Source: Chryseolinea sp. (GTDB taxonomy: Bacteria > Bacteroidota > Bacteroidia > Cytophagales > Cyclobacteriaceae). Taken from it: 64,000 bases of DNA. The notes below the pieces were generated by a model, which had not been told where the DNA came from, did no database searches, and saw nothing but the letters and a program-made list of their open reading frames with translations. Of the stretch, positions 1 to 64,000 are shown in pieces; the stretch's first letter is position 1; the number at the start of each line of letters is the position of its first letter. The position numbers were made by a program, and so were the translations under genes. The stretch is taken from contig JAICGJ010000011.1 in NCBI GenBank assembly GCA_025923195.1, forward strand, positions 1-64,000. Reading direction: 5' to 3'.

Positions 1-2
1 CA

Positions 3-695
3 AATCACTTTGTGCTTTCATATGACCAAATTTTTTACTCACATCACCATCTGAAAATAGAGCCTTATTATCAACTACTGTACAATGCGCCTGTGCAGTT
101 AGATCCTTCAACACTGTACTCGTCCATTAATCAGGATACGGGATTCATCACAGATACATTGGTCAACGCCGGCAAAGGACGAAATTACGGCATTGAGATT
201 TCAATAGAAAAAAGCTTTTCACACGGGTTTTACTATTCCGTCAATACTTCATTATATGAGTCAAAATTCCGGATAGGTGAAGACTCTGAGAGAAATACTG
301 CCTACAATGGAAACTATAATTTTCACGTGCTGGCTGGAAGGGAGTTTGATATAAACCGACGTAGAGATCGATTTGGTATTAACTTGAAAATCGCCCAGGC
401 AGGTGGACGGCCATACGTTCCGATCGACCTGGAAAAGTCTATTGCAGAGCAAAGAACGGTATACCTATGGGAAGATGCCTTCGAAAAAAAACTGCCCTCC
501 TATTTCAGAATGGATTTTCAGGTAGTATATAAAAAGAATAATCCCCGGTATTCCATGGAGTGGCGACTGGATATCCAGAATATTACAGATCATCGCAATG
601 CTTTTTTATATTTTTTTGATCGGGAGAATGATGCAATTGTCCTGAAAAAACAAGTTGGATTTTTACCGTTGCTCAGTTGTCGAGTTGATTTCTAA
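3..695 (+). CDS. TonB-dependent receptor, C-terminal part (cut by window edge)
   Basis: The reading frame is already open at the first bases, so only the end of the gene is here and the GTG at 12 is not a credible start. The visible roughly 230 residues alternate aromatic and polar residues as in transmembrane beta strands (for example GRNYGIEISIEKSF and MEWRLDIQNITDHRNAF) and finish on a terminal phenylalanine, LLSCRVDF, the usual end of outer-membrane barrels recognised by the Bam machinery. This pattern is typical of the last strands of a TonB-dependent receptor that imports large substrates. The plug domain and substrate clues lie upstream of the window, so the ligand cannot be said. Confidence 0.8.
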   Translation, partial: NHFVLSYDQIFYSHHHLKIEPYYQLLYNAPVQLDPSTLYSSINQDTGFITDTLVNAGKGRNYGIEISIEKSFSHGFYYSVNTSLYESKFRIGEDSERNTAYNGNYNFHVLAGREFDINRRRDRFGINLKIAQAGGRPYVPIDLEKSIAEQRTVYLWEDAFEKKLPSYFRMDFQVVYKKNNPRYSMEWRLDIQNITDHRNAFLYFFDRENDAIVLKKQVGFLPLLSCRVDF

Positions 696-812
696 CACTC
701 CCCAAAATGCGTGCAATTTTTTAAAGGATAATTATGGGGAAAAAATTGCATGCTTTCGAATGACTTTCTACAGCGAGAAAGTAAAAGTTCATGCTCGTAT
801 TCTGCATTTTAA

Positions 813-828
813 GGGCATTATTTTTGAC
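813..828 (+). promoter_or_regulatory. Sigma-54-like element before the BON gene
   Basis: GGGCAT-TATTT-TTGAC. The first half fits the -24 box except for its first base; the second keeps TTG of the -12 box. It sits 51 bases before the ATG at 864 and predicts a leader of about 25 bases. One of the recurring elements described in the findings; identified by eye. Confidence 0.4.
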
Positions 829-863
829 CCAACTATTGCAAAAAAGTACAACATAAACCCTGA

Positions 864-1796
864 ATGATTATGAGAAATAGAAGTCACAACAGGAGAGGTG
901 TATTAAATACATCCAACCCTGACTGGAATGAGGATCGCGGTAGTTATGGTCGAGGTTATCAAAACCATGGTTATGAAAACGAAAGAGGAAATTTTAACTA
1001 TGGGAGTGAAGGTAACTTAGGCTATGGTACATCCATCGGTGGAAGATACAGCGATTACGGTTCAGACCGAGGCTATAATGATAGAGGGCGCTACAGCGAA
1101 AATCAATATTCTCGCGACTCAGGATTCAACCGAGGGAGATATATGGGCGATCGTGATGAGGACTACAGCAGTGACTGGCGGTCATCTTACGGAAATGACT
1201 ACTTGAATTATGGAAGTGAGCGTGGCGCAAATGATCGCGGGTGGGACGAGTACGACCGCTCTAATTACGAAGGAAGGAATTACAACCGAGGTGGAGGAAA
1301 TTTCGGAGGCGGAGGTTATGGATCTGATTATAACAGAGGCCGCAGAGGATATGATCGTGGAGAGCGAGGATGGTGGGATAGGACCTCTGACGAAGTGAGC
1401 TCGTGGTTCGGGGATGAGGATGCAGAGCGTAGGAGGGAACAGGACAAACTGCGCAGTGGCCACCATCGAGGCAAAGGACCAAAGGGATACAGCCGGTCCG
1501 ACGACAGGATAAAGGAAGATATTAACGATCGCCTAAGCGATGATGTGTTTATAGATGCTTCGGAAATTGAAGTAACGGTAAATGCTGGTGAAGTTACTTT
1601 GACCGGATCTGTTGGAACTAGAACGGAAAAGCGCAGAGCCGAGGACATTGCTGAAGAAGTGTCAGGTGTCAAGAATGTTGAAAACAGAATTCGACTTGCA
1701 TCTACACAGGGAGGTTCCTGGAGCTCCTCATCCGGCGTTGGCTCAACGTCAGAAACTTCTGCGAGCGAACGCGGAAAGACAAAACAAACTTTTTGA
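864..1796 (+). CDS. Arg/Gly/Tyr-rich BON-domain protein
   Basis: A 310-residue protein in two halves. Residues 1 to about 170 are low complexity, with repeated RG, GY, YG, RGY and NRG units plus Asp/Asn/Ser, no signal peptide and no membrane segment; this should be disordered. A short conserved-looking motif SSWFGDEDAERRR follows, then a basic linker, then a BON domain at about 213-278 (DDRIKEDINDRL ... VTLTGSVGTRTEKRRAEDIAEEVSGVKNVENRI). BON domains bind membranes or envelope partners and often occur in osmotic-stress proteins. A second ATG lies at 870. A sigma-54-like element 51 bases upstream puts it with the other stress-type genes here. The tail is Ser/Thr rich. Function beyond the BON fold is unknown. 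Confidence 0.85.
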   Translation: MIMRNRSHNRRGVLNTSNPDWNEDRGSYGRGYQNHGYENERGNFNYGSEGNLGYGTSIGGRYSDYGSDRGYNDRGRYSENQYSRDSGFNRGRYMGDRDEDYSSDWRSSYGNDYLNYGSERGANDRGWDEYDRSNYEGRNYNRGGGNFGGGGYGSDYNRGRRGYDRGERGWWDRTSDEVSSWFGDEDAERRREQDKLRSGHHRGKGPKGYSRSDDRIKEDINDRLSDDVFIDASEIEVTVNAGEVTLTGSVGTRTEKRRAEDIAEEVSGVKNVENRIRLASTQGGSWSSSSGVGSTSETSASERGKTKQTF

Positions 1797-1804
1797 TTTT
1801 TGAA

Positions 1805-1922
1805 GGGGCTGACTAAAAAAGTCGAGTTGTAAGTTCTCCAGTGAAGGATACAAATGAATCACGAACTCGAAGGCGAGCAAATTTTGGTCGTAATTTTAGA
1901 GTAAAGCTTTTTAGTCAGTCCC
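1805..1922. mobile_element. MITE-like inverted-repeat element (118 bp)
   Basis: The ends are imperfect inverted repeats: GGGGCTGACTAAAAA at 1805-1819 and TTTTTAGTCAGTCCC at 1908-1922, 14 of 15 positions pairing. Inside there is a second short inverted pair, CGAGTT (1823-1828) and AACTCG (1864-1869), and no open frame of use. It lies just after the stop codon of the BON gene. The long spacer argues against a simple terminator. No clean target duplication is visible: a run of five T occurs on both sides (1797-1801 and 1923-1927) but three bases off on the left. A non-autonomous transposon remnant is the best reading. Confidence 0.45.
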
Positions 1923-1949
1923 TTTTTAATTTATTATCACATCACTTCT

Positions 1950-2414
1950 ATGAAAAAAAAACCAAAACATTCTAAGCGGCCGAGGTTAAAAGTTGCAAAG
2001 CCATCCAAGAAAACAGAGGAATTTCCTGGGTATCCTTTATACCCTTCCAATGAAGATATTATGAATCGCGCCACAAGACTAGATGTTGACGTGAATACTG
2101 CGATTGAAGGTAACTCATCTATCCAGTCGACCGATCCAGCCCAATTATCCCAACCACTCGGAACCAGCCCGGCAAACTCTGACCTTACCAAGGATGATTT
2201 TCAGGCATTGGCGTCGGAGGAAGTTGAATCTGGCGGGGATGACGAAATTTTAGCAAACAGGCCGTGGCCAGTTGATTTTACGGGCGGGGATCTGGATGTC
2301 CCGGGGAGCGAAGACGACGATGCGCAGGAGCAGGTAGGGAGTGAAGACGAGGAAAATAATTCTTACAGCATTGGGAGTGACCGACATAGAGACTTAGACG
2401 AGCGTCAGTCGTAA
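1950..2414 (+). CDS. Acidic, probably disordered protein of unknown function
   Basis: A 154-residue protein with a lysine-rich start (KKKPKHSKRPRLKVAK), a middle containing GYPLYPSNEDIMNRATRLDVD, and a strongly acidic C-terminal third (DVPGSEDDDAQEQ, GSEDEENNSYSIG). From memory, small proteins with a YPxYPxxEDIxN stretch and a GSEDEENNxYSxG tail recur in Bacteroidota as hypothetical proteins, often near stress genes. No signal peptide, membrane segment or catalytic motif is visible. It stands alone between the inverted-repeat element and a 351-base gap. No function is proposed. Confidence 0.7.
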   Translation: MKKKPKHSKRPRLKVAKPSKKTEEFPGYPLYPSNEDIMNRATRLDVDVNTAIEGNSSIQSTDPAQLSQPLGTSPANSDLTKDDFQALASEEVESGGDDEILANRPWPVDFTGGDLDVPGSEDDDAQEQVGSEDEENNSYSIGSDRHRDLDERQS

Positions 2415-2765
2415 GAAAAGTGCCATTATTGAAAATAAACTGCAAGAAAAGCCTCTTTTTAGGTTTTGTTTTATCTTATAGGATAATTTATAAAAAAATT
2501 TGTATAATTGGCTTTTGAAAGACAGGTTTGATAAGGCCTGTCGAAAGACATCTCTCCAACTACTGTTTTCCTAAAATTCTGTTGAGGCCTAAGCGACAGT
2601 TAGTTCTGTTACAGCTGTGCTGAAATGGACGCGAGTCTGGCAGTGATCTATTTTGACATCGTTTCTGTGTGTCGGAATTAAATGATAGGAAGCCGGGCAT
2701 CGTAATTTACATTCGCCGCGAATCGCGGCTTAAATTTGCAACCTTATTGAGAAATTTTAATTGGG
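2415..2765. other. Intergenic gap of 351 bases
   Basis: No convincing open frame on either strand. It holds the short palindrome CCGCGAATCGCGG near 2717, the octamer TAAATTTG at 2731-2738, which fits the Bacteroidota -7 pattern TAnnTTTG, and the sigma-54-like element at 2695. Several AT-rich stretches are otherwise featureless. Confidence 0.5.
2695..2710 (+). promoter_or_regulatory. Sigma-54-like element before a receiver gene
   Basis: GGGCAT-CGTAA-TTTAC, 71 bases before the ATG at 2766. It fits the window-wide pattern except for the first base. The overlapping TAAATTTG at 2731 is an alternative primary-sigma promoter, so this copy is one of the weaker ones. Confidence 0.3.
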
Positions 2766-3170
2766 ATGATTTATTTTAAAAATTTGCTGTTGATTGATGA
2801 TGATGAAGATGATCACGAGTTTTTCTTAGAGGCTATTCATGACATCGACAAGTCGCTTACCTGCAATTGCCTATTGGATGGAGAAGAGGCCTTGAAGGTT
2901 TTAAGAGAAAATAGCAAAGGGTTGCCAGACCTTATCATCCTGGATACGAATATGCCGAAAGTAAGCGGACGTCAGATTTTGGCTGAATTGAAATCGGATC
3001 ACAGGCTGAAGAACATTCCTGTTGTTATGTACTCCACTTTTTTTTCCGATAAGGACAACGACGAACTTAGGAAACTGGGCGCTGTGCGCTATCTCGCTAA
3101 ACCATCAAAGTTTGGTGACTTTAGGCATGCACTCAATGATATATTGACAACTTCGTTGAATGCGCATTAA
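2766..3170 (+). CDS. Receiver-only response regulator
   Basis: A 134-residue single receiver domain. Acidic pocket D11-D12, phosphoacceptor D60 in LIILDTNMP, switch Ser90 and conserved Lys112 in LAKPS are all present, so it should be phosphorylatable. There is no output domain. Receivers of this small Rcp1-like type are common partners of hybrid kinases in Cytophagales. It converges on the kinase at 3167-4384; the two stop codons share the palindrome TTAA at 3167-3170. The neighbouring kinases are the obvious candidate partners, but that is inference from position. Confidence 0.9.
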   Translation: MIYFKNLLLIDDDEDDHEFFLEAIHDIDKSLTCNCLLDGEEALKVLRENSKGLPDLIILDTNMPKVSGRQILAELKSDHRLKNIPVVMYSTFFSDKDNDELRKLGAVRYLAKPSKFGDFRHALNDILTTSLNAH

Positions 3171-4384
3171 GACAACGGAAGGGAAACGATAAACTTCGAT
3201 CCCTCATTCACAATACTTTGCGCCGAGATGACGCCGTTATGCTGCTCCACTATTTTCTTACACAGCGCCAGGCCAATCCCTGTTCCAGAAAACTCGGATT
3301 CATGATGTAATCGCTTAAACATTCCAAATATGTCTTCTGCATATTTTTGATCGAAACCAATCCCATTATCTTCCACGAAAATCCGGCAATATTTCTTTTC
3401 GCGGTTATGCGACGCGACGCCATTCTCCATGCGAACCTTAATCTGCGGACTGATATCCTTTCTGCAATATTTCAATGCGTTGTTGATAAGGTTGTAAAAT
3501 AGGATCCGGACAAGCCTAGGGTTGACATTCAACGTTGGTAAGCGGTCCAATGCAATGGTGGCCTGTTTCGATTTAATTTCATCATCAATATCATATATGA
3601 TCTCCTGGATAATTTCATTCAGGTCGGTTGCGACAAAATTTGATTTGTCGATAGAGATCCTCGAAAATGCCAGGATATCTACAATCAAGGCTTGCATACG
3701 CTCAGCCGAACGTTGTATGCGGTTTATAAGCCGAACGTCATCCTTCAAAACATCCTGATATTTTTGAAAGAGACGATCGCTGAACATTAAGATTTTCCGC
3801 AATGGCTCCTGTAAATCATGGGAAGCCATGAATGCGAATTGCTCCAGATCTCTATTCGCTAATTCAAGGCTGTTAATATTTTGAAGTAACTGGCGGTTCA
3901 ATTGTATTACTTTTTCTTCTGAAGCCTTTCGATCCTTCACCTCATTCTCGAGGCTGCGATTAATCGCTATGAGCTTTTGTTCCTGTTCGTGCAACTGTCT
4001 TGTTTTTTTGTAGAGTTCTACAAGCACGCCAACTTTCGCTCTTAATATGTCAGGATTGATCGGCTTATATATATAGTCTACAGCTCCTGTTTGGTATCCC
4101 TTAAACATATTTTCATCACCAAAATTATTGGCAGTAATAAAAATGATTGGAATATGCTTCAGTTTTTCCCGCTCATAGATGAGAGAAGCCGTTTCAAATC
4201 CGTTAAGGTTAGGCATTTTGACGTCCATGAGGATCATGGCGAAGTCAAATTCGTTCAGTAGTATTTTCAATGCCTGCCGGCCTGAACTTGCTTTCACAAA
4301 TTCATAGCCGCTGGGTTGCAGTATAGTTTCGATCGAAAGTAAATTATCCTCACGATCATCCACTAACAGAATTTTTGGATGCAT
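3167..4384 (-). CDS. Receiver-histidine kinase (no membrane segment)
   Basis: A 405-residue protein: receiver at about 1-120 (phosphoacceptor D54 in LMDVKMPNLNG, Lys108 in YKP), coiled coil at about 125-180, then a HisKA domain with H189 in FMASHDLQEPLRK, and a HATPase domain with DNGIGFD and the G box GTGIGLALCKKI. The order receiver-then-kinase suggests that phosphorylation of the receiver tunes kinase activity. There are no transmembrane helices, so it is cytoplasmic. It lies six bases downstream of the large poly-HAMP kinase on the same strand and is almost certainly cotranscribed with it. No sensor domain other than the receiver is visible. Confidence 0.93.
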   Translation of the reverse strand: MHPKILLVDDREDNLLSIETILQPSGYEFVKASSGRQALKILLNEFDFAMILMDVKMPNLNGFETASLIYEREKLKHIPIIFITANNFGDENMFKGYQTGAVDYIYKPINPDILRAKVGVLVELYKKTRQLHEQEQKLIAINRSLENEVKDRKASEEKVIQLNRQLLQNINSLELANRDLEQFAFMASHDLQEPLRKILMFSDRLFQKYQDVLKDDVRLINRIQRSAERMQALIVDILAFSRISIDKSNFVATDLNEIIQEIIYDIDDEIKSKQATIALDRLPTLNVNPRLVRILFYNLINNALKYCRKDISPQIKVRMENGVASHNREKKYCRIFVEDNGIGFDQKYAEDIFGMFKRLHHESEFSGTGIGLALCKKIVEQHNGVISAQSIVNEGSKFIVSLPLS

Positions 4385-4390
4385 ACTACT

Positions 4391-7300
4391 TTATTTACAA
4401 AACCATAAACGCATTAACGACAGGAGTTGATCAATTTTCACCGGTTTAGTTATATAGTCCGAAGCTCCTGCCTCAATACATTTAAGTCGGTCACCTTTCA
4501 TTGCTTTGGCTGTAACAGCAATGATTGGCAGAGTGCTGTTTTTATGCTCACGTCTGATCTTTTGGGTTGTTTCATATCCATCCATTTCCGGCATCATAAT
4601 ATCCATCAGAACCATTTCGATCTTCGGATTTTCGTTCAGAATATTGATGGCTTCTTTTCCACTTTCTGCCGTAACAACGTTAATATTAAATCGCTCGAAT
4701 ACGGTTGTTAGTGCAAAAAGGTTTCTCACATCATCGTCGACCACCAGTATGTTCTTGCCTGTCAAAATATCTTCCTTATTCCGAATGTTCTCAATGATTC
4801 TTCTCTTTTCCGGAGCCAGGTTCTTGTGATTAATATGCAGATGTGATACGGTTTCCTCCAATAGATGTTCAATGGAATTAACTCCTTTTAGGACAAGAGA
4901 ACTGGAGTTGAGATTCACATTGCTCAATTCAATCTTGTTGAAATCTTTCGCAGAATAGACGATTACCGGCGTCAATTTCTTTTTTGCCTTGGCCACTTCA
5001 TGAATTAGGTCGGTACCTGAGATGTCCGGCAACGTGTAATCCAGAATGATACAGTCAAAATCTTCTGACTTGACTAAGTCAATGGCTTCCCTTCCTGTTG
5101 CAGCGATCGTAACGGATAACGCGTCGTCGCGATGTATCTTAGCAATTTGAGAGGAATCGAGCTCATTATCCTCCACAACAAGGATACTTTTTGTCTCCTT
5201 GCTAGCGCACGTTACGATGTCATCGAACAATTCGTTTAGCAAGTCGTTGTCCAGTGGCTTAAGAAGGAAGCTTCGTGCTCCGCGTTTCAGCGCCAGCATT
5301 CTGTTTTCCTCGCCCGAAATAACATGAATAGGGATATGACGGTAGGTCAGATCGTTGCGCAACAGATCGATCACCTTCCACCCGCTCGTTTCAGGGAGCT
5401 TAACATCCAGGGTAATGGCTATTGGCGAAAACCGGTTGATAAAATCAAAAACCTCAAGGTAATTCGTTGCCACGATTACTTTCAAACCGTATTCATGAGC
5501 TTTTTCAATTACAATTTTGCCAAAACGAAGGTCATCCTCCACAACCATTACAACCTTATCGTCAGGTAGAATGTTGCTTCTGTCATCGCCTGTTTCGTTG
5601 ATCATTTCGCTTACAATGTCCAGAGTCCTCGATTCAATTCCTTCGCTGGTGATACGCAAGTTCCCTAATAGATTATTGATTTCTCCGGCGCTCGAATCCA
5701 TCTGCAATTGTTGAATGGCCTGAATGCTTTGCGGCGCATTCTTCGGATCAATTTGCGGTATGTTATCAATAGGAAGATACAGTGTGAATGTACTGCCATA
5801 CCCAGCCTGGCTTTCCAATTCGATCGTACCTCCAAGCAATTCAGCAAGGCCGCGGCTGATTGATAAACCAAGACCAGTACCGCCATATTTACGACTGGTC
5901 GAACCTTCTGCTTGCTGGAATGCCTCAAAGATGATCGATTGTTTCTCCTGAGGTATACCGATACCCGTGTCGGTTATTGAGAATGCGATTACTTTTTTGG
6001 CGTTATCGAGATTGACGTTGCCTGCCTTCCACGTCTGGTGGGCCTCCGTGATCTTTAAACACACCTCACCTTTTTCGGTGAACTTAAAGGCATTTGACAA
6101 CAAATTTTTGAGGATCTGATTGAGACGTTGAATGTCCGTTTCCATCGAGGATGGAAGCGAATAATCAGTTTCAATGCGGAATCGTAAATTCCTTGCCTCC
6201 GATATTGGCTTAAACGTAGTTTCGACAAATGATGCTATCTCGGATATGCGTACCGTGGAAATATTAGTCGAAATAAATCCAGATTCAATTTTCGATAAGT
6301 CGAGAATATCGTTGATCAACTGGATCAAATCATCGCCGCAAGAGTGTATAGTTTTTGCGTAGCGGATTTGTTTTTCATTCAGATTTCCTTCCGCATTCTC
6401 ATAGAGTTGCTGAGCCAGGATCAGCAAGCTGTTCAACGGCGTCCTAAGCTCATGCGACATGTTGGCAAGAAATTCCGACTTGTATTTAGATGTCAATGTA
6501 AGCTGTTCGGCTTTTTCTTCAAGTGACCTTCTGGCTTCTTCTACCTCTTTGTTTTTCGCTTCAACTTCATCTTTTTGTTTTACTAAAAGCAATGCCTTAT
6601 CCTGGAGTTCATCATTCGTTCTCCTCAATTCTTCCTGTTGCGTCTTGAGCTCGCCAGCCAATGATTGAGATTGAGCCAGCAATTCTTCAGTGCGGGAATT
6701 GGTCTCAATCGTATTTAATACAATACCTATACTCTCTGTGAGCTGACTCAAGAAGTCGAGGTGCGTTTCACTAAAAGTATCAAGCGAGGCCAGCTCGATA
6801 ACAGCTTTCACATCACTTTCAAATAACACCGGCAGGATAATCAGGTTTGCAGGTTTGGCTTTGCCTAGACCAGAAGTAATCTTTACGTATCCCTGCGGCA
6901 CATTTTTCAGTAAAATTCTTTCCTTCTCGAATGCGCACTGGCCAACAAGTCCTTCGCCTATTTCAAATTCCTTGGGTATGTTCTTTTCTTCTCTGTACGC
7001 ATAAGCTGCGAAGAGTTTCAGCTTGGTATTTTGTGTTTCCTCGTCCTGTTTTAAGATATAGAACGCGCCGTAGTGCGCCGTAACAACTTCGGCCAGCTCC
7101 GACAAGATGCGTTTCGTAACAGTGTTCAAATCTTTTTGACCTTGCAACATTTGGGTAAACTTGGCAAGGTTGGATTTCAGCCAGTCCTGATCCTGATTAC
7201 GAAGTGTTGTTTCACGCAGGTTTGTGATCATTTGATTGATCGTATCCTTCAAAGCCTCAAGCTCGCCTTTGGCATCTACTCTGATAGTCCGAGTCAAGTC

Positions 7301-10300
7301 ACCTTTTGTTACGGCGGAAGCTACTTCCGAAATAGAACGGACTTGCGTTGTTAAGTTCGCGGCCAGCTGATTTACATTCTCAGTTAAGTCCTTCCATGTG
7401 CCTGAGGCGCCAGGTACGCTTGCCTGGCCCCCTAAACGACCTTCAACTCCAACTTCCCTTGCAACAGTCGTTACTTGTTCAGCGAATACGGCAAGTGTAT
7501 CGATCATCTCGTTGATGGTATCAGTCAATTGGGCAAGCTCTCCTAAGGCGTTGATCGAAAGCTTTTGCTTAAGGTTACCTTTCGCAACAGACGTTACAAC
7601 TTTTGCAATACCTCGTACCTGCCCCGTCAGATTGGATGCCATTTGATTTACGGAATCTGTCAGGTCTTTCCACGTTCCGGCTACACCTCGAACCTCAGCC
7701 TGCCCGCCGAGCTTTCCTTCAGTGCCTACTTCGCGGGCAACGCGTGTCACTTCAAAAGCAAATGAATTAAGCTGTTCCACCATTGTATTGATGGTGTTTT
7801 TTAGCTCCAGCATTTCACCCCGAACATCGACTGTAATCTTTTTGGATAAATCGCCGTTTGCTACAGCAGTTGTCACACCCGCTATATTTCGGACCTGGTC
7901 CGTGAGGTTACCCGCCATTTGGTTTACAGAGTCTGTTAAGTCTTTCCACGTTCCAGCGACACCCGGAACAAACGCCTGGCCTCCCAACTTCCCTTCTGTA
8001 CCAACTTCGCGTGCTACGCGTGTAACTTCGGAAGCAAAGCCTCTCAGCTGATCCACCATTGTGTTCAGCGTATCTTTTAGCTGTAAAATCTCTCCCCGGA
8101 CGTCCACGGTGATTTTCTTCGATAAGTCACCATTTGCAACGGCGATAGCGACATCTGCGATATTCCGAATTTGCGCGGTGAGATTACCTGCCATTTGATT
8201 CACACTATCAGTAAGACCTTTCCAAACACCACCTACACCTTTTACCGTTGCCTGGCCACCTAGCTTACCCTCCGAGCCTACCTCGCTAGCGACACGTGTT
8301 ACCTCAGAGGCAAAGGAATTGAGTTGATCCACCATAGTGTTAATCGTATCCTTCAGTTCAAGCATTTCACCCTTCACATCGACTGTGATCTTCTTGGACA
8401 AATCTCCCTTTGCAACAGCTGTCGTTACGTCCGCTATATTTCTTACCTGATTTGTCAGGTTATCAGCCATTTTATTTACAGAATCGGTTAGATCTTTCCA
8501 GGTACCACCTACGCCTGGTACATCGGCTTGTCCTCCCAACTGTCCTTCAGAACCTACCTCGCGGGCTACACGTGTCACTTCAGATCCAAAGGAATTTAAC
8601 TGATCAACCATCGTATTGATCGTATTCTTTAGCTCTAACATTTCACCCTTTACATCGACAGCAATTTTCTTTGACAAATCTCCCTTGGCTACTGCCGTCG
8701 TTACCTCGGCAATGTTCCGCACCTGGTTTGTGAGATTAGATGCCATCTGATTAACGGAATCCGTGAGATCTTTCCACGTACCGCCTACACCCGGAACATT
8801 AGCCTGGCCACCCAGCTGGCCTTCGGAACCTACTTCACGGGCGACGCGCGTAACTTCAGATGAAAATGAATTTAATTGGTCAACGGTGGTGTTAATAGTA
8901 TTTTTTAGTTCCAGCAATTCTCCCTTCGCATCCACCGTTATTTTTTTCGATAGATCTCCCTTTGCAATGGCCGTGGTAACACCTGCAATATTCCTCACCT
9001 GCGTAGTAAGGTTACCTGCCATTTGGTTGACGGAGTCCGTAAGATTTTTCCACACCCCACCGACATCTTTCACCGTAGCCTGTCCCCCCAACTTACCTTC
9101 AGTTCCAACTTCAAGGGCGACGCGTGTCACTTCAGATCCAAACGAATTAAGCTGGTCAACCATTGTATTGATTGTATTCTTCAACTCGAGCATTTCTCCT
9201 CTCACATCCACCGTGATCTTCTTAGACAAATCGCCGTTAGCAACGGCGGTTGTTACACCGGCAATGTTACGCACCTGGCCCGTCAGGTTCGATGCCATCT
9301 GATTGACAGAGTCGGTCAGGTCTTTCCAGATACCGCCGACACCCTTCACGGTTGCCTGGCCACCAAGCTTGCCCTCTGTGCCTACTTCCAGTGCAACACG
9401 AGTCACCTCCGATCCAAAAGAGTTAAGCTGATCTACCATCGTGTTGATGGTGTTCTTCAACTCGAGCATCTCACCACGTACATCCACGGTAATTTTCTTA
9501 GATAAATCACCGTTAGCTACCGCCGTAGTAACGCCGGCTATATTACGCACCTGATTGGTGAGATTACCTGCCATTTGATTTACGGAGTCGGTTAAGTCTT
9601 TCCAGGTTCCACCAACGCCAGGGACATCGGCCTGACCACCTAATTGTCCTTCGGAACCTACCTCACGGGCTACACGGGTAACCTCAGAAGAGAATGAGTT
9701 TAGCTGATCCACCATCGTATTGATGGTATTCTTTAATTCCAGCAGCTCACCTTTTGCATCAACCGTAATTTTCTTTGAAAGATCGCCTTTGGCAACGGCT
9801 GTCGTAACGCCCGCGATATTGCGAACCTGGGCGGTGAGGTTGCCGGCCATCTGATTCACAGAGTCTGTCAGGTTTTTCCACACACCACCAACGCCTTTGA
9901 CTGTAGCCTGACCTCCTAACCTTCCTTCTGTGCCTACTTCCAATGCCACACGTGTAACCTCTGAGCCAAACGAATTCAATTGGTCGACCATCGTGTTGAT
10001 GGTGTTCTTCAGCTCCAACATTTCACCTTTAACGTCGACAGTGATTTTTTTCGACAGATTTCCGCGCGCAATAGCCGTCGTTACTTCAGCAATGTTTCGC
10101 ACCTGGTTAGTAAGATTACCGGCCATATGGTTCACTGAATCTGTAAGATCCTTCCATACGCCGCCTACGCCTTTGACTTTGGCCTGTCCACCGAGCTTTC
10201 CTTCGGATCCTACCTCCCTGGCTACCCGCGTCACCTCCATGGAAAAGAGGTTAAGCTGCTTAACCATGTAGTTTACTTCCTTGGCGATGCGCAGGAATTC

Positions 10301-10825
10301 TCCTTCAAGCTTATGATCGCCGATTTCCTCTGGCATTTCCTGCGACAAATTTCCTTTGGCAACAGAACTGATAACGTGTGCTATTTCTATTGTTGGGTGT
10401 ACTAAGTCTGAAATTAATACGTTCAACGAATTTACCCCCATGCTCCAGGCACCTTTTGTGCTCGGAAGCTCAATCCGTTGGGTGAGCTTACCTTGTTTAC
10501 CTATTGTGTTTCCCGCGCGGGTAAATTCATGCATCATGTCTTCATTGAGCGAAATGATTTCATTCAATGTGTCACAGATTTTTCCGCTCAGTCCAACCTG
10601 GTCATAGGGCATCCGAACCCTGAAATTTCCATTTTTCACTTCAGTCAGAACACCCAGCAATTCCTTCAAATCCAATGAGTCAACTGGCGCATTATTAAAC
10701 ACCCTTGTCTCCTTGATGGAATGACCATTGCTTTTCTTTCCTTTCTTCTTAGGGCTGTGTGTTCCATTGGTTCCATTAGTCGAGGACGGATCTTTTGCTT
10801 TTGCGGGTGGGGATTTTGTTTTCAT
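4391..10825 (-). CDS. Soluble poly-HAMP/GAF hybrid histidine kinase with three receivers
   Basis: A 2144-residue cytoplasmic kinase. After a Lys/Ser/Asn-rich start there are two diverged HAMP-like units (about 50-223), then eleven tandem units of 92 residues from W224 to about 1235, each opening WK(D/N/G)LT(D/E)(S/N)VN and containing VDxxGExxxLKxTxNxM. A GAF domain follows (about 1237-1375), a long coiled coil (1376-1447), HisKA with H1458 in [12 protein letters not shown], HATPase with DTGIGIP and GTGLGLSIS, and three receivers (about 1770-1890, 1895-2015, 2024-2144; last phosphoacceptor D2075). The layout resembles fungal group III kinases (Nik1/Os-1), which sense osmotic stress through poly-HAMP arrays; whether this one does is unknown. 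No membrane segment. First gene of a two-kinase operon. Confidence 0.95.
7121..10156 (-). repeat. Eleven tandem 276-bp units coding 92-residue HAMP repeats
   Basis: Residues 224-1235 of the kinase. Eleven units of 92 codons follow each other without a break; unit starts are at residues 224, 316, 408, 500, 592, 684, 776, 868, 960, 1052 and 1144. Central units differ at only a few residues (for example units 3 and 4), while the DNA differs at many third positions. Two variants alternate in part: units ending TVKGVGG(V/I) with [13 protein letters not shown], and units ending (D/N)VPGVGGT with [13 protein letters not shown]. The last two units are the most diverged. Confidence 0.95.
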
Positions 10826-11098
10826 GTCGGACTGATTAGACTAATAAAAATAGATAGAATGACGTTGCCTTCCGAAATCAGACCACCCCTTTCCAGCATT
10901 TTGGTGTTGGATGGAGTGGTCATACGGGAATTAGCCAAAAATAGTCGTTGAAAATGAGAGAAAGTTAAACTTAAAATCTAAAATACAGATTGTACTGCTT
11001 ACATTCTTCATTTTTTTTGTCCGGCCCACTATTTTTTCTACGAACCGTGGTTAACAAATTGTAAAGAAAAATGTTCAAAAGCATTGTTCTGATCTTTC
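10826..11098. other. Intergenic gap of 273 bases
   Basis: It should hold the promoter of the two-kinase operon (reading to the left) and the end of the 11099-13167 operon. No strong terminator hairpin is visible. A TGGCTA near 10931-10936 on the minus strand does not continue into the recurring element. No credible gene. Confidence 0.4.
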
Positions 11099-11431
11099 TC
11101 ATTTGCGGATAGCCTGGACCTTCTCTATAGCTCTCGAAGAAACCTTTTTCAGAATATAAGGTAGTACAAGCTTGGTCAACCACCCCGCCTTCGACAGAAG
11201 TTTTTGACGCACGAAAATTTCAATACCTAGATTCGTTCCCGCCTGCAGCAACTTATTATTTTGAGAAGGATCTTTCGAGGGTGAAAAAAATGACACAACG
11301 TTAGCGAGGGGCTCCAGTTTTTGTTTTATTTCTCGCACTTCTCCATCTATTACCGATCGGTGGTATGCGAGCACAGTTTCCAATCTTTTACGTTCGAGGA
11401 CGAGCTCCTCATAGTTATTGATTTTATTCAT
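11099..11431 (-). CDS. Small protein of a YtxH/holin-X operon, function unknown
   Basis: A 110-residue protein with a basic, helical start (YEELVLERKRLETVLAYHRSVIDGEVREIKQKLEP) and a mildly hydrophobic end (LVLPYILKKVSSRAIEKV) that may associate with membranes. Its start overlaps the end of the holin-X gene by eight bases, so the two are translationally linked. By position it corresponds to YqjK in the E. coli yqjD-yqjE-yqjK group, but I see no clear sequence likeness. No catalytic residues stand out. Confidence 0.75.
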   Translation of the reverse strand: MNKINNYEELVLERKRLETVLAYHRSVIDGEVREIKQKLEPLANVVSFFSPSKDPSQNNKLLQAGTNLGIEIFVRQKLLSKAGWLTKLVLPYILKKVSSRAIEKVQAIRK

Positions 11432-11765
11432 AGATTTTTCTAATAATCAGATTTCTAATTGCAGGGATCAAAACTTTCTTAGCCATCGCTAAAATGATAA
11501 TCAAGATGGTTAAATAGACGGCCCCTACAATAAAAAATCCTGCTTTCATGTTATCTAAACTCTCCCCCACCCACCATGCTGCACCCAGTCCAATGAAAAG
11601 AAGAATAAAAATGCCAGTAAGCAAGGCAACCATGCCCAGAATACTTACCGAAGCTCCTTGGGATGCACGTTCGACGATTTTGATCGCTAAAATATTGCGA
11701 TAGGTTTCAATCCAGTCTCCAACTGCATCTACTATTTTTTCGGAGGTGTTTTTAGTTTCTTCCAT
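11424..11765 (-). CDS. Holin-X/YqjE-like membrane protein (Phage_holin_3_6 type)
   Basis: A 113-residue protein with an amphipathic start, two strong membrane helices at about 42-66 (SILGMVALLTGIFILLFIGLG) and 75-95 (GFFIVGAVYLTILIIILAMA), and a basic tail. Length and plan match the YqjE/holin superfamily III proteins, which in chromosomes are stress-associated membrane proteins and not phage lysis factors. It sits between a YtxH gene (30 bases upstream) and the small gene it overlaps. No phage genes are near, so the holin name is only a family label. Confidence 0.8.
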   Translation of the reverse strand: MEETKNTSEKIVDAVGDWIETYRNILAIKIVERASQGASVSILGMVALLTGIFILLFIGLGAAWWVGESLDNMKAGFFIVGAVYLTILIIILAMAKKVLIPAIRNLIIRKIYE

Positions 11766-11795
11766 AGTTATGGGTTATCGTGTCCGGAACATTCC

Positions 11796-12041
11796 TTAGT
11801 TAGCTTCGTTAAACTCAGCCTTTAAATTTTGAATCTCTTCCTGAGTCTTTGATTTTACCTGTGCCGCAACATCTCGTCCGGTATTTAACAGGGACGAAAA
11901 TTGATTTAGCCAATCCTGTGCTCCGTCTTTGATTTTCATTTGAAGGTCCGTTCCTTTTTCAGGCGCTAATAGCATTCCAATTGCTGCACCAGCAACTGCT
12001 GCTGCTGCAAATCCGAGGATAATTTGAGCTGTAATTTTCAT
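11796..12041 (-). CDS. YtxH-family stress protein
   Basis: An 81-residue protein: an N-terminal membrane helix rich in Gly and Ala (IILGFAAAAVAGAAIGMLLAPEKG) and a polar helical tail (IQNLKAEFNEAN). The GxxxGMLLAPxxG motif is the YtxH hallmark. Family members are small membrane-anchored proteins of general stress regulons; the molecular role is not known. It starts four bases after the AI-2E-type gene. A second YtxH gene lies at 35365. Confidence 0.88.
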   Translation of the reverse strand: MKITAQIILGFAAAAVAGAAIGMLLAPEKGTDLQMKIKDGAQDWLNQFSSLLNTGRDVAAQVKSKTQEEIQNLKAEFNEAN

Positions 12042-12045
12042 ATGT

Positions 12046-13167
12046 TTATACTTTTACGGTTTTAGATCTACTGCGAAGTCTGGGTAATGCGAATCGTGGT
12101 TTTTTTGCGGCCATCTCGCCCTCATCACCCAGCAACAATCCCCATGGCTGGAGGTCTGGTACTTTGTCAAAAATTACTTTCAGGACTGCCAGCCCCGGAA
12201 TAGCCAGAAACATTCCGGGGATTCCGCAAAGTGCCCCACCCACAAGGACTCCAACTATTGTTACTAATGCATTAATTCTGACTTTGTTTCCAACAATTAA
12301 AGGCATGCCAAAATTATTATCTATGAATTGAACCGCTGCAAGAATAATACCTACCCATAATACATCACTGATCGCTTCAGAACTAATGAGCGTTACTACC
12401 ATACAGATGATGTTAGCAACAAGCATCCCAACGTAGGGTATAAGGTTTAAAAGAGCAGCGAGCAGGGCCAGAAAGATGGCATATTTGACGCCAAGGATCA
12501 GGAATCCAATAGAATTGAGTGTAAATACAATCGTCGTTTCAATTAAGAGGCCGGTAATATAGTGTTGCGCTATTGTTCCGGACTCCGATAATACCTCATT
12601 TACCTGATCTTCGTCGCCATTTTTGAATACACTGATAAAAAAAGTTTTTATCGTCGTTCGATAATACAGGATAAGAAAAGTGTAAATGGGCAGCAACACG
12701 ATGTATGTAAACACTCCCGTTATCGAGAGAAATGTTGCACCAACTATGCTGGGCGCATCTTCCTTAATATTTTCAACTGTATCCTTTAAATATTCATTTT
12801 GCTTCGGAACGGAAATATGCACACTTGTATTCAACCAGCGTTGAAATGATGCACTTACTTCGGCGATGCGCTCGCGAAGTTTGGGTGCGTCATCCATAAA
12901 GTTTATCACCTGGCTGGAAAGAAAATAGACAACGGCTGCAATAACAACAATGGAAAGGAAAAGGGGAATAATGATCGACAGCGGCTTTGGGAATTTCTTC
13001 CTCGAAAGAAAATTTGTTACCGGCAACAGCAACATCGCCAACAATATCGCAAAGAGGACAGGGAGAATGATCCCTTTTGCAAAATAAAGCCCCAAACAAA
13101 TTATCGTTAAGGAGATAAGTGTGAGACTTAGTTTTTGATAAAAGGGAGATTTAGTGCCTGACAGCAT
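12046..13167 (-). CDS. AI-2E family permease
   Basis: A 373-residue polytopic membrane protein with about eight hydrophobic segments. Two lie near the start (LISLTIICLGLYFAKGII and LFAILLAMLLLPVTNFL), then an extracytoplasmic stretch at about 85-150, and a C-terminal half with GxxxxIPYVGMLVAN and a PLIVGNKVRINALVTIVGVLVGG motif typical of the AI-2E/PerM/YtvI family. Members export small molecules or exchange ions; the autoinducer role applies only to some. The tail is basic. First gene of an operon with YtxH, holin-X and the 110-residue protein, which suggests a stress role. A sigma-54-like element lies 37 bases upstream. Confidence 0.9.
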   Translation of the reverse strand: MLSGTKSPFYQKLSLTLISLTIICLGLYFAKGIILPVLFAILLAMLLLPVTNFLSRKKFPKPLSIIIPLFLSIVVIAAVVYFLSSQVINFMDDAPKLRERIAEVSASFQRWLNTSVHISVPKQNEYLKDTVENIKEDAPSIVGATFLSITGVFTYIVLLPIYTFLILYYRTTIKTFFISVFKNGDEDQVNEVLSESGTIAQHYITGLLIETTIVFTLNSIGFLILGVKYAIFLALLAALLNLIPYVGMLVANIICMVVTLISSEAISDVLWVGIILAAVQFIDNNFGMPLIVGNKVRINALVTIVGVLVGGALCGIPGMFLAIPGLAVLKVIFDKVPDLQPWGLLLGDEGEMAAKKPRFALPRLRSRSKTVKV

Positions 13168-13188
13168 AGTTAGAATTTACGTTGCTAA

Positions 13189-13204
13189 TAGAATTTCCGT
13201 GCCA
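13189..13204 (-). promoter_or_regulatory. Sigma-54-like element before the AI-2E/YtxH operon
   Basis: On the minus strand TGGCAC-GGAAA-TTCTA. The -24 half, TGGCACG, is a perfect sigma-54 match; the -12 half keeps only TT. It lies 37 bases before the ATG at 13167 and predicts a leader of about 11 bases. Confidence 0.45.
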
Positions 13205-13377
13205 AGGAAAATCTGCAGTTGAGCGGTTTAACCAAATGAAAATGGGATACAATGGGGAACTTCTTCCACATTTCAATGTCGCCCTTCTACATTATACAGC
13301 GCGCAGGGTAAATGAGGCGACATTTTTCCCGGGAACGCTTCTTGTTTTAACTGAATGATAATAAGAAAAAAAACGAG

Positions 13378-14355
13378 ATGGAATTCATTCGAAAAAGCTG
13401 GGGAGTGTTGAAGCAAACTGTGTTGAATTTTTTTCAGGATGATTCATTTAGCTATGCTTCATCGATTGCCTTTTATACTATATTCTCACTCCCTGCCATA
13501 TTGATTATATCGCTGTCAGTAGGAGCGGTAGTTTATGAAAGAGATGTTGTTCAGCAGACGCTAATTAATCAGATCGGCCGTCTGATCGGAAATGACAGTG
13601 CGGCAGAGGTAGAAAAAATTTTGATAAATGCTGCACTGGATTCGACGGGCACCGTGGCCAGGGTCGTCGGTATCGCAACGTTGATCTTCAGTGCCACGAC
13701 AGTGTTTGTGTCACTCCAAACAAGCCTTAACAAGATCTGGGGCATAAAGCCAAAGCCGGAGCGGGGATTCGTAAAGTATCTTCTTGACCGTTTGTTGTCT
13801 CTCGCTATGGTGATCAGTATTGGTTTCTTACTGCTAGTATCTCTGATCATTGACACAGTCCTCGTAGTACTGCAAACGGGACTGTCTAAGGTATTGGCAG
13901 GATGGACCCTGTACTTCGTCACAGGTATGAATATAGTGATCTCATTAGCATTGATCACGCTAATCTTTGCGATGCTCTTCAAGGTCCTGCCGGATGCAAA
14001 GATCAAATGGAGGGATGTTTGGGTGGGCGCTATCATAACAACTGTTCTATTCACAGCCGGAAAATATCTAATCGGATTTTATCTGGGAAACAGCTCGCTT
14101 AACTCAGCATACGGGGCCGCAGGTTCTTTGGTCATCATCCTTATCTGGGTGTATTACTCAACTGTAATTTTTCTGTTTGGCGCAGAGCTTACGTCGGTGT
14201 ATGCTGAAAAAACCGGTAGTGAAATAACCCCTTATCACCATGCCGTGAAATTTCAATTGGTGGAGGTTGAGAAAGATGTAGAAAATGGCAAAACGGTCAT
14301 AAGCGATCAACAATCAAGACACGAAGAGCCAGTGGCGGTGGATGTTAAATCATAG
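13378..14355 (+). CDS. YihY/BrkB-family membrane protein
   Basis: A 325-residue integral membrane protein. Hallmarks of the family are the early SYASSIAFYTIFSLPAILII stretch, about six membrane segments, and the late motif NSAYGAAGSLVIILIWVYYSTVIFLFGAELT. The C-terminal 50 residues are polar and acidic. YihY/BrkB proteins were once called ribonuclease BN in error; their role in the inner membrane is not settled, with transport of lipids or small molecules suggested. The gene diverges from the AI-2E operon across 210 bases that contain the palindrome TTCCCGGGAA (13326-13335). A DUF748 gene follows after 20 bases, probably cotranscribed. Confidence 0.9.
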   Translation: MEFIRKSWGVLKQTVLNFFQDDSFSYASSIAFYTIFSLPAILIISLSVGAVVYERDVVQQTLINQIGRLIGNDSAAEVEKILINAALDSTGTVARVVGIATLIFSATTVFVSLQTSLNKIWGIKPKPERGFVKYLLDRLLSLAMVISIGFLLLVSLIIDTVLVVLQTGLSKVLAGWTLYFVTGMNIVISLALITLIFAMLFKVLPDAKIKWRDVWVGAIITTVLFTAGKYLIGFYLGNSSLNSAYGAAGSLVIILIWVYYSTVIFLFGAELTSVYAEKTGSEITPYHHAVKFQLVEVEKDVENGKTVISDQQSRHEEPVAVDVKS

Positions 14356-14375
14356 AACGATGAAAGGGAAAATAG

Positions 14376-15578
14376 ATGAAAAAGAAAATAAAGAAGAAGT
14401 GGATAATACTGGGAGGCATACTGTTGTTGGTGATCGTCGGAAGGTTAATGTTACCATATTTTGTAACTCGTTACGTTAACAAGGTTCTTGCCGATATAGA
14501 GGGTTACGAAGGATCTATTCATGGAGTTGATATCCATTTAATACGAGGCGCCTATGTTATAGATAGTCTGAAACTTTTTAAGGTGAATGGCAATGAAAAA
14601 GTACCATTCATAGATATTCCTTCCACAGATCTTTCAGTGGAATGGCCAGCGCTATTTGACGGCTCATTCGTCGGAGAGGTAATTTTTACCAGCCCAAAAT
14701 TAAATTTTATCGGCGGCGACGGCGATGAAACGAAAGAACCCGGGAATGATACACAGACAGGGGAGGATGTAGACTGGACCAAACCCATTAAAGAGCTCAT
14801 GCCCCTTCAAATAAACCGTATGGAGATCAGGGATGGCGCTGTCTATTACTACGATTTTACATCAAAACCCCAAGTAACCATAAAGCTTGACAGCCTGCAG
14901 CTAATAGCTACCAATTTAAACAATGCCGAGCGGCAAAAGGAACGCCTGCCGTCTAATGTTGTCGCCACTGCGACATCCGTTGGCGGAGGAAAGCTCAATT
15001 TAAATATGGATATAAATGTATTAAAGGAAATACCCGATCTTGATTTGAATCTCAAGTTTGAAGGCATCCATATGCCGGCTTTGAACGATTTTTTTGTTGC
15101 GTATAGCAAGGTAGATATTGAAAAGGGTACATTCAATCTGTATTCTGAATTGGCTGTCAACAATAGCAAGATAACAGGGTATGTTAAGCCACTTGCACAG
15201 GGCATTAAGGTTGTCAACTGGGAAAAAGACAAAAAAAATCCTTTCAATCTAATCTGGCAATCTATCGTGGGCGTGGTAGCAGAGTTCTTTGAAAACCAGA
15301 AGGAAGATCAATTCGCAACAAAAGTGCCGTTGCAGGGTGACCTGAAAAATATAGAGTCAGGGGTGTGGCCCACTATTTGGAATGTGTTTAGAAATGCCTT
15401 TGTCCAGGCCTTCGAGAGGAATACAGATAATACAGTAAAATTTGCTGATAGCTCCCCGTCCCCACAGGTGAAGGAGGAAAAAAGCCCAAAGGAAAAACGA
15501 AAGGAGAAGCGAAAGGCTAGACGGGAAGAGCGGGAGCGCAAAAGACAAGAACGAAAGAATGAAGACAAAGGGAAATAA
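14376..15578 (+). CDS. DUF748 (AsmA-like) envelope protein
   Basis: A 400-residue protein anchored by one N-terminal helix (WIILGGILLLVIVGRLMLPYFV). The periplasmic part has the DUF748 pattern: IHLIRGAYVIDSLKLFK, LSVEWPALFDGSFVGEV, PLQINRMEIRDGAVYYYD. The C-terminal 40 residues are almost wholly charged (KEKRKEKRKARREERERKR). DUF748 belongs to the AsmA/TamB group of bridge-like proteins linked to lipid movement between membranes; that role is inferred from family. It follows the YihY gene closely. A second, longer DUF748 protein lies on the other strand at 16171-17754. Confidence 0.85.
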   Translation: MKKKIKKKWIILGGILLLVIVGRLMLPYFVTRYVNKVLADIEGYEGSIHGVDIHLIRGAYVIDSLKLFKVNGNEKVPFIDIPSTDLSVEWPALFDGSFVGEVIFTSPKLNFIGGDGDETKEPGNDTQTGEDVDWTKPIKELMPLQINRMEIRDGAVYYYDFTSKPQVTIKLDSLQLIATNLNNAERQKERLPSNVVATATSVGGGKLNLNMDINVLKEIPDLDLNLKFEGIHMPALNDFFVAYSKVDIEKGTFNLYSELAVNNSKITGYVKPLAQGIKVVNWEKDKKNPFNLIWQSIVGVVAEFFENQKEDQFATKVPLQGDLKNIESGVWPTIWNVFRNAFVQAFERNTDNTVKFADSSPSPQVKEEKSPKEKRKEKRKARREERERKRQERKNEDKGK

Positions 15579-15770
15579 GCTCTTGATTCAACACGAACCC
15601 TAAACTCAGATGGAAACCAAAATAGATCAAGCTCCCGGTCAACTTTTTTGGGTGAAGATTAAAGTCGCCCAATTAAAAAATAAGGAAATTTTTCCACAAT
15701 GTATTGAAACGATTCCCACATTCGGCAACGCAGCCTGAGCACAAAGCCTTGCCTAAAAGTGATTTGATTA

Positions 15771-15786
15771 TGGCATGTTTGTTTCA
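15771..15786 (+). promoter_or_regulatory. Sigma-54-like element before a small hydrophilic protein
   Basis: TGGCAT-GTTTG-TTTCA, 48 bases before the ATG at 15819; predicted leader about 22 bases. One of three copies with TGGCAT followed at the same distance by TTTC (others at 18103 and 35295). Confidence 0.45.
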
Positions 15787-15818
15787 ATTTAACGAGATAA
15801 GATATTAACGCTACAACT

Positions 15819-16142
15819 ATGAACAGGCCAAAGAACCCAACGGAGAAGAAGGAGCGCAAAAGGAAAAACCCTTCCTCCACAACGAGGGAAAATCATGAAG
15901 AATTTCAGAGAAACAACCCGGGAAGAAGAGCGCCGACCGTTGAAAAAGGCAGAGAGCGCATTGTGAATGAAGATGAGCAACTAAAGGCCGTGAATTATAG
16001 GGAAGATAACGCCCAATCGCCGGCTCAGAATTTGGCCGATCAGGAAAATCTTCCCTCTTCCCCACAAGAAAATGAAAACGAAAGACTTGAAGCAGCCAAT
16101 GATAATAGCGAGGTTCATCCCAGGCCGCCGAAAGTAAATTAA
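15819..16142 (+). CDS. Small hydrophilic protein, function unknown
   Basis: A 107-residue protein made almost wholly of polar and charged residues, rich in Asn, Glu, Arg and Pro, with no hydrophobic core, signal or known motif; probably disordered. The stretch RERIVNEDEQLKAVN is the only part that looks constrained. A full sigma-54-like element 48 bases upstream of the ATG is the best evidence that the frame is expressed. Its composition is like other stress-induced hydrophilic small proteins, but no function is claimed. Confidence 0.55.
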   Translation: MNRPKNPTEKKERKRKNPSSTTRENHEEFQRNNPGRRAPTVEKGRERIVNEDEQLKAVNYREDNAQSPAQNLADQENLPSSPQENENERLEAANDNSEVHPRPPKVN

Positions 16143-16170
16143 CTTCTGGTAAGTTCCAGCGCACATGTAC

Positions 16171-17754
16171 CTAGTTTTCCAACACGCTGGATTTTATTCC
16201 AGAGAAAAGAGATTTCCACCAAAAATTAAAGACCTGCCGCTTTCTATCGCGCTCAAAGTCGATGGTGCCTGTTCGCTTTTCGGTGGGAACGCTTTTGTCT
16301 TTGTCATTTTTCACCACCGTATTGATAAGCAATGTTTTTAATTCGTTGATCACCGTGGACTTTTCCTTCTTTAACCCATTTATTTTCAGGTTCTCATAAT
16401 TTATTGTGACCTTGCCATTGGAGGATCTGTCATTGTAATCAAAATTGAAATTTATTTCATTGAGTATACCTGACTCAATATTGATGAATGCCAGACTCTC
16501 TAAAGGAGGATTTAGATGGTGGAGATCCAATTTGCCCATCTTACCCTCCGCATGATAGGGTTTGCCCTGCTCGAAAGGCAGCCGAAAAGATGCTTCGATT
16601 AGCCCGTGCCCCATCAATCGGGCACTTGCTATAAGCGATGCGTGATCAGGTTTATTATAATAGGTACGGTTTCCGAGATTGGTCAAAGTTGCATTCAAAT
16701 CCTCAAAAATTATCTTCCCTGCTTCAAACCCATCTTCTGCAAATTCTTCATAGGTAATTTTTGAGTTTTTGATTTGGATGGTGTCGACTTCAATGCCAAA
16801 GCCTATTTCTTTCAAAGCTGCCATAGGTAGAGGTTTGTCTTTTGTTTCTTTGAAAGTCAATCGTTTATCCCGAAACGAATAAACTTCACCAGACAGGATT
16901 CGAATTTTGGAAGCTACAAAGGAACTGTCGCGCAGGTGGTTGAATAGAAGGCCCGACACTTCAATTTTGTTGATGAAGGAATTGACCCTGTCAATTTGTT
17001 TTCCTGCAACCTGTGAGAATTTGAATTTAGGAAATTTGGGGACCAACGTGAGTGAATCAATGTCCAGTTTATTTTTCTCGCTGTTGGCATTAATGCGCTT
17101 GATATCAATTTCGTAGAAGTCCGATACGGAGGCGAGAAAGTCAGTAACTTGCGCATCTATATTTTCTACAGTGTAACCTTCTATTTCTGAGAGATCGGCT
17201 GAATCTGATGATTGTAAGTTGCGTAGAGTAACATTAAGGGTACCCGAAAACTCATTGGCCGAATCACTTACGACCGAAAAATTGAAATCTCGAAACCTTA
17301 GACGCTCAACAAATACTCCTTTCAGTGTATTTTCCTTTTCTGTTTCTGCGGAGTCGGTAAGATTTGCCTTTCTGTTGAATTTAATATCACCCTCTTCGAA
17401 GACGATTTCCTTAATATCCAGTTGTCTGTTGAACAGCATCTGATAGATGTCAATATTATTCAACTGAATGTTCTCCACGCGACCTGTAGCAGGCACGCGA
17501 TCACTGCTGTCGGGCATGAGGCTGACTTCAAGTGCACTAATGCTGATACTGCGTGTGAAGACGTTTACGTTAAGATCGCCAATTGTACCACCAAATGCTT
17601 CTATGCTTGCCTGCAGTTTCTTGCGGGCGTATCGTGAAAGAACACTCCCGGCGACTAGAAGCAACAGAACAAAGCTAACAACGACGACAACAGTCCATTT
17701 GACGACACGTAAGGCAGGGGTTGTCATAAAATTGGGCATCTTAATACCTTGCAT
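16171..17754 (-). CDS. DUF748 (AsmA-like) envelope protein, long form
   Basis: A 527-residue protein with one N-terminal membrane anchor (VVKWTVVVVVSFVLLLLVAGSVLS) and a long periplasmic beta-rich region with repeated 'xIDIxQMLFNRQLDIKEIVFEEG'-type pieces typical of the AsmA/DUF748 group. Possible starts are the ATG at 17754 or the ATG at 17739. It lies 19 bases downstream of the lmo0937-type small gene on the same strand, so the pair is probably one transcript under the sigma-54-like element at 17959. Family knowledge points to envelope lipid homeostasis. Confidence 0.82.
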   Translation of the reverse strand: MQGIKMPNFMTTPALRVVKWTVVVVVSFVLLLLVAGSVLSRYARKKLQASIEAFGGTIGDLNVNVFTRSISISALEVSLMPDSSDRVPATGRVENIQLNNIDIYQMLFNRQLDIKEIVFEEGDIKFNRKANLTDSAETEKENTLKGVFVERLRFRDFNFSVVSDSANEFSGTLNVTLRNLQSSDSADLSEIEGYTVENIDAQVTDFLASVSDFYEIDIKRINANSEKNKLDIDSLTLVPKFPKFKFSQVAGKQIDRVNSFINKIEVSGLLFNHLRDSSFVASKIRILSGEVYSFRDKRLTFKETKDKPLPMAALKEIGFGIEVDTIQIKNSKITYEEFAEDGFEAGKIIFEDLNATLTNLGNRTYYNKPDHASLIASARLMGHGLIEASFRLPFEQGKPYHAEGKMGKLDLHHLNPPLESLAFINIESGILNEINFNFDYNDRSSNGKVTINYENLKINGLKKEKSTVINELKTLLINTVVKNDKDKSVPTEKRTGTIDFERDRKRQVFNFWWKSLFSGIKSSVLEN

Positions 17755-17773
17755 GGTTTAAGATGCCCGTTAT

Positions 17774-17926
17774 TTAAACTCTTTCCCCACGAATTAATCT
17801 GAAAACAATTGCAATTACAGCGATCACCAGCAAAATGTGGATTAAGTTTCCGACGCTGTAAACGAAAAATCCCAAAGCCCATGCAATTAATAATATTACT
17901 GCAATGGCATAAAGTAGATTGCTCAT
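17774..17926 (-). CDS. lmo0937-family small membrane protein (50 residues)
   Basis: A short frame, ATG at 17926 to TAA at 17774, coding MSNLLYAIAVILLIAWALGF and on through two membrane helices to a basic end, LIRGERV. Length and the plan 'LLYxIAVILLIAWxLGFF ... HILLVIAVI' match the lmo0937 family of stress-linked small membrane proteins. It is too short for usual gene thresholds. A sigma-54-like element lies 48 bases upstream and the DUF748 gene starts 19 bases downstream. Confidence 0.85.
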   Translation of the reverse strand: MSNLLYAIAVILLIAWALGFFVYSVGNLIHILLVIAVIAIVFRLIRGERV

Positions 17927-17958
17927 ATGTTTTAATATTTAGTTATGAGTTGACGAAT

Positions 17959-17974
17959 GTAAAAATTCATGCCA
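17959..17974 (-). promoter_or_regulatory. Sigma-54-like element before the lmo0937-type gene
   Basis: On the minus strand TGGCAT-GAATT-TTTAC, 48 bases before the ATG at 17926, the same distance as for the copy at 15771. The bases just upstream, GCTTAACTG, recur next to the copy at 24926. Confidence 0.5.
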
Positions 17975-18102
17975 CAGTTAAGCGGCGAAATTATGGCGGG
18001 AGGCTGGATTAGACCGCGAAGTGTCTACAAATATCCACATTTTTTGGGTATATAAATGCCCGTTAAATCGATGGGGACCTTAAAAAAACAAAATAGGCGT
18101 AA

Positions 18103-18118
18103 TGGCATGATTTTTTCG
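18103..18118 (+). promoter_or_regulatory. Sigma-54-like element before the NtrC-type operon
   Basis: TGGCAT-GATTT-TTTCG. If this is a -24/-12 promoter, transcription would start near 18129. That is downstream of the ATG at 18121 and favours the ATG at 18142 as start of the first gene. The operon encodes a sigma-54 activator, so self-regulation is possible. Confidence 0.45.
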
Positions 18119-18141
18119 TAATGTGGAGTAAAATCAATAAT

Positions 18142-18372
18142 ATGGGGGACTTAATCTCAGGTATCTTAGTCATTGCAGGATCCTATTTGGGGAGTGCTGT
18201 ATTCGCGATCGCATTATTTCGGATTTTCTTTCCATTAAAGACAAAGGCTGTTGAAGGGAACAAATTAACTTTTTCTTACACAAGGAATGGAACGGCAAAT
18301 TCTTCGACCAAAAATAAAGTTCGTTTGTTGTCTATAGGTGAAGGAGGGGATTGGGTAAAGGTCAATTCATGA
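18142..18372 (+). CDS. Small membrane protein leading a response-regulator operon
   Basis: A 76-residue protein with one strong membrane segment (LISGILVIAGSYLGSAVFAIALFRIFF) and a basic polar tail. The frame also has an ATG at 18121, but the sigma-54-like element at 18103-18118 would place the transcript start after it, so 18142 is preferred; this is inference. The stop overlaps the next start as ATGA (18369-18372), so it is translationally coupled to the receiver gene. No family recognised. It could localise or sense for the regulators behind it. Confidence 0.55.
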   Translation: MGDLISGILVIAGSYLGSAVFAIALFRIFFPLKTKAVEGNKLTFSYTRNGTANSSTKNKVRLLSIGEGGDWVKVNS

Positions 18373-18728
18373 ATAAAATTTTGGTAGTTGATGATGAGAT
18401 TGAAATTTGTCTGCTGGTCACTCGGTATCTGAAGAAAATGGGTTTTGATGCGTCTTATGCGTTATCCATTTCAGAAGCCTTGGCCAAAATTTCAATGATA
18501 TCTTACGATCTGTTATTTGTCGATCTCAACTTGGCTGACGGGTCAGGATATGATTTTATCACTACTTTACGAGAATCAAATGTATCTTCAAAAATTGTTA
18601 TTATAAGTGCTTACGACAGTGAACGTCAAAAAGCATTGCAAAAGGGAGCGTCCTTGTTTATCGCTAAACCATTTACAAAAAAGTCGATTTCCGAGTCGCT
18701 TCAAAAATTAAACTTCTTGACGAAATAA
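18369..18728 (+). CDS. Receiver-only response regulator
   Basis: A 119-residue receiver domain with acidic pocket D8-D9, phosphoacceptor D52 in LLFVDLNLADGSG, Ser/Thr switch in IIISAY and Lys in IAKPF. No output domain. The ATG at 18369 overlaps the upstream stop as ATGA and is preferred to the in-frame start at 18351. The NtrC-type gene follows after 24 bases. A lone receiver next to a receiver-AAA-Fis protein suggests a phosphorelay or a phosphate sink, which is inference. Confidence 0.88.
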   Translation: MNKILVVDDEIEICLLVTRYLKKMGFDASYALSISEALAKISMISYDLLFVDLNLADGSGYDFITTLRESNVSSKIVIISAYDSERQKALQKGASLFIAKPFTKKSISESLQKLNFLTK

Positions 18729-18752
18729 GATGTATCGCTCAAACTAATTGAT

Positions 18753-20141
18753 ATGCCAAGATTACTTATTATTGATGACGATAAAGATATATGTTTAGTG
18801 TTGTCCAAGTTTCTTACCAAAAACAATTATGACGTTGATGTAGCACATAGAGGGGATGAAGGTTTGAAATTGTTGCGCGCGCACGACTATACACTAATAC
18901 TCTGCGACTACAGATTGCCTGATTTCACTGGCGTAGAAATGCTGCGTAAGATTAAGTTGTTGCAACCTTCAGTAGCAGTGATAATCATTACGGGCTATTC
19001 CGATGTGAGAACAGCCGTAGAGACGTTCAGGTATGGAGCGAACGATTATGTAACCAAGCCTTTGTATCCAGACGAGTTGTTGGTGACGATCAAAGAGACA
19101 ATAGCGAAAAATGAAAAGCGAAATTCCTCAGAGTCGGAAGAATCCACGCCTGAAATCAAAAAGAACAAAGCTAACGCGGCCCCGTTGAATTTTATTGTAG
19201 GTAAAAGTGTACAGTCACAGACAGTGCAGCGGTACATTGAACTTATTGCGCCTTCAGACATGTCTGTCATTATTAACGGGGAAACAGGCACAGGAAAGGA
19301 ATTTGTTGCCCAATCCATCCATCGTCACAGCAAGCGGGCAAATTACCCATTTGTTGCCATCGATTGTGGCGCGCTTCCCAAAGAACTTGCAGGAAGTGAA
19401 TTGTTTGGACATGTTAAAGGCTCCTTTACAGGAGCCGTGAGCGACAAACAGGGAAGTTTTGAGATAGCAAATGGAGGAACCATTCTTTTAGACGAAATCG
19501 GTAACCTATCGTATGAAAATCAGGTCAAACTTCTTCGAGTGATACAAGAACGAAGGATCAAGCGGATTGGTGCCACCAAAGATATTCCCATCGATGTGCG
19601 GATCATCGCAGCAACCAATGAGGACCTGACTAAATCAGTTAAGGAGGGAAGATTCAGGGAAGACCTTTACCATCGGTTAAATGAATTCAAGATTCAGCTC
19701 TCTCCTTTGAGAGAGCGTAAGGAAGATATACTGATTTTTGCGAATTACTTCTTGGAAAAGGCCAATCAGGCTTTGCACAAGAATGTAAAAACATTTTCGC
19801 CTGAAGTCTTAACACAAATTACTAACTACTTCTGGTATGGAAATCTTCGCGAGTTGAATAACGTTGTTAGGAGGGCTGTGCTTCTTACCGTCGGTGATGA
19901 AGTTCAATCCGACAGCCTCCCACAGGAAATAATTCAAGCGCATTCGTCGCTCATCTTGCCGGGAGATCTGGCAGACGATAACGTAGGTTTGTTGAAATCT
20001 ATCGCAGGCTCCGCGGAGCGCCAGGCTATTATTGATGTGCTTGAAAAGGTTAATTACAACAAGTCAAAAGCGGCCGAACTGCTGAAAATTGACCGCAAGA
20101 CTCTTTACAATAAACTGAAGCTTTACAATATTCACGCATAA
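18753..20141 (+). CDS. NtrC-family sigma-54-dependent response regulator
   Basis: A 462-residue activator: receiver at 1-125 (D52 in LILCDYRLPDFTG, Lys102 in VTKPL), AAA+ domain at about 145-385, and a Fis-type helix-turn-helix at the end (NYNKSKAAELLKIDRKTLYNKL). Walker A is GETGTGKEF, Walker B region ILLDEIG, sensor region IAATNEDL. The loop that contacts sigma-54 reads GSFTGA where GAFTGA is usual; Ser at this place is a tolerated natural variant. It should hydrolyse ATP to open sigma-54 promoters. Last gene of the operon, ended by a strong hairpin. The cognate kinase is not obvious; the kinases at 20977 and 23366 are candidates. Confidence 0.95.
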   Translation: MPRLLIIDDDKDICLVLSKFLTKNNYDVDVAHRGDEGLKLLRAHDYTLILCDYRLPDFTGVEMLRKIKLLQPSVAVIIITGYSDVRTAVETFRYGANDYVTKPLYPDELLVTIKETIAKNEKRNSSESEESTPEIKKNKANAAPLNFIVGKSVQSQTVQRYIELIAPSDMSVIINGETGTGKEFVAQSIHRHSKRANYPFVAIDCGALPKELAGSELFGHVKGSFTGAVSDKQGSFEIANGGTILLDEIGNLSYENQVKLLRVIQERRIKRIGATKDIPIDVRIIAATNEDLTKSVKEGRFREDLYHRLNEFKIQLSPLRERKEDILIFANYFLEKANQALHKNVKTFSPEVLTQITNYFWYGNLRELNNVVRRAVLLTVGDEVQSDSLPQEIIQAHSSLILPGDLADDNVGLLKSIAGSAERQAIIDVLEKVNYNKSKAAELLKIDRKTLYNKLKLYNIHA

Positions 20142-20142
20142 A

Positions 20143-20173
20143 AAAAGGTTATTCGAAGTACGGATAACCTTTT
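20143..20173. terminator. Hairpin terminator after the NtrC-type gene, usable from both strands
   Basis: AAAAGGTTATTCG (20143-20155) pairs with CGGATAACCTTTT (20161-20173) around a five-base loop. A-rich on the left and T-rich on the right, so it can serve the convergent barrel gene as well. Confidence 0.85.
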
Positions 20174-20197
20174 CCCTGATCAACTAAAATGGACCTT

Positions 20198-20842
20198 TTA
20201 ATAATTGTTCTTTGAGTTGTTAAGATTTAATGCAAGATAAATTTGAGCAACTGAATTTTTGGAATCGTTTATTAGCAGTTTGGCAGCATCACTGTCGGCC
20301 AACTCTGCGAGACCAAAGTTATACCTCGCCCCAACTTGGAGATTCCCAAAGTTTAATCCAAAGCCTCCTGATAATCCGTAGTCAAATGATTTCAGATGGT
20401 CTTTGTCGATTTCATCAGCGCCGCTACCCAGATCACCATCATGTGAAATACTTGCGCCCAATAAATAACCCACATACGGCCCGACATGAATTTCGGCTGC
20501 ATCTCCCAACTTGAAGACTGCCAGTATCGGTAGGTCTAGGTAACTGAGATTATATTTAACAGTCTGATCAAAAAGGGCTCCCCCATATTCAATTTTTGAT
20601 CCCTTGGTAGAAAACAGCAATTCCGGCTGAATTGCGAATACATCTGATGACAACACCTGGCCATATAAGCCCAGATTGAACCCGTAACGAGCATTCTCAT
20701 CGTCCACATCATCGACATACAAGTTGCTTACATTTAGTCCGCCCTTCACCCCGGCCCGCATTTGTGCGAACAGCTCATTAGAAATGCAGCATGCGAAACT
20801 TACTACAATGAATACTGTTAAAATCTTTAATATCTTAGTCAT
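20198..20842 (-). CDS. PorT-like outer-membrane beta-barrel protein
   Basis: A 214-residue protein with a signal peptide (ILKILTVFIVVSFACCISNELFAQ) and an eight-strand-type barrel beginning MRAGVKGGLNVSNLY and containing GFNLGLYGQVL, YLDLPILAVFKLG and YGLSGGFGLNFGNLQVGARY. These are marks of the PorT/OMP_b-brl_2 group of Bacteroidota. Most members are of unknown function; PorT itself belongs to type IX secretion, but general family membership does not prove that role. A weaker sigma-54-like element lies 43 bases upstream. Confidence 0.88.
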   Translation of the reverse strand: MTKILKILTVFIVVSFACCISNELFAQMRAGVKGGLNVSNLYVDDVDDENARYGFNLGLYGQVLSSDVFAIQPELLFSTKGSKIEYGGALFDQTVKYNLSYLDLPILAVFKLGDAAEIHVGPYVGYLLGASISHDGDLGSGADEIDKDHLKSFDYGLSGGFGLNFGNLQVGARYNFGLAELADSDAAKLLINDSKNSVAQIYLALNLNNSKNNY

Positions 20843-20869
20843 AAGTGTATTGGTTGTTTAAGTTATGAC

Positions 20870-20885
20870 TGTAAATAGTGAGCCA
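20870..20885 (-). promoter_or_regulatory. Possible sigma-54-like element before the PorT-like gene
   Basis: On the minus strand TGGCTC-ACTAT-TTACA, 43 bases before the ATG at 20842. The fifth base departs from TGGCA, so this is one of the weaker copies. Confidence 0.3.
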
Positions 20886-20976
20886 GGTTGATAAGCATCG
20901 AACGACGCGATGAGCCCATGTATTTCTGACTCGTCCGATAGATTTTTTTCCACAACTTGTAGATCACCAACCCCAT

Positions 20977-23184
20977 ATGAAGAACTTCTATATCAAGCTG
21001 ATGTTTCTGGTTATCGTGATGGTGCTGGTTGCTGTCAGCCTCATGACTTATAGAAATCTCAGCAACTACATAAAGGAAGTCAACCTGACCCGTCATTCAC
21101 GCGACGTATTTCGTGCACTCGATCAAACATTATCCACTATAAAAGATGCGGAAATCGGTTCTCGGGGGTTCCAGCTTACCAAAGACACGCTCTTTTTGGA
21201 GCCCTACTATAATTCTCTCAATACCATACCTCGCCAAATACGGTCGCTCGATAGCCTGGTCAGAGGCAACGTTGCCCAGTCGAGGAAAGTCGATACTCTC
21301 AAAAGTTTGGTGAACAAGCAGTTCGTTATTATAAATGAAATCTTGGGTATGAAACAGCAACCGGCGTTGCCAAAAACACCCGAAGAAAGCAAGCTTATGC
21401 TGCAAGGGCGGCGAAATATGAGCCAAATTCGATCGGTCATGCGGCGGATCTCAGATGAGGAGGGAAAAATTTTTGAGGAAAGACTGACTAGCGAAACAGA
21501 CTTCAGAAATGTCGCGCCAATCGCTTTGCTACTGTACACTTTGATCGCGTTAGCGGGAGTTTCCTTATTGTTCTCTAAGGTGATCGATGCGCTTGATAAG
21601 CAAAGGCTCGCGGAAGGCCGGCTTAATGAAAATATCCTGGCCTTGAAAAGTGAAGTAGGTATTCGCGAATTCACCCAGAAGACATTGCGAAGTATCTTGG
21701 ATAATTCACTGGACGGCATCATGGCCTTCAAAGCTATCAGGAACGTGAAAGGCAGAGATATTGTAGATTTTGAATTGATCTTGTCAAACACTATTGGCTC
21801 CAGCCTGACAGGCAAGAAGGAGAAGGATCTTGTCGGCAAGCATTTGCTGGAAATTTTTCGAAATGCGAAGGAGGAAGGACTATTTGAAACATATAAGCAG
21901 GTGGTGTTGACAGGTCAACCGGCGCAGTTTGAGAAGTTGTACCATGATGATACGTTATTTAATGGATGGTATAACATCACCGTGGTCAAGCTCGAAGATG
22001 GCTTTGTAGTGACTTTCTCTAACATCACGAATCAAAAGCGACAACGACTGATCATAGAAGAACGTGGGCTGTTGCTTAAAGAGGCCGAGACCCTTGCCAA
22101 TATGGGTAGTTGGAAATGGGATGAATCTAATCAAACCTTGGTCTGGTCAGACGGCCTTTACAAGATATTGCACAAAGACCCTGAATCATTTACGCCAACT
22201 TGGAGTTCTTTCTTTGAAAATGTTTATTCTGAAGACAAACCTGCTGTGGATGAATTTCTCAGACAGATTTCAGCGGATCCGAAGGGCTTGTCACTGGAGT
22301 ATAGAATTGAAACAAATGGAGTATTAAGGTATCTCTCTCTCACATCAAAACCGCGTGTCGCAACCGTAAAACCCACTGTGGATATTCTGGGCACTGTGAT
22401 CGATATCACAGACCAAAAAATGTATGAGATGCAGTTGGAGCAATACACCGCTGAGCTCAAGCGTTCTAATGAAGACTTGGAACAATTTGCATATGTGGCT
22501 TCTCACGATCTGCAGGAACCTCTAAGAAAAATCAGGGCCTTTGGAGATCGACTCTTAAACCGTTATAAAACCCAATTGGATGCTCCCGGCCAGGACTACA
22601 TAAGGCGTATGCAGTCTGCCTCCATGAGAATGCAAACCCTTATCGAGGACCTTCTGGCCTTTTCTAGAGTTTCCAAGAGCATCGAAGTCTTCGAGCCGCT
22701 GGACATGGATCAAATCATGTCCGAGATCAAAGAAGATTTGGATATTCAGATAAAACAGGAAATGGCGCAGCTTAATATTGGCAAAATTCCCTCATTAACG
22801 GGTGAGAAGATGCAGATTAAACGACTTTTTCAAAACTTAATCAACAATGCGATAAAATTTCATAAACTGAATGAGGTTCCAATTGTTGAAGTCTCTAGTA
22901 AGATTGTAAAATATCAGGAAATTAAACGCGAGTTTGCCGTAACTATGCCAGACACTACCTATGTTATGATCAAGGTGAAGGATAATGGTATTGGGTTTAA
23001 TGAAAAATTCACTGAACGGATCTTCAATATTTTTCAGCGCTTACATGGCAGAACCGAGTATGAGGGGACAGGGATAGGGCTAGCGATCTGTCGGAAAATT
23101 GTATCCAATCACAAGGGGTATATTACCGCCAGGAGCAAGGAAAATATAGGGTCTGAATTTATAGTAATTTTACCTATTACTTAA
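20977..23184 (+). CDS. CHASE3-PAS-PAS sensor histidine kinase
   Basis: A 735-residue membrane kinase. A helix at about 5-25 and another at about 183-203 flank a periplasmic CHASE3-type domain (DAEIGSRGFQLTKDTLFLEPY). Two PAS-like domains follow (about 235-360 and 370-490; the second has NMGSWKWDES and ends LGTVIDITDQK), then HisKA with H510 in YVASHDLQEPLRKIR, and HATPase with DNGIGFNEKF and GTGIGLAICRKI. The kinase core closely resembles that of the 3167-4384 protein. It lies between the barrel gene and another kinase, with 181 bases to the latter. Likely partners are the nearby receivers; not proven. Confidence 0.93.
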   Translation: MKNFYIKLMFLVIVMVLVAVSLMTYRNLSNYIKEVNLTRHSRDVFRALDQTLSTIKDAEIGSRGFQLTKDTLFLEPYYNSLNTIPRQIRSLDSLVRGNVAQSRKVDTLKSLVNKQFVIINEILGMKQQPALPKTPEESKLMLQGRRNMSQIRSVMRRISDEEGKIFEERLTSETDFRNVAPIALLLYTLIALAGVSLLFSKVIDALDKQRLAEGRLNENILALKSEVGIREFTQKTLRSILDNSLDGIMAFKAIRNVKGRDIVDFELILSNTIGSSLTGKKEKDLVGKHLLEIFRNAKEEGLFETYKQVVLTGQPAQFEKLYHDDTLFNGWYNITVVKLEDGFVVTFSNITNQKRQRLIIEERGLLLKEAETLANMGSWKWDESNQTLVWSDGLYKILHKDPESFTPTWSSFFENVYSEDKPAVDEFLRQISADPKGLSLEYRIETNGVLRYLSLTSKPRVATVKPTVDILGTVIDITDQKMYEMQLEQYTAELKRSNEDLEQFAYVASHDLQEPLRKIRAFGDRLLNRYKTQLDAPGQDYIRRMQSASMRMQTLIEDLLAFSRVSKSIEVFEPLDMDQIMSEIKEDLDIQIKQEMAQLNIGKIPSLTGEKMQIKRLFQNLINNAIKFHKLNEVPIVEVSSKIVKYQEIKREFAVTMPDTTYVMIKVKDNGIGFNEKFTERIFNIFQRLHGRTEYEGTGIGLAICRKIVSNHKGYITARSKENIGSEFIVILPIT

Positions 23185-23365
23185 CTTAGTTTAATTGAGG
23201 TGCTTTGGAAGTGTTCATCACTGGATATTTCAGGAATTTGATTCGAGAGCGCACTATCGCAATGGTCAGGTACTATTTTTTTTGCGACACTGATTTGTCG
23301 GGAATTTGAAATAACATTTGGTTTGGTATTATGGCCTTACCGTTATAATAAAAACATTGTTTGGT

Positions 23366-24814
23366 ATGAAGACGACACCTGTTAAAGTTTTACTCATTGA
23401 AGATGATGAAGACGATGTGTTGCTGGTCAGGGAATTCCTTGCGGAAAGCGACAATTTTGATTTTGAACTCGAGTGGGAACCGAAGCCCGAGCAGGCAAGG
23501 CTTAAAATGGTGTTAGGTAGCCATGATGTTTTTCTTATCGATTATCGGTTGGGGAGCGAGACGGGATTGGACCTCATCAAGTTTGCGCAGCAAAAGGGGG
23601 TAATTACTCCCAGCATTTTACTGACCGGACAGGGCGATCTAAAGGTGGATCTGGATGCTACTCGGTTTGGTGCGGCAGATTACCTTGTCAAAACTGAATT
23701 GAATGGTTCTATTTTGGAGCGCAGTATCCGCTATTCGCTTAGTCAGGCAAAGGTGATACGCGAACTTGACGAAAAGGAAAAAAGATATCGTTCCCTTTTT
23801 GAGCGATCAATGGATCCCATATTTCTGGCCAACGAGCATCTAAAGCTGGTTGACGTTAATGAATCTTTCCTGAACTTCTTCCAGTACACTAAGCACGAAG
23901 CTTTGAGATTAAAAATAAAAGATCTTTTCGCAGATGAGCAGGACTACGCGGAGTTCTACGCAACACTAATCGAAAACCAACAGATCCGCGGCTTCGATGT
24001 ATCGCTTCTTAACAAGAACAATATCAAAAAAGCGTGTCTTGTCAACTGTGTATTTATTCCCGATCAATTGTCGGAGTTCTGTTGCTATCAGGGCATAATT
24101 CATGATCAGACAATGCGTAAAAAAGCCGAAAAAGATATGCTTATCGCCGAGCGTCTGTCCATGACCGGGAAGATTGCCCGAACAATAGCGCATGAAGTCA
24201 GAAACCCCTTGACTAATTTGACACTGGCGTTTGATCAGCTAAAAGAGGAAATGCCGGCAGATAACCCAGACGTTAAATTGTATTGTGAGATCATTGAGAG
24301 AAACGCAAATCGTATTGAGCAACTAATTAGCGAAATGCTCAGTTCTTCCAAACCCAGGGAATTAAATCTGGAACTGACACCAGTTACAGACATTCTAGAG
24401 CAAACGTTGGCGTTGTCGATCGACCGTATCAATCTCAATCAAATTAAGCTCGAAAAAAATCTGCCGGGTGAACTCCCCAGGGTTCTGCTGGATCGCGAAA
24501 AAATAAAGATTGCCTTGCTTAATATCATCATCAACGGACTGGAAGCTATGCAGCCGGGCACCGGTGTTTTGAAAGTGAGCGCTGAACAACGAAACGGATG
24601 TGTCGTGACCGTTATTAGTGACAATGGCAAGGGTATCGCCTCCGAAGACATCGAGAAATTATTTGATCCATTTTATACCGATAAGCCCGGCGGAATGGGT
24701 TTAGGCCTCACTTCTACAAAAAACATATTGAACAGCCACGACGCTGATATCGACGTGCAAAGTACTTTAGGCGAGGGTACAACCTTCAGTATTTCGTTTA
24801 AACTCCCACAATAG
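23366..24814 (+). CDS. Receiver-PAS-histidine kinase
   Basis: A 482-residue soluble protein from the ATG at 23366; an upstream in-frame start at 23318 adds an unlikely leader. Receiver at 1-125 (D59 in VFLIDYRLG; Lys near VKTEL), PAS at about 140-255 (RSMDPIFLANEHLKLVDVNESFL), HisKA of the NtrB-like type with H276 in TIAHEVRNPLTNL, HATPase with DNGKGIASED and GLGLTSTKNIL. The NtrB-like kinase core makes it a plausible partner for the NtrC-type regulator 3.2 kb upstream; this is inference. TGGCCT-TACCG-TTATA at 23332 is a marginal match to the recurring element. Confidence 0.93.
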   Translation: MKTTPVKVLLIEDDEDDVLLVREFLAESDNFDFELEWEPKPEQARLKMVLGSHDVFLIDYRLGSETGLDLIKFAQQKGVITPSILLTGQGDLKVDLDATRFGAADYLVKTELNGSILERSIRYSLSQAKVIRELDEKEKRYRSLFERSMDPIFLANEHLKLVDVNESFLNFFQYTKHEALRLKIKDLFADEQDYAEFYATLIENQQIRGFDVSLLNKNNIKKACLVNCVFIPDQLSEFCCYQGIIHDQTMRKKAEKDMLIAERLSMTGKIARTIAHEVRNPLTNLTLAFDQLKEEMPADNPDVKLYCEIIERNANRIEQLISEMLSSSKPRELNLELTPVTDILEQTLALSIDRINLNQIKLEKNLPGELPRVLLDREKIKIALLNIIINGLEAMQPGTGVLKVSAEQRNGCVVTVISDNGKGIASEDIEKLFDPFYTDKPGGMGLGLTSTKNILNSHDADIDVQSTLGEGTTFSISFKLPQ

Positions 24815-25067
24815 GAATATGATCATTTTGTTCGTTCGGAAACGTTAACGGTAATTTTTAGGCATAGCCTCATAACTTTTCTTCCCATGACATGTTGTTA
24901 GAGGGCAGTAGCATTGGGCTTGCTTTAACAAAAAAATGCCACAGTCAGTTAAGCGACTTAATGTGGAACTACCAGAAAAATAATTTTTTTGTCTCAAAAA
25001 AATACCCTATATGCAACGCTGTGACTAGGTAAACAATTTTTGGTCATCGATAAACGAAAATAATATC
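24815..25067. other. Intergenic gap of 253 bases
   Basis: No gene seen. It holds a minus-strand copy of the sigma-54-like element (24926-24941) whose flank resembles that at 17959-17980, an AT-rich run, and the leader of the glycosyltransferase gene. No terminator hairpin was found after the kinase. Confidence 0.4.
24926..24941 (-). promoter_or_regulatory. Sigma-54-like element pointing into the 3' end of a kinase gene
   Basis: On the minus strand TGGCAT-TTTTT-TGTTA. There is no annotated minus-strand gene behind it; a transcript would run antisense to the end of the 23366 kinase gene. Next to it, ATGCCACAG and TTAAGCG recur from 17968-17983 with four extra bases between. Confidence 0.3.
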
Positions 25068-26090
25068 GTGGTAAGTATAGTTTTAGTTACATATAATCGG
25101 GCCGAACGGTTAAAGCTGTCTATTCAGGATATTTTAGACCAGACGTTTAAGGATTTTGAGTTGATCATTTGTGATGATTGTTCAACAGATGCTACCGAGG
25201 ATATTTGCAGCGAATTTGTTGAAAAAGATGGGCGAATAAAATATTACCGTCACAAGAGTAATATGCGAATGCCAGCGAATTGCAACTTCGGTATAAAGAA
25301 GGCACAATATCCCTACATAGCAATTTTGCATGATGGTGATAGGTTCAGAAAAGATCTTATTGAACAATGGTATAAGGCGATTTCTGAAAATGAGTCAGTC
25401 GGGTTTGTGTTTAATACTGTTGGGGTAACCGACGCAGAAGAAAAACTTCTCGGATCGGATATTTTTGACTACTCGCGATTCAACGAAGGTATAGTTGAGA
25501 AGGATCATTTACTGAAGGAGGTATATTTCAGATGTTGGCGGTTCTCGTCTCCTGTTTACGGAGAAGTGATGGTAAAAAAGGAATTGTTCGAACAAAAAGG
25601 ATACTTCAAAAAAAAGTATGGGTTCTATGCAGATGTTGATTTCTGGATGGAGATTCTGCAAACGCACGACGCATATTTCTGCGCCGATACACTCATTACA
25701 GGTCCTCAAAAAGAAGTACAGCCCAGGCTATTCGATGATAACCCGATCAGGTATTTCATCTATATGTTTTACATGCATTTGTATCATCGGAAGAAAGCAT
25801 TCAGGTCAAAACCCCTTTTGCTTGGGCGTGAGCTTATGATTTTTTGGGTGCAGGCTTTCTTTGGTTTTAACTACTGGCTGCTGGCCATTGTCAAGAATTT
25901 TTCATTTATGTATTTCATTGCTCTACGCAGGTTGCTAAAGTGGAATTTTCTTTTTTTGACGTCATGGGTAATTATTCTTTTTTTGTATCCGCTAATTTAT
26001 CCTTTCGTCAAGCTATACAGCGCGCTGAAGAGGATCTGGCCAAAACACCTGACTTCTAGGAAATTTCATTTCCAACCCATCGACGAATGA
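25068..26090 (+). CDS. Family 2 glycosyltransferase, membrane-associated
   Basis: A 340-residue enzyme with a GT-A fold: VSIVLVTYNRAERLKLSIQD at the start, IICDDCSTDATEDIC as nucleotide-binding region and LHDGDRF as the DxD-like metal motif. The C-terminal part carries hydrophobic stretches (YWLLAIVKNFSFMYFIAL and FLFLTSWVIILFLYPLIYPF), so it sits at the inner membrane. The start is GTG at 25068; the frame is open only back to 25029 and offers no ATG. Acceptor and sugar cannot be read from sequence. No sugar genes are adjacent. Confidence 0.88.
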   Translation: MVSIVLVTYNRAERLKLSIQDILDQTFKDFELIICDDCSTDATEDICSEFVEKDGRIKYYRHKSNMRMPANCNFGIKKAQYPYIAILHDGDRFRKDLIEQWYKAISENESVGFVFNTVGVTDAEEKLLGSDIFDYSRFNEGIVEKDHLLKEVYFRCWRFSSPVYGEVMVKKELFEQKGYFKKKYGFYADVDFWMEILQTHDAYFCADTLITGPQKEVQPRLFDDNPIRYFIYMFYMHLYHRKKAFRSKPLLLGRELMIFWVQAFFGFNYWLLAIVKNFSFMYFIALRRLLKWNFLFLTSWVIILFLYPLIYPFVKLYSALKRIWPKHLTSRKFHFQPIDE

Positions 26091-26131
26091 TCTATACTAC
26101 CCTCTGTGAGATAATTGCCGGCAATCCCCGG

Positions 26132-26584
26132 TCATACCGTTAGAACAAATTCGGCACGCGGCGGTTGTGCAAATTTTTCCTTCCAATTAATGGCAAAAAC
26201 GTATTGTATCGACTTTTTGAAACTAAAGAAATCATTGGGTTTACGTATGTATAAATGTGCACCGGCTTCATAAACCTTATCAATGTTGCTTGGATACGAG
26301 GATGTAGAGAAAATAACCACGGGAAGGAATTGAAGCTTTACGCTTTGTTTTATTTCGCTAAGGCATTCAATGCCATTTTTAATGGGCATATTCAAATCCA
26401 GAAATAATACATCTGGCAACTGATCCATTTTCCTGAGGGTTTCCAGCGTCTCTTCACCATCTCTTGCAATCGAAAGATGCACTAGGTAAGGCAATTCTCT
26501 AACCACTTCCTGGAAAAGCAAGCGGTCATCTTCATCGTCATCTGCAATAAAAACATGTTGCGTGTGAAAGTCTGGAAAGCTCAT
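26132..26584 (-). CDS. Receiver-only response regulator
   Basis: A 150-residue receiver of the Rcp1-like type: acidic cluster ADDDEDD at 14-20, phosphoacceptor D63 in VLFLDLNMPIKNG, Ser in VIFSTS and Lys in IRKPN. The frame stays open upstream to 26800, but that part overlaps the tamL end and reads poorly; the ATG at 26584 gives the normal domain start. It follows tamL by 55 bases on the same strand. No output domain; partner kinase unknown. Confidence 0.88.
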   Translation of the reverse strand: MSFPDFHTQHVFIADDDEDDRLLFQEVVRELPYLVHLSIARDGEETLETLRKMDQLPDVLFLDLNMPIKNGIECLSEIKQSVKLQFLPVVIFSTSSYPSNIDKVYEAGAHLYIRKPNDFFSFKKSIQYVFAINWKEKFAQPPRAEFVLTV

Positions 26585-26639
26585 TATCAAAAGTACAAAG
26601 ATTGTAATATGCGACAAACTCCGGCTATCACAGTGGTTA

Positions 26640-29030
26640 TCAGAAGGGATATCCAATGGCGATATTAAAAATAAGATTCTCCTTTCGCCACGTCGAACTT
26701 CCGAAGTCAATATCGTCGACCACCCATGGATCGTCCACCAAATAAGGTTTTCGCAACGGAAATGCAATGTCGAGCCGAAGGACAAAAAAGCTGAAGTCAA
26801 ACCGAAATCCTAGTCCTGTACCTACAGCAAATTCACTGAGAAAAGTTTTAGAATTAAAAATTCCTTCTTGCCGCGGATCTTCCTCTGCTCTGGTGCTGTC
26901 CTTTTGAAGGAGCCAGATATTCCCTCCATCGAGGAATACCGCGCCTTTGAAAAATTTAACGATATCAAACCGGTACTCGATATTTCCTTCGATTTTGAGA
27001 TCGCCGCGCTGATCGATGAATTGTGTATTCGCTTCTGTATCTTCCCTGATATTATACGTCCCGGGCCCAAGTGACCTTGCTGGAAAAGCGCGAATACTAT
27101 TAGACCCTCCAATAGAAAACTGCTTGATGTAAGGCAATGTCTCTGCGTTCTTGTAAGCGTAGCCTGCGCCTACTATCACCCTTGTGGCTAGCTTATTACG
27201 GACGTCAAATTGCCAGTAATAACGGAAATCCACATCTCCTTTGACGTACTGTGAGTAAGGGAAATTAAAAATTTCTAGAGGCAAATCGCTCGACTTATTG
27301 AATTGACGTTGTATAGCATACATTAAATTACCTGCGATGTCAACATTTCCATTGAAATAAAAACTATGCGTACGGTATTTTTTCTTTTCAAATTTTGCGA
27401 GCGGATCTTCCTTAAATTGGCTGTTGTAGGTGTACGAATATCGCGTACCGATAATGAACTGATTTTGAAACGAATTTGCAAGGGCAGGATTCAACTCCAG
27501 CTGTTCTTTAAATGCGTCAGACTGTTTACTGGTCTTCACAAAGGTGATGTCAACGGGATGCAGTTCGTGGGTCTTCGATTTCGTTTCAAGCCAACTGTAT
27601 CCATAACTAACATTAAACGAGTTTAACTGGAAATAACCAACGCGATTTTGAAAATTGACACCCAGTTTGAATACAGTTTTAGGAATATACCTGCTATTTG
27701 CATAATTGATTCGAATTGGCGAGATAAAACGTGGCACTGTTAGACTCGACTCCAACCCCACTTCAAATGCGTTCAATGGTTCACCTTCGGTTTTACCCCC
27801 AAATTGAACTTCATATGCAGTATTCAATTTCAATTCAAACAATTCGGCTCCCTTTAAAAAGTTCCGGTTGGTGAACGTGAACGAAAGCCCGGGTCCGACG
27901 AAGTTATTTGACTTGGACAGCATCTGCATCTCCCCGCGAAGGGATTTCTTCTTTAGTGCAGTAAGAAAGATGTTGGTATCAAGCAATGCAGAATCCTTAT
28001 GTACTTCAGAAAACTTGATATTTACAAATTTGAACACACCAAGGCCCATGAGATGGTTCAAGGTATATTCCTGATCTTCCCGCCTGAAAATATTCCCCTG
28101 CTTGAAATTGATCATGCGTGTTATGACGCTGGGTCGAAAACTTCGTGCAGAATCCACATAATTGTATCCATCTATTTGCCTTGCGAACGATGATTCTGTC
28201 GCTGAATCCAGAGAAAGCTTGTAGCTCAAGTAAATATTTACATCGTTGATCTTGTAAATCCTTCTTGCTTTCGGGGGAATACCTTTCTCCAATCTGAGCG
28301 CGACGTTTACTTTCTTTTTCCCAACCGTGCTGTCTGCCTCAAAAATTAGATAACGGTCATCGAAATAGTAAAAACCAACATTTTCTAACTCTTTCTCTAT
28401 GCGCGACTGCTCAGCCTGCATTCGCTCCAGGTCGTACCTTTGCTTTTCCTTTAGCAGCGATGTTTCCCGGACTGTTTTCAAAATGGAGCGATATACACTG
28501 TCCCTGGGCGTTGGGTACCTGATACTGTCCAAGCGATAGGGACTTGGAAGAACAACATTGTAGATTACTTTCGTTTCATGCTTTTTCGCCTTGGTTTCAT
28601 AACTCACGCTGGATTGGAAATAACCTTGATTGTGAAGTTGTCCATTCAGTGTCTTGGCCGTACGCTCAGGTGTAACGTCTGAAAATAATACAGGTGGCTT
28701 GCCAAGTTTATTTTTAATGAAACTCTTAAGCCCTTTTTCTTTCTTTGGCGTTCCCGCAATGTAGTAGAACCAAACACCGGTTCTCATGCCTAGAAATTTT
28801 TTGTTAGGCTTTGGCATTATGTACTCCTCGAGCTCACTTCGTAACACTTTCTTTCGCCCAACTCTTTTTCCCTGTGTGTCAAAGTTTATTTCCGAACCCG
28901 CATAAAAAGACTCGCCCTCCTTCAGGAATTTTGTTGCGGTGCACCCAAAGATGCTAAGGCCGAACGACAAAAGGAGAAACCCGTTGAACACTTTTCGCAA
29001 AGCATCAGCGATTCTTTTCTTACCACCCAT
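26640..29030 (-). CDS. tamL: TamL: BamA-like outer-membrane lipoprotein
   Basis: A 796-residue protein from the ATG at 29030. The signal sequence ends in a lipobox, LSIFGC, with Cys30 as lipidation site. POTRA-like regions (about 40-400) precede a C-terminal Omp85 barrel with the conserved GGSNSIRAFPARSLGPGTY and a late RFDFSFFVLRLDIAFPL. In Bacteroidota this lipoprotein form of TamA is called TamL and partners TamB. The chosen start follows the tamB stop (29038) by eight bases and has AAGGAG in front of it. It inserts or exports outer-membrane components or aids lipid traffic with TamB; exact substrates are unknown. Confidence 0.92.
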   Translation of the reverse strand: MGGKKRIADALRKVFNGFLLLSFGLSIFGCTATKFLKEGESFYAGSEINFDTQGKRVGRKKVLRSELEEYIMPKPNKKFLGMRTGVWFYYIAGTPKKEKGLKSFIKNKLGKPPVLFSDVTPERTAKTLNGQLHNQGYFQSSVSYETKAKKHETKVIYNVVLPSPYRLDSIRYPTPRDSVYRSILKTVRETSLLKEKQRYDLERMQAEQSRIEKELENVGFYYFDDRYLIFEADSTVGKKKVNVALRLEKGIPPKARRIYKINDVNIYLSYKLSLDSATESSFARQIDGYNYVDSARSFRPSVITRMINFKQGNIFRREDQEYTLNHLMGLGVFKFVNIKFSEVHKDSALLDTNIFLTALKKKSLRGEMQMLSKSNNFVGPGLSFTFTNRNFLKGAELFELKLNTAYEVQFGGKTEGEPLNAFEVGLESSLTVPRFISPIRINYANSRYIPKTVFKLGVNFQNRVGYFQLNSFNVSYGYSWLETKSKTHELHPVDITFVKTSKQSDAFKEQLELNPALANSFQNQFIIGTRYSYTYNSQFKEDPLAKFEKKKYRTHSFYFNGNVDIAGNLMYAIQRQFNKSSDLPLEIFNFPYSQYVKGDVDFRYYWQFDVRNKLATRVIVGAGYAYKNAETLPYIKQFSIGGSNSIRAFPARSLGPGTYNIREDTEANTQFIDQRGDLKIEGNIEYRFDIVKFFKGAVFLDGGNIWLLQKDSTRAEEDPRQEGIFNSKTFLSEFAVGTGLGFRFDFSFFVLRLDIAFPLRKPYLVDDPWVVDDIDFGSSTWRKENLIFNIAIGYPF

Positions 29031-29037
29031 TTTACTA

Positions 29038-32000
29038 CTACTCCTTTGCATTCGCTTTAAAAAGTTCACGGAATGTGTTGTAATCTTTAATGTAAATAAG
29101 ACCCATGCCGGTCTCAATAACCTCACCGTCAAGCATATCGTAGTTGCTTTGGCGGAATCCTGTTATTCGAAAGCGTCCGTCTTCCGTAAGTTTGTATTCG
29201 AGACCCAGGTCGCCGATATAATCCGTAGCCGAATTTTGAGTGTCTCCCTCCACCTCAAGATTTCCCGAAACCTTCACGACTAGCCTGTCGTCTAGCAAAC
29301 TCTTTGACAGGCCTAATTGTAATTCCGTTTGACCTTCCCCGCTTCCAGTTGAGTAGTCTTCATAAGACTTTACGTCAAATGATAACTCTACCCCTTCGAC
29401 ATTCTCCGATAAACGGTTCAGTTGTTCGGAAAGAAGTCTGCTCACACTTTGCCTCGCTGTGCTTTCTAAATCTCCTCCTGCCTCGCTGTTTAGCGGATCA
29501 TCAGAGATGAAACGCCTAAGCACAAGTAGGGCGAAGACCTGTTTATTCAAATCCGATTCCCTGGTATTGATGTCCCGGATTTTTCCGTAGACCACCCCGC
29601 CCATGGCATTTCGCTCGTCCTCCGGCATATCGAGTGCGAAACTTATTTCGGGTGACAGCATTTGACCTTTTATAATCAGGTACACTAAAAAATTTAGCCG
29701 CTGCTTGTACATATTGAGTTGTTCGTCACTGTCGTTTCCAGTTACGAAAAGGTCTATCGGTGCTGTTTCAACCTCGTTTATAGCCCGGATATTCATATCA
29801 GCGTCGGTCGGATTTCCAGACCAGATTATAGTACTTCCCTTCTCAATTAAGAATTTGCGCTTCACGAACTTGTAAAACGAGAGATCATAACTTCCTTCTG
29901 AAATTTCATAACGGCCTGAAAGAAGCATATCGCCAGTCGGATCCATATCGAGGGTCAACGTCGAATTTCCTTTAACCGAAAGCTTGTCACCTGTCAACGG
30001 ATCGATGATGATGTTAAAGGTTTCTTTGTCATTGAGTTCGATGTTTGCAGAAAGGTCGATGCCCCTGAACGAGGATTTTATCGTGTCGCGTGGATCGATG
30101 CCAGCAAGGAATGGATCATCCTTGGCATCGCGATCCACAAAGACGACAATGCCTTGCTGTTCCAGTACACCCTTTTCCGACTGCGGGATAACGTAGGTGA
30201 AGTCGCTGTCATCACTTAAATTGATATTCATGTCAATAACCGGTTGAGTAAAGGTCCCCGTAATTTTCGCCTTGGTGCTAAGTCTTACTTTTCCGTAGAA
30301 GAGTTCATTGTCTTTTTCTGTGGAGTTTAAGACTTGGAAATTGGTGGCGTTCAGATCCAGATTCATATTGAAATCCTGAGACTCCGCCCACGCAATGTTC
30401 CCGTCAATTTTGGCGAGATTATTTTCGTGATCTTTGATTTCAAAGTCCGACAAGATCATTTGACGATCCTTGATCGTGATGGTCTCATCTTCCAAGATGA
30501 ATTCGCTGTTGATTGTGGATGGTGTAAACGATGCACCTGTGAAATTTAACATGCCGTTGATATCCGGTTGTTTCGCATCACCCGTGATTCTCACTTCGCC
30601 TTTCAATTGACCTTTTGTGTTTTTCAACTGTCCGACTGTCAAAGGTTCGATGCTGGCGAGGTCAAATTTTATAATTTCGGTTACAAAGTTTATTTCGGGC
30701 GTAGCTATATTTGATGTATAGTATCCTGCAGCCTTTAATGAGGTACTTTCACTTTCCAACCGCAGATCTATATTCAACGGTCCGGACGATGTTTGTCCCA
30801 AAGCCAGAGAAAGGTCACCCCAAGGATGATCCAAAATGTTCAGGTCCGCGATTGTCAGGCTAGTTGTGAAAGCCCCCGTCGCTGAAGACATCATATTAAA
30901 GTCTCCATTGGCCAGACCATCAATTGGTGTTGCGCCTTCAACCAGTCTTGTTATGTTTTGAAGGTTGAGGTCCTTAAATACAATCGAAACGATGGAGTCT
31001 GCATCGTTGCTCGTTTTCAGGGCTATCATTTCATTTATGTTGGTAATGGAAAAATTATGAGCCCGCATACCCTTAGATGTGAACTGCAAGGAATTATCGG
31101 GCGGTGTAGTCCATGGCGCATAATTCATGATCACTTCATTCTGCAGGAACCTGAACTGAAATACTTTTTCAAGGCTGTGGAAAACTCCTCCTAGAACATA
31201 CTTATCTTTTTGAAGTGAATCCAGGATCACCAATTTTGTCCGAATAGAATCGTTCGCAACGTTGCCTTCCAATCTTAATGCTTCCATCCGAATAGTATCC
31301 CTGCTTAGCTTGCGAGCAGCGAGCGTATAGCGGAGACGTTCGCTATCAGAAGTCACGTCAAATAGGATTGAATCAGCCTTAATTCCAGCATAACCCATTT
31401 TGGCCAGGCCTATCCGAAGATCCATTCGATCTGCCTTGCTGTCAAATTCGCCCATGATTTCCCCAGGAATAAATGGATCAAGGTCAGGTATAAGTATTTC
31501 GGTGAGCAAATCGGTATTCTTGATCGTGAGGTCAAACTTGAAATCCTGCGCGTCAACGGGTTTTTCGTAGGTAGTGTCGTGCATGGAAAAATATTGATTG
31601 AAGTGCCGCTTGATAACCTCCGGCAGACTGTAAAGATTTATTTTACCTTTAAAGTTTGCGTCGACAATATCTGACTGGACCTTAATTTCGCTTTGGCCCT
31701 CCTGATCGATTGACGCAAACAGAAGCGAGTCAACGGCATACATATCTTTACCGTTAAAGACTGCAAACTTTCGAATGGCCAGGTCTCCATTGATCAGTCT
31801 AAAATCAGACGTAGCAAGATCAACGTCGATAGTTCCTCGAGCCTTTAAGGGACGCTCGGAAAAATTCAGGGCCTTAAAGTCGGCATTCTTAAGTTCCAGG
31901 GTAAAGCGATAATGAGGTACTGACTCGTTGTAGTTCAAGTCACCCTTAAGTCGGACGTCAAGATTTTCATCAGGAAGTACGGCCAATCCTGAGAAGAAAT

Positions 32001-34005
32001 ATTTCTTTAAAGAACCATCGAGTGTAAAGTTCTTGTATTCATATTCCCGAAAGACGAAATTGAAGATCTTCAAATTGACTTTCGTATTTAGCTCCTCCAT
32101 ACTTAACCCTGAGCCATCCACAGCGGCTGTTAAGCTAATCGGTCCGAAAACCTCCTCCTGTTTCAAAAGCTTTCCAGTTTGAAATTTATTTACACTCAAT
32201 AAAGCTTTGTAGCTGCTCACACCGGATTCTCGATTCCTGTCCAATTCTGCATTTATCTTAATTTCTCCGAAATTGCTGGTAATCGTACTCTTTACAGTAG
32301 GCGATTGCATCGTTCCTTTCAAGCTTCCCGTTATATTCAGCCATTCCGGCAATGCGATAGCAGCGGGTATGAGAGTATCAGGAAGGATGGCGTGAACATC
32401 CTTCGCCGTTGTATAAAACTTCTCAAGTTTAAGTGTAACATAAGGATCATCCCGTTTGCTCAGGTGAATTGTGCCTTTTGCATCAAGACGAGTTTCTTGC
32501 AGGGTCGCGATATTGAGATGTCTTACGGTAAGATTTTTCAAAACGCCAGTCAATCCGGCATCTACCGAGATGGTTGTGGCCGTTGGTAGTGTTATTGGCA
32601 GACTGTCGAACAAAGCCGGGGCAAATAGGCGTATATCTTCAACGCCAATGATCGATTTTTCTATAGAGAGATCAATGGATGCACCCGGATATGTATCTGA
32701 AATTGTTTTAAGCGAGGGGTACTTGGCGCTGGCTGTGAGCTGAAGTCTGCTATGCCTTGAAATAAGCTTGAGGTTGTCAACCTGCAGGGAGGTGTCATTT
32801 AGCGCAATGGTTGTGGAGAACGATTCCACGCTTACGCCACTTCGATCCTTAAACGAAAAGGCCGCAAGCTCGCCAGTGATATCGGTACCTACCAATTTAA
32901 TATTGTTGGCTTCAGTAGTCAGATTTGTAATCCAAATATGATCCGGATCAAATTGCCCCCGCTGAAATGGCTGGTTAAAATCATGGTATTGGATGCTGTT
33001 GTTTGACAAGTCAAGTTCCACCAGTGTAATATCCCATGAGTCGCCGGGCGGATTCGATGGTTGGATCCTTTCTTCAGCTTCGTTCTTTTGAAATCCCTCC
33101 ATTTGGTGATATGACGCGAACGTGTTTTGGAGCGAAAATTTACGAAGGTCGATGGTGTGATTTTTTAAGTCGATTACCTCGGCTTCCAGCACAAGTTCTC
33201 CCAGATTTAGGTTTATGATCTGGCCCGTACCTTGATGGTTGTATAGTGCCTGGATATTTTGAAACATTACAGCATTAACACCGATATCGAAAGAGATTGG
33301 CTGATTGGTGCTATCCGGTACGACAGTGACCGTGTCGACCGTCGTCTTCGTTTGTACAATATTAGCCCTTACATTTTCAAGATCGATTTCGTCAATTTTG
33401 ATAATCGAGTTTTCAAGGTCTAATTCTTCCATACTGATCTCTAGGGCGCCTAGGGTTACCGTCATGTCGTTGCCCATTAAGCGATCGTCAAAAGAAAGAC
33501 GAATATCATTTAAAGCTATGTTGCCGACGGAGAATTTCCATGGAGCTTGTGTAGTATCAGGTGCCACGGCAGAATCACCTGCGAAGGCCTCTATTATATA
33601 GTCAAAGTTAAAAGAGCTATCGCGTTGAGATCGCTGCACCGACCCTGTGAAGTCAGAGAGCTCGATGTCGTTGAGCTGAATAGTCTGACGTGTTAGTTTC
33701 CATAGATCAGTATTGATGGAAAGCTCTCCGGCGTAGAGCAGGGTGTCTTTTCGCTGATCTTGCAGGTAAAGTCCATTTAGTACAATACTCTTCGGTAACG
33801 AGAGACTAATGTGGTCAAGGCTGACTTCTGTTCCAATCTTGCTCTCGAGAAAAGAAACTGCTTCCTGAACGAGTTTATTTTGTACGAATGGAATTTGTAT
33901 GGCGAGCGCAATTAATATAAGGAGGCTGAAAAGTGAAAGGGATATCCAACCAATTACTTTTAATACAATTATCAGGTACTTTTTTGACTTCCCTTGGAAC
34001 TTCAT
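29038..34005 (-). CDS. tamB: TamB: translocation and assembly module protein (DUF490)
   Basis: A 1655-residue envelope-spanning protein with one N-terminal anchor (VIGWISLSLFSLLILIALAIQIPFV). The long middle is a repeating beta structure of AsmA type, with many short 'LxNIxLxxxLxxIxxL' units, and the C-terminal DUF490 domain is clear (about 1250-1600: LEQQGIVVFVDRD, GNSTLTLDMDPTGDMLLSGRYEISEG, WSGNPTDADMNIRAINEV). It forms a hydrophobic groove linking the two membranes and works with an Omp85 partner, here TamL directly downstream. Roles in phospholipid transport to the outer membrane and in barrel assembly are known for relatives. Confidence 0.93.
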   Translation of the reverse strand: MKFQGKSKKYLIIVLKVIGWISLSLFSLLILIALAIQIPFVQNKLVQEAVSFLESKIGTEVSLDHISLSLPKSIVLNGLYLQDQRKDTLLYAGELSINTDLWKLTRQTIQLNDIELSDFTGSVQRSQRDSSFNFDYIIEAFAGDSAVAPDTTQAPWKFSVGNIALNDIRLSFDDRLMGNDMTVTLGALEISMEELDLENSIIKIDEIDLENVRANIVQTKTTVDTVTVVPDSTNQPISFDIGVNAVMFQNIQALYNHQGTGQIINLNLGELVLEAEVIDLKNHTIDLRKFSLQNTFASYHQMEGFQKNEAEERIQPSNPPGDSWDITLVELDLSNNSIQYHDFNQPFQRGQFDPDHIWITNLTTEANNIKLVGTDITGELAAFSFKDRSGVSVESFSTTIALNDTSLQVDNLKLISRHSRLQLTASAKYPSLKTISDTYPGASIDLSIEKSIIGVEDIRLFAPALFDSLPITLPTATTISVDAGLTGVLKNLTVRHLNIATLQETRLDAKGTIHLSKRDDPYVTLKLEKFYTTAKDVHAILPDTLIPAAIALPEWLNITGSLKGTMQSPTVKSTITSNFGEIKINAELDRNRESGVSSYKALLSVNKFQTGKLLKQEEVFGPISLTAAVDGSGLSMEELNTKVNLKIFNFVFREYEYKNFTLDGSLKKYFFSGLAVLPDENLDVRLKGDLNYNESVPHYRFTLELKNADFKALNFSERPLKARGTIDVDLATSDFRLINGDLAIRKFAVFNGKDMYAVDSLLFASIDQEGQSEIKVQSDIVDANFKGKINLYSLPEVIKRHFNQYFSMHDTTYEKPVDAQDFKFDLTIKNTDLLTEILIPDLDPFIPGEIMGEFDSKADRMDLRIGLAKMGYAGIKADSILFDVTSDSERLRYTLAARKLSRDTIRMEALRLEGNVANDSIRTKLVILDSLQKDKYVLGGVFHSLEKVFQFRFLQNEVIMNYAPWTTPPDNSLQFTSKGMRAHNFSITNINEMIALKTSNDADSIVSIVFKDLNLQNITRLVEGATPIDGLANGDFNMMSSATGAFTTSLTIADLNILDHPWGDLSLALGQTSSGPLNIDLRLESESTSLKAAGYYTSNIATPEINFVTEIIKFDLASIEPLTVGQLKNTKGQLKGEVRITGDAKQPDINGMLNFTGASFTPSTINSEFILEDETITIKDRQMILSDFEIKDHENNLAKIDGNIAWAESQDFNMNLDLNATNFQVLNSTEKDNELFYGKVRLSTKAKITGTFTQPVIDMNINLSDDSDFTYVIPQSEKGVLEQQGIVVFVDRDAKDDPFLAGIDPRDTIKSSFRGIDLSANIELNDKETFNIIIDPLTGDKLSVKGNSTLTLDMDPTGDMLLSGRYEISEGSYDLSFYKFVKRKFLIEKGSTIIWSGNPTDADMNIRAINEVETAPIDLFVTGNDSDEQLNMYKQRLNFLVYLIIKGQMLSPEISFALDMPEDERNAMGGVVYGKIRDINTRESDLNKQVFALLVLRRFISDDPLNSEAGGDLESTARQSVSRLLSEQLNRLSENVEGVELSFDVKSYEDYSTGSGEGQTELQLGLSKSLLDDRLVVKVSGNLEVEGDTQNSATDYIGDLGLEYKLTEDGRFRITGFRQSNYDMLDGEVIETGMGLIYIKDYNTFRELFKANAKE

Positions 34006-34051
34006 CTCGCTATTTAAAAAGGACCTTTTTATGAAGGACGAAAACTTGTTT

Positions 34052-34267
34052 TTATTGTTTTCCCGTCGTGAATAAAGAGGGTTTGAGCATTTCTTTTTTC
34101 TTCAGCAATTCATCCTTGTTATCGCCTTTGGCACCAACCACCATATCCGACATCGTGGGGTTTTGCCCCATCGTGCTGGAGTTCACACTTGTGGTTGACG
34201 CGAAAGTTGCTTTTCCAGTTTTATCCTCTTGATTGGGATGGCGCTGGATATGATTTCTGCGTTTCAT
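34052..34267 (-). CDS. Small basic hydrophilic protein, function unknown
   Basis: A 71-residue protein, MKRRNHIQRHPNQEDKTGKA at the start, polar throughout, with Met-rich NSSTMGQNPTMSDMV in the middle and a Lys-rich KDELLKKKEM near the end. No signal, membrane segment or motif. It lies between the terminator at 34283-34318 and tamB (46 bases). Its position among stress-type genes is the only hint of role. Confidence 0.5.
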   Translation of the reverse strand: MKRRNHIQRHPNQEDKTGKATFASTTSVNSSTMGQNPTMSDMVVGAKGDNKDELLKKKEMLKPSLFTTGKQ

Positions 34268-34282
34268 ATTTTAAGACAGTTT

Positions 34283-34318
34283 AAAATAAAAATCCCGGTC
34301 CTATTTCAAAACCGGGAT
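34283..34318 (-). terminator. Hairpin terminator after the DUF1328 gene
   Basis: Read on the minus strand, ATCCCGGT pairs with ACCGGGAT (34292-34299 and 34311-34318), followed by a T-rich run (complement of 34283-34291). It separates the DUF1328 gene from the small gene at 34052. Confidence 0.85.
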
Positions 34319-34336
34319 CTTACCTATTCGTTATCG

Positions 34337-34504
34337 TCACCTCTTAAAGATGCTAGCGCCAAATACTAGTGATAGTACAAAGAGTACTAAAAAGATAAAG
34401 AATAAGACTTTCGCAATTGAAGCTGCGCCTGCTGCAATACCTCCAAATCCAAAGATGGCGGCAACAATTGCAATAATTAGAAAAGTGATTGTCCAGCGTA
34501 ACAT
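34337..34504 (-). CDS. DUF1328 small membrane protein (YtjA-like)
   Basis: A 55-residue protein, [20 protein letters not shown] then [27 protein letters not shown]. The sequence is two helices with a Gly/Ala turn and the F/Y-GGIA motif, which define DUF1328. The ATG at 34504 fits the family; the in-frame start at 34567 adds an unrelated leader. Members are induced by stress in several bacteria; mechanism unknown. A terminator follows directly. The DUF2267 gene is 52 bases upstream on the same strand. Confidence 0.9.
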
Positions 34505-34556
34505 AAGAATTAAGTTTAATGGTTTAAAATTTATTTTAGATTCAAAAGTGAGGATG

Positions 34557-34994
34557 CTATGCAGCATCTTCTATAGCTACTTGTTTGAGTTCTTGTTTTA
34601 ATGAATAATGTAAAATATCTAAACCTAATAATCGGAAAAACTTGTCAAGCTTTCGGAGCACAACTATTACTGCATTCAGCGTTTCTATTTCAGAAGAAAA
34701 TAATTGTTGACCCTGATGGTATACTCCTTCCACAATTTCATCCAAATGATTGCTAGCGCTTTGTTTCTCATTGTACCTCCAATTACTGATGAACAGTAGC
34801 TGAAGCAACGATGGTGTTCGCTGGATAATGTTATTGATCTGCTCTTGAGACAAATTTTTTCTCAATTGAGAAATAACAGACCTGACGAGATAAACAATTT
34901 TTCGCGTTGAGGTAAATCCTAACTCGTTCTTAATTTCCCCAAAGAACCTCACCGCGAGTTCTTCCATGGATAAGTAATTTGTTGTGGATGTCAT
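34557..34994 (-). CDS. DUF2267-like protein
   Basis: About 145 residues from the ATG at 34994; an in-frame ATG at 35039 would add 15. The sequence [38 protein letters not shown] and [15 protein letters not shown] follow the DUF2267 pattern of two helical repeats (FLxxVxxxLG ... LRAVLxxLRxRL ... LPxxLRxxxxxGW), though many consensus residues differ. Proteins of this group are small, soluble, all-helical and of unknown function, often near stress genes. Likely cotranscribed with the DUF1328 gene. Confidence 0.7.
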
Positions 34995-35364
34995 ATGATA
35001 AGTTTGGTTTAGTCTTTCCCGTGTTGTTATGAATCTCATACCAGATTGAAAACTGGATTTTTCTTATCAAAAAAGGATATTAAGGCCTTCTGGTTGTGGA
35101 GGAATGTCTACGCTAACTAATCATAATCTCCACAAGTTGCTGTTTTACATGCAGCCGGAGCCAGACGGATGTGAAACAGCTCGACCTGTGTTTTACCCTT
35201 TTTCATGTAGCATTCTGGGCCATAGATGTGGAGAATGTTACCCGGAGGATACGGATAACAGGAGAAAAATGCGGGTTTAAAATTTTTTTGAGACTGGCAT
35301 AATGTTTTCTCCTTTTAGTAAGGAAGTCAAACAAAAATTACCAAAAAACTAAAACTCTAAAATT
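34995..35364. other. Intergenic gap of 370 bases between divergent stress-type genes
   Basis: No credible gene. TTGTGGAG near 35093 and CTCCACAA near 35131 can pair, and a third TGTGGAGAATG stands near 35228. The sigma-54-like element at 35295 serves the YtxH gene to the right. Confidence 0.4.
35295..35310 (+). promoter_or_regulatory. Sigma-54-like element before the YtxH-CsbD genes
   Basis: TGGCAT-AATGT-TTTCT, 70 bases before the ATG at 35365; predicted leader about 44 bases. Same TGGCAT and TTTC halves as the copies at 15771 and 18103. Confidence 0.45.
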
Positions 35365-35637
35365 ATGAATCTCGCAAATGATCCCAAAAACTTAATTGGA
35401 GGCTTTATAGCAGGCGCAGCCGTAGGCATTGCTATAGGAATGCTTCTAGCACCTTCTGAAGGCAAGAAAACAAGGCAAAAAATTGTCGAGGGTTCTGCCA
35501 AACTGAAAGATAATCTGGTGGGCTCCGTCAACGAGTCGATTGAGAAACTTAAAGAGCAGTTCAATACAAAAATTGATCAAGTAGCAAAGGAGGGGAAACA
35601 AAAGGTCGATTACACCAGTGAGAAAATAAAAGTCTGA
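35365..35637 (+). CDS. YtxH-family stress protein
   Basis: A 90-residue protein: membrane helix GGFIAGAAVGIAIGMLLAPSEGKK followed by a long amphipathic helix with heptad character (VNESIEKLKEQFNTKIDQVAKEG). The GMLLAPxxGKKTR motif is the YtxH mark. It has a longer coiled tail than the copy at 11796. Followed after 40 bases by csbD-like and lipoprotein genes on the same strand. Membrane-anchored stress protein of unknown mechanism. Confidence 0.9.
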   Translation: MNLANDPKNLIGGFIAGAAVGIAIGMLLAPSEGKKTRQKIVEGSAKLKDNLVGSVNESIEKLKEQFNTKIDQVAKEGKQKVDYTSEKIKV

Positions 35638-35677
35638 AGTTTTTTGAATAAATAATTTTTCATCTAAAAACAAAGTT

Positions 35678-35863
35678 ATGAACAAGCTAACAATAGAGGG
35701 GAATTGGAATGAGATCAAAGGTAAGTTAAAACAAAAATACGGTGACCTTACCGACGACGACCTGGCTTTTGCAAAAGGAAAAGAGGACGAACTATATGGC
35801 CGATTACAGAAGAAGCTGGGTAAAACAAAAGAAGAAATAAAAAGAGAAATTGAAGAATTTTAA
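35678..35863 (+). CDS. CsbD-family stress protein
   Basis: A 61-residue soluble protein, MNKLTIEGNWNEIKGKLKQK and onward with YGDLTDDDLAFAKGKEDELYGRLQKKLGKTKEEIKREI. The GNWxxxKGKxKxxxGxLTDDDL signature is CsbD. Family members are abundant under general stress control and of unknown mechanism. It lies 40 bases after the YtxH gene and 29 bases before a GC-rich hairpin. Confidence 0.93.
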   Translation: MNKLTIEGNWNEIKGKLKQKYGDLTDDDLAFAKGKEDELYGRLQKKLGKTKEEIKREIEEF

Positions 35864-35892
35864 ATTAATTATCGAGTAAGCAAATCAATACG

Positions 35893-35912
35893 GCGCCATC
35901 GAAAGATGGCGC
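35893..35912. terminator. GAAA-capped hairpin after the CsbD gene
   Basis: GCGCCATC (35893-35900) and GATGGCGC (35905-35912) pair perfectly around a GAAA tetraloop. No T-run follows on the plus strand, so it may act as an RNA-end stabiliser between csbD and the lipoprotein gene and not as a classic terminator. Confidence 0.5.
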
Positions 35913-35941
35913 TAATAATATCTAACAAAAACAAACTGATT

Positions 35942-36394
35942 ATGAAACAGATTATTTTAGTCGCGATGCTAGCTAGCGTCGTCGTCTTGACCCAATGCAG
36001 CCGATCTACCGACAATAAAGTAGAGGAAACTCAGGATGAAATTGTCAAGGATATAAAGGAAGAGAAGGCAGAAGTGGCCCAGGACCTTCGCAAACTTCGT
36101 GATGACATAAATAATCGGCTGGACAAAGTTTCCAAGGAACTCGAAAAAGGGAGCATTGATGCAAGAAAAGATCTTGAAGATGTGAAGGAGAACCTTACTC
36201 ACCAGCGCGATAAGGTAGAAGAGGCACTGGATCAGATCAGCAATTCATCCGATGAGACTTGGGATGATATCCAGCAAGCTTCCAGAAACACAGCCGCGGA
36301 GATAAAGCTGGAATTCCAAAAGCTTGGAGAGAGAATTGACCTGGCTTTGGAAAAGGATTCTGACGGCGATACCGATGACGATAATGAAAAATAG
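35942..36394 (+). CDS. Coiled-coil lipoprotein
   Basis: A 150-residue protein from the ATG at 35942 (the frame opens at 35906 inside the hairpin region). Signal peptide with lipobox LTQC, Cys19 being lipidated. The rest is a highly charged coiled coil with heptads (EIVKDIKEEKAEVAQDLRKLRDDINNRLDKVSKEL) and an acidic end (DSDGDTDDDNE). It is probably held in the envelope by its lipid, with an elongated helix in the periplasm. It is followed at once by an OmpA-type lipoprotein gene; the pair may bridge membrane and peptidoglycan. No exact family named. Confidence 0.8.
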   Translation: MKQIILVAMLASVVVLTQCSRSTDNKVEETQDEIVKDIKEEKAEVAQDLRKLRDDINNRLDKVSKELEKGSIDARKDLEDVKENLTHQRDKVEEALDQISNSSDETWDDIQQASRNTAAEIKLEFQKLGERIDLALEKDSDGDTDDDNEK

Positions 36395-36398
36395 CAAT

Positions 36399-37082
36399 AT
36401 GAAAAATTCAGTGAGAGGTGTGGGGGTAATAACAATGCTGTTTGCATTGGTATGCCAGATATTTATAGGCTGTAATGCATCGAGGACGACGAAAGGCGGC
36501 GCTATCGGTGCTGGAGTTGGCGGCGCGATTGGCGGTGCTATTGGCCACCGTTCCGACAACACAGTTGTCGGAGCCATTATCGGAGCCACCGTAGGCGGAG
36601 CGGCTGGAGCCCTAATAGGACGTGAAATGGACAAGCAGGCTGAAGAGTTGAAAAAAGATTTGGAAGGCGCCACTGTAGAACGCGTGGGGGAAGGGATATT
36701 AATAACATTCGAATCAGGACTTGTATTTGATTTCGACTCCTACGGCATTCGAGAAGATACGAAGGCAAATCTTACTAAACTCTCCGAAACCTTGAAGAAA
36801 TATGACGACACAAATATTCTGATTGAAGGTCATACCGATAATACTGGTGAGGACACGTATAATCAGAAACTTTCTGAAAATAGGGCTGATGCCGTAGAAA
36901 GCTTCCTGGTAACGCAAGGCGTAAAGGATTCGCGAGTGACAACGAAAGGCTACGGGGAAAGTCAGCCACTGGATTCGAATGAATCAGAAGCAGGAAGGCA
37001 AAAAAATCGGAGAGTTGAAGTTGCAATATATGCGAATAAGGAAATGAAAAGGGCGGCGAAGAATGGAGATTTAGGTCAATAA
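36399..37082 (+). CDS. OmpA-family lipoprotein with glycine zipper
   Basis: A 227-residue protein from the ATG at 36399; the ATG at 36384 overlaps the upstream stop and is an alternative. Lipobox IFIGC with Cys25. A glycine-zipper region at about 34-75 (GAIGAGVGGAIGGAIG, GAIIGATVGGAAGALIG) can embed in membrane, and an OmpA C-terminal domain at about 100-215 binds peptidoglycan (VFDFDSYGI, EGHTDNTGEDTYNQKLSENRA, GYGESQP, NRRVEVAI). It should tether the outer membrane to the cell wall. The plan matches YiaD-type proteins. Four bases after the coiled-coil lipoprotein gene. Confidence 0.92.
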   Translation: MKNSVRGVGVITMLFALVCQIFIGCNASRTTKGGAIGAGVGGAIGGAIGHRSDNTVVGAIIGATVGGAAGALIGREMDKQAEELKKDLEGATVERVGEGILITFESGLVFDFDSYGIREDTKANLTKLSETLKKYDDTNILIEGHTDNTGEDTYNQKLSENRADAVESFLVTQGVKDSRVTTKGYGESQPLDSNESEAGRQKNRRVEVAIYANKEMKRAAKNGDLGQ

Positions 37083-37093
37083 GATCCCCCTGG

Positions 37094-37161
37094 AAAAGGG
37101 CTACTCAGAGTTAATGTTAAAGTCGTCGGATAGATGATTCCGTTACCTGAGAAGCCCTTTT
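37094..37161 (+). terminator. Long-loop hairpin after the OmpA gene, before the oxidoreductase gene
   Basis: AAAAGGGCTACTCAG (37094-37108) pairs with CTGAGAAGCCCTTTT (37147-37161), 14 of 15 positions, around a 38-base loop, ending in T5. The sequence TTAATGTTAA occurs in the loop (37111) and again just after the stem (37161), where it overlaps the preferred start of the next gene. Confidence 0.55.
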
Positions 37162-37163
37162 TA

Positions 37164-38390
37164 ATGTTAAGCTCAAAGGTGAAAGTAAGATCAAAGGAAC
37201 CCTATTGGTTGTTAAGGAATGGAATCCTGAATTCCTATCCGACTTTAAGAAATGATATTTCGTGTGATATCTTGGTAGTTGGTGGCGGTATCACGGGGGC
37301 CTTGATGGCATACCAGTTTTCATCCGAAGGTTATCAGACAGTTGTTATAGACAAGCGGGATATCGGAATGGGTAGTACGTGCGCCACTACTTCGATGTTG
37401 CAGTACGAACTAGACGTACCGTTGTACAGATTGACCGATATGATTGGAAAAAAGGCAGCAACGGATGTATACAGGGGTGGCGTTGACGCTATCAATAAGC
37501 TCGCGAATATCTTAGACAATTTGAATACACGTTGCGGGTTTAGTTATAAGGAGAGTTTACACTTCGCTTACTCTGTTCAGGACGCCCGGGCGATTAGGTG
37601 CGAATTTGAATGTCGCGAGCAGGCGGGAATCAAGGTAAAGTGGCTGACGAAGGATCAAATCAATTCCAGGTATGGTGTTGTATGCGAGGGGGGAATATTA
37701 TCGGAAACAGCGGCGAGTATGGATGCTTATCAATTGACACATTTTTTGATGGATTTTGCCATTAAAAACCTTGGACTGAGAGTTTATGATCATGTGCAAT
37801 TGAAGTCGGTCAAGTATAAGAAAGATATGAATGTGGTTATTGCTGATACATCGGCCAAGATAGAATGCAGCTGCGTCGTATATGCAACTGGATACGAAAC
37901 ACACGAACTACTGGATAATGGTACCGAAATAGGCGATTTGATAAGTACCTATGCGTGCATCAGTGAACCTTTCGCGACCCTTCCGGAAGGTCTAACGCAA
38001 ACAGTCTTCTGGAATACGCAGGATCCATATTTTTATTTCAGAACTACGTCGGATAACAGGCTGTTAATAGGAGGTGAAGATGAGGATTTTCAAAACCCTG
38101 AAAGGCGAGATAAACTCATCGAAAAGAAAGAATTAGAACTCGTGCGTAAACTGAACAAGACCCTGCCTGGTTTTGACTTTGTGGCGGACTTTAGCTGGGC
38201 TGGAACGTTTGGTTCCACGAAAGATAGCCTTCCGTATATCGGAGGTCATCCCGATCTTCCCAAAAGCTATTTTATGTTGGGTTTTGGAGGGAATGGCATA
38301 ACGTTTAGCATCATGGGTATGGAAATATTGTCGGATGCAATTGCCGGAAGACCGAATAAATTCCTGGAATATTTCAAATTTAGGAGATAA
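37164..38390 (+). CDS. FAD-dependent oxidoreductase (DAO family)
   Basis: A 408-residue flavoenzyme. The Rossmann dinucleotide motif CDILVVGGGITGALMAYQ is near the start, then VVIDKRDIGMGSTCATTSMLQYELD, and a late FAD contact MLGFGGNGITFSIMGMEIL. This is the glycine oxidase/DadA-type D-amino-acid oxidase fold; it oxidises amines or amino acids, but the substrate is not readable. The ATG at 37164 is preferred to 37134 because the latter lies inside the hairpin. First of a three-gene operon with a PNPOx-like and an SDR gene (15 and 6 bases apart). Confidence 0.88.
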   Translation: MLSSKVKVRSKEPYWLLRNGILNSYPTLRNDISCDILVVGGGITGALMAYQFSSEGYQTVVIDKRDIGMGSTCATTSMLQYELDVPLYRLTDMIGKKAATDVYRGGVDAINKLANILDNLNTRCGFSYKESLHFAYSVQDARAIRCEFECREQAGIKVKWLTKDQINSRYGVVCEGGILSETAASMDAYQLTHFLMDFAIKNLGLRVYDHVQLKSVKYKKDMNVVIADTSAKIECSCVVYATGYETHELLDNGTEIGDLISTYACISEPFATLPEGLTQTVFWNTQDPYFYFRTTSDNRLLIGGEDEDFQNPERRDKLIEKKELELVRKLNKTLPGFDFVADFSWAGTFGSTKDSLPYIGGHPDLPKSYFMLGFGGNGITFSIMGMEILSDAIAGRPNKFLEYFKFRR

Positions 38391-38405
38391 TAAAAAGCAG
38401 TTGAT

Positions 38406-38888
38406 ATGGAACATAGTCAGGTGGAAAAAATAAAGGAGTTGGTTAGCCGCTCAAGGGTCGGTATGTTGGGCACATTAGAGGATGGGTCTATGCGATTCCG
38501 TCCGATGTCGCATGTGGATATAGATGATGACGGGAAAATTTGGTTTTTTACCTCCAAAGCGTCCTGGAAGGCAGAGGAAATTCAACGAAACCCTACCGTA
38601 CAATTGATCTATCTTAACGAAAGCGATAGTATTTATCTGAGTTTGGAAGGCATAGCGCAGATAGTAGAAGATCAGCATCGAATGAAGGAATTGTTTAATC
38701 CTTTTGTCAAAGCATGGTTCCCCCAAGGCCTCAAGGATCCTGCCCTCGCACTATTGGTAATGCACCCTATGAGCGTAGAATATTGGACAAATGACGACAG
38801 TAAAGTGCTGACGTATATAAAAATGCTTGCATCAGCTGTAACAGGCTCTCAGCCTTCTATCGGGGAGCATGGCAGATTAACCCTGTAA
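38406..38888 (+). CDS. Pyridoxamine 5'-phosphate oxidase-like general stress protein
   Basis: A 160-residue split-barrel flavin-binding protein: RVGMLGTLEDGSMRFRPMSHVDIDDDGKIWFFTSKASWKAEEIQRNP is typical of the general stress protein 26 group within the PNPOx-like superfamily. Such proteins bind FMN or FAD; in relatives they respond to oxidative or salt stress. It is too short and lacks the extra region of true PdxH. Middle gene of the three-gene redox operon. Confidence 0.9.
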   Translation: MEHSQVEKIKELVSRSRVGMLGTLEDGSMRFRPMSHVDIDDDGKIWFFTSKASWKAEEIQRNPTVQLIYLNESDSIYLSLEGIAQIVEDQHRMKELFNPFVKAWFPQGLKDPALALLVMHPMSVEYWTNDDSKVLTYIKMLASAVTGSQPSIGEHGRLTL

Positions 38889-38894
38889 CAGAAT

Positions 38895-39758
38895 ATGCAG
38901 AAGTCAAGTCCGAAGAGAAAAATAAGACCCTCTCAAGTCGTTCGTGGAGGCCAGGGAAAGGAAGCACGGATGAGACCTGAGCCTGTATATGAAAAAGAAA
39001 AAAAATATTTGCGCTTGGAAGGAAAGGTAGCGCTAATTACTGGCGGTGATAGTGGTATCGGAAGGTCAGTTGCTATCGCTTTCGTTAAGGAAGGTGCAGA
39101 AGTATGCATCGCATATCACAAGGATCATCGCGATGCGAGAGAGACAGCAAAGAGAATTAAGGAGCTAGGCGGCACTTGTATGTTAATACCCGGTGATATC
39201 AGCAACGAACAACATTGCAAAAAAATAATTAGCGCAGTAGTAAACACATGGGGACGAATCGATATTTTAATCAACAATGCCGCGGTTCAAACTCCTCAGA
39301 AAAAATTGAGTAATATAACAGCGCGACAGTTGATTCGAACCTTCGAAGTAAACGTCTTCTCTCAGCTTTATATGATCAAGGCAGCAGAGCAATTTATGCG
39401 CAAGGGCGCTTCAATTATAAATACGACATCCGTTACAGCTTACCGAGGCAGTTCCCATCTGATTGACTACGCATCAACAAAAGGTGCAATTGTATCGATG
39501 GTTCGTTCGCTGGCGGCCTACTTTGCTGACAAGGGTATCCGCGTCAATGGTGTTGCCCCCGGTCCTGTATGGACGCCCTTGATTCCAACGACGTTTAGTC
39601 CTAAAGAAGTATCCACGTTTGGTTCCGATACTCCTTTGAAACGAGCAGCTAACCCCGTTGAAATTGCCTATGCCTATGTTTTTCTCGGAAGTGATGATGC
39701 GTCGTATATTACTGGACAGGTACTGCATCCCAATGGTGGTGAAATAGTCAATGCGTGA
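38895..39758 (+). CDS. Short-chain dehydrogenase/reductase (general stress protein 39-like)
   Basis: A 287-residue SDR. Cofactor motif LITGGDSGIGRSVAIAF, structural INNAAVQ, catalytic Ser in NTTSVTAYRGS, and Tyr/Lys in DYASTKGAI are all present; the end PNGGEIVNA is typical. The long N-terminal extension (first about 45 residues, basic, PEPVYEKEKKYLRLEGKVALITG) is characteristic of the YhdG/YdaD group, which are stress-induced NAD(P)-dependent enzymes of uncertain substrate. Last gene of the redox operon. Confidence 0.92.
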   Translation: MQKSSPKRKIRPSQVVRGGQGKEARMRPEPVYEKEKKYLRLEGKVALITGGDSGIGRSVAIAFVKEGAEVCIAYHKDHRDARETAKRIKELGGTCMLIPGDISNEQHCKKIISAVVNTWGRIDILINNAAVQTPQKKLSNITARQLIRTFEVNVFSQLYMIKAAEQFMRKGASIINTTSVTAYRGSSHLIDYASTKGAIVSMVRSLAAYFADKGIRVNGVAPGPVWTPLIPTTFSPKEVSTFGSDTPLKRAANPVEIAYAYVFLGSDDASYITGQVLHPNGGEIVNA

Positions 39759-39830
39759 TGGGTACTGACGTTCTCATTTGTAGAATATCCACCTCAGAGC
39801 AATTAAATATTTTTTGATTTAGGTGTCATT

Positions 39831-39846
39831 TGGCACTGGTATGTTT
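39831..39846 (+). promoter_or_regulatory. Possible sigma-54-like element before the DUF892 gene
   Basis: TGGCAC-TGGTA-TGTTT, 73 bases before the ATG at 39904. The -24 half is perfect; the -12 half does not fit at the standard spacing. Weak copy. Confidence 0.3.
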
Positions 39847-39903
39847 TTAGCCGTAGGATCTTATTCCTTACGTTAATTAATCATCAACTCTAAAAAAAAA
39901 GAT

Positions 39904-40473
39904 ATGAAGACTAAAGCACAATCCCCGAAAACTAACGGGTCGCATGCGACCAGAAGCCGTTCGAAGAGCACCAAGGAAACCTTGGAAAATATTTTCGAAG
40001 AAACTTTAAAGGATATTTATTGGGCAGAAAAACATCTCACGAAGGCTCTGGCCAAAATGTCTAAGGCCGCATATAATGAGGAATTGAAGGATGCCTTTGA
40101 CAACCATCTCGAAGAAACCGAAATGCAAGTCGGTAAACTTGAAAAGTGCTTTGAATTGCTGGGCAAAAAAGCAGTTGCTAAGAAGTGTGAAGCCATGGAA
40201 GGATTGATTAAGGAAGGAGAACAACAAATTGAGGAACACGATGAGGGTCATCCGAGAGATGCTGCCCTGATCGGAGCAGCTCAAAAGGTTGAACACTACG
40301 AGATTTCTGCGTATGGAACGCTGAGAACTATGGCAAACGTGTTAGGGATGACCCAGTGTGCAGAGATACTGGAAGAGATTAAGGATGAGGAAGCGCAAAC
40401 AGATGTCAAACTTACAGAGCTCGCGGAAAAAATTAATCAACTCGCCTGTGAAGTGGATGAGGAGGAAGTTTAA
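39904..40473 (+). CDS. DUF892 ferritin-like protein (YciE/YciF type)
   Basis: A 189-residue protein: a basic disordered start (SPKTNGSHATRSRSKS), then a four-helix bundle. The stretch LKDIYWAEKHLTKALAKMSKAA, the helix DNHLEETEMQVGKLEKCF, AQKVEHYEISAYGTLR and LEEIKDEEAQTDVKLTELA carry the E/H residues of a di-iron ferritin-like fold. Relatives YciE/YciF are induced by osmotic and other stresses. Stands alone, ended by a strong terminator. Confidence 0.93.
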   Translation: MKTKAQSPKTNGSHATRSRSKSTKETLENIFEETLKDIYWAEKHLTKALAKMSKAAYNEELKDAFDNHLEETEMQVGKLEKCFELLGKKAVAKKCEAMEGLIKEGEQQIEEHDEGHPRDAALIGAAQKVEHYEISAYGTLRTMANVLGMTQCAEILEEIKDEEAQTDVKLTELAEKINQLACEVDEEEV

Positions 40474-40490
40474 TTGTCTTAGAATTTTTA

Positions 40491-40525
40491 AAAAAGAGGC
40501 TGTCTTTTGAGACAGCCTCTTTTTG
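40491..40525. terminator. Strong hairpin terminator after the DUF892 gene
   Basis: AAAGAGGCTGTCT and AGACAGCCTCTTT pair perfectly across a TTTG loop (about 40493-40522), with A-run before and T-run after. It could work in both directions. Confidence 0.92.
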
Positions 40526-40700
40526 TTTTTTATCAACCCGAATTTTTGTGCAAATCATGAACTCACCAAAAGAGTTGAGCGGACCTGCGGATCAATATGT
40601 TCCTGTCAATTTGTAGAGAATTGCATCAAACTTGAAAAGTTGTGGCTGCGATTCTACAATTACACACGTTTTTTGGGTAAAAAGTAGATGTTTTTGTGTT

Positions 40701-40716
40701 TGGCAAGATTTTTAAA
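40701..40716 (+). promoter_or_regulatory. Sigma-54-like element before the 117-residue protein
   Basis: TGGCAA-GATTT-TTAAA, 37 bases before the ATG at 40738; predicted leader about 11 bases. The spacer GATTT is the same as in the copies at 18103 and 52787. Confidence 0.4.
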
Positions 40717-40737
40717 CCATGTAGGGAAAAATGAATT

Positions 40738-41091
40738 ATGAAAACGAGCGTAAACGATAGAGATGAATTCGATTCCACGGAAAAGATGCCGACGTTAACG
40801 GAGAAAATCAATAAAGCATTGCAACATGGATATACGGAAAACTTTAAGATAACCGCTCGCGGCCTTACCGATGAAATGGGTGGTAAATATTATTCACCCT
40901 CACAAGTTCACATCCCTAACTTTCATCGGTTTGAGGGTTATTCGGATCCGCAGGATAATGCGATCCTCTATTGGATTGAAACTAATGATGGGCGAAAGGG
41001 AATCCTGGTGGATGCATACGGACCTTATGCCGATGTAAAAGTTAACAATTTCATACGTGAGGTAGAAGATATCCAGAAATCAAAAAAATAG
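40738..41091 (+). CDS. Conserved hypothetical protein (117 residues)
   Basis: A soluble protein. After a charged start it has LTEKINKALQHGYTENFKITARGLTD, then VHIPNFHRFEGYSDPQDNAILYWIETNDGRKGILVDAYGPYADV. From memory this FEGxSDPxDxAILYxIExxDGxKGxLVDAYGxYAD block is frequent in Bacteroidota and some entries carry the misleading name phosphoribosylpyrophosphate synthetase, for which there is no sequence support here. Compact alpha/beta fold expected; function unknown. Preceded by a sigma-54-like element. Confidence 0.82.
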   Translation: MKTSVNDRDEFDSTEKMPTLTEKINKALQHGYTENFKITARGLTDEMGGKYYSPSQVHIPNFHRFEGYSDPQDNAILYWIETNDGRKGILVDAYGPYADVKVNNFIREVEDIQKSKK

Positions 41092-41394
41092 CGAAAGATT
41101 AATACTCTAAAAAATAATTGTTAACGCCCCTAGCCATGTTTCCCGCAATTAAATCGGTATCCCACAGGTTGGTCACAGACCGGATGAAGCCAGAATTTCC
41201 TGTTGTCACATTTAACCGGTTATGTTACAGTTATCTTAACAATGACTGGATTATGGTTATCTCTTCATGCTTCACTCTGGCGACTACGCTTTTTACTCTT
41301 TTGGTATCATTCAATAATAATCTTAATATTAAGTATTAAGTATTAACATCATACCGTACTATCTGTGCATATAACCCGAATCGAGTCGATCAGA
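41092..41394. other. Intergenic gap of about 300 bases with heptamer repeats
   Basis: No gene is supported; an open stretch from a TTG at 41118 lacks codon bias. Three tandem heptamers TATTAAG, TATTAAG, TATTAAC lie at 41327-41347, just before the topoisomerase gene. Confidence 0.4.
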
Positions 41395-42432
41395 ATGCAT
41401 CGGAATTATAAGCGCACGGCTGCTATCGCCAGCCTGGAGTACGTGACCGATGGAAGCCCCGGAATACTTCGGGAGAAGCAAGGCACTGGCTTTCGTTACA
41501 CCTACAACGGTGTGCCTGTAAAAGACAAAGACGTTTTACTGAGGATCAAGAAACTTGTCATCCCTCCGGCGTGGACAAGAGTCTGGATCTGCCCCAATCT
41601 GAATGGCCACATTCAGGTTACTGGATATGACATAAAGAACCGTAAACAGTACAAGTATCATCCGAACTGGAATGCGGTGCGCAATCAAACGAAATTCCAC
41701 AGGCTTTACGAGTTTGGAAAAGTTCTCCCGCAGATGAGGAAAAAAATGGAGGATGATATTTCACACTCTAATTTGTCTAAGGAGAAAGTTCTGGCGACGG
41801 TAGTGAGCCTGATGGAGCGCACGTTTATAAGGATTGGAAATAGCGAGTATGAAAAGCTCTATGGATCATACGGGCTTACGACGTTGAAAGATGGTCATGT
41901 TGATATCAACGGAGCAACTTTGAAATTTTCTTTTAAGGGCAAGAAAGGCGTGTATCATTCGGTTACCTTAAAAAATAAACGGCTTGCCAAAATTGTTCAG
42001 GCGTGCAAAGACATACCGGGAAAGGAACTCTTTCAATATATTGATGAAAATGGTGTTAGATGCACAATCGACTCCGGAATGATAAACAATTATATCAGGG
42101 AGGCTACTGGAAAGGACTTTTCGGCGAAGGACTTCCGCACTTGGGCGGGCACACTTTCCATTCTAAGCTCTTTTAAGGCGTTGGGAAAAGCTGAAACTCA
42201 GGCGGAAAAAAAACGAAATGTTGTTTCAGCATTAGATGAGGTGAGTTCGAAATTGGGCAATACACGAACAATATGCAAGAAGTACTATGTACATCCGGAG
42301 ATCATCAAGTTGTATGAAGAGGACAATTTACAAAGGTACCTAAACGAGCTCGATGCAATAGAGAGGCCCGACGATCATAGCGACCTCACACAGGAAGAGA
42401 AAGTACTGATGAAAATACTGAAGCGAATATAA
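41395..42432 (+). CDS. DNA topoisomerase IB (eukaryote/poxvirus-like)
   Basis: A 345-residue enzyme from the ATG at 41395 (an in-frame GTG at 41365 is less likely). N-terminal domain RYTYNGVPVKDKDVLLRIKKLVIPPAWTRVWICPNLNGHIQVTGYDIKNRKQYKYH is the bacterial TopIB signature. The catalytic set is visible: RIGNSEYEKLYGSYGLTTLKDGHV, KFSFKGKKG with Lys, DFRTWAGT, and the nucleophile Tyr in NTRTICKKYYVHPEII. It relaxes supercoils through a 3'-phosphotyrosine bond. Patchy in bacteria and often in accessory clusters. Confidence 0.93.
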   Translation: MHRNYKRTAAIASLEYVTDGSPGILREKQGTGFRYTYNGVPVKDKDVLLRIKKLVIPPAWTRVWICPNLNGHIQVTGYDIKNRKQYKYHPNWNAVRNQTKFHRLYEFGKVLPQMRKKMEDDISHSNLSKEKVLATVVSLMERTFIRIGNSEYEKLYGSYGLTTLKDGHVDINGATLKFSFKGKKGVYHSVTLKNKRLAKIVQACKDIPGKELFQYIDENGVRCTIDSGMINNYIREATGKDFSAKDFRTWAGTLSILSSFKALGKAETQAEKKRNVVSALDEVSSKLGNTRTICKKYYVHPEIIKLYEEDNLQRYLNELDAIERPDDHSDLTQEEKVLMKILKRI

Positions 42433-42489
42433 GAGTCTGTCTGGCTTTCCCGCATAGTTATTGCATTCCCTTTACCAAAAGTTCATACT

Positions 42490-43008
42490 ATGAAAAAGAA
42501 TGGTAAAGGTTCCAGCGGGCCAGCTGGAGATCAGAATATTACGAGAAGGATTCCGCACAGCGAGGCGCACATCTTCGATCGAATTGCGGGAGCGGTAACT
42601 CGAGCCGCAGGACGCCCTGCCGCAACCATCCTTGCGTTTGCACTAATTGTTATCTGGGCAATCTCTGGACCCTTGTTTGGTTTCTCGGACACCTGGCAAC
42701 TCGTCATTAACACCGGTACTACCATCATTACCTTCCTGATGGTATTCATTATTCAACAATCCCAGAACAAGGACACACTGGCACTGCAACTAAAGCTGAA
42801 TGAATTAATTGCGTGTCAGGAGTTGGCTAGCAACCGACTCATTGACATCGAAGATTTAACGGAAGATGAATTGATGGTGCTAAAGAAATTCTACGTTAAG
42901 TTGTCCAAACTGGCTGAAAAGGAAAATGACCTGCACAGCTCCCATTCACTGGATGAAGCAACCACGGTTCATTCGCGCAAGAGCAAATCGCCAAGGGTCA
43001 AACCGTAG
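42490..43008 (+). CDS. Low-affinity iron permease family protein
   Basis: A 172-residue membrane protein. Two helices (AATILAFALIVIWAISGPLFGFSDTWQLVINTGTTIITFLMVFIIQQSQNKD) and the motif QQSQNKDTLALQLKLNELI are the family hallmark, followed by ELMVLKKFYVKLSK. The C-terminal 30 residues are polar. The name comes from yeast Fet4-like proteins; transport by the bacterial short form has not been shown. It stands 57 bases after the topoisomerase gene. Confidence 0.9.
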   Translation: MKKNGKGSSGPAGDQNITRRIPHSEAHIFDRIAGAVTRAAGRPAATILAFALIVIWAISGPLFGFSDTWQLVINTGTTIITFLMVFIIQQSQNKDTLALQLKLNELIACQELASNRLIDIEDLTEDELMVLKKFYVKLSKLAEKENDLHSSHSLDEATTVHSRKSKSPRVKP

Positions 43009-43150
43009 AATAATGTCCGTAAAGAAAGTGTGTAGACATTTCCACATACTACCTCTAATTCGTAAAATAAATGCTGGTTTTCGCTGGCAGAAGGTACTCT
43101 GCTCAGATGGCACGCAATTTCCTTTAAGCGTATGGAAATTCAGATGTTAA

Positions 43151-43903
43151 ATGAACCTCAAAAGCATTCTTCTAAGCGTTGCGGAAATTTACAAATTCAC
43201 GGCTCGATTTTTTAAGGAGGCTTTGTTTCCGCCTTACGAAGGAAGGGAAATAATGCGGCAATGTTTCGCGATGGGCAATAAGTCATGGTTTCTCATCACG
43301 TTTACGGCTTTCATTGCTGGAATTGTATTCACAAAGCAGTCCAGACCTTCGCTCGCCTCGTTTGGAGCAGAGTCATGGCTCCCATCTCTAGTGTCACAGG
43401 CAGTCGTCAGATCGTTAGGGCCTCTAATAACTGGGTTAATATGTGCCGGTAAGCTAGGCTCCAATATTGGGGCCGAGTTGGGAAGCATGCAGGTTTCTGA
43501 ACAAATTGATGCCATGGAGGTGTCGGGGACGCGGCCCTTTGCCTATTTGGTAGTGAGTCGCGTTGTAGCCACTACGTTGATGGTTCCAATTTTGGTGGTA
43601 TATACGGATGTTGTCGGGTTGATGGGTTCATTTTTTATGGTGAACTCAATCAATAATTCCAGCTTTCTCTTGTTTTTCAATGAAGTCGCGGAGTCCGTCA
43701 CCTATTTGGACATATTCTCGTCAATAATAAAGTCTGCATTCTTCGGATTTGCAATCGGCATTATCGGATGCTATGCAGGTTACCATTCGGATAAAGGAAC
43801 AACCGGAGTAGGTAAGGCCGCCAATATAGCAGTCGTTGTTTCGATGATCTCAATTTTCGTACTCGACCTTGTTACCCTGCAGGTTATAAATCTTTTCAGA
43901 TGA
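43151..43903 (+). CDS. mlaE: MlaE-type ABC permease
   Basis: A 250-residue membrane protein of the MlaE family: an amphipathic start, then five or six helices with FITFTAFIAGIVFTKQSRP, the conserved GPLITGLICAGKLGSNIGAELGSMQVSEQIDAMEVSGTRPFAYLVVSR stretch, and C-terminal GCYAGYHSDKGTTGVGKAAN. It forms the channel through which phospholipid moves between inner membrane and the MCE protein. The stop overlaps the mlaF start as ATGA, so translation is coupled. First gene of mlaE-mlaF-mlaD. Confidence 0.93.
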   Translation: MNLKSILLSVAEIYKFTARFFKEALFPPYEGREIMRQCFAMGNKSWFLITFTAFIAGIVFTKQSRPSLASFGAESWLPSLVSQAVVRSLGPLITGLICAGKLGSNIGAELGSMQVSEQIDAMEVSGTRPFAYLVVSRVVATTLMVPILVVYTDVVGLMGSFFMVNSINNSSFLLFFNEVAESVTYLDIFSSIIKSAFFGFAIGIIGCYAGYHSDKGTTGVGKAANIAVVVSMISIFVLDLVTLQVINLFR

Positions 43904-44679
43904 TTACGACTAAAACATCTTCTGATGACGGTGGATCTGTTGCAACCGGTGAAAAAGTGGTACACGTCCGTAATTTAAAAAAAAGTTTCGGTGAGGTGAA
44001 AGTGCTGCGCAATCTAAACCTTGACTTGTACGATCGTGAAAACCTGGTTATTCTGGGAAGATCAGGATCCGGTAAATCGGTGCTGATTAAATGCATGGTT
44101 GGCCTCTTAAAACCGGATGCCGGAGAAATTAACGTGCTGGGCTACGATGTACCGAATTTGAACCGAAATGAGCTAAACGATTTGAGGCAACAAGTTGGTT
44201 TTTCATTTCAAGGTAGTGCACTTTACGACTCGATGACCGTAAGAGAAAATTTAGAATTCCCCCTGAAAAGAAACCGCGGAATATTCGATCGAAAGGAATT
44301 GGAAAGGCTCGTGATGGACGCATTAAGGGATGTGGGACTTGAAAAGGCTGTTAACCAAACACCGGCAGAACTCTCCGGAGGAATGAAAAAACGTGTTGGT
44401 ATCGCGCGTACATTAATACTGAAACCTAAGATCATGCTATATGACGAGCCCACGGCCGGGCTGGATCCAGTTACGTCCGGAGAAATTAATGACTTAATTA
44501 TGGAAGTGAGGGATAAATACAATACGGCATCGATAATAATTACGCATGATATAAGTTGCGCCCGCCACACGTCTGATCGGATCATCGCATTGTTTGGAGG
44601 ATACAACAAAATGGAAGGAACATTTGAGGAGCTTAAGAAAAGTGAAGATCCGGAGTTAAAAGAGTTTTTCATTTACTAA
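43900..44679 (+). CDS. mlaF: MlaF-type ABC transporter ATPase
   Basis: A 259-residue ATPase: Walker A GRSGSGKSV, Q-loop FSFQGSAL, signature LSGGMKKRVGIAR, Walker B IMLYDEPTAGLDP and switch His in IITHD. The GMKKR form of the signature is typical of MlaF. It powers the lipid transporter with the MlaE permease and the MlaD substrate-binding ring. Starts in a four-base overlap with mlaE; mlaD begins ten bases after its end. Confidence 0.95.
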   Translation: MITTKTSSDDGGSVATGEKVVHVRNLKKSFGEVKVLRNLNLDLYDRENLVILGRSGSGKSVLIKCMVGLLKPDAGEINVLGYDVPNLNRNELNDLRQQVGFSFQGSALYDSMTVRENLEFPLKRNRGIFDRKELERLVMDALRDVGLEKAVNQTPAELSGGMKKRVGIARTLILKPKIMLYDEPTAGLDPVTSGEINDLIMEVRDKYNTASIIITHDISCARHTSDRIIALFGGYNKMEGTFEELKKSEDPELKEFFIY

Positions 44680-44689
44680 CAATTTGATT

Positions 44690-45664
44690 ATGGAAACCAG
44701 GGAGCTTAAACAGAATATTAGATTAGGTATTTTCGTAATGACCGGTATCGCCCTATTCCTTATTTCTGTATTCTATATTGGCAGTGAAAGGAATGTATTC
44801 AATAAAACATTTACAGTGTCAGCAATCTTTAGGAATGTTGAGGGTCTGACAGAGGGAGATAATGTCTGGCTATCAGGCGTCAAGATTGGTACGGTGAAAA
44901 ATGTAACCATTATCTCGGAAGGTAAAGTGGTCGTTAGCCTTTCCTTAAAAGACAAACAGAACGACTTTATTAAAAAAGATGCCACTGCTTTTATTGGTTC
45001 TGATGGGCTTGTTGGGAATAAGATAGTTGTAGTACGGCCGGGCACGGCGCAGGAATCCATCCATGACAACGACACGATTAATTCCCTTTCCCCAACGGAT
45101 ACTCAGGATCTAATAAATATTGCCAAGGATGTTGGATCCAATACCAGGTCATTGACAGACGATTTGAAACTGATTACTGGTAAAATCAACAAGGGTCAGG
45201 GAATTGTGGGTGAACTTCTACACGAAGGAGCGTTGTCAAATGATTTGAGAGAGACTATAAATTCCCTGAGGTTGGCAAGCCAAAATACCAATCAGGCAAC
45301 AATTGACCTGAAGACTCTGGTCTCCGAAATAAGTGAAGGACAGGGTCTTGTTACGAAACTGATTAAAGACTCTAGTTACGCAGCTACCTTCAGCGATGCT
45401 TTGAAGAATGTTGCAGAAGCAGGTGTTAATGCAAAGGTGATGTCGGAGGATTTGAAGGAGGTCGTAGCAAAATTCAATGATGAAAACAACGCGATCGGCG
45501 TTCTGCTTGCCGATAGTACATTTGCCAGCAAATTAAGGACAACATTGAATAACGCGCAGTCTGCCTCTGCCAAACTCGATCAAAACATGGAAGCCATGCG
45601 ACACAATTTTTTGTTTCGCGGTTATTTCAAAAAACAAAAGAAAGCTCAGGAACAAAATAAATAA
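44690..45664 (+). CDS. mlaD: MCE/MlaD-family protein
   Basis: A 324-residue protein from the ATG at 44690; the TTG at 44684 is an alternative. One anchor helix (LGIFVMTGIALFLISVFYIG), then the MCE domain (VEGLTEGDNVWLSGVKIGTVKNVTII, ATAFIGSDGLVGNKIVVVRPG), then a long helical C-terminal part with repeats of the kind GQGIVGELLHEGAL and GQGLVTKLIKDSSYA. It forms a ring or tube in the periplasm for phospholipid passage. Separate MlaA, MlaB and MlaC genes are not in this window, as is usual in Bacteroidota. Confidence 0.93.
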   Translation: METRELKQNIRLGIFVMTGIALFLISVFYIGSERNVFNKTFTVSAIFRNVEGLTEGDNVWLSGVKIGTVKNVTIISEGKVVVSLSLKDKQNDFIKKDATAFIGSDGLVGNKIVVVRPGTAQESIHDNDTINSLSPTDTQDLINIAKDVGSNTRSLTDDLKLITGKINKGQGIVGELLHEGALSNDLRETINSLRLASQNTNQATIDLKTLVSEISEGQGLVTKLIKDSSYAATFSDALKNVAEAGVNAKVMSEDLKEVVAKFNDENNAIGVLLADSTFASKLRTTLNNAQSASAKLDQNMEAMRHNFLFRGYFKKQKKAQEQNK

Positions 45665-45666
45665 AC

Positions 45667-46389
45667 ATGGAGATACTCTCAGCGGAAGGATTAGTAAGCC
45701 TGCTCACTCTAACCTTTTTGGAAATTGTATTGGGAATTGACAACATAGTCTTTATCTCTATAGTAAGCGGTCGCCTTCCGCACACGCAGCAGAACAAAGC
45801 CAGGACCATAGGTATAATACTCGCTTTGGTTGTCCGCATCTTGTTGTTATTAGCTATTAACTGGATTATTGGATTGACAGCGACGATTTTTACAATAAAG
45901 GACTTTTCGCTAAGCTATCGCGACCTGATACTGATCGTGGGTGGCTTATTTCTCCTCGCTAAAAGCACTTCCGAAATGCATGCCAAGCTGGAAGGCCAGC
46001 ATGAAGAAAAGGAGATAAAAGTCACGACATTTCGCGCCGCGCTTATTCAAATTGTCTTACTGGACGTAGTATTTTCCCTTGATTCTATTTTAACTGCCGT
46101 TGGTCTTGTTGAGAACGTAGCGATTATCGTAATCGCAATTGTGATATCGCTCGGTGTCATGTTGATTTTTGCGCGGAAGATCAGCACATTCATCAATGCT
46201 CATCCTGCGATGAAAATCCTGGCAATTTCATTTTTACTTATGATCGGCATGGTGTTGGTGATTGAGGGGCTGCACGTACATGTGCCGAAGGGCTATATTT
46301 ACTTCTCTATGGCGTTCGCGTTGGGCGTAGAGATTTTAAATATGAAAATCAGAAAAAAGTCGGCTGTAGTCCCGGAGAAAAAGTTATAA
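45667..46389 (+). CDS. TerC-family integral membrane protein
   Basis: A 240-residue protein with about seven helices. The signatures LEIVLGIDNIVFISIVSGRLP and LLDVVFSLDSILTAVG, each with Asp in the membrane, define the TerC/Alx group, which export metal ions such as manganese or belong to tellurite resistance. The start is two bases after the mlaD stop, so it may be cotranscribed with the Mla genes. Its end overlaps the convergent protease gene by six bases. Confidence 0.92.
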   Translation: MEILSAEGLVSLLTLTFLEIVLGIDNIVFISIVSGRLPHTQQNKARTIGIILALVVRILLLLAINWIIGLTATIFTIKDFSLSYRDLILIVGGLFLLAKSTSEMHAKLEGQHEEKEIKVTTFRAALIQIVLLDVVFSLDSILTAVGLVENVAIIVIAIVISLGVMLIFARKISTFINAHPAMKILAISFLLMIGMVLVIEGLHVHVPKGYIYFSMAFALGVEILNMKIRKKSAVVPEKKL

Positions 46390-47295
46390 TATTTTTTTGA
46401 GGCCCGCATAAGCCTTGCAGTAATTCAGAACCACCCTATAGTCCTTCATGACATCCATACCTACGGAAGCATAATTGTGCCATGCAGAGTATGTAATGCC
46501 CGCCGGTATCGCAATGATTTCGAAAGTGTTCAGAACCACCTTGGTAGCGGCTGTCTTTAAACCAATGACGTCTCCGTTGAAACCTCTTCCCAGAACAGTG
46601 TGATTTTTTTCCTTTGGAAATTTCTTAAGATCAGAGGTTTTCACCAATAGCCCCAACGACGAACCAGTGTCAAGCATCAGGTCGCATGCCTGTCCATCAC
46701 TATCAGGCAGAAATACCTCAGAACTAACGATCGGCCGCGAGTCCTCGATGCGCAATAGAATTTTTTCGTACTCAGGAGAGAGTTGGGCGGTAGCCGCCGG
46801 TCTAAACGTTATCAATTGTTGCTGTGGATCAAGTTCAATTTCAAATTTTATAAAGATGTCGTACCCGATCACTCCGTGGACATTCGGATATGTAGAGAAA
46901 AGGTTTTGGTGGGGTACAATAACTACTGGTATTTTTTCGCCGATAACTGTGTTTATGGTTACCTTATTATTCAGGGATAGTTTCCCATTAATCGGATTGC
47001 CATTGCCAAGGCCTGAGAATTGAACGTTCTTGTCAGTTTGCACTTTCAAAAGCTTCTGAAATCTTTTTCCAAACAACACCAGGTTTCTGCATCCTGTATC
47101 GAGTATGAGGTTCACTCTCACTGAATCATTGATAATGACCGGTAATACAATAAGACTGTGTATGCTTTTAAATTTGAACGTCACTTCTGCAACATCGTCG
47201 GGAAGAAAAAATCCCGCCTTGATTTCGGCCGCCCGAATGTAAAAGCCAATGCATAGTAGAAGGATGCAAAGGTTGAACCGAAGGATCGTTGTCAT
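46384..47295 (-). CDS. Retropepsin-like aspartic protease with two DTG motifs
   Basis: A 303-residue secreted or envelope protein with signal peptide (FNLCILLLCIGFYIRAAE). Two Asp-Thr-Gly active-site loops stand in one chain, LILDTGCRNLVLFGK and LMLDTGSSLGLLVK, so it resembles a fused pair of retropepsin halves as in pepsin. GVIGYDIFIKFEIELDPQQQLITFRP is the common Bacteroidota companion motif. Proteolysis is expected, but no substrate is known. Monocistronic, convergent with TerC. Confidence 0.87.
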   Translation of the reverse strand: MTTILRFNLCILLLCIGFYIRAAEIKAGFFLPDDVAEVTFKFKSIHSLIVLPVIINDSVRVNLILDTGCRNLVLFGKRFQKLLKVQTDKNVQFSGLGNGNPINGKLSLNNKVTINTVIGEKIPVVIVPHQNLFSTYPNVHGVIGYDIFIKFEIELDPQQQLITFRPAATAQLSPEYEKILLRIEDSRPIVSSEVFLPDSDGQACDLMLDTGSSLGLLVKTSDLKKFPKEKNHTVLGRGFNGDVIGLKTAATKVVLNTFEIIAIPAGITYSAWHNYASVGMDVMKDYRVVLNYCKAYAGLKKIL

Positions 47296-47554
47296 GTAGC
47301 TCGCCTCTTGGACAGGAAAAGCTACATCGATGTTATATCTTAAATAACACGCTTTAAGGCTGATTTTTGTGCGCGTATAAAAGGGCCGTTGGGTTGCGCA
47401 ACATCAAGGTTACACTCAAACGGGGTAGACGGATCGGTAATTATAAAGTCTATTTATCCCTTGCATTGCGGTATTTTGCAGGATTAAGGTAAAAAGAATG
47501 TCCAAGAAGGGCTCTTGGACACTTTCGTGTTTCAGTTCCGACGTTTTGTGTACG
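47296..47554. other. Intergenic gap of 259 bases
   Basis: Nothing convincing. A short minus-strand frame at 47416-47613 runs into the subtilase gene and lacks a domain. GTCCAAGAAGGGCTCTTGGAC at about 47500-47520 forms a small hairpin. Confidence 0.4.
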
Positions 47555-49246
47555 TTATTTTTTCTGAGGCTGTTTTTGATAACTTTCCGCGAGCCGTACA
47601 GCTTCGTAAGCATTCACCATTCCACCTGTAATGCTTAACTGGCTGAAGGGAACCTCTTCACCACTCCCTGGCTGGTTAACCTTCAGCCCATCAAATTTCC
47701 GGGACGACTGGTTCAGGATATCTTTTACTTGCTCGGCGCTTAGGTCAGGATAGTAAGACCAAACCAAAGCGGCAATACCGCTTACGATCGGACATGCCAT
47801 GCTGGTGCCCTGGAGGCCTTCATATTCATTATTGGGGATTGATGAATAGATTTCGACTCCTGGCGCGAACAGGTCGACGCTTTTCTTGCCGTAGTTTGAA
47901 AATGAAGCTACCATGCTGCTGTCACTTTCCCACGACGAAGCGCCAATCTCCATCCATGTACGCATTGCCTTCTTATTCTTGTAAAATCGCGTAGGGAACT
48001 GTGAAGTACTGTCCAGATTCTCACCGTCATTACCTGAACCATGCATCAATATGACGCCCTTCTCTTCAGCATATTTTACCGCCTTGTCGACGGCTTCTTT
48101 TTGAGGTGAGTAATCCTTCCCAAAACTCATATTGATGATTTGAGCTCCGTTATCCACAGCATATATAATTCCGTTCGCTATGTCCTTATCGCGTTCGTCA
48201 CCGTTAGGTGGCACCACTCTTACCGCAATAATTTCAACGTTATCAGCAATTCCCTTTATACCGATGCCGTTCTTTCGGTTAGCCCCGATAATTCCAGCCA
48301 CGTGCGTACCGTGCTTTGCATCGCCACCTTTGACATCATTATTTCCATAGTTTTTTTCGTAGGGGTCGTTTACGTTATCACCAACAATGGTTCTAGAGTT
48401 GTATTCTGGGTTGTATCCGAACTCAACAGCATCCTTAAAATGCTCTACGCCTTCATTCAGTTGTGTCAGATAGACTCTCAGTTCTTCCAGGAACTCCGAG
48501 ACCAAAATGTCTCCTTCAACATTCTCCAATACTTTTAATAACGTTTCCTTCGCAAACCGTACAGTATCATTTGTTGTCGTGATCGCAGAGAGAGAGGATT
48601 TGGAAAGGGAATCAACTCCGTGTCTGGCACTAACGATGCTATCACAATAGCTCAGCGTCTGCAGTGCATTTGTGTACAGATCATATTGCTGGCTGAAAAG
48701 CTCGTATTGTTGTTTATTGCTCTCCACTTCCTTCTCAAATTCCGCCTTCACGATTTTCCACAATGCGTATTCTGCCTTATTCTTTTTCTTTATCTTCTTT
48801 TCATCTATCGAGTCGTACAACGGTTTAAGGCGCACATATTCACGTGTCAGCTCATACGTATCTTTGTTGACCGATCCGTCCTTTCCGCCAATAAAATTCC
48901 AGCCATGAATATCGTCGATATAACCGTTCTTGTCATCATCAAGTCCGTTTCCTTTGATCTCGTTCTCATTTGTCCATATGATCCCTTTTAGATCCTCGTG
49001 GTCAACGTCTATTCCTGAGTCAATGACCGCTACCCTAACTTTTTTAGACGGTTTTCCCTTCAGCAGCGTCTCATATGTTTTTTCCGTGCTCGTTCCCTGT
49101 AATTTTTCAGTTGCGGGGTCACGCAAGAACCAATCCCGGGCAATCCCGCTATCGAGTAGTTGAACTTCATTCGACTGTCCGAAGCCGGGTATGAAGCAGG
49201 TGGTCATTAAAAGTATAACGAACAACAACACTTTCTTATCTGTCAT
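47555..49246 (-). CDS. S8 family (subtilisin-like) secreted protease
   Basis: A 563-residue protease with signal peptide (VLLFVILLMTTCFIPGFGQS). The catalytic triad is complete: D76 in VAVIDSGIDVDHEDL, H315 in KHGTHVAGIIGANR and S482 in GTSMACPIVSGIAAL. An insert of about 190 residues between the Asp and His regions is helical and charged (KIKKKNKAEYALWKIVKAEFEKEVESNKQQYELF). No C-terminal type IX sorting domain is seen; the chain ends soon after the catalytic domain. Likely exported to periplasm or outside. Stands alone on the minus strand. Confidence 0.93.
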   Translation of the reverse strand: MTDKKVLLFVILLMTTCFIPGFGQSNEVQLLDSGIARDWFLRDPATEKLQGTSTEKTYETLLKGKPSKKVRVAVIDSGIDVDHEDLKGIIWTNENEIKGNGLDDDKNGYIDDIHGWNFIGGKDGSVNKDTYELTREYVRLKPLYDSIDEKKIKKKNKAEYALWKIVKAEFEKEVESNKQQYELFSQQYDLYTNALQTLSYCDSIVSARHGVDSLSKSSLSAITTTNDTVRFAKETLLKVLENVEGDILVSEFLEELRVYLTQLNEGVEHFKDAVEFGYNPEYNSRTIVGDNVNDPYEKNYGNNDVKGGDAKHGTHVAGIIGANRKNGIGIKGIADNVEIIAVRVVPPNGDERDKDIANGIIYAVDNGAQIINMSFGKDYSPQKEAVDKAVKYAEEKGVILMHGSGNDGENLDSTSQFPTRFYKNKKAMRTWMEIGASSWESDSSMVASFSNYGKKSVDLFAPGVEIYSSIPNNEYEGLQGTSMACPIVSGIAALVWSYYPDLSAEQVKDILNQSSRKFDGLKVNQPGSGEEVPFSQLSITGGMVNAYEAVRLAESYQKQPQKK

Positions 49247-49412
49247 AAATCACTGTTTTTCAATTACTACAATTAAATATAAGGGATTAGGTTAAGTTTA
49301 TAGATGTATTTATTCAAACGGCAAGCAGTCTAAAATCTTTCAAAACTCCCGGCGATATTACTTCCGTACCCAATGTGGAAAATAGTTATCAACACCACGG
49401 GTGGGTTTAGTC

Positions 49413-49420
49413 TACATTTG
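49413..49420 (+). promoter_or_regulatory. Bacteroidota -7 promoter octamer
   Basis: TACATTTG exactly fits TAnnTTTG, 20 bases before the ATG of the 37-codon frame at 49441. No clear -33 TTTG is seen, so it is only a half promoter. Confidence 0.35.
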
Positions 49421-49440
49421 TTAAACAACCACCCTTTAAA

Positions 49441-49554
49441 ATGTTTATTGTTTTCAGCACTTTAATATTGTTTTTTAGTTTGCTTTTCTGGTACGCCGAT
49501 CATCAAAATGACACCGAAACCCGGGGTTTTTGGAGGAAACAAAATAACGAGTAA
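49441..49554 (+). CDS. Possible 37-residue single-helix membrane peptide
   Basis: ATG at 49441 to TAA at 49552-49554. The product begins MFIVFSTLILFFSLLFWYAD and continues with a polar, charged end (HQNDTETRGFWRKQNNE). One membrane helix followed by a soluble tail is a common plan for genuine small proteins. A TAnnTTTG octamer stands at the right distance upstream. Too short to be sure without conservation data; it might affect the caspase gene behind it. Confidence 0.4.
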   Translation: MFIVFSTLILFFSLLFWYADHQNDTETRGFWRKQNNE

Positions 49555-49627
49555 CAAAATTCCGCGGTCGCGTGCCAAATCAGTGATTGATATATAAAAC
49601 GAATAGATCCTTTTGCTATCTACTTCT

Positions 49628-52600
49628 ATGCGCACGCTTAGCCAGACAGTTCATTTGTGCTTTCTGTATGTTCTTGCAACAACATATGCAAGCGCACAGG
49701 TGCCGAGAATTGTCGTCAATTCCCAGGGACACTCAGCCAAAATTCACAAAGTCCTGTTCACGCCTAATGGTCATCAAATAATTTCAGTTTCAGAGGATAA
49801 GACTATTCGTATCTGGAGCGCTGAGACCGGAGAGATGATAAAAAAATTTGAATCCCAGATCGGAGACGGTCCGGAAGGAATGTTTTATGCCGCTGCGCTT
49901 TCTCCTGATGGCAAGTTGCTGGCGGTTGCCGGCTACCAGGTAGCAGCAGAAGCAGAGAATTACATTATAATTATCGACCTCGAAAAGGGGATTCAGGTAA
50001 GTGTTGGAATCGGTCATTCCGATGTTATTAATACACTAAGTTTTAGCGGTTCAGGAAAGTTTCTGGCAAGTGGAAGTGCCGATAAGGTAGTCAAGATCTG
50101 GAAAGTTGAGTCTGCGCCTAAACTATCCGTTATTGCTTCAATTCCGATTCCTTCACCGGTTTCTTGCGTCGCCTTTAATAATGCGACACAAGACCTGGCC
50201 GTTGTACACGAGAGCAACGATATCTTAATATACGGACTCGCTGGTCTCGACAAGGCAATGACTAAGTTTACGCCGAGAGTATTTAAGAAGCATAAAGGTC
50301 ATGTGGATAAAGTTGTTTATGCACATGATGGTGCTTACCTGGCAAGCAGCAGTTACGAAAATGAGCTAATCCTATGGAAACCGGATGGAAGTGTGGTGAA
50401 GGAGTTTGAAAACCTCGTTAATCCTATAAATGCGATTGCATTTTCCGCTGATTCCAAAATTATGGTTGGCCTTGATGTACTTGGCAAGGGAACAAGTTGG
50501 GGTATTCCGCAGGGCAACAAATTCGCAGATTTTACGGGTCACGACAATACAGTTTTCAGTGCTTCCTTTGCTCCCTCGTTAAAAGGAAATTATATCGTGG
50601 CATCGGCAGGAGGCATTAACAATGAGATTATATTGTGGAATCCCATCAATGGCCTCGCCGTTAGAAAGATCAAGGGAAAGGGGAATGCGATCACGGATCT
50701 GGCTTTTGGAACTGGTATGGAACTGTTCATTGCCTTTGAACGATCCAAGGATATGAAGCCAACGTACAAAGCTAGCTTCGATTTTGAGTCGCTGATTCTG
50801 AACCGGAATCCCGGCAGCATAACCAGCCCAAAGGAGTTGAATAAGGGTGTTTCACTTACCGGCCCTAACACCCTCGACTTACCGAAAGGTAAGAAAATCC
50901 AGACGGACGAAAATCAGGATGGCCGCATCCTGGATTACCAGGCTCTCGCTGATGGAAGCGTAATCGTAGCGAGCGATTTTTCTTTGAAGATGTTCGACCG
51001 AAACGGATATTTAAGTAAGGAATTTATTGGTCACTATGGTGCGGTGAGATCGATAACGGTAAGCGCCGATGGAAGGTATCTAGCCTCCGGGGGCGAGGAC
51101 CAGTCTATCATTCTATGGAAATTGTCTGAGACGGGCTTTGCGCCCAGCCTGAGGCAGACTTTCGAAGGCGAAGACTGGGCAGCATTCTTCAGTTCGTTAC
51201 CTATCGATTCTCTCACTGAGGAACCAACCAAGAAAGCATGGTTGGACGTTATTTCTTTTTTAAGAAGTTCCGGCGACAAGACGTATAAGAATATCGAGGA
51301 GGTTTTCAGGACTCTGGGAGAGCAGGTAATTCCTTTTGCCACCCTCTTTCTTACCGAGGATGGCGAGTGGATCTGTTGGACTCCTCGCGGTTATTTTTCA
51401 TGCTCTTCTTTAGGAGGTCAGTATTTTGGGTGGCATATTAACAGAGGTATCCATAAGCTCGCCGACTTTTATTCCGCTGAACAATATTTTGAGATCTTAT
51501 ACCGGCCTAATGAAGTCAGTAATAGCTTCAAGCAGGGTAAACGCGTGGAGGACATTCTTCTGGAGTCTGGCGAACGCATCTTTGACCTTAGCAAACTACA
51601 TCGGCCGTCTGTGGGGTTCTTTGATATCACCGTAACCACTCGCGTCACAGACATCCTGAAGTATGATCAGGGAAAATATTTTACTCAGGCCCGCACCATT
51701 CCGCTGACGGTAGACTTCTATGACGGTGGTGGCGGCGTAAAGGAGGTTAACATTTATCAAAATGATAAACTTATCATCAGTGATAAAGATGTAAAGACGT
51801 CAGGCGAAGGCCAAAAGAGATCTAAAACCTATGCGGTTGAAATGGTCAACGAGACCAACGAATTCAAGGTTAAAGTGATGAACTTTCAAAAAATAGAATC
51901 CCGTTCTGATGAACTGGTGATAGAGTATACTGGCGAAGCCATTGCGACGTCAACGCTGCATATTTTGGCTGTCGGGATCAACGAGTATAAAAACTCTGCC
52001 TACAATCTGAACTATGCGCAGCCGGATGCCCTGTCTTTTGTCGAGAAAGTGAATGAAAGAAGCAAGGTCATCTTTAAGGGCGTAAATCGCGTCGAGATTT
52101 ATGATGAGGAGGCTACTAAGGAGAATATCATTTCAGGATTTAAGGCGATGATCGCCCGGGCTAAGCCTGAAGATGTCTTTATGTTTTATTATGCTGGTCA
52201 TGGTACCCTTGATGAAGAAAATCACGATGAGTATTACCTTGTTCCGACCGACATTACAAAACTTTATGGTGATCCGGCACAGCTACATGCACGGGGTATC
52301 TCTGCAACCGATATCAAAGGGTTTCTCACGCAAATAAAATCACAGAAGCAAATCATTTTGATGGATGCTTGTCATTCCGGTGGAGCAGTGAAATCATTCA
52401 GCACCCGTGGCGTTGCCACAGACGAAAAAGCTATGGTGCAATTGGCCCGTAGCTCAGGAGTTGTCATGATTGCCTCCAGCGGTACAAAGCAACTTGCAAC
52501 AGAATTTGAAGCTCTTAAACATGGTGTGTTTACCTACGCACTGTTGGAAGCTTTGGATGGTAAGGCTGACAACGGTGACCGGAAAATAACCGTGAATGAG

Positions 52601-52720
52601 TTGAAATTTTATATGGAAGAGCGCGTACCAGAACTCACCAAGCAGTACGGTGGCCAAGCGCAATACCCTACCGGATACATTACTGGGAACGATTTCCCCA
52701 TTTCTATCCTCGAAAAATAG
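49628..52720 (+). CDS. WD40 repeat-caspase (peptidase C14) protein
   Basis: A 1030-residue exported protein; the ATG at 49628 starts a signal peptide (VHLCFLYVLATTYASAQ), better than the TTG at 49613. About ten WD40 repeats fill residues 30-510 (for example GHSDVINTLSFSGSGKFLASGSADKVVKIW). A WTPRGYFSCSSLGGQYFGWHINRG segment and a beta-sandwich region follow, then a caspase domain at about 770-1025 with H858 in FYYAGHGT and C915 in LMDACHSGG. Both catalytic residues are present, so it should be an active metacaspase-like peptidase. The propeller is probably a protein-binding or sensing module. Confidence 0.93.
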   Translation: MRTLSQTVHLCFLYVLATTYASAQVPRIVVNSQGHSAKIHKVLFTPNGHQIISVSEDKTIRIWSAETGEMIKKFESQIGDGPEGMFYAAALSPDGKLLAVAGYQVAAEAENYIIIIDLEKGIQVSVGIGHSDVINTLSFSGSGKFLASGSADKVVKIWKVESAPKLSVIASIPIPSPVSCVAFNNATQDLAVVHESNDILIYGLAGLDKAMTKFTPRVFKKHKGHVDKVVYAHDGAYLASSSYENELILWKPDGSVVKEFENLVNPINAIAFSADSKIMVGLDVLGKGTSWGIPQGNKFADFTGHDNTVFSASFAPSLKGNYIVASAGGINNEIILWNPINGLAVRKIKGKGNAITDLAFGTGMELFIAFERSKDMKPTYKASFDFESLILNRNPGSITSPKELNKGVSLTGPNTLDLPKGKKIQTDENQDGRILDYQALADGSVIVASDFSLKMFDRNGYLSKEFIGHYGAVRSITVSADGRYLASGGEDQSIILWKLSETGFAPSLRQTFEGEDWAAFFSSLPIDSLTEEPTKKAWLDVISFLRSSGDKTYKNIEEVFRTLGEQVIPFATLFLTEDGEWICWTPRGYFSCSSLGGQYFGWHINRGIHKLADFYSAEQYFEILYRPNEVSNSFKQGKRVEDILLESGERIFDLSKLHRPSVGFFDITVTTRVTDILKYDQGKYFTQARTIPLTVDFYDGGGGVKEVNIYQNDKLIISDKDVKTSGEGQKRSKTYAVEMVNETNEFKVKVMNFQKIESRSDELVIEYTGEAIATSTLHILAVGINEYKNSAYNLNYAQPDALSFVEKVNERSKVIFKGVNRVEIYDEEATKENIISGFKAMIARAKPEDVFMFYYAGHGTLDEENHDEYYLVPTDITKLYGDPAQLHARGISATDIKGFLTQIKSQKQIILMDACHSGGAVKSFSTRGVATDEKAMVQLARSSGVVMIASSGTKQLATEFEALKHGVFTYALLEALDGKADNGDRKITVNELKFYMEERVPELTKQYGGQAQYPTGYITGNDFPISILEK

Positions 52721-52786
52721 ATCGGGTTAAAAACACTTAATTTTTGTCATGTATTAGAGTCTTGAAGGGCCCTTTTAGTGACATTA

Positions 52787-52802
52787 TGGCCTGATTTTTT
52801 TA
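52787..52802 (+). promoter_or_regulatory. Sigma-54-like element before the Hsp20-like gene
   Basis: TGGCCT-GATTT-TTTTA, 83 bases before the ATG at 52870. One base off TGGCA, with the GATTT spacer seen in two other copies. Moderate to weak. Confidence 0.3.
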
Positions 52803-52869
52803 GCATTTTTGCAACAGCAATTATTGGTATAGTCGTTGTCGGCAATTGTATAAAAAAGGAGAGATAAAC

Positions 52870-53244
52870 ATGGAAAATAGATTTGACATTCTGACTTCCG
52901 TGGATGTTTTGAATACATTGCACGGAGGTATCACCGAGCCTCAGGTTAAGTTAAGACAGCATGAGCAAGCCCGAGAAATACGCGTCAGGGTACCAAGCAT
53001 TGAACCGGAGTTGATTGAAGTAGAGATCAATAACAATATATTGTTTGTATATTATGCAGTGAATATCACTTCCGCAGGGAAGGACATACGGTTGCCCTAC
53101 ACAATATATAACCGTCAGCTGCCTTATTTTATTGAAATTAGTAAAATTAACTCTGCAGTGGAGGGTAATGAACTGGTAATAACATTGCCCTTTAACGCCC
53201 TCGCTAATGGCTATCATAAGAAGATCAACACCAGCGAGGATTAG
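52870..53244 (+). CDS. Divergent Hsp20/alpha-crystallin-like protein
   Basis: A 124-residue protein. The frame opens at 52846, but ATG at 52870 is preceded by AAGGAG eight bases away, one of the few clear ribosome-binding sites here. Residues 25-115 have the small heat-shock protein plan: QAREIRVRVPSIEPELIEVEINNNILFVYY as the early strands and FIEISKINSAVEGNELVITLPF near the end, in place of the usual A-x-x-x-n-GvL. The C-terminal IxI motif is not clear. A holdase-type chaperone is likely; identity with Hsp20 is by fold pattern. Confidence 0.7.
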   Translation: MENRFDILTSVDVLNTLHGGITEPQVKLRQHEQAREIRVRVPSIEPELIEVEINNNILFVYYAVNITSAGKDIRLPYTIYNRQLPYFIEISKINSAVEGNELVITLPFNALANGYHKKINTSED

Positions 53245-53253
53245 AAAAGAAAG

Positions 53254-53277
53254 AGCCCCTGGAAAGGGGCTTTTTTT
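53254..53277 (+). terminator. Strong hairpin terminator after the Hsp20-like gene
   Basis: AGCCCC and GGGGCT pair (53254-53271) around TGGAAA, followed by seven T. The stop codon of the convergent HNH gene overlaps its end. Confidence 0.93.
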
Positions 53278-53848
53278 ACACTTTTACGTGGCTCCAGTTT
53301 TCACCCGTTTTTATCCGGTGGATTTGCATATCTGAAACCCTGAACTTCTTTGCGAGTGCTTTCAAGGTGGGCTGCTTTTTCGATTTGAATAGCGCAACTT
53401 TAATTTGCTTTACTTTGCTTGCGGTTAATTTTGGACCCTCATCAGGATTCATGCGAACAATGACGTTAGGGTCTTTCAATGCATGCTGAATCTGATCATC
53501 GTGTTTAACCCACTTCAGGTTTGATGCCTTGTTATTTTCTTTTTTGTGATCTACGTGTATCACAAAATTATGGCTAGAGTTAGGCTGCTTGCAAAAATAT
53601 TCGGCTACTAGCCGATGTATATAATAGTTTTGCCTCGTTTCTTCTCTGCCAATCGTTATGCTGGGATAGCCTTGTGTAAGTCTTGGCTTAAGCACGTAGC
53701 CGTCTTCTAATTTTGTTTTGAAACTTACAATCCGCCCCTTATCGGACACGGAATAACGCTTTGTAGTTGTTCCTTTCTTCAGCTTCAACTCCTTCCATGT
53801 TTCACCTGGAATAAGTTTTAGTTTTGTTTGTTTAGTTGTTTTAGCCAT
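53276..53848 (-). CDS. NUMOD4/HNH endonuclease-type protein
   Basis: A 190-residue protein. The start WKELKLKKGTTTKRYSVSDKGRIVSFK is a NUMOD4-type motif, followed by LKPRLTQGYPSITI and an HNH_3 nuclease core YIHRLVAEYFCKQP ... VIHVDHKKENNKASNLKWV. The C-terminal 60 residues (LTASKVKQIKVALFKSKK, LKALAKKFRVSDMQIHRIKTGENW) form a helix-turn-helix typical of homing endonucleases. Such genes are often mobile or phage-linked, but no intron, intein or phage gene lies next to it. DNA cleavage is plausible; target unknown. Confidence 0.88.
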   Translation of the reverse strand: MAKTTKQTKLKLIPGETWKELKLKKGTTTKRYSVSDKGRIVSFKTKLEDGYVLKPRLTQGYPSITIGREETRQNYYIHRLVAEYFCKQPNSSHNFVIHVDHKKENNKASNLKWVKHDDQIQHALKDPNVIVRMNPDEGPKLTASKVKQIKVALFKSKKQPTLKALAKKFRVSDMQIHRIKTGENWSHVKV

Positions 53849-54296
53849 AGGTTTAAAGATGTAAAGGTTCAGATTTGTTTTTGGTTAATAGATTTAATTG
53901 CTCCAATATTTTTACGACATAATTCATGTTTGAGCATATTGTTTGTTCCAACGGGATCAATATAACGCAGCCTCTCCGGGAACAGAAGCCAGGAGGCCAG
54001 GGTTGGGTCAAATCCATCTTTCATCATAAGGCAAGCTTCGATTTTGCTCAGTTACAAAGGTCTGGATCGGATTTATCGGAGCTCCAGCTATGCGGGCTGA
54101 ACAACTAGCGAGGATATTATATAACAATTTATTATGATCAACATTAGAATGCAAGCATTGTTGCCTCTTTCTATCATATAATATCACTTTGGGGGTATGG
54201 ATAGGGTGGTACGGCCCTACTCTTGCGACGGAAATAGCGTATAGCCTCCAGTTATGGGGATTCGAAAGTCCCTTAAAGTGGCCATACCGTTGTCTT
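53849..54296. other. Gene-poor gap of 448 bases
   Basis: No gene is supported on either strand. GGGATTCGAAAGTCCC at 54257-54272 is a small hairpin that resembles a tRNA T-arm, but no acceptor or anticodon stem accompanies it. The rest is mixed sequence that may be a decayed gene or element next to the HNH gene. Confidence 0.4.
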
Positions 54297-54662
54297 CTAG
54301 AATTCTTTCTTGACTACCAACAAATAGTATCCCCTTTCTATGGGCAAATACCCTTGATCATAACAATAAAAGTACTGCGACCCTTCTTTCGTCGTGTAGG
54401 TGCCGGTGTAACAAGTGAAGTCGAAACCTTTAGCGATCAATTTTTCTCTGCTTATTCTGATCTTTCCCTCAGGATTCAGCTCCGCCAGTATCCGCCTGTT
54501 TTTTCGAAGGGCGTTATTGACATTACGAATATAGTTCGTGATATCACTGTTCAGCCGGTTATTAAAGGAGTTTCGACATTGGTCAGAGCAAAACCTTTTG
54601 TCTATGCGTCCGAATATTGCTTTGCCGCATTCTTCGCAGCTTTTTTCTTGTTTGAATGGCAT
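54297..54662 (-). CDS. Zinc-finger protein of unknown function
   Basis: A 121-residue protein. Near the start it has a four-cysteine zinc ribbon, SCEECGKAIFGRIDKRFCSDQCRNSFNNR (CxxC ... CxxxC), then a helical region (ITNYIRNVNNALRKNRRILAEL), and a C-terminal part with aromatic residues (GFDFTCYTGTYTTKEGSQYFYCYDQGYLP). From memory the family is widespread in Bacteroidota as hypothetical proteins. The zinc ribbon suggests nucleic acid or protein binding. No operon partner. Confidence 0.8.
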   Translation of the reverse strand: MPFKQEKSCEECGKAIFGRIDKRFCSDQCRNSFNNRLNSDITNYIRNVNNALRKNRRILAELNPEGKIRISREKLIAKGFDFTCYTGTYTTKEGSQYFYCYDQGYLPIERGYYLLVVKKEF

Positions 54663-54830
54663 ATAACGATTCGTTTACAAACGACAACAAACGAATATAG
54701 TCGAAAGTAAGCGCTTAACATACGAATAAGGCCATTTAGACCTATCACCTTTGACACATCGATTCGCCATTCCACCCGACGACCGGGTCAAAAGCGAAAC
54801 AGTATGTTAAACTCTTAAATTCTATGTTTT

Positions 54831-55166
54831 ATGGCAAACTTAAAAAACAGTGTCAAATTAATCGGTCACCTGGGCAAAGATCCCGAAGTGAGAAAATTCG
54901 AAAGCGGAAAAAAAGTGGCAACATTTCCCATAGCCACCACAGATACCTACAAGAATCTAAAGGGCGAAAAAATTGAGGACACGCAGTGGCATAATCTTGT
55001 TATTTGGGGAAGGCTTGCTGATGTGGCTGGACAGTATCTGAAAAAAGGTAGCGAGGTCGCCATCGAAGGTAAACTCATACACAGAGCCTATGAGACGCGT
55101 TCAGGCGAAAAGCGGTATATAACTGAAATTAACGTCAATGAAATGTTAATGCTGGGCCGCAGGTAA
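54831..55166 (+). CDS. ssb: Single-stranded DNA-binding protein, short form
   Basis: A 111-residue OB-fold protein: NSVKLIGHLGKDPEVRKFESGKKVATFPIATTDTYKN, then TQWHNLVIWGRLADVAGQYLKKGSEVAIEGKL and TEINVNEMLMLGRR. It ends directly after the OB fold and lacks the flexible linker and acidic DDDIPF-type tip by which housekeeping SSB recruits partners. A second full-length SSB elsewhere in the genome is therefore likely. Monocistronic with a strong terminator. Confidence 0.93.
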   Translation: MANLKNSVKLIGHLGKDPEVRKFESGKKVATFPIATTDTYKNLKGEKIEDTQWHNLVIWGRLADVAGQYLKKGSEVAIEGKLIHRAYETRSGEKRYITEINVNEMLMLGRR

Positions 55167-55189
55167 GGCTTTCCGCCTGATAAGGAAAA

Positions 55190-55216
55190 CCTGGCTGTCC
55201 AAAGCCAGGCTTTCTT
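55190..55216 (+). terminator. Hairpin terminator after ssb
   Basis: CCTGGCT (55190-55196) and AGCCAGG (55203-55209) pair around GTCCAA, followed by CTTTCTTTT. Confidence 0.85.
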
Positions 55217-55341
55217 TTGGATTATTTCCCAGAATTTTTTTTAATCAACTGCGTTATTAGCTCTAGCCGCCCATAGCAAGTATGACTGTGACTGCATAAT
55301 TGGGGGATCACTGGCAATATTTTTTAATTAGTTTTGTCACA

Positions 55342-57336
55342 ATGAGTTTTTTATACCCGTCATTTTTGTGGGCACTGTTGGCCCTGGCAATACCGATCAT
55401 TATTCACTTGTTCAATTTTCGCAAGACTACTCAGGTACTTTTTTCCAATAATCGGTTTCTGAGGGAAGTGAAAGATGCGACCACGGCCAAGCGTCGCTTA
55501 AAGCACTATCTTATTCTGTTTTCGCGACTCCTATTTTTATTTTTTCTGATAATCACATTTTGTCAGCCTATTATACCAGCTGTGGAACAACTTGGGAATG
55601 GCCGGAGCATAGTTCTGTATCTCGACAACTCGCAGAGCATGTCTGCACAGACAAATGATGAGAGCAAAGGTTTGGAGATGGCTATGTCGTTCACAAGGAA
55701 TATCGTCGAGTTATTTCCCCCAGACACCCGATACAAGCTCATTACCAACGATTTTTCCCCCTCTTCAAACAGCTATAAAACCAAGCCTGAGATACTGGAT
55801 ATGCTAACGCAGGTACGCCTATCGCCGGTAAGTCGTACGTATAAAGAGGTCGCAGACCGAATTGCGCAAGACAGGTCGGTGCGAGCCCGAGAAGTATTTT
55901 GGATCTCCGACCTGCAAAAATCAACGCAGGGCCCCATGGTTTTGTGGGATAGCACAACCAAACTCCACCTAGTTCCAATACAATTCAGCACTCAATCCAA
56001 TGTTTTTGTAGATACCGCGCATCTTGAAAATCCATTCGCAGCTGGAGGTGGCAAAAATGTGTTGCATGTTAAAATTCGCAATGACGGTGACAAAGACGCC
56101 GAACGGCTGAACATTAGGCTTACTATCAATAATATTCAGGCAGCGACCACGTCGGTGACGGTACCTGCCAAAGCGAGTGCCGAAACGAGCTTTGACCTCT
56201 CAACAAGCCTTTCCGGCCTTAATGAGGGCAAACTTTCATTCAATGATTTTCCCATTGCCTTCGATAACGAATTTTATATGGCGCTGAACTTTACGGACAA
56301 GATACGTATCCTTGAAATCAGGAGTTCTGAACCCAGGACGGTGGTAGAAAAGGTTTTTGGAAACAAGGAAATTTTTGAGTTCAAATCGTACGTCGTAAGC
56401 AACTTCAATTATAGCCTCTTGTCACAGGCTGACCTCGTGGTAATAAATGGCCTGAATTCAGTAGATGCCCCGTTGGGGGCAGCGTTGCGAAGCTATCTTA
56501 GCGAATCGGGTTCTGTAATATTTTTTCCAGGCAGTATGCCAGACGTTGTAAACCTGAGAGGTTTTCTCCAACTGCCCATAACAAGCGCTGCGGAAACTGC
56601 TGCCCAACAGGAACTTGATAAACCTGATTTTTCAAATCCTTTTTTTGAGAATGTGTTTGAAGAAAAATCCGTATCGATCGCAATGCCGCGTGCCGTTAAG
56701 GTATTGAACTGGGGAAATGATCGCTCCGCTATACTGAGGTTTAAGAACGATCAACCTTTTCTATCTCGATTTGATCAGCGCGGTAAACTTTACGTCGTCG
56801 CTACCGCATTGCAACAAGGTCAGACAGATTTCTTCAACCACGCCTTGTTCGTTCCCGTAATGTATCGCATAGCGTCTAGCAGCGTTAAGAATGAGGCTAA
56901 ACTCTATTACACATTAAGGGAAAGCTTCATTAACCTTCGGGCCGACAGTCTCGAAGGAGAGGAACCACTACGATGGATCGGAGAAGAGGAAATTGTCCCG
57001 TCGCAGCGAAAGCTGAATGATCAGGTAATTTTTGATCTTCCGAAATTCTCACTGACCAAGGGATTCTATAAAATAGTAGACAATCGTGATACTATAAGCC
57101 TGCTCGCATTCAATCTTGATAAAGCTGAATCGCTCCTGGACCAGTATACTGGTAGTGAAATGAAACGACTTCTGGGTGGCGGAGATCGGGTAACAATTTT
57201 TGACGTGGCATCTGAAGACGCTTTCAGCAACGAAATAAAGGAGCGATATTTGGGCACCCCATTATGGAAATATGCGCTTTTGCTGGCCATATTCTTTTTG
57301 CTGGTGGAAATCTTGCTCATACGTTTCTTTAGATAG
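55342..57336 (+). CDS. BatA-domain membrane protein with a von Willebrand A-like region
   Basis: A 664-residue protein from the ATG at 55342; the frame opens at 55300 but the family begins MSFLYPSFLWALLALAIPII. Two N-terminal helices (7-25 and about 57-77) bracket the FRKTTQVLFSNNRFLRE motif of the BatA/aerotolerance N-terminal domain. A vWA-like part follows with IVLYLDNSQSMSAQ (DxSxS) and EVFWISDLQKST. A beta-rich and a GATase-like part (LRSYLSESGSVIFFPGS) come next, with a single helix at the C-terminus (KYALLLAIFFLLVEILLI). Function is unknown; envelope integrity is plausible. Confidence 0.85.
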   Translation: MSFLYPSFLWALLALAIPIIIHLFNFRKTTQVLFSNNRFLREVKDATTAKRRLKHYLILFSRLLFLFFLIITFCQPIIPAVEQLGNGRSIVLYLDNSQSMSAQTNDESKGLEMAMSFTRNIVELFPPDTRYKLITNDFSPSSNSYKTKPEILDMLTQVRLSPVSRTYKEVADRIAQDRSVRAREVFWISDLQKSTQGPMVLWDSTTKLHLVPIQFSTQSNVFVDTAHLENPFAAGGGKNVLHVKIRNDGDKDAERLNIRLTINNIQAATTSVTVPAKASAETSFDLSTSLSGLNEGKLSFNDFPIAFDNEFYMALNFTDKIRILEIRSSEPRTVVEKVFGNKEIFEFKSYVVSNFNYSLLSQADLVVINGLNSVDAPLGAALRSYLSESGSVIFFPGSMPDVVNLRGFLQLPITSAAETAAQQELDKPDFSNPFFENVFEEKSVSIAMPRAVKVLNWGNDRSAILRFKNDQPFLSRFDQRGKLYVVATALQQGQTDFFNHALFVPVMYRIASSSVKNEAKLYYTLRESFINLRADSLEGEEPLRWIGEEEIVPSQRKLNDQVIFDLPKFSLTKGFYKIVDNRDTISLLAFNLDKAESLLDQYTGSEMKRLLGGGDRVTIFDVASEDAFSNEIKERYLGTPLWKYALLLAIFFLLVEILLIRFFR

Positions 57337-57421
57337 AATAGATGAATGATCATAAACAAGGTGCGAAGAGTCCGCTCAAAAACCGTGTTCCGCTTGTACA
57401 TTACTAATAAATCATTAGCAC

Positions 57422-58684
57422 ATGAAAATCTTAATTCAGGCTGCTGAAATCATTGATCGTACATCACCTTTTCATCAAAAAATAAAGAATATTCTCGTCA
57501 CCAACGGGCGCATCGCCGAAATTGGTGATAAGAATTACTCAGCAGATCGCGTCATAAAAGCCGAGGGAATGAAACTTACCATCGGATGGTTCGATCTCGG
57601 TACTTCCGTGGGTGACCCCGGCCTGGAGCATAAAGAGGATTTGGATTCTGCCGCCAAAGCCGCGGCAGCAGGTGGATTCACCGAAATTGCCGTGCTTCCA
57701 AACACGGTACCTTCAGTACAGACAAAGAATGAGGTGAGTTATATTACACGTGGCAATGACAGCCGGCTTGTTCAAATTTATGCATTAGCCTCGGTCACTA
57801 AGAATAACAAGGGCGAGGAACTCACGGAAATGATCGACTTACACGAGGCGGGCGCTATTGCCTTCACTGATGGTTTGAAACCTATCTGGCACACAGACAT
57901 TTTTTTGAAATCACTACAGTATCTACAAAAATTCAACGGACTGCTGATTGATCATCCAGAAGACATCTGGCTTAACATGTTCGGTCAGATGCATGAGGGG
58001 GTTAATAGTACAAAGCTTGGTCTAAAAGGCATGCCTCGCATTGCCGAAGACATAGCTGTTGGAAAAAATCTTGAGCTCCTCGGTTATGCAGGTGGCAGGC
58101 TGCATTTCTCCAGGATTTCTTCAGCCAAGGCAGTTGAAATGGTAAGGCAGGCAAAAAAGAAATTATCCGTGAGTTGCGACATCGCTGTTTATCAACCCTT
58201 GCTGGATGACGGATTACTCATGAACTTTGACACTAACTACAAAGTAAATCCACCGTTAAGAGAAAAGGTGGATGCAGATGCACTAGTCAAAGCATTAAAG
58301 GATGGAACGATAGATGTTCTTTGTTCAGGTCACACACCGCACGAGGACGAAAGCAAAAGCCTGGAATTTGATATGGCGGACGCGGGCATAATTAACCTGC
58401 AAACTTTCGCCGCCAATTTGGTTGCATTGTCTAAGTCTGTTGACTGGGATGTGCTTTTAGAAAAAGTAACTGTCAATCCTCGAAAACTCTTAAATCTTGA
58501 GGTTCCGCATATCGAGGCAGAAGCAAAAGCAAACCTCACACTCTTTGACCCAAATCATGCCTGGACTTTTGATGAAAAAAGCAATTTTTCAAAGTCCAAG
58601 AACTCTCCATGGCTAGGTAAAGAAATATTGGGCAAAGCGACTGCTGTATTTAATAATGGGCGACATAAAATTGAGGAGTCTTAA
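57422..58684 (+). CDS. Dihydroorotase-like protein lacking metal-binding residues
   Basis: A 420-residue amidohydrolase-fold protein of the dihydroorotase/PyrC family: GLEHKEDLDSAAKAAAAGGFTEIAVLPNTVPSVQT and GLKGMPRIAEDIAVGKNLELL are clear matches. The metal sites are altered: the usual DxHxHxREPG is DLGTSVGDPG, and the DHAPH motif with the catalytic Asp reads SGHTPH. The carbamylated-Lys region is also not recognisable. Such pseudo-dihydroorotases exist; some support aspartate transcarbamoylase as non-catalytic partners. It may be inactive or use another mechanism. Leads a group with two DUF4199 genes and a glycosyltransferase. Confidence 0.85.
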   Translation: MKILIQAAEIIDRTSPFHQKIKNILVTNGRIAEIGDKNYSADRVIKAEGMKLTIGWFDLGTSVGDPGLEHKEDLDSAAKAAAAGGFTEIAVLPNTVPSVQTKNEVSYITRGNDSRLVQIYALASVTKNNKGEELTEMIDLHEAGAIAFTDGLKPIWHTDIFLKSLQYLQKFNGLLIDHPEDIWLNMFGQMHEGVNSTKLGLKGMPRIAEDIAVGKNLELLGYAGGRLHFSRISSAKAVEMVRQAKKKLSVSCDIAVYQPLLDDGLLMNFDTNYKVNPPLREKVDADALVKALKDGTIDVLCSGHTPHEDESKSLEFDMADAGIINLQTFAANLVALSKSVDWDVLLEKVTVNPRKLLNLEVPHIEAEAKANLTLFDPNHAWTFDEKSNFSKSKNSPWLGKEILGKATAVFNNGRHKIEES

Positions 58685-58707
58685 GGTGTAAGTAACCTGG
58701 CGTGTCC

Positions 58708-59232
58708 ATGATGAAAGTGCTATTGAAGATTGCCACGCGATATGGATTTGTCGCGGGCGTCCTTGCATTTATGTTACTGGTCGTCATGTATTACATGGGC
58801 CCTCATCCACTACTCACATCACCTTTTCTTGATTTTCGTGTCTTGCTTTTTGGTATTTTTACATTCTTCACGCTTAAGGAATACAGGGATTACCACGGTA
58901 AGGGTATTTTGTATTACTGGCAGGCGATGTATGGTGGACTGACTATGGTCCTGGTTTCAACCGTGATAACATCGTGCCTTCTATGGTTGTTTGGAAATTG
59001 GGAGAGGGAGTTTGTTGTCTCGTATGTTGCCCAGCTTGCTGTCTATCTGCAATCTTTTCCGCAGGAAGACATTGATCGCATTGGAAAAGAGGTTTATGAA
59101 CGTAATTTAAAGGAGCTGCCTGCGACAAATGTTTTTGATTTGGTGCAAACCTATTTCGTGCAAGGCACGATCATAGGATTTTTCGTCACCATCATTATAT
59201 CGGTAATATTAAGACGACAATCTAAACCCTAA
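58708..59232 (+). CDS. DUF4199 membrane protein
   Basis: A 174-residue protein with four helices (GFVAGVLAFMLLVVMYYMG, DFRVLLFGIFTFFTLKEY, GGLTMVLVSTVITSCLLWLFG, GTIIGFFVTIIISVILRR) and a periplasmic loop at about 100-140 with PQEDIDRIGKEVYERNL. The plan and the YYWQAMYGGL stretch match DUF4199, a Bacteroidota family of unknown function. Starts 23 bases after the dihydroorotase-like gene and four bases before a second DUF4199 gene; ATG codons at 58708 and 58711 are both possible. Confidence 0.85.
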   Translation: MMKVLLKIATRYGFVAGVLAFMLLVVMYYMGPHPLLTSPFLDFRVLLFGIFTFFTLKEYRDYHGKGILYYWQAMYGGLTMVLVSTVITSCLLWLFGNWEREFVVSYVAQLAVYLQSFPQEDIDRIGKEVYERNLKELPATNVFDLVQTYFVQGTIIGFFVTIIISVILRRQSKP

Positions 59233-59236
59233 TCTT

Positions 59237-59773
59237 ATGGAACAAAATGTAACCGCATCTGCAATCACAACGCGCTCGGCAGGTATTCGCTACGGTGTGA
59301 TCAATGGAGTAATACAGGTAGCATACTTTCTTATTCTGACAACAGCGGGCATGCAAGTATCAAAAGGATTTGGACCGTGGGGAGGCACTCTGATTACGCT
59401 GGTTGTGCTTTTTTTGGCGCACAAATACTACAAAGAAAATGGTGATGGTTTTATGACCTACGGACAGGGAATCGGCATCGGCTTCTGGTTAGGTCTCGTT
59501 TCCGCAGTTATTTCGAGTGCCTTCGGCTATATTTACGCCAAGGTCATTGATCCAAGCTATATCTCCACGATTCGTGAAAAGGCAATCGAGGATATGGAAG
59601 CTAGCGGTCAGACGCCAGAGCAGATCGATATGGCGATGAAATTTGTTGAGATGTTTACCTCCGCAGAAGCGATATTGATCATGAGCCTTGTCATAGGCGT
59701 AATTATGACAGTAGTTATCGCGTTAATTGTTACTATTTTTACGCAAAAGCCGCATCCTGAAACGAGCATTTAA
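59237..59773 (+). CDS. DUF4199 membrane protein
   Basis: A 178-residue protein with the same four-helix plan: GVIQVAYFLILTTAGMQVSK, GGTLITLVVLFLAHKYY, GIGIGFWLGLVSAVISSAFGYIY and the last helix LIMSLVIGVIMTVVIALIVTIF. The motif GDGFMTYGQGIGIGFWLGL is strongly DUF4199. The loop before the last helix is acidic (EDMEASGQTPEQIDMAMKFVEMF). Four bases after the first copy and five before the glycosyltransferase; the three are surely cotranscribed. Perhaps the two copies pair. Confidence 0.9.
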   Translation: MEQNVTASAITTRSAGIRYGVINGVIQVAYFLILTTAGMQVSKGFGPWGGTLITLVVLFLAHKYYKENGDGFMTYGQGIGIGFWLGLVSAVISSAFGYIYAKVIDPSYISTIREKAIEDMEASGQTPEQIDMAMKFVEMFTSAEAILIMSLVIGVIMTVVIALIVTIFTQKPHPETSI

Positions 59774-59778
59774 ATGAG

Positions 59779-60813
59779 ATGATGAATCCGGAAATAACGA
59801 TCGTAATTCCGGCCAAAGACGAGGAGGACTCTCTTCCCGAACTGTGCCAATGGATTAGCCGTGTTATGCAAGAGCACGGCTTTTCGTATGAAGTTATTTT
59901 CATTGATGATGGCAGCAAGGACGATACGTGGCTGAAGATTCAGAAGATCAACGAATGGGATGGGCATTTTAAGGGAATCAGGTTCAACAGGAACTTTGGA
60001 AAATCTGCGGCGCTGCAAACTGGTTTTCGGGCCGCACAAGGCAGAGTTGTAATAACAATGGATGCCGATTTACAGGATAGTCCTGATGAAATCCCCGCGC
60101 TTTATAAAATGATTGTCGAGAATGGCTATCACATGGTATCGGGCTGGAAGAAAAAAAGACACGATCCCCTCTCCAAGACGATTCCCTCCAAGTTCTTTAA
60201 TTATATAACGCGAATGTTGTCAGGAATTAAATTGCATGACTTCAATTGCGGATTGAAGGCATATCAGATACAGGTTGTGAAGAACATTCAGGTGTATGGT
60301 GAGATGCACCGCTACATTCCCGTGATTTTAAAATGGGCAGGCTACAATAAGATCACCGAAAAAGTAGTTGAGCACCATGAACGGAAATATGGCAGAACAA
60401 AGTTTGGACTGGAACGATTTATCAATGGCTTCCTGGACCTTTTGTCCATTACCTTTGTAAGCCGCTTCCGGCAAAAACCCATGCATTTTTTTGGAACGCT
60501 GGGAACGTTGTCCTTTTTGATCGGGTTTATTTTCACCCTTAAGCTTTTCTGGGATAAACTGGATGCACTATTCATTTCAAAAATTCCAATCAAACGCGAT
60601 ATTACGGAGCAACCTATATTTTATATCGCGTTGGTTGCTGTTGTCATCGGAGTTCAACTTTTTGTTACAGGGTTCCTGGCAGAAATGTTTGCCATGCAAT
60701 CCCTCAGCCGGCGAGACTATCTGATTATTGACAAAGTTGGCCTGGAAGAAAAGTTATCGGGCGAACCCGTTGGCGTTTCTTATTATATGCATCCGGAAAG
60801 CAGGCTAAAGTAA
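59779..60813 (+). CDS. Family 2 glycosyltransferase with C-terminal membrane helices
   Basis: A 344-residue polyprenyl-phosphate glycosyltransferase of the DPM1/GtrB/ArnC type: ITIVIPAKDEEDSLPELCQWI, EVIFIDDGSKDDTW, the DxD motif MDADLQDSPDEIPAL, and DFNCGLKAYQIQVVKNI. Two helices near the end (FGTLGTLSFLIGFIFTLKLFW and FYIALVAVVIGVQLFVTGFLAEMF) hold it in the inner membrane. It should transfer a sugar from a nucleotide to undecaprenyl phosphate or a lipid. The close link with DUF4199 genes suggests these act in the same envelope step. Confidence 0.93.
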   Translation: MMNPEITIVIPAKDEEDSLPELCQWISRVMQEHGFSYEVIFIDDGSKDDTWLKIQKINEWDGHFKGIRFNRNFGKSAALQTGFRAAQGRVVITMDADLQDSPDEIPALYKMIVENGYHMVSGWKKKRHDPLSKTIPSKFFNYITRMLSGIKLHDFNCGLKAYQIQVVKNIQVYGEMHRYIPVILKWAGYNKITEKVVEHHERKYGRTKFGLERFINGFLDLLSITFVSRFRQKPMHFFGTLGTLSFLIGFIFTLKLFWDKLDALFISKIPIKRDITEQPIFYIALVAVVIGVQLFVTGFLAEMFAMQSLSRRDYLIIDKVGLEEKLSGEPVGVSYYMHPESRLK

Positions 60814-60824
60814 GTAGGAAAAGT

Positions 60825-60910
60825 CCACGGTCCGCAGACCACGGTCCTCGGTAGCGACTGCAAAATTTGAAGTACTGCGCGCTGCTGTCAGCTGTAAACT
60901 GTACACTGTC
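60825..60910. repeat. Short-period repeats between convergent genes
   Basis: CCACGGTCC occurs at 60825-60833 and 60839-60847 with the hairpin GGTC-CGCA-GACC across the gap. Further on, CTGT recurs every seven bases at 60885, 60892, 60899 and 60906. Similar low-complexity pieces are often seen between genes in Bacteroidota genomes. Confidence 0.6.
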
Positions 60911-60921
60911 TCCTTTTCAGC

Positions 60922-63333
60922 TTATTCGTTTTTTAGTGTCTCCGCCGGATTGACCAATGAAATTCTCCATAGTAAGTAGCTTAATGTCACCCATGCGACT
61001 ACCAGCAGCAACGCGCCAGAGCCTACAAAAATAAGGGGGTTAATTGGTGTTCTGAAAGTAAAATTTTCCAGCCAGCTGTTCATGATCCACCAGATGACTG
61101 GAGTTGCTAACAAGACGGCGATAATTACAATACGGGTGAAGTCTTTTATGAGCAAGAGCATGATTTCCAACAAGGTCGCGCCTAAAACTTTTCTAATACT
61201 TACCTCCTTGGTTTTTTGTCTGAACATCAGGGAAGCTATGGCCAATAAACCAAAGCAGGCGATAGTGACTGCAATAAATGAAAAAGCACCAAGAACCGCG
61301 GCCATGCTTTGTTCAAATCGATATTGTTGATTAAGATGGTCCGATAGAAATGAAAAATCGAAGGCAAAACGATTGTCAAATTTTTTCCAGGTATTTTCGA
61401 TAGCGTTAATAGTGTTTGAAAACTCGGTGGTATTCAATTTTATCAGCACATAGTTATAGCGTGGCAGCAGCCGGAACAGCAAGGGACGCACAGGTTCGTG
61501 CAAAGATTGAAAATGAAAATCCTTTACAATACCGATAACGGTCCCCTGAACAATGCCCTCATCATAATCCCAGGAAAAGTCCTTTCCAATGGCGTTGCCG
61601 TTGTATAAATTCTTGGCCGCCGTTTCATTCAGAATGAAGGCATCTTTGTCAGCGGGATTCTCTTTTGAAAAAGATCGCCCTTCTTTAAATTTAATATCCA
61701 GCACCGTAAAGAAGTCATAGTCGATCAACGCTTCCGATGCGGCTATACGCATGTCAGGGCGCTGAGTCGCAAATACAGGATTTTGATTGAATGGCCGACC
61801 TGGAATATTGGAGGCAGCAGTGACCGATTTGACGTTCGAAATTCTGAGTAGTTCACTCCTAAGTTCTTCAAACCTGCGATTGATTGCATCGAGGTCCTTC
61901 ACCGGTAGGACAATGACTTCTTCCTGCTGAAAGCCCAACTCTTTGTTTTTCATGAATTCAAGCTGGTCATAAATGATAACACTGCTTGCGATTAATGTCA
62001 TCGATGCAAAAAACTGGAATACTGTGAAACCCTGACGAAATCTAGAACCCTTCGGGTTTTGTAAAAACTTTCCTTTGAGAACGGCACCGGCGTTTATAGA
62101 GGCAAGATAGACCGAAGGGAAGATTCCGGCAGCAAGCCCAGTTATTAGCGCCATCCCCACTAAAGCGAGCGCAAAAAAGAGATAGTCGATTTCAAGTTGT
62201 TTGCCAGTAGCCAAGGTAAAGAATGGTGATGCAGCTTCAACGCAGATCACCGCTATAACCATCGCCAGCGAACTGACAAGCAATGATTCACCCGTGAATT
62301 GAAATGCAATCTGCTTTCGAAAAGCCCCTAAGGCTTTTCTTATTCCAATTTCTTTCGCGCGTCCGGCGGATTGTGCCGTCGTCAGGTTTATAAAGTTCAC
62401 GGTCGCAATAATCAAAATAAGAAAAGCTGCAGCCATCATCATATAGATGTAGGACATATAGCCGTTTGGCTCTAGTTCCCAACGAAGGTGAGAGTGTAGA
62501 TGTATATCAGTGAGCGGCTGCAATCTAAATCCGAATTTCTTATCCTCAATTGACTGATAAAGATCATCCGGAATGTCTATGTATTTACGTATCCAATTGC
62601 CAAGCTTGCTTTCAAGCGCTTTTGCATCTGTTCCAGGTTGTAGCCTGATGTAATTATAGTGACCGAAATCATTCCAGGTATAGTATTGGCTTTCAGGATC
62701 CTCAAATGACTTCTCACGGTCATATGATACCAAAAAGTCGAAATGGAAATGCGATTCCAATGGAACATCCTTGAAGATTCCTACAACCTCTATGGTGGCA
62801 GGGTCATCGTTCACGACCAGAACCTTTCCGATCGGATCGGCATCTCCAAAATATTTTTTTGCCATGGAGGCAGAAATTATAACACCATCTGGGTTTTTTA
62901 ATACTGTTTTCGGATCACCCCGTAACAGCGGAAAACTAAACACATCGAAGAATGTACTGTCGACGGCCATCACATTATTTTCGTCAAACCGCACATCATT
63001 TTCAGGATTACGAAAAGAAAATGTTTCTTTTGTAAGGCCTATCCCCCACAATGATGTAATGCTTACCGCACTTCTGACCTCAGGAAAATCTTGCGCCAGC
63101 GCTTGCGCCATGGGATGAGGAGTGCGAGTCTGTGGATTTTCATCTTCCCACGTAATTCGATAAATATCATCAGCAAACTCGTGAAACCGGTCATAGCTTA
63201 ACTCTTGTTTCAGGTACTGGAGAATGACAAAAACGCATGCAAGGGCCAATCCCAGACCTGCGATATTAATAGCGGAATAGACGCCATTCCTCCGCAAATT
63301 CCTGGCTGCAACATGGAGATAGTTAAGAAGCAT
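60922..63333 (-). CDS. FtsX/MacB-type ABC transporter permease
   Basis: An 803-residue membrane protein from the ATG at 63333, where the family begins MLLNYLHVAARNLRRNGVYSAINIAGLGLAL. Two MacB-type periplasmic regions (about 50-290 and 450-680) alternate with FtsX helices. Both halves have the coupling motif: AGRAKEIGIRKALGAFRKQI and QKTKEVSIRKVLGATLLEIM. It ends in PAETLKNE. These permeases in Cytophagales export lipids, peptides or act in cell-envelope stress with a separate ATPase; none is in the window. Predicted as one of the many paralogous duplicated copies typical of this order. Confidence 0.93.
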   Translation of the reverse strand: MLLNYLHVAARNLRRNGVYSAINIAGLGLALACVFVILQYLKQELSYDRFHEFADDIYRITWEDENPQTRTPHPMAQALAQDFPEVRSAVSITSLWGIGLTKETFSFRNPENDVRFDENNVMAVDSTFFDVFSFPLLRGDPKTVLKNPDGVIISASMAKKYFGDADPIGKVLVVNDDPATIEVVGIFKDVPLESHFHFDFLVSYDREKSFEDPESQYYTWNDFGHYNYIRLQPGTDAKALESKLGNWIRKYIDIPDDLYQSIEDKKFGFRLQPLTDIHLHSHLRWELEPNGYMSYIYMMMAAAFLILIIATVNFINLTTAQSAGRAKEIGIRKALGAFRKQIAFQFTGESLLVSSLAMVIAVICVEAASPFFTLATGKQLEIDYLFFALALVGMALITGLAAGIFPSVYLASINAGAVLKGKFLQNPKGSRFRQGFTVFQFFASMTLIASSVIIYDQLEFMKNKELGFQQEEVIVLPVKDLDAINRRFEELRSELLRISNVKSVTAASNIPGRPFNQNPVFATQRPDMRIAASEALIDYDFFTVLDIKFKEGRSFSKENPADKDAFILNETAAKNLYNGNAIGKDFSWDYDEGIVQGTVIGIVKDFHFQSLHEPVRPLLFRLLPRYNYVLIKLNTTEFSNTINAIENTWKKFDNRFAFDFSFLSDHLNQQYRFEQSMAAVLGAFSFIAVTIACFGLLAIASLMFRQKTKEVSIRKVLGATLLEIMLLLIKDFTRIVIIAVLLATPVIWWIMNSWLENFTFRTPINPLIFVGSGALLLVVAWVTLSYLLWRISLVNPAETLKNE

Positions 63334-63568
63334 AGTATTGATTGATGTGACTTCAGGGTTTGTGAATGGTAAATTTAAGACCAATTGCAAAAAGGCCACT
63401 GAATGAGCTGAATTGGCATTTAAGCTACAGACGCTGTTCAGCTGCGTTCGGGTATAGTGCGTTTCCGGACTATAATAACTACAAAAACGAAGACCTCTGG
63501 ACGCGTCAACAGAAATTCACTTATCTTTTATTTCTTTCATGTATCGCCAAACTTTATTTTAGCTGCGA

Positions 63569-64000
63569 ATGCATGTTCCTGAATTTTCTGTGATCATACC
63601 GGTATACAACCGGCCTCAAGAGGTAAAGGAAATCTTATCCAGTTTAGCAACGCAGTCTTTTAAAGACTTCGAAGTATTAGTAGTCGACGATGGATCCTCA
63701 ATTCGATGTGACCAAGTTGTTGACCTTTTTCGCGACACGTTAAAAATCGAATATTTTTTCAAACCCAACACCGGACCAGGTCCTAGTCGCAATTTTGGAT
63801 TTTCCCGCGCCAGAGGAAATTATTTCGTTGTGTTTGACTCGGACTGCATTTTGCCTGCCCACTATTTTCAGACTGTAAATGAATCACTTGCAATAAATCA
63901 GTGGGATGCATGGGGCGGACCTGATAAAGCCCACGAGAAGTTTACGGTCAAACAACGGGCGATGGCTTATACCATGTCGTCGGTTCTCACAACGGGAGGC
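63569..64000 (+). CDS. Family 2 glycosyltransferase, N-terminal part (cut by window edge)
   Basis: From the ATG at 63569 the frame is open to the last base, 144 codons. It reads MHVPEFSVIIPVYNRPQEVK, then VLVVDDGSS, GPGPSRNFGFSRARGNYFVVFDSDC (the DxD-type motif is DSDC), and WDAWGGPDKAHEKFTVKQRAM. This is the catalytic part of a GT2 enzyme. The remainder lies beyond the window, so acceptor and membrane anchoring are unknown. It diverges from the FtsX-type gene across about 235 bases. Confidence 0.9.
   Translation, partial: MHVPEFSVIIPVYNRPQEVKEILSSLATQSFKDFEVLVVDDGSSIRCDQVVDLFRDTLKIEYFFKPNTGPGPSRNFGFSRARGNYFVVFDSDCILPAHYFQTVNESLAINQWDAWGGPDKAHEKFTVKQRAMAYTMSSVLTTGG

Follow-up and report, generated by a model that had tools for sequence, protein, structure and literature searches.

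The window, which is the whole 64,000-nucleotide stretch of Chryseolinea sp. DNA that was analysed, comes from a genome of 6.57 Mb. It carries an open reading frame that runs from an ATG at 49628 to a stop codon ending at 52720 and translates into a product of 1030 residues. The layout of this protein comprises a predicted signal peptide of the Sec type, a WD40 propeller of seven blades, extra blades, an Ig-like segment, and a C-terminal C14 (caspase-type) domain. The features are as follows.

47555..49246, minus strand: divergent exported subtilase (PF00082, 183.7 bits), a conserved neighbour that we do not count as part of the system
49628..52720, plus strand: WD40-C14 protein, 1030 residues with stop (open frame; Pfam matches; orthologs align end to end)
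49628..49696, plus strand: predicted signal peptide, residues 1-23 (hydrophobic stretch; ASA before Q24, judged by eye)
49724..50650, plus strand: seven-bladed WD40 propeller, residues 33-341 (AlphaFold2 model and structural matches)
50651..51121, plus strand: further propeller blades, residues 342-498 (strands in the AlphaFold2 model)
51320..51517, plus strand: conserved module, residues 565-630, with WTPxGYF, GWHxNRG and ADFY motifs (highly conserved in 16 orthologs)
51695..51937, plus strand: Ig-like beta segment, residues 690-770 (strands in the model; named from the strand pattern, with no database match)
51950..52717, plus strand: C14 (caspase-type) domain, residues 775-1030 (PF00656)
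52199..52201, plus strand: catalytic His858 (43/43 relatives)
52370..52372, plus strand: catalytic Cys915 (43/43 relatives)
52403..52453, plus strand: low-confidence loop, residues 926-942, with Arg927 as a candidate self-cleavage site (pLDDT <50; putative function)

Pfam places the protein among WD40 proteins (PF00400, 125.5 bits against a cut-off of 27) and among C14 peptidases (PF00656, 64.8 bits against a cut-off of 21.4). The latter match spans residues 780-1015. Orthocaspases have a p20 domain and lack a p10 domain, and of the Pfam matches listed here (25 of 39) PF00656 alone covers this region. An AlphaFold2 model built from 43 sequences has a mean pLDDT of 83.3, and residues 35-349 superpose on the seven-bladed propeller 7bie_A with a Z score of 37.8 and an rmsd of 1.7 over 285 residues (Z 35.0-37.8 for the propeller matches among those listed). 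The first-pass annotation of this DNA counted about ten WD40 repeats, which seems a fair description of a modelled seven-bladed propeller with blades continuing to residue 498. The fold search with the whole model was dominated by propellers and barely probed the C14 and Ig-like parts by structure. By sequence, the solved structures nearest to the C14 domain are metacaspases (7qp0, E 0.00039; 4af8, E 0.0006). The observation of a WD40-caspase is confirmed, and the type of protein is one already known.

The catalytic pair assigned in that annotation, H858 and C915, is intact, with both residues found at those numbers. A cysteine that varied among close relatives had been named there as grounds for rejection. 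However, H858, D913 and C915 are invariant in all 16 orthologs, and H858 and C915 are likewise present in 43/43 aligned wider relatives. The acidic residues D800 and D913 are also invariant in the 43 relatives, and we take them to have a role in the S1 pocket, after metacaspase structures. Within the C14 domain, pLDDT drops below 50 only in the loop behind the catalytic cysteine (residues 926-942). Its Arg927 is present in 42/43 relatives and the next residue is Gly or Ala, again in 42/43. Published reports describe cleavage after basic residues by prokaryotic C14 proteases, and self-processing by one orthocaspase (PMC6426788; PMC5756287, accessible text). By analogy, Arg927 would be a candidate self-cleavage site.

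At the N-terminus, a hydrophobic stretch at about residues 8-18 precedes ASA|Q, which by eye is a normal signal-peptidase site. The N-terminus is hydrophobic but variable in all 16 aligned orthologs, also as judged by eye. A crude rule, which asks for a hydrophobic stretch and a small-x-small site, is passed by 68 of the 79 WD40-caspase loci from named genomes among the matches listed, and in seven of the 11 failures the frame starts at a contig edge. Among the controls, RpoB frames pass in 0/29 cases and internal stretches of the same proteins in 1/77, but shuffled N-termini pass in 41%, a poor outcome for this control, such that the rule is supportive rather than decisive. The predicted signal peptide thus favors the earlier claim that the WD40-caspase is exported. 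The accompanying view of an exported form as an exception finds no support in the same count of 68/79. In a 2012 survey, WD40 is the additional domain met most often in prokaryotic C14 proteins, and some of these proteins are said to bear likely signal peptides (PMC3501461, accessible text). Because 68 of the 79 listed loci pass the rule, exported WD40-caspases are, as far as such predictions reach, a common kind in Bacteroidota. The 79 relatives are mostly from this phylum, with a few from Verrucomicrobiota and others.

A search of the caspase against NCBIfam at E <= 0.01 gave two matches, neither of them a type IX secretion system (T9SS) sorting domain, and in the orthologs little sequence follows the C14 domain, leaving the protein outside the definition of T9SS cargo. 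The caspase would be a periplasmic protein, exported by Sec and without a T9SS signal. The nearest match in the same genus is at 85% (G197), and orthologs with 49-84% identity are spread over Cyclobacteriaceae as GTDB defines the family, with Pseudochryseolinea flava, Fulvivirga and Marivirga among the carriers. The genome of the window has a second WD40-caspase (L089, G000:C5:21686-24712) of about 1083 amino acids with a signal-peptide-like start. Its type is more distant and found widely in Bacteroidota, and no match to the PorP profile described below lies beside it. Two WD40-caspase genes in tandem are found in Marinifilum (L119, L120) and in Coraliomargarita (L155).

The secreted subtilase reported to lie divergently is real, as the Pfam score in the feature list attests. 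Clustering of the genes around 16 orthologs gives two recurrent neighbours, namely the divergent subtilase (8/16) and a gene for a PorP/SprF-like carrier (7/16), the latter often accompanied by genes for two further proteins, one of the CHU_C kind and one S74 fibre-like. In a named set of 21 ortholog loci, reduced to 19 by excluding the truncated L111 and L112, the subtilase is adjacent at 12/19 and the PorP at 8/19, with some of the remaining loci ending too early to judge. The first-pass annotation had proposed a look for conserved neighbours, and both genes do recur. However, the subtilase is not specific to the caspase, for it occurs in 193 of 390 genomes of the family, and we rejected it as a specific partner. 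Judging from gene content, the informative partner of the caspase is the PorP/SprF-like carrier, which is encoded outside the window.

At two loci (L080 and L196), genes for cargo, PorP and caspase follow one another on one strand. At another locus (L082:41-8369), two PorPs of the basic-tail kind described below stand on either side of a CHU_C gene and an S74 fibre-like gene, an arrangement suggestive of carrier duplication. Just downstream of the caspase gene in the window, at 53276-53848 on the minus strand, lies a gene for a NUMOD4/HNH protein, possibly a homing-type endonuclease, that is kept in the same-genus relative L078.

The carriers linked to the caspase have long and basic C-terminal tails, and their genes come after genes for T9SS type-B (CHU_C) cargo. 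Two basic-tail PorPs match PF11751 (PorP/SprF) with 147.9 and 155.2 bits against a cut-off of 22.3, and a PorP model has 14 strands followed by a low-confidence tail (mean pLDDT 63.1). The subfamily was defined from the barrel alone. We compared the tails of 70 of 98 matches, having dropped frames truncated where a contig or locus stops, those in which the end of the profile was unreached, and duplicate tails. The 27 distinct basic tails have 44-142 residues (median 96) and a net charge of +16 to +39 (median +29). By comparison, the 43 other distinct PorP tails, one from G171 (L196) and the rest from G000, G078, G194, G251 and G296, have a median of 18 residues and a net charge of -6 to +8 (median +2), the few long ones not being basic. 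Cysteine is present in 0/27 basic tails and 18/43 others.

Charge is kept in the basic tails while their sequence varies. One site stands out, and it was spotted only after the tails had been inspected. The motif RRKT lies 19 or 22 residues past the last barrel strand in 22/23 tails from caspase genomes, and the four tails from PorP-only genomes have RRKS, RRKS, RRKP or no such site at this position. Counted anywhere in the tail, RRKT is present in 22/23 versus 1/4 (p 0.005, for a motif chosen post hoc). The C-terminal tail of the PorP-like protein SprF is reported to be periplasmic and linked to GldK by a disulfide (PMC12635249, accessible text). By analogy, the basic PorP tail should be periplasmic, in the same compartment as a Sec-exported caspase.

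To score co-occurrence, the same genomes were searched with the caspase and with a profile (A2) built from seven PorPs linked to it. A first set of 148 genomes gave 17 with the caspase (E <= 2.2e-230) and 21 with the basic-tail PorP (E <= 1e-75), which was present in 17/17 caspase genomes. All of these matches reappear in a draw of 390 Cyclobacteriaceae genomes, where the caspase is found in 44 and the PorP in 48. Both genes are present in 41 genomes, the caspase only in three, the PorP only in seven, and neither in 339. The three caspase-only genomes are incomplete (G541, 78%; G560, 89%; G566, 78% complete). Without the seven source genomes of the profile, the PorP is present in 34/37 caspase genomes versus 7/346 others.

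Caspase and PorP go together within the genera g1, g2, g4, g128 and g163, where a test stratified by genus gives p ~2e-15, a value that treats non-independent species as independent and draws on genomes with a printed genus, such that negatives of unlisted genus are missing. An RpoB tree of 29 genomes (30 were requested, and G280 gave no RpoB) displays several separate changes. Seven supported independent pairs on this tree differ in the caspase, and the PorP differs in the same way in 4-5, in the opposite way in none, and not at all in 2-3. The resulting p of 0.0625-0.125 is above 0.05, and the test was made without G195, whose PorP state was then undetermined and which was later seen to have the PorP without the caspase. 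A broken caspase remnant, covering query residues 683-1030 in two frames, is present in G144 (L282:8725-9739). This genome has no basic-tail PorP match and is sister on the RpoB tree to two genomes that have both genes.

Among the 41 genomes with both genes, 15 have them separated by 1-236 bp, of which 14 are tail-to-tail and one same-strand, and in a sixteenth they are 2.3 kb apart. Marivirga sericea DSM 4125 (L110) is one of the genomes with adjacent genes, and Pseudochryseolinea flava likewise has both. This choice of neighbour is made among many PorPs, with 9-16 per genome in each of 14 genomes tested. In the genome of the window the two genes are on separate contigs, and its basic-tail PorP gene (G000:C41:31704-32828) comes directly after a CHU_C cargo gene. 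As a negative control, none of 62 distant WD40-caspase loci (L089-L092 and L115-L172, some with short flanks) has a PorP-profile match at E <= 1e-8. The same scan returned a match at L093, which is the L196 locus. No PorP is found beside other relatives (L178-L195) at E <= 1e-4, and none adjoins the relatives of family f19. At L196, a distant operon has the order cargo, PorP, caspase, with a caspase 30% identical to ours and a PorP whose tail is short (26 residues, net +2). This operon stands alone because only one of 19 genomes of the G171 family has a close relative.

A partnership between caspase and carrier is well supported by this comparative genomics, and we regard it as probable. We propose that the caspase acts in the periplasm as a C14 protease partnered with the PorP/SprF-like carrier, whose long basic tail it probably grips or cuts, a reading with an even chance of being right as a whole. 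The propeller domains would dock on the periplasmic side of the carrier, and the C14 domain would mature through self-cleavage at Arg927. The matured domain might then cut the carrier tail at Arg/Lys sites, of which RRKT is the most conserved, and the cut may release, retain or license the complex of carrier and cargo. That the Arg/Lys-rich tail is the substrate is a tentative element of this proposal. More speculative again is the notion of a dedicated T9SS processing protease that trims the tail of its own carrier and thereby controls how a type-B surface protein is displayed, anchored or moved. Several observations speak against the proposed partnership with tail cutting, including the short tail at L196, the absence of an adjoining PorP in family f19, the seven PorP-only and three caspase-only genomes, the pairs test above 0.05, and the unlinked genes in the genome of the window. 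Moreover, the mature caspase (1006 residues) has a net charge of only -18, a mild acidity in which no strong charge match with the tail is seen.

A rival reading is a scaffold role, in which the caspase is a PorE-like periplasmic partner whose propellers grip the basic tail while the protease cuts something else, such as cargo, an envelope neighbour or itself. PorE is described as a periplasmic propeller protein that binds PorP, and Flavobacterium johnsoniae as having six porP-like genes that adjoin porE-like genes (PMC9143113, accessible text). A grip on charge would fit tails that hold their basic character while varying in sequence, and the PorP at L196, with its short tail, requires no cleavage. 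However, catalytic residues that are invariant in 43/43 relatives indicate that catalysis matters, and the conserved RRKT looks like more than a charge patch. We consider a scaffold unlikely. Less probable still is a general periplasmic protease for envelope quality control or stress, whose link to the PorP would reflect shared lineage and synteny kept from an ancestor rather than function. A PorP is missing beside many exported WD40-caspases, as the 62 distant loci illustrate, and the RpoB-tree pairs test is not significant. However, caspase and PorP are gained or lost together within genera g2, g4 and g128 even where they are far apart, and therefore synteny alone is insufficient. The subtilase, which is more often adjacent, shows no such restriction to caspase genomes. 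A defence or cell-death effector, like the cytoplasmic bacterial caspase-type effectors, is very improbable. The C14 domain is matched in part by a caspase model of PADLOC, with 66.3 bits over positions 2-142 of the 453 in the profile, but export is predicted, the EACC1-associated caspase model NF047832 scores below its cut-off (90.4 versus 140 bits), a viral collection gave five weak matches only, all C14-only, and a Pfam scan of eight neighbours recognised no defence gene, in line with the first-pass annotation, so that a defence island finds no support from any of these sources.

If tail cutting by the caspase is correct, a bacterial caspase homolog would have a role other than cell death and a named substrate. 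The substrates of these proteins are poorly known, and a 2017 review counted only one orthocaspase biochemically characterised by then (PMC5756287, accessible text). Comparative genomics here narrows the search to one partner and one stretch of it, and suggests that the machinery with which Bacteroidota carry out type IX secretion and surface display includes a layer of proteolysis. The literature searched, with most subscription papers lying outside it, yielded no link of a caspase to PorP and SprF, nor to type IX secretion and WD40, and no published tie between a WD40-caspase and a specific T9SS carrier.

The closest known proteins are the prokaryotic WD40-Peptidase_C14 proteins (orthocaspases, or 'bacterial metacaspases'), which have the same His-Cys C14 domain and WD40 repeats and, in some cases, likely signal peptides as predicted here. 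The accessible text of the 2012 survey reports no PorP or T9SS link for them, whereas the present ortholog tracks one PorP subfamily (PMC3501461). The caspase also resembles PorE in being a predicted periplasmic beta-propeller protein that would partner a PorP-like barrel, and PorP is reported to bind both PorE and type-B cargo (PMC9143113, accessible text). Unlike PorE, it ends in a C14 protease rather than in an OmpA-like peptidoglycan-binding domain. At a locus of family f19 (L188:1414-10904), four consecutive genes of the same strand encode a PD40-CarboxypepD_reg-OmpA protein, a protein that Pfam does not match, a TPR-caspase and a WD40-caspase, which is possibly a second link of exported caspases with PorE-like proteins.

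PorU belongs to the cysteine proteases of clan CD, and PorZ is a propeller protein. PorU is reported to cut T9SS signals (PMC12618676, accessible text). The two, which form part of the type IX attachment complex, serve A-LPS-anchored substrates, and we liken them to the caspase by description only. SprF and SprB offer the nearest parallel for the carrier, as a PorP-like protein with a functional periplasmic C-terminal tail and a type-B cargo (PMC12635249; PMC9143113, accessible text). However, the SprF tail is joined to GldK through a pair of cysteines, whereas the basic tails are free of cysteine, and cutting by the caspase, if true, would be a cleavage-controlled counterpart to the SprF disulfide link.
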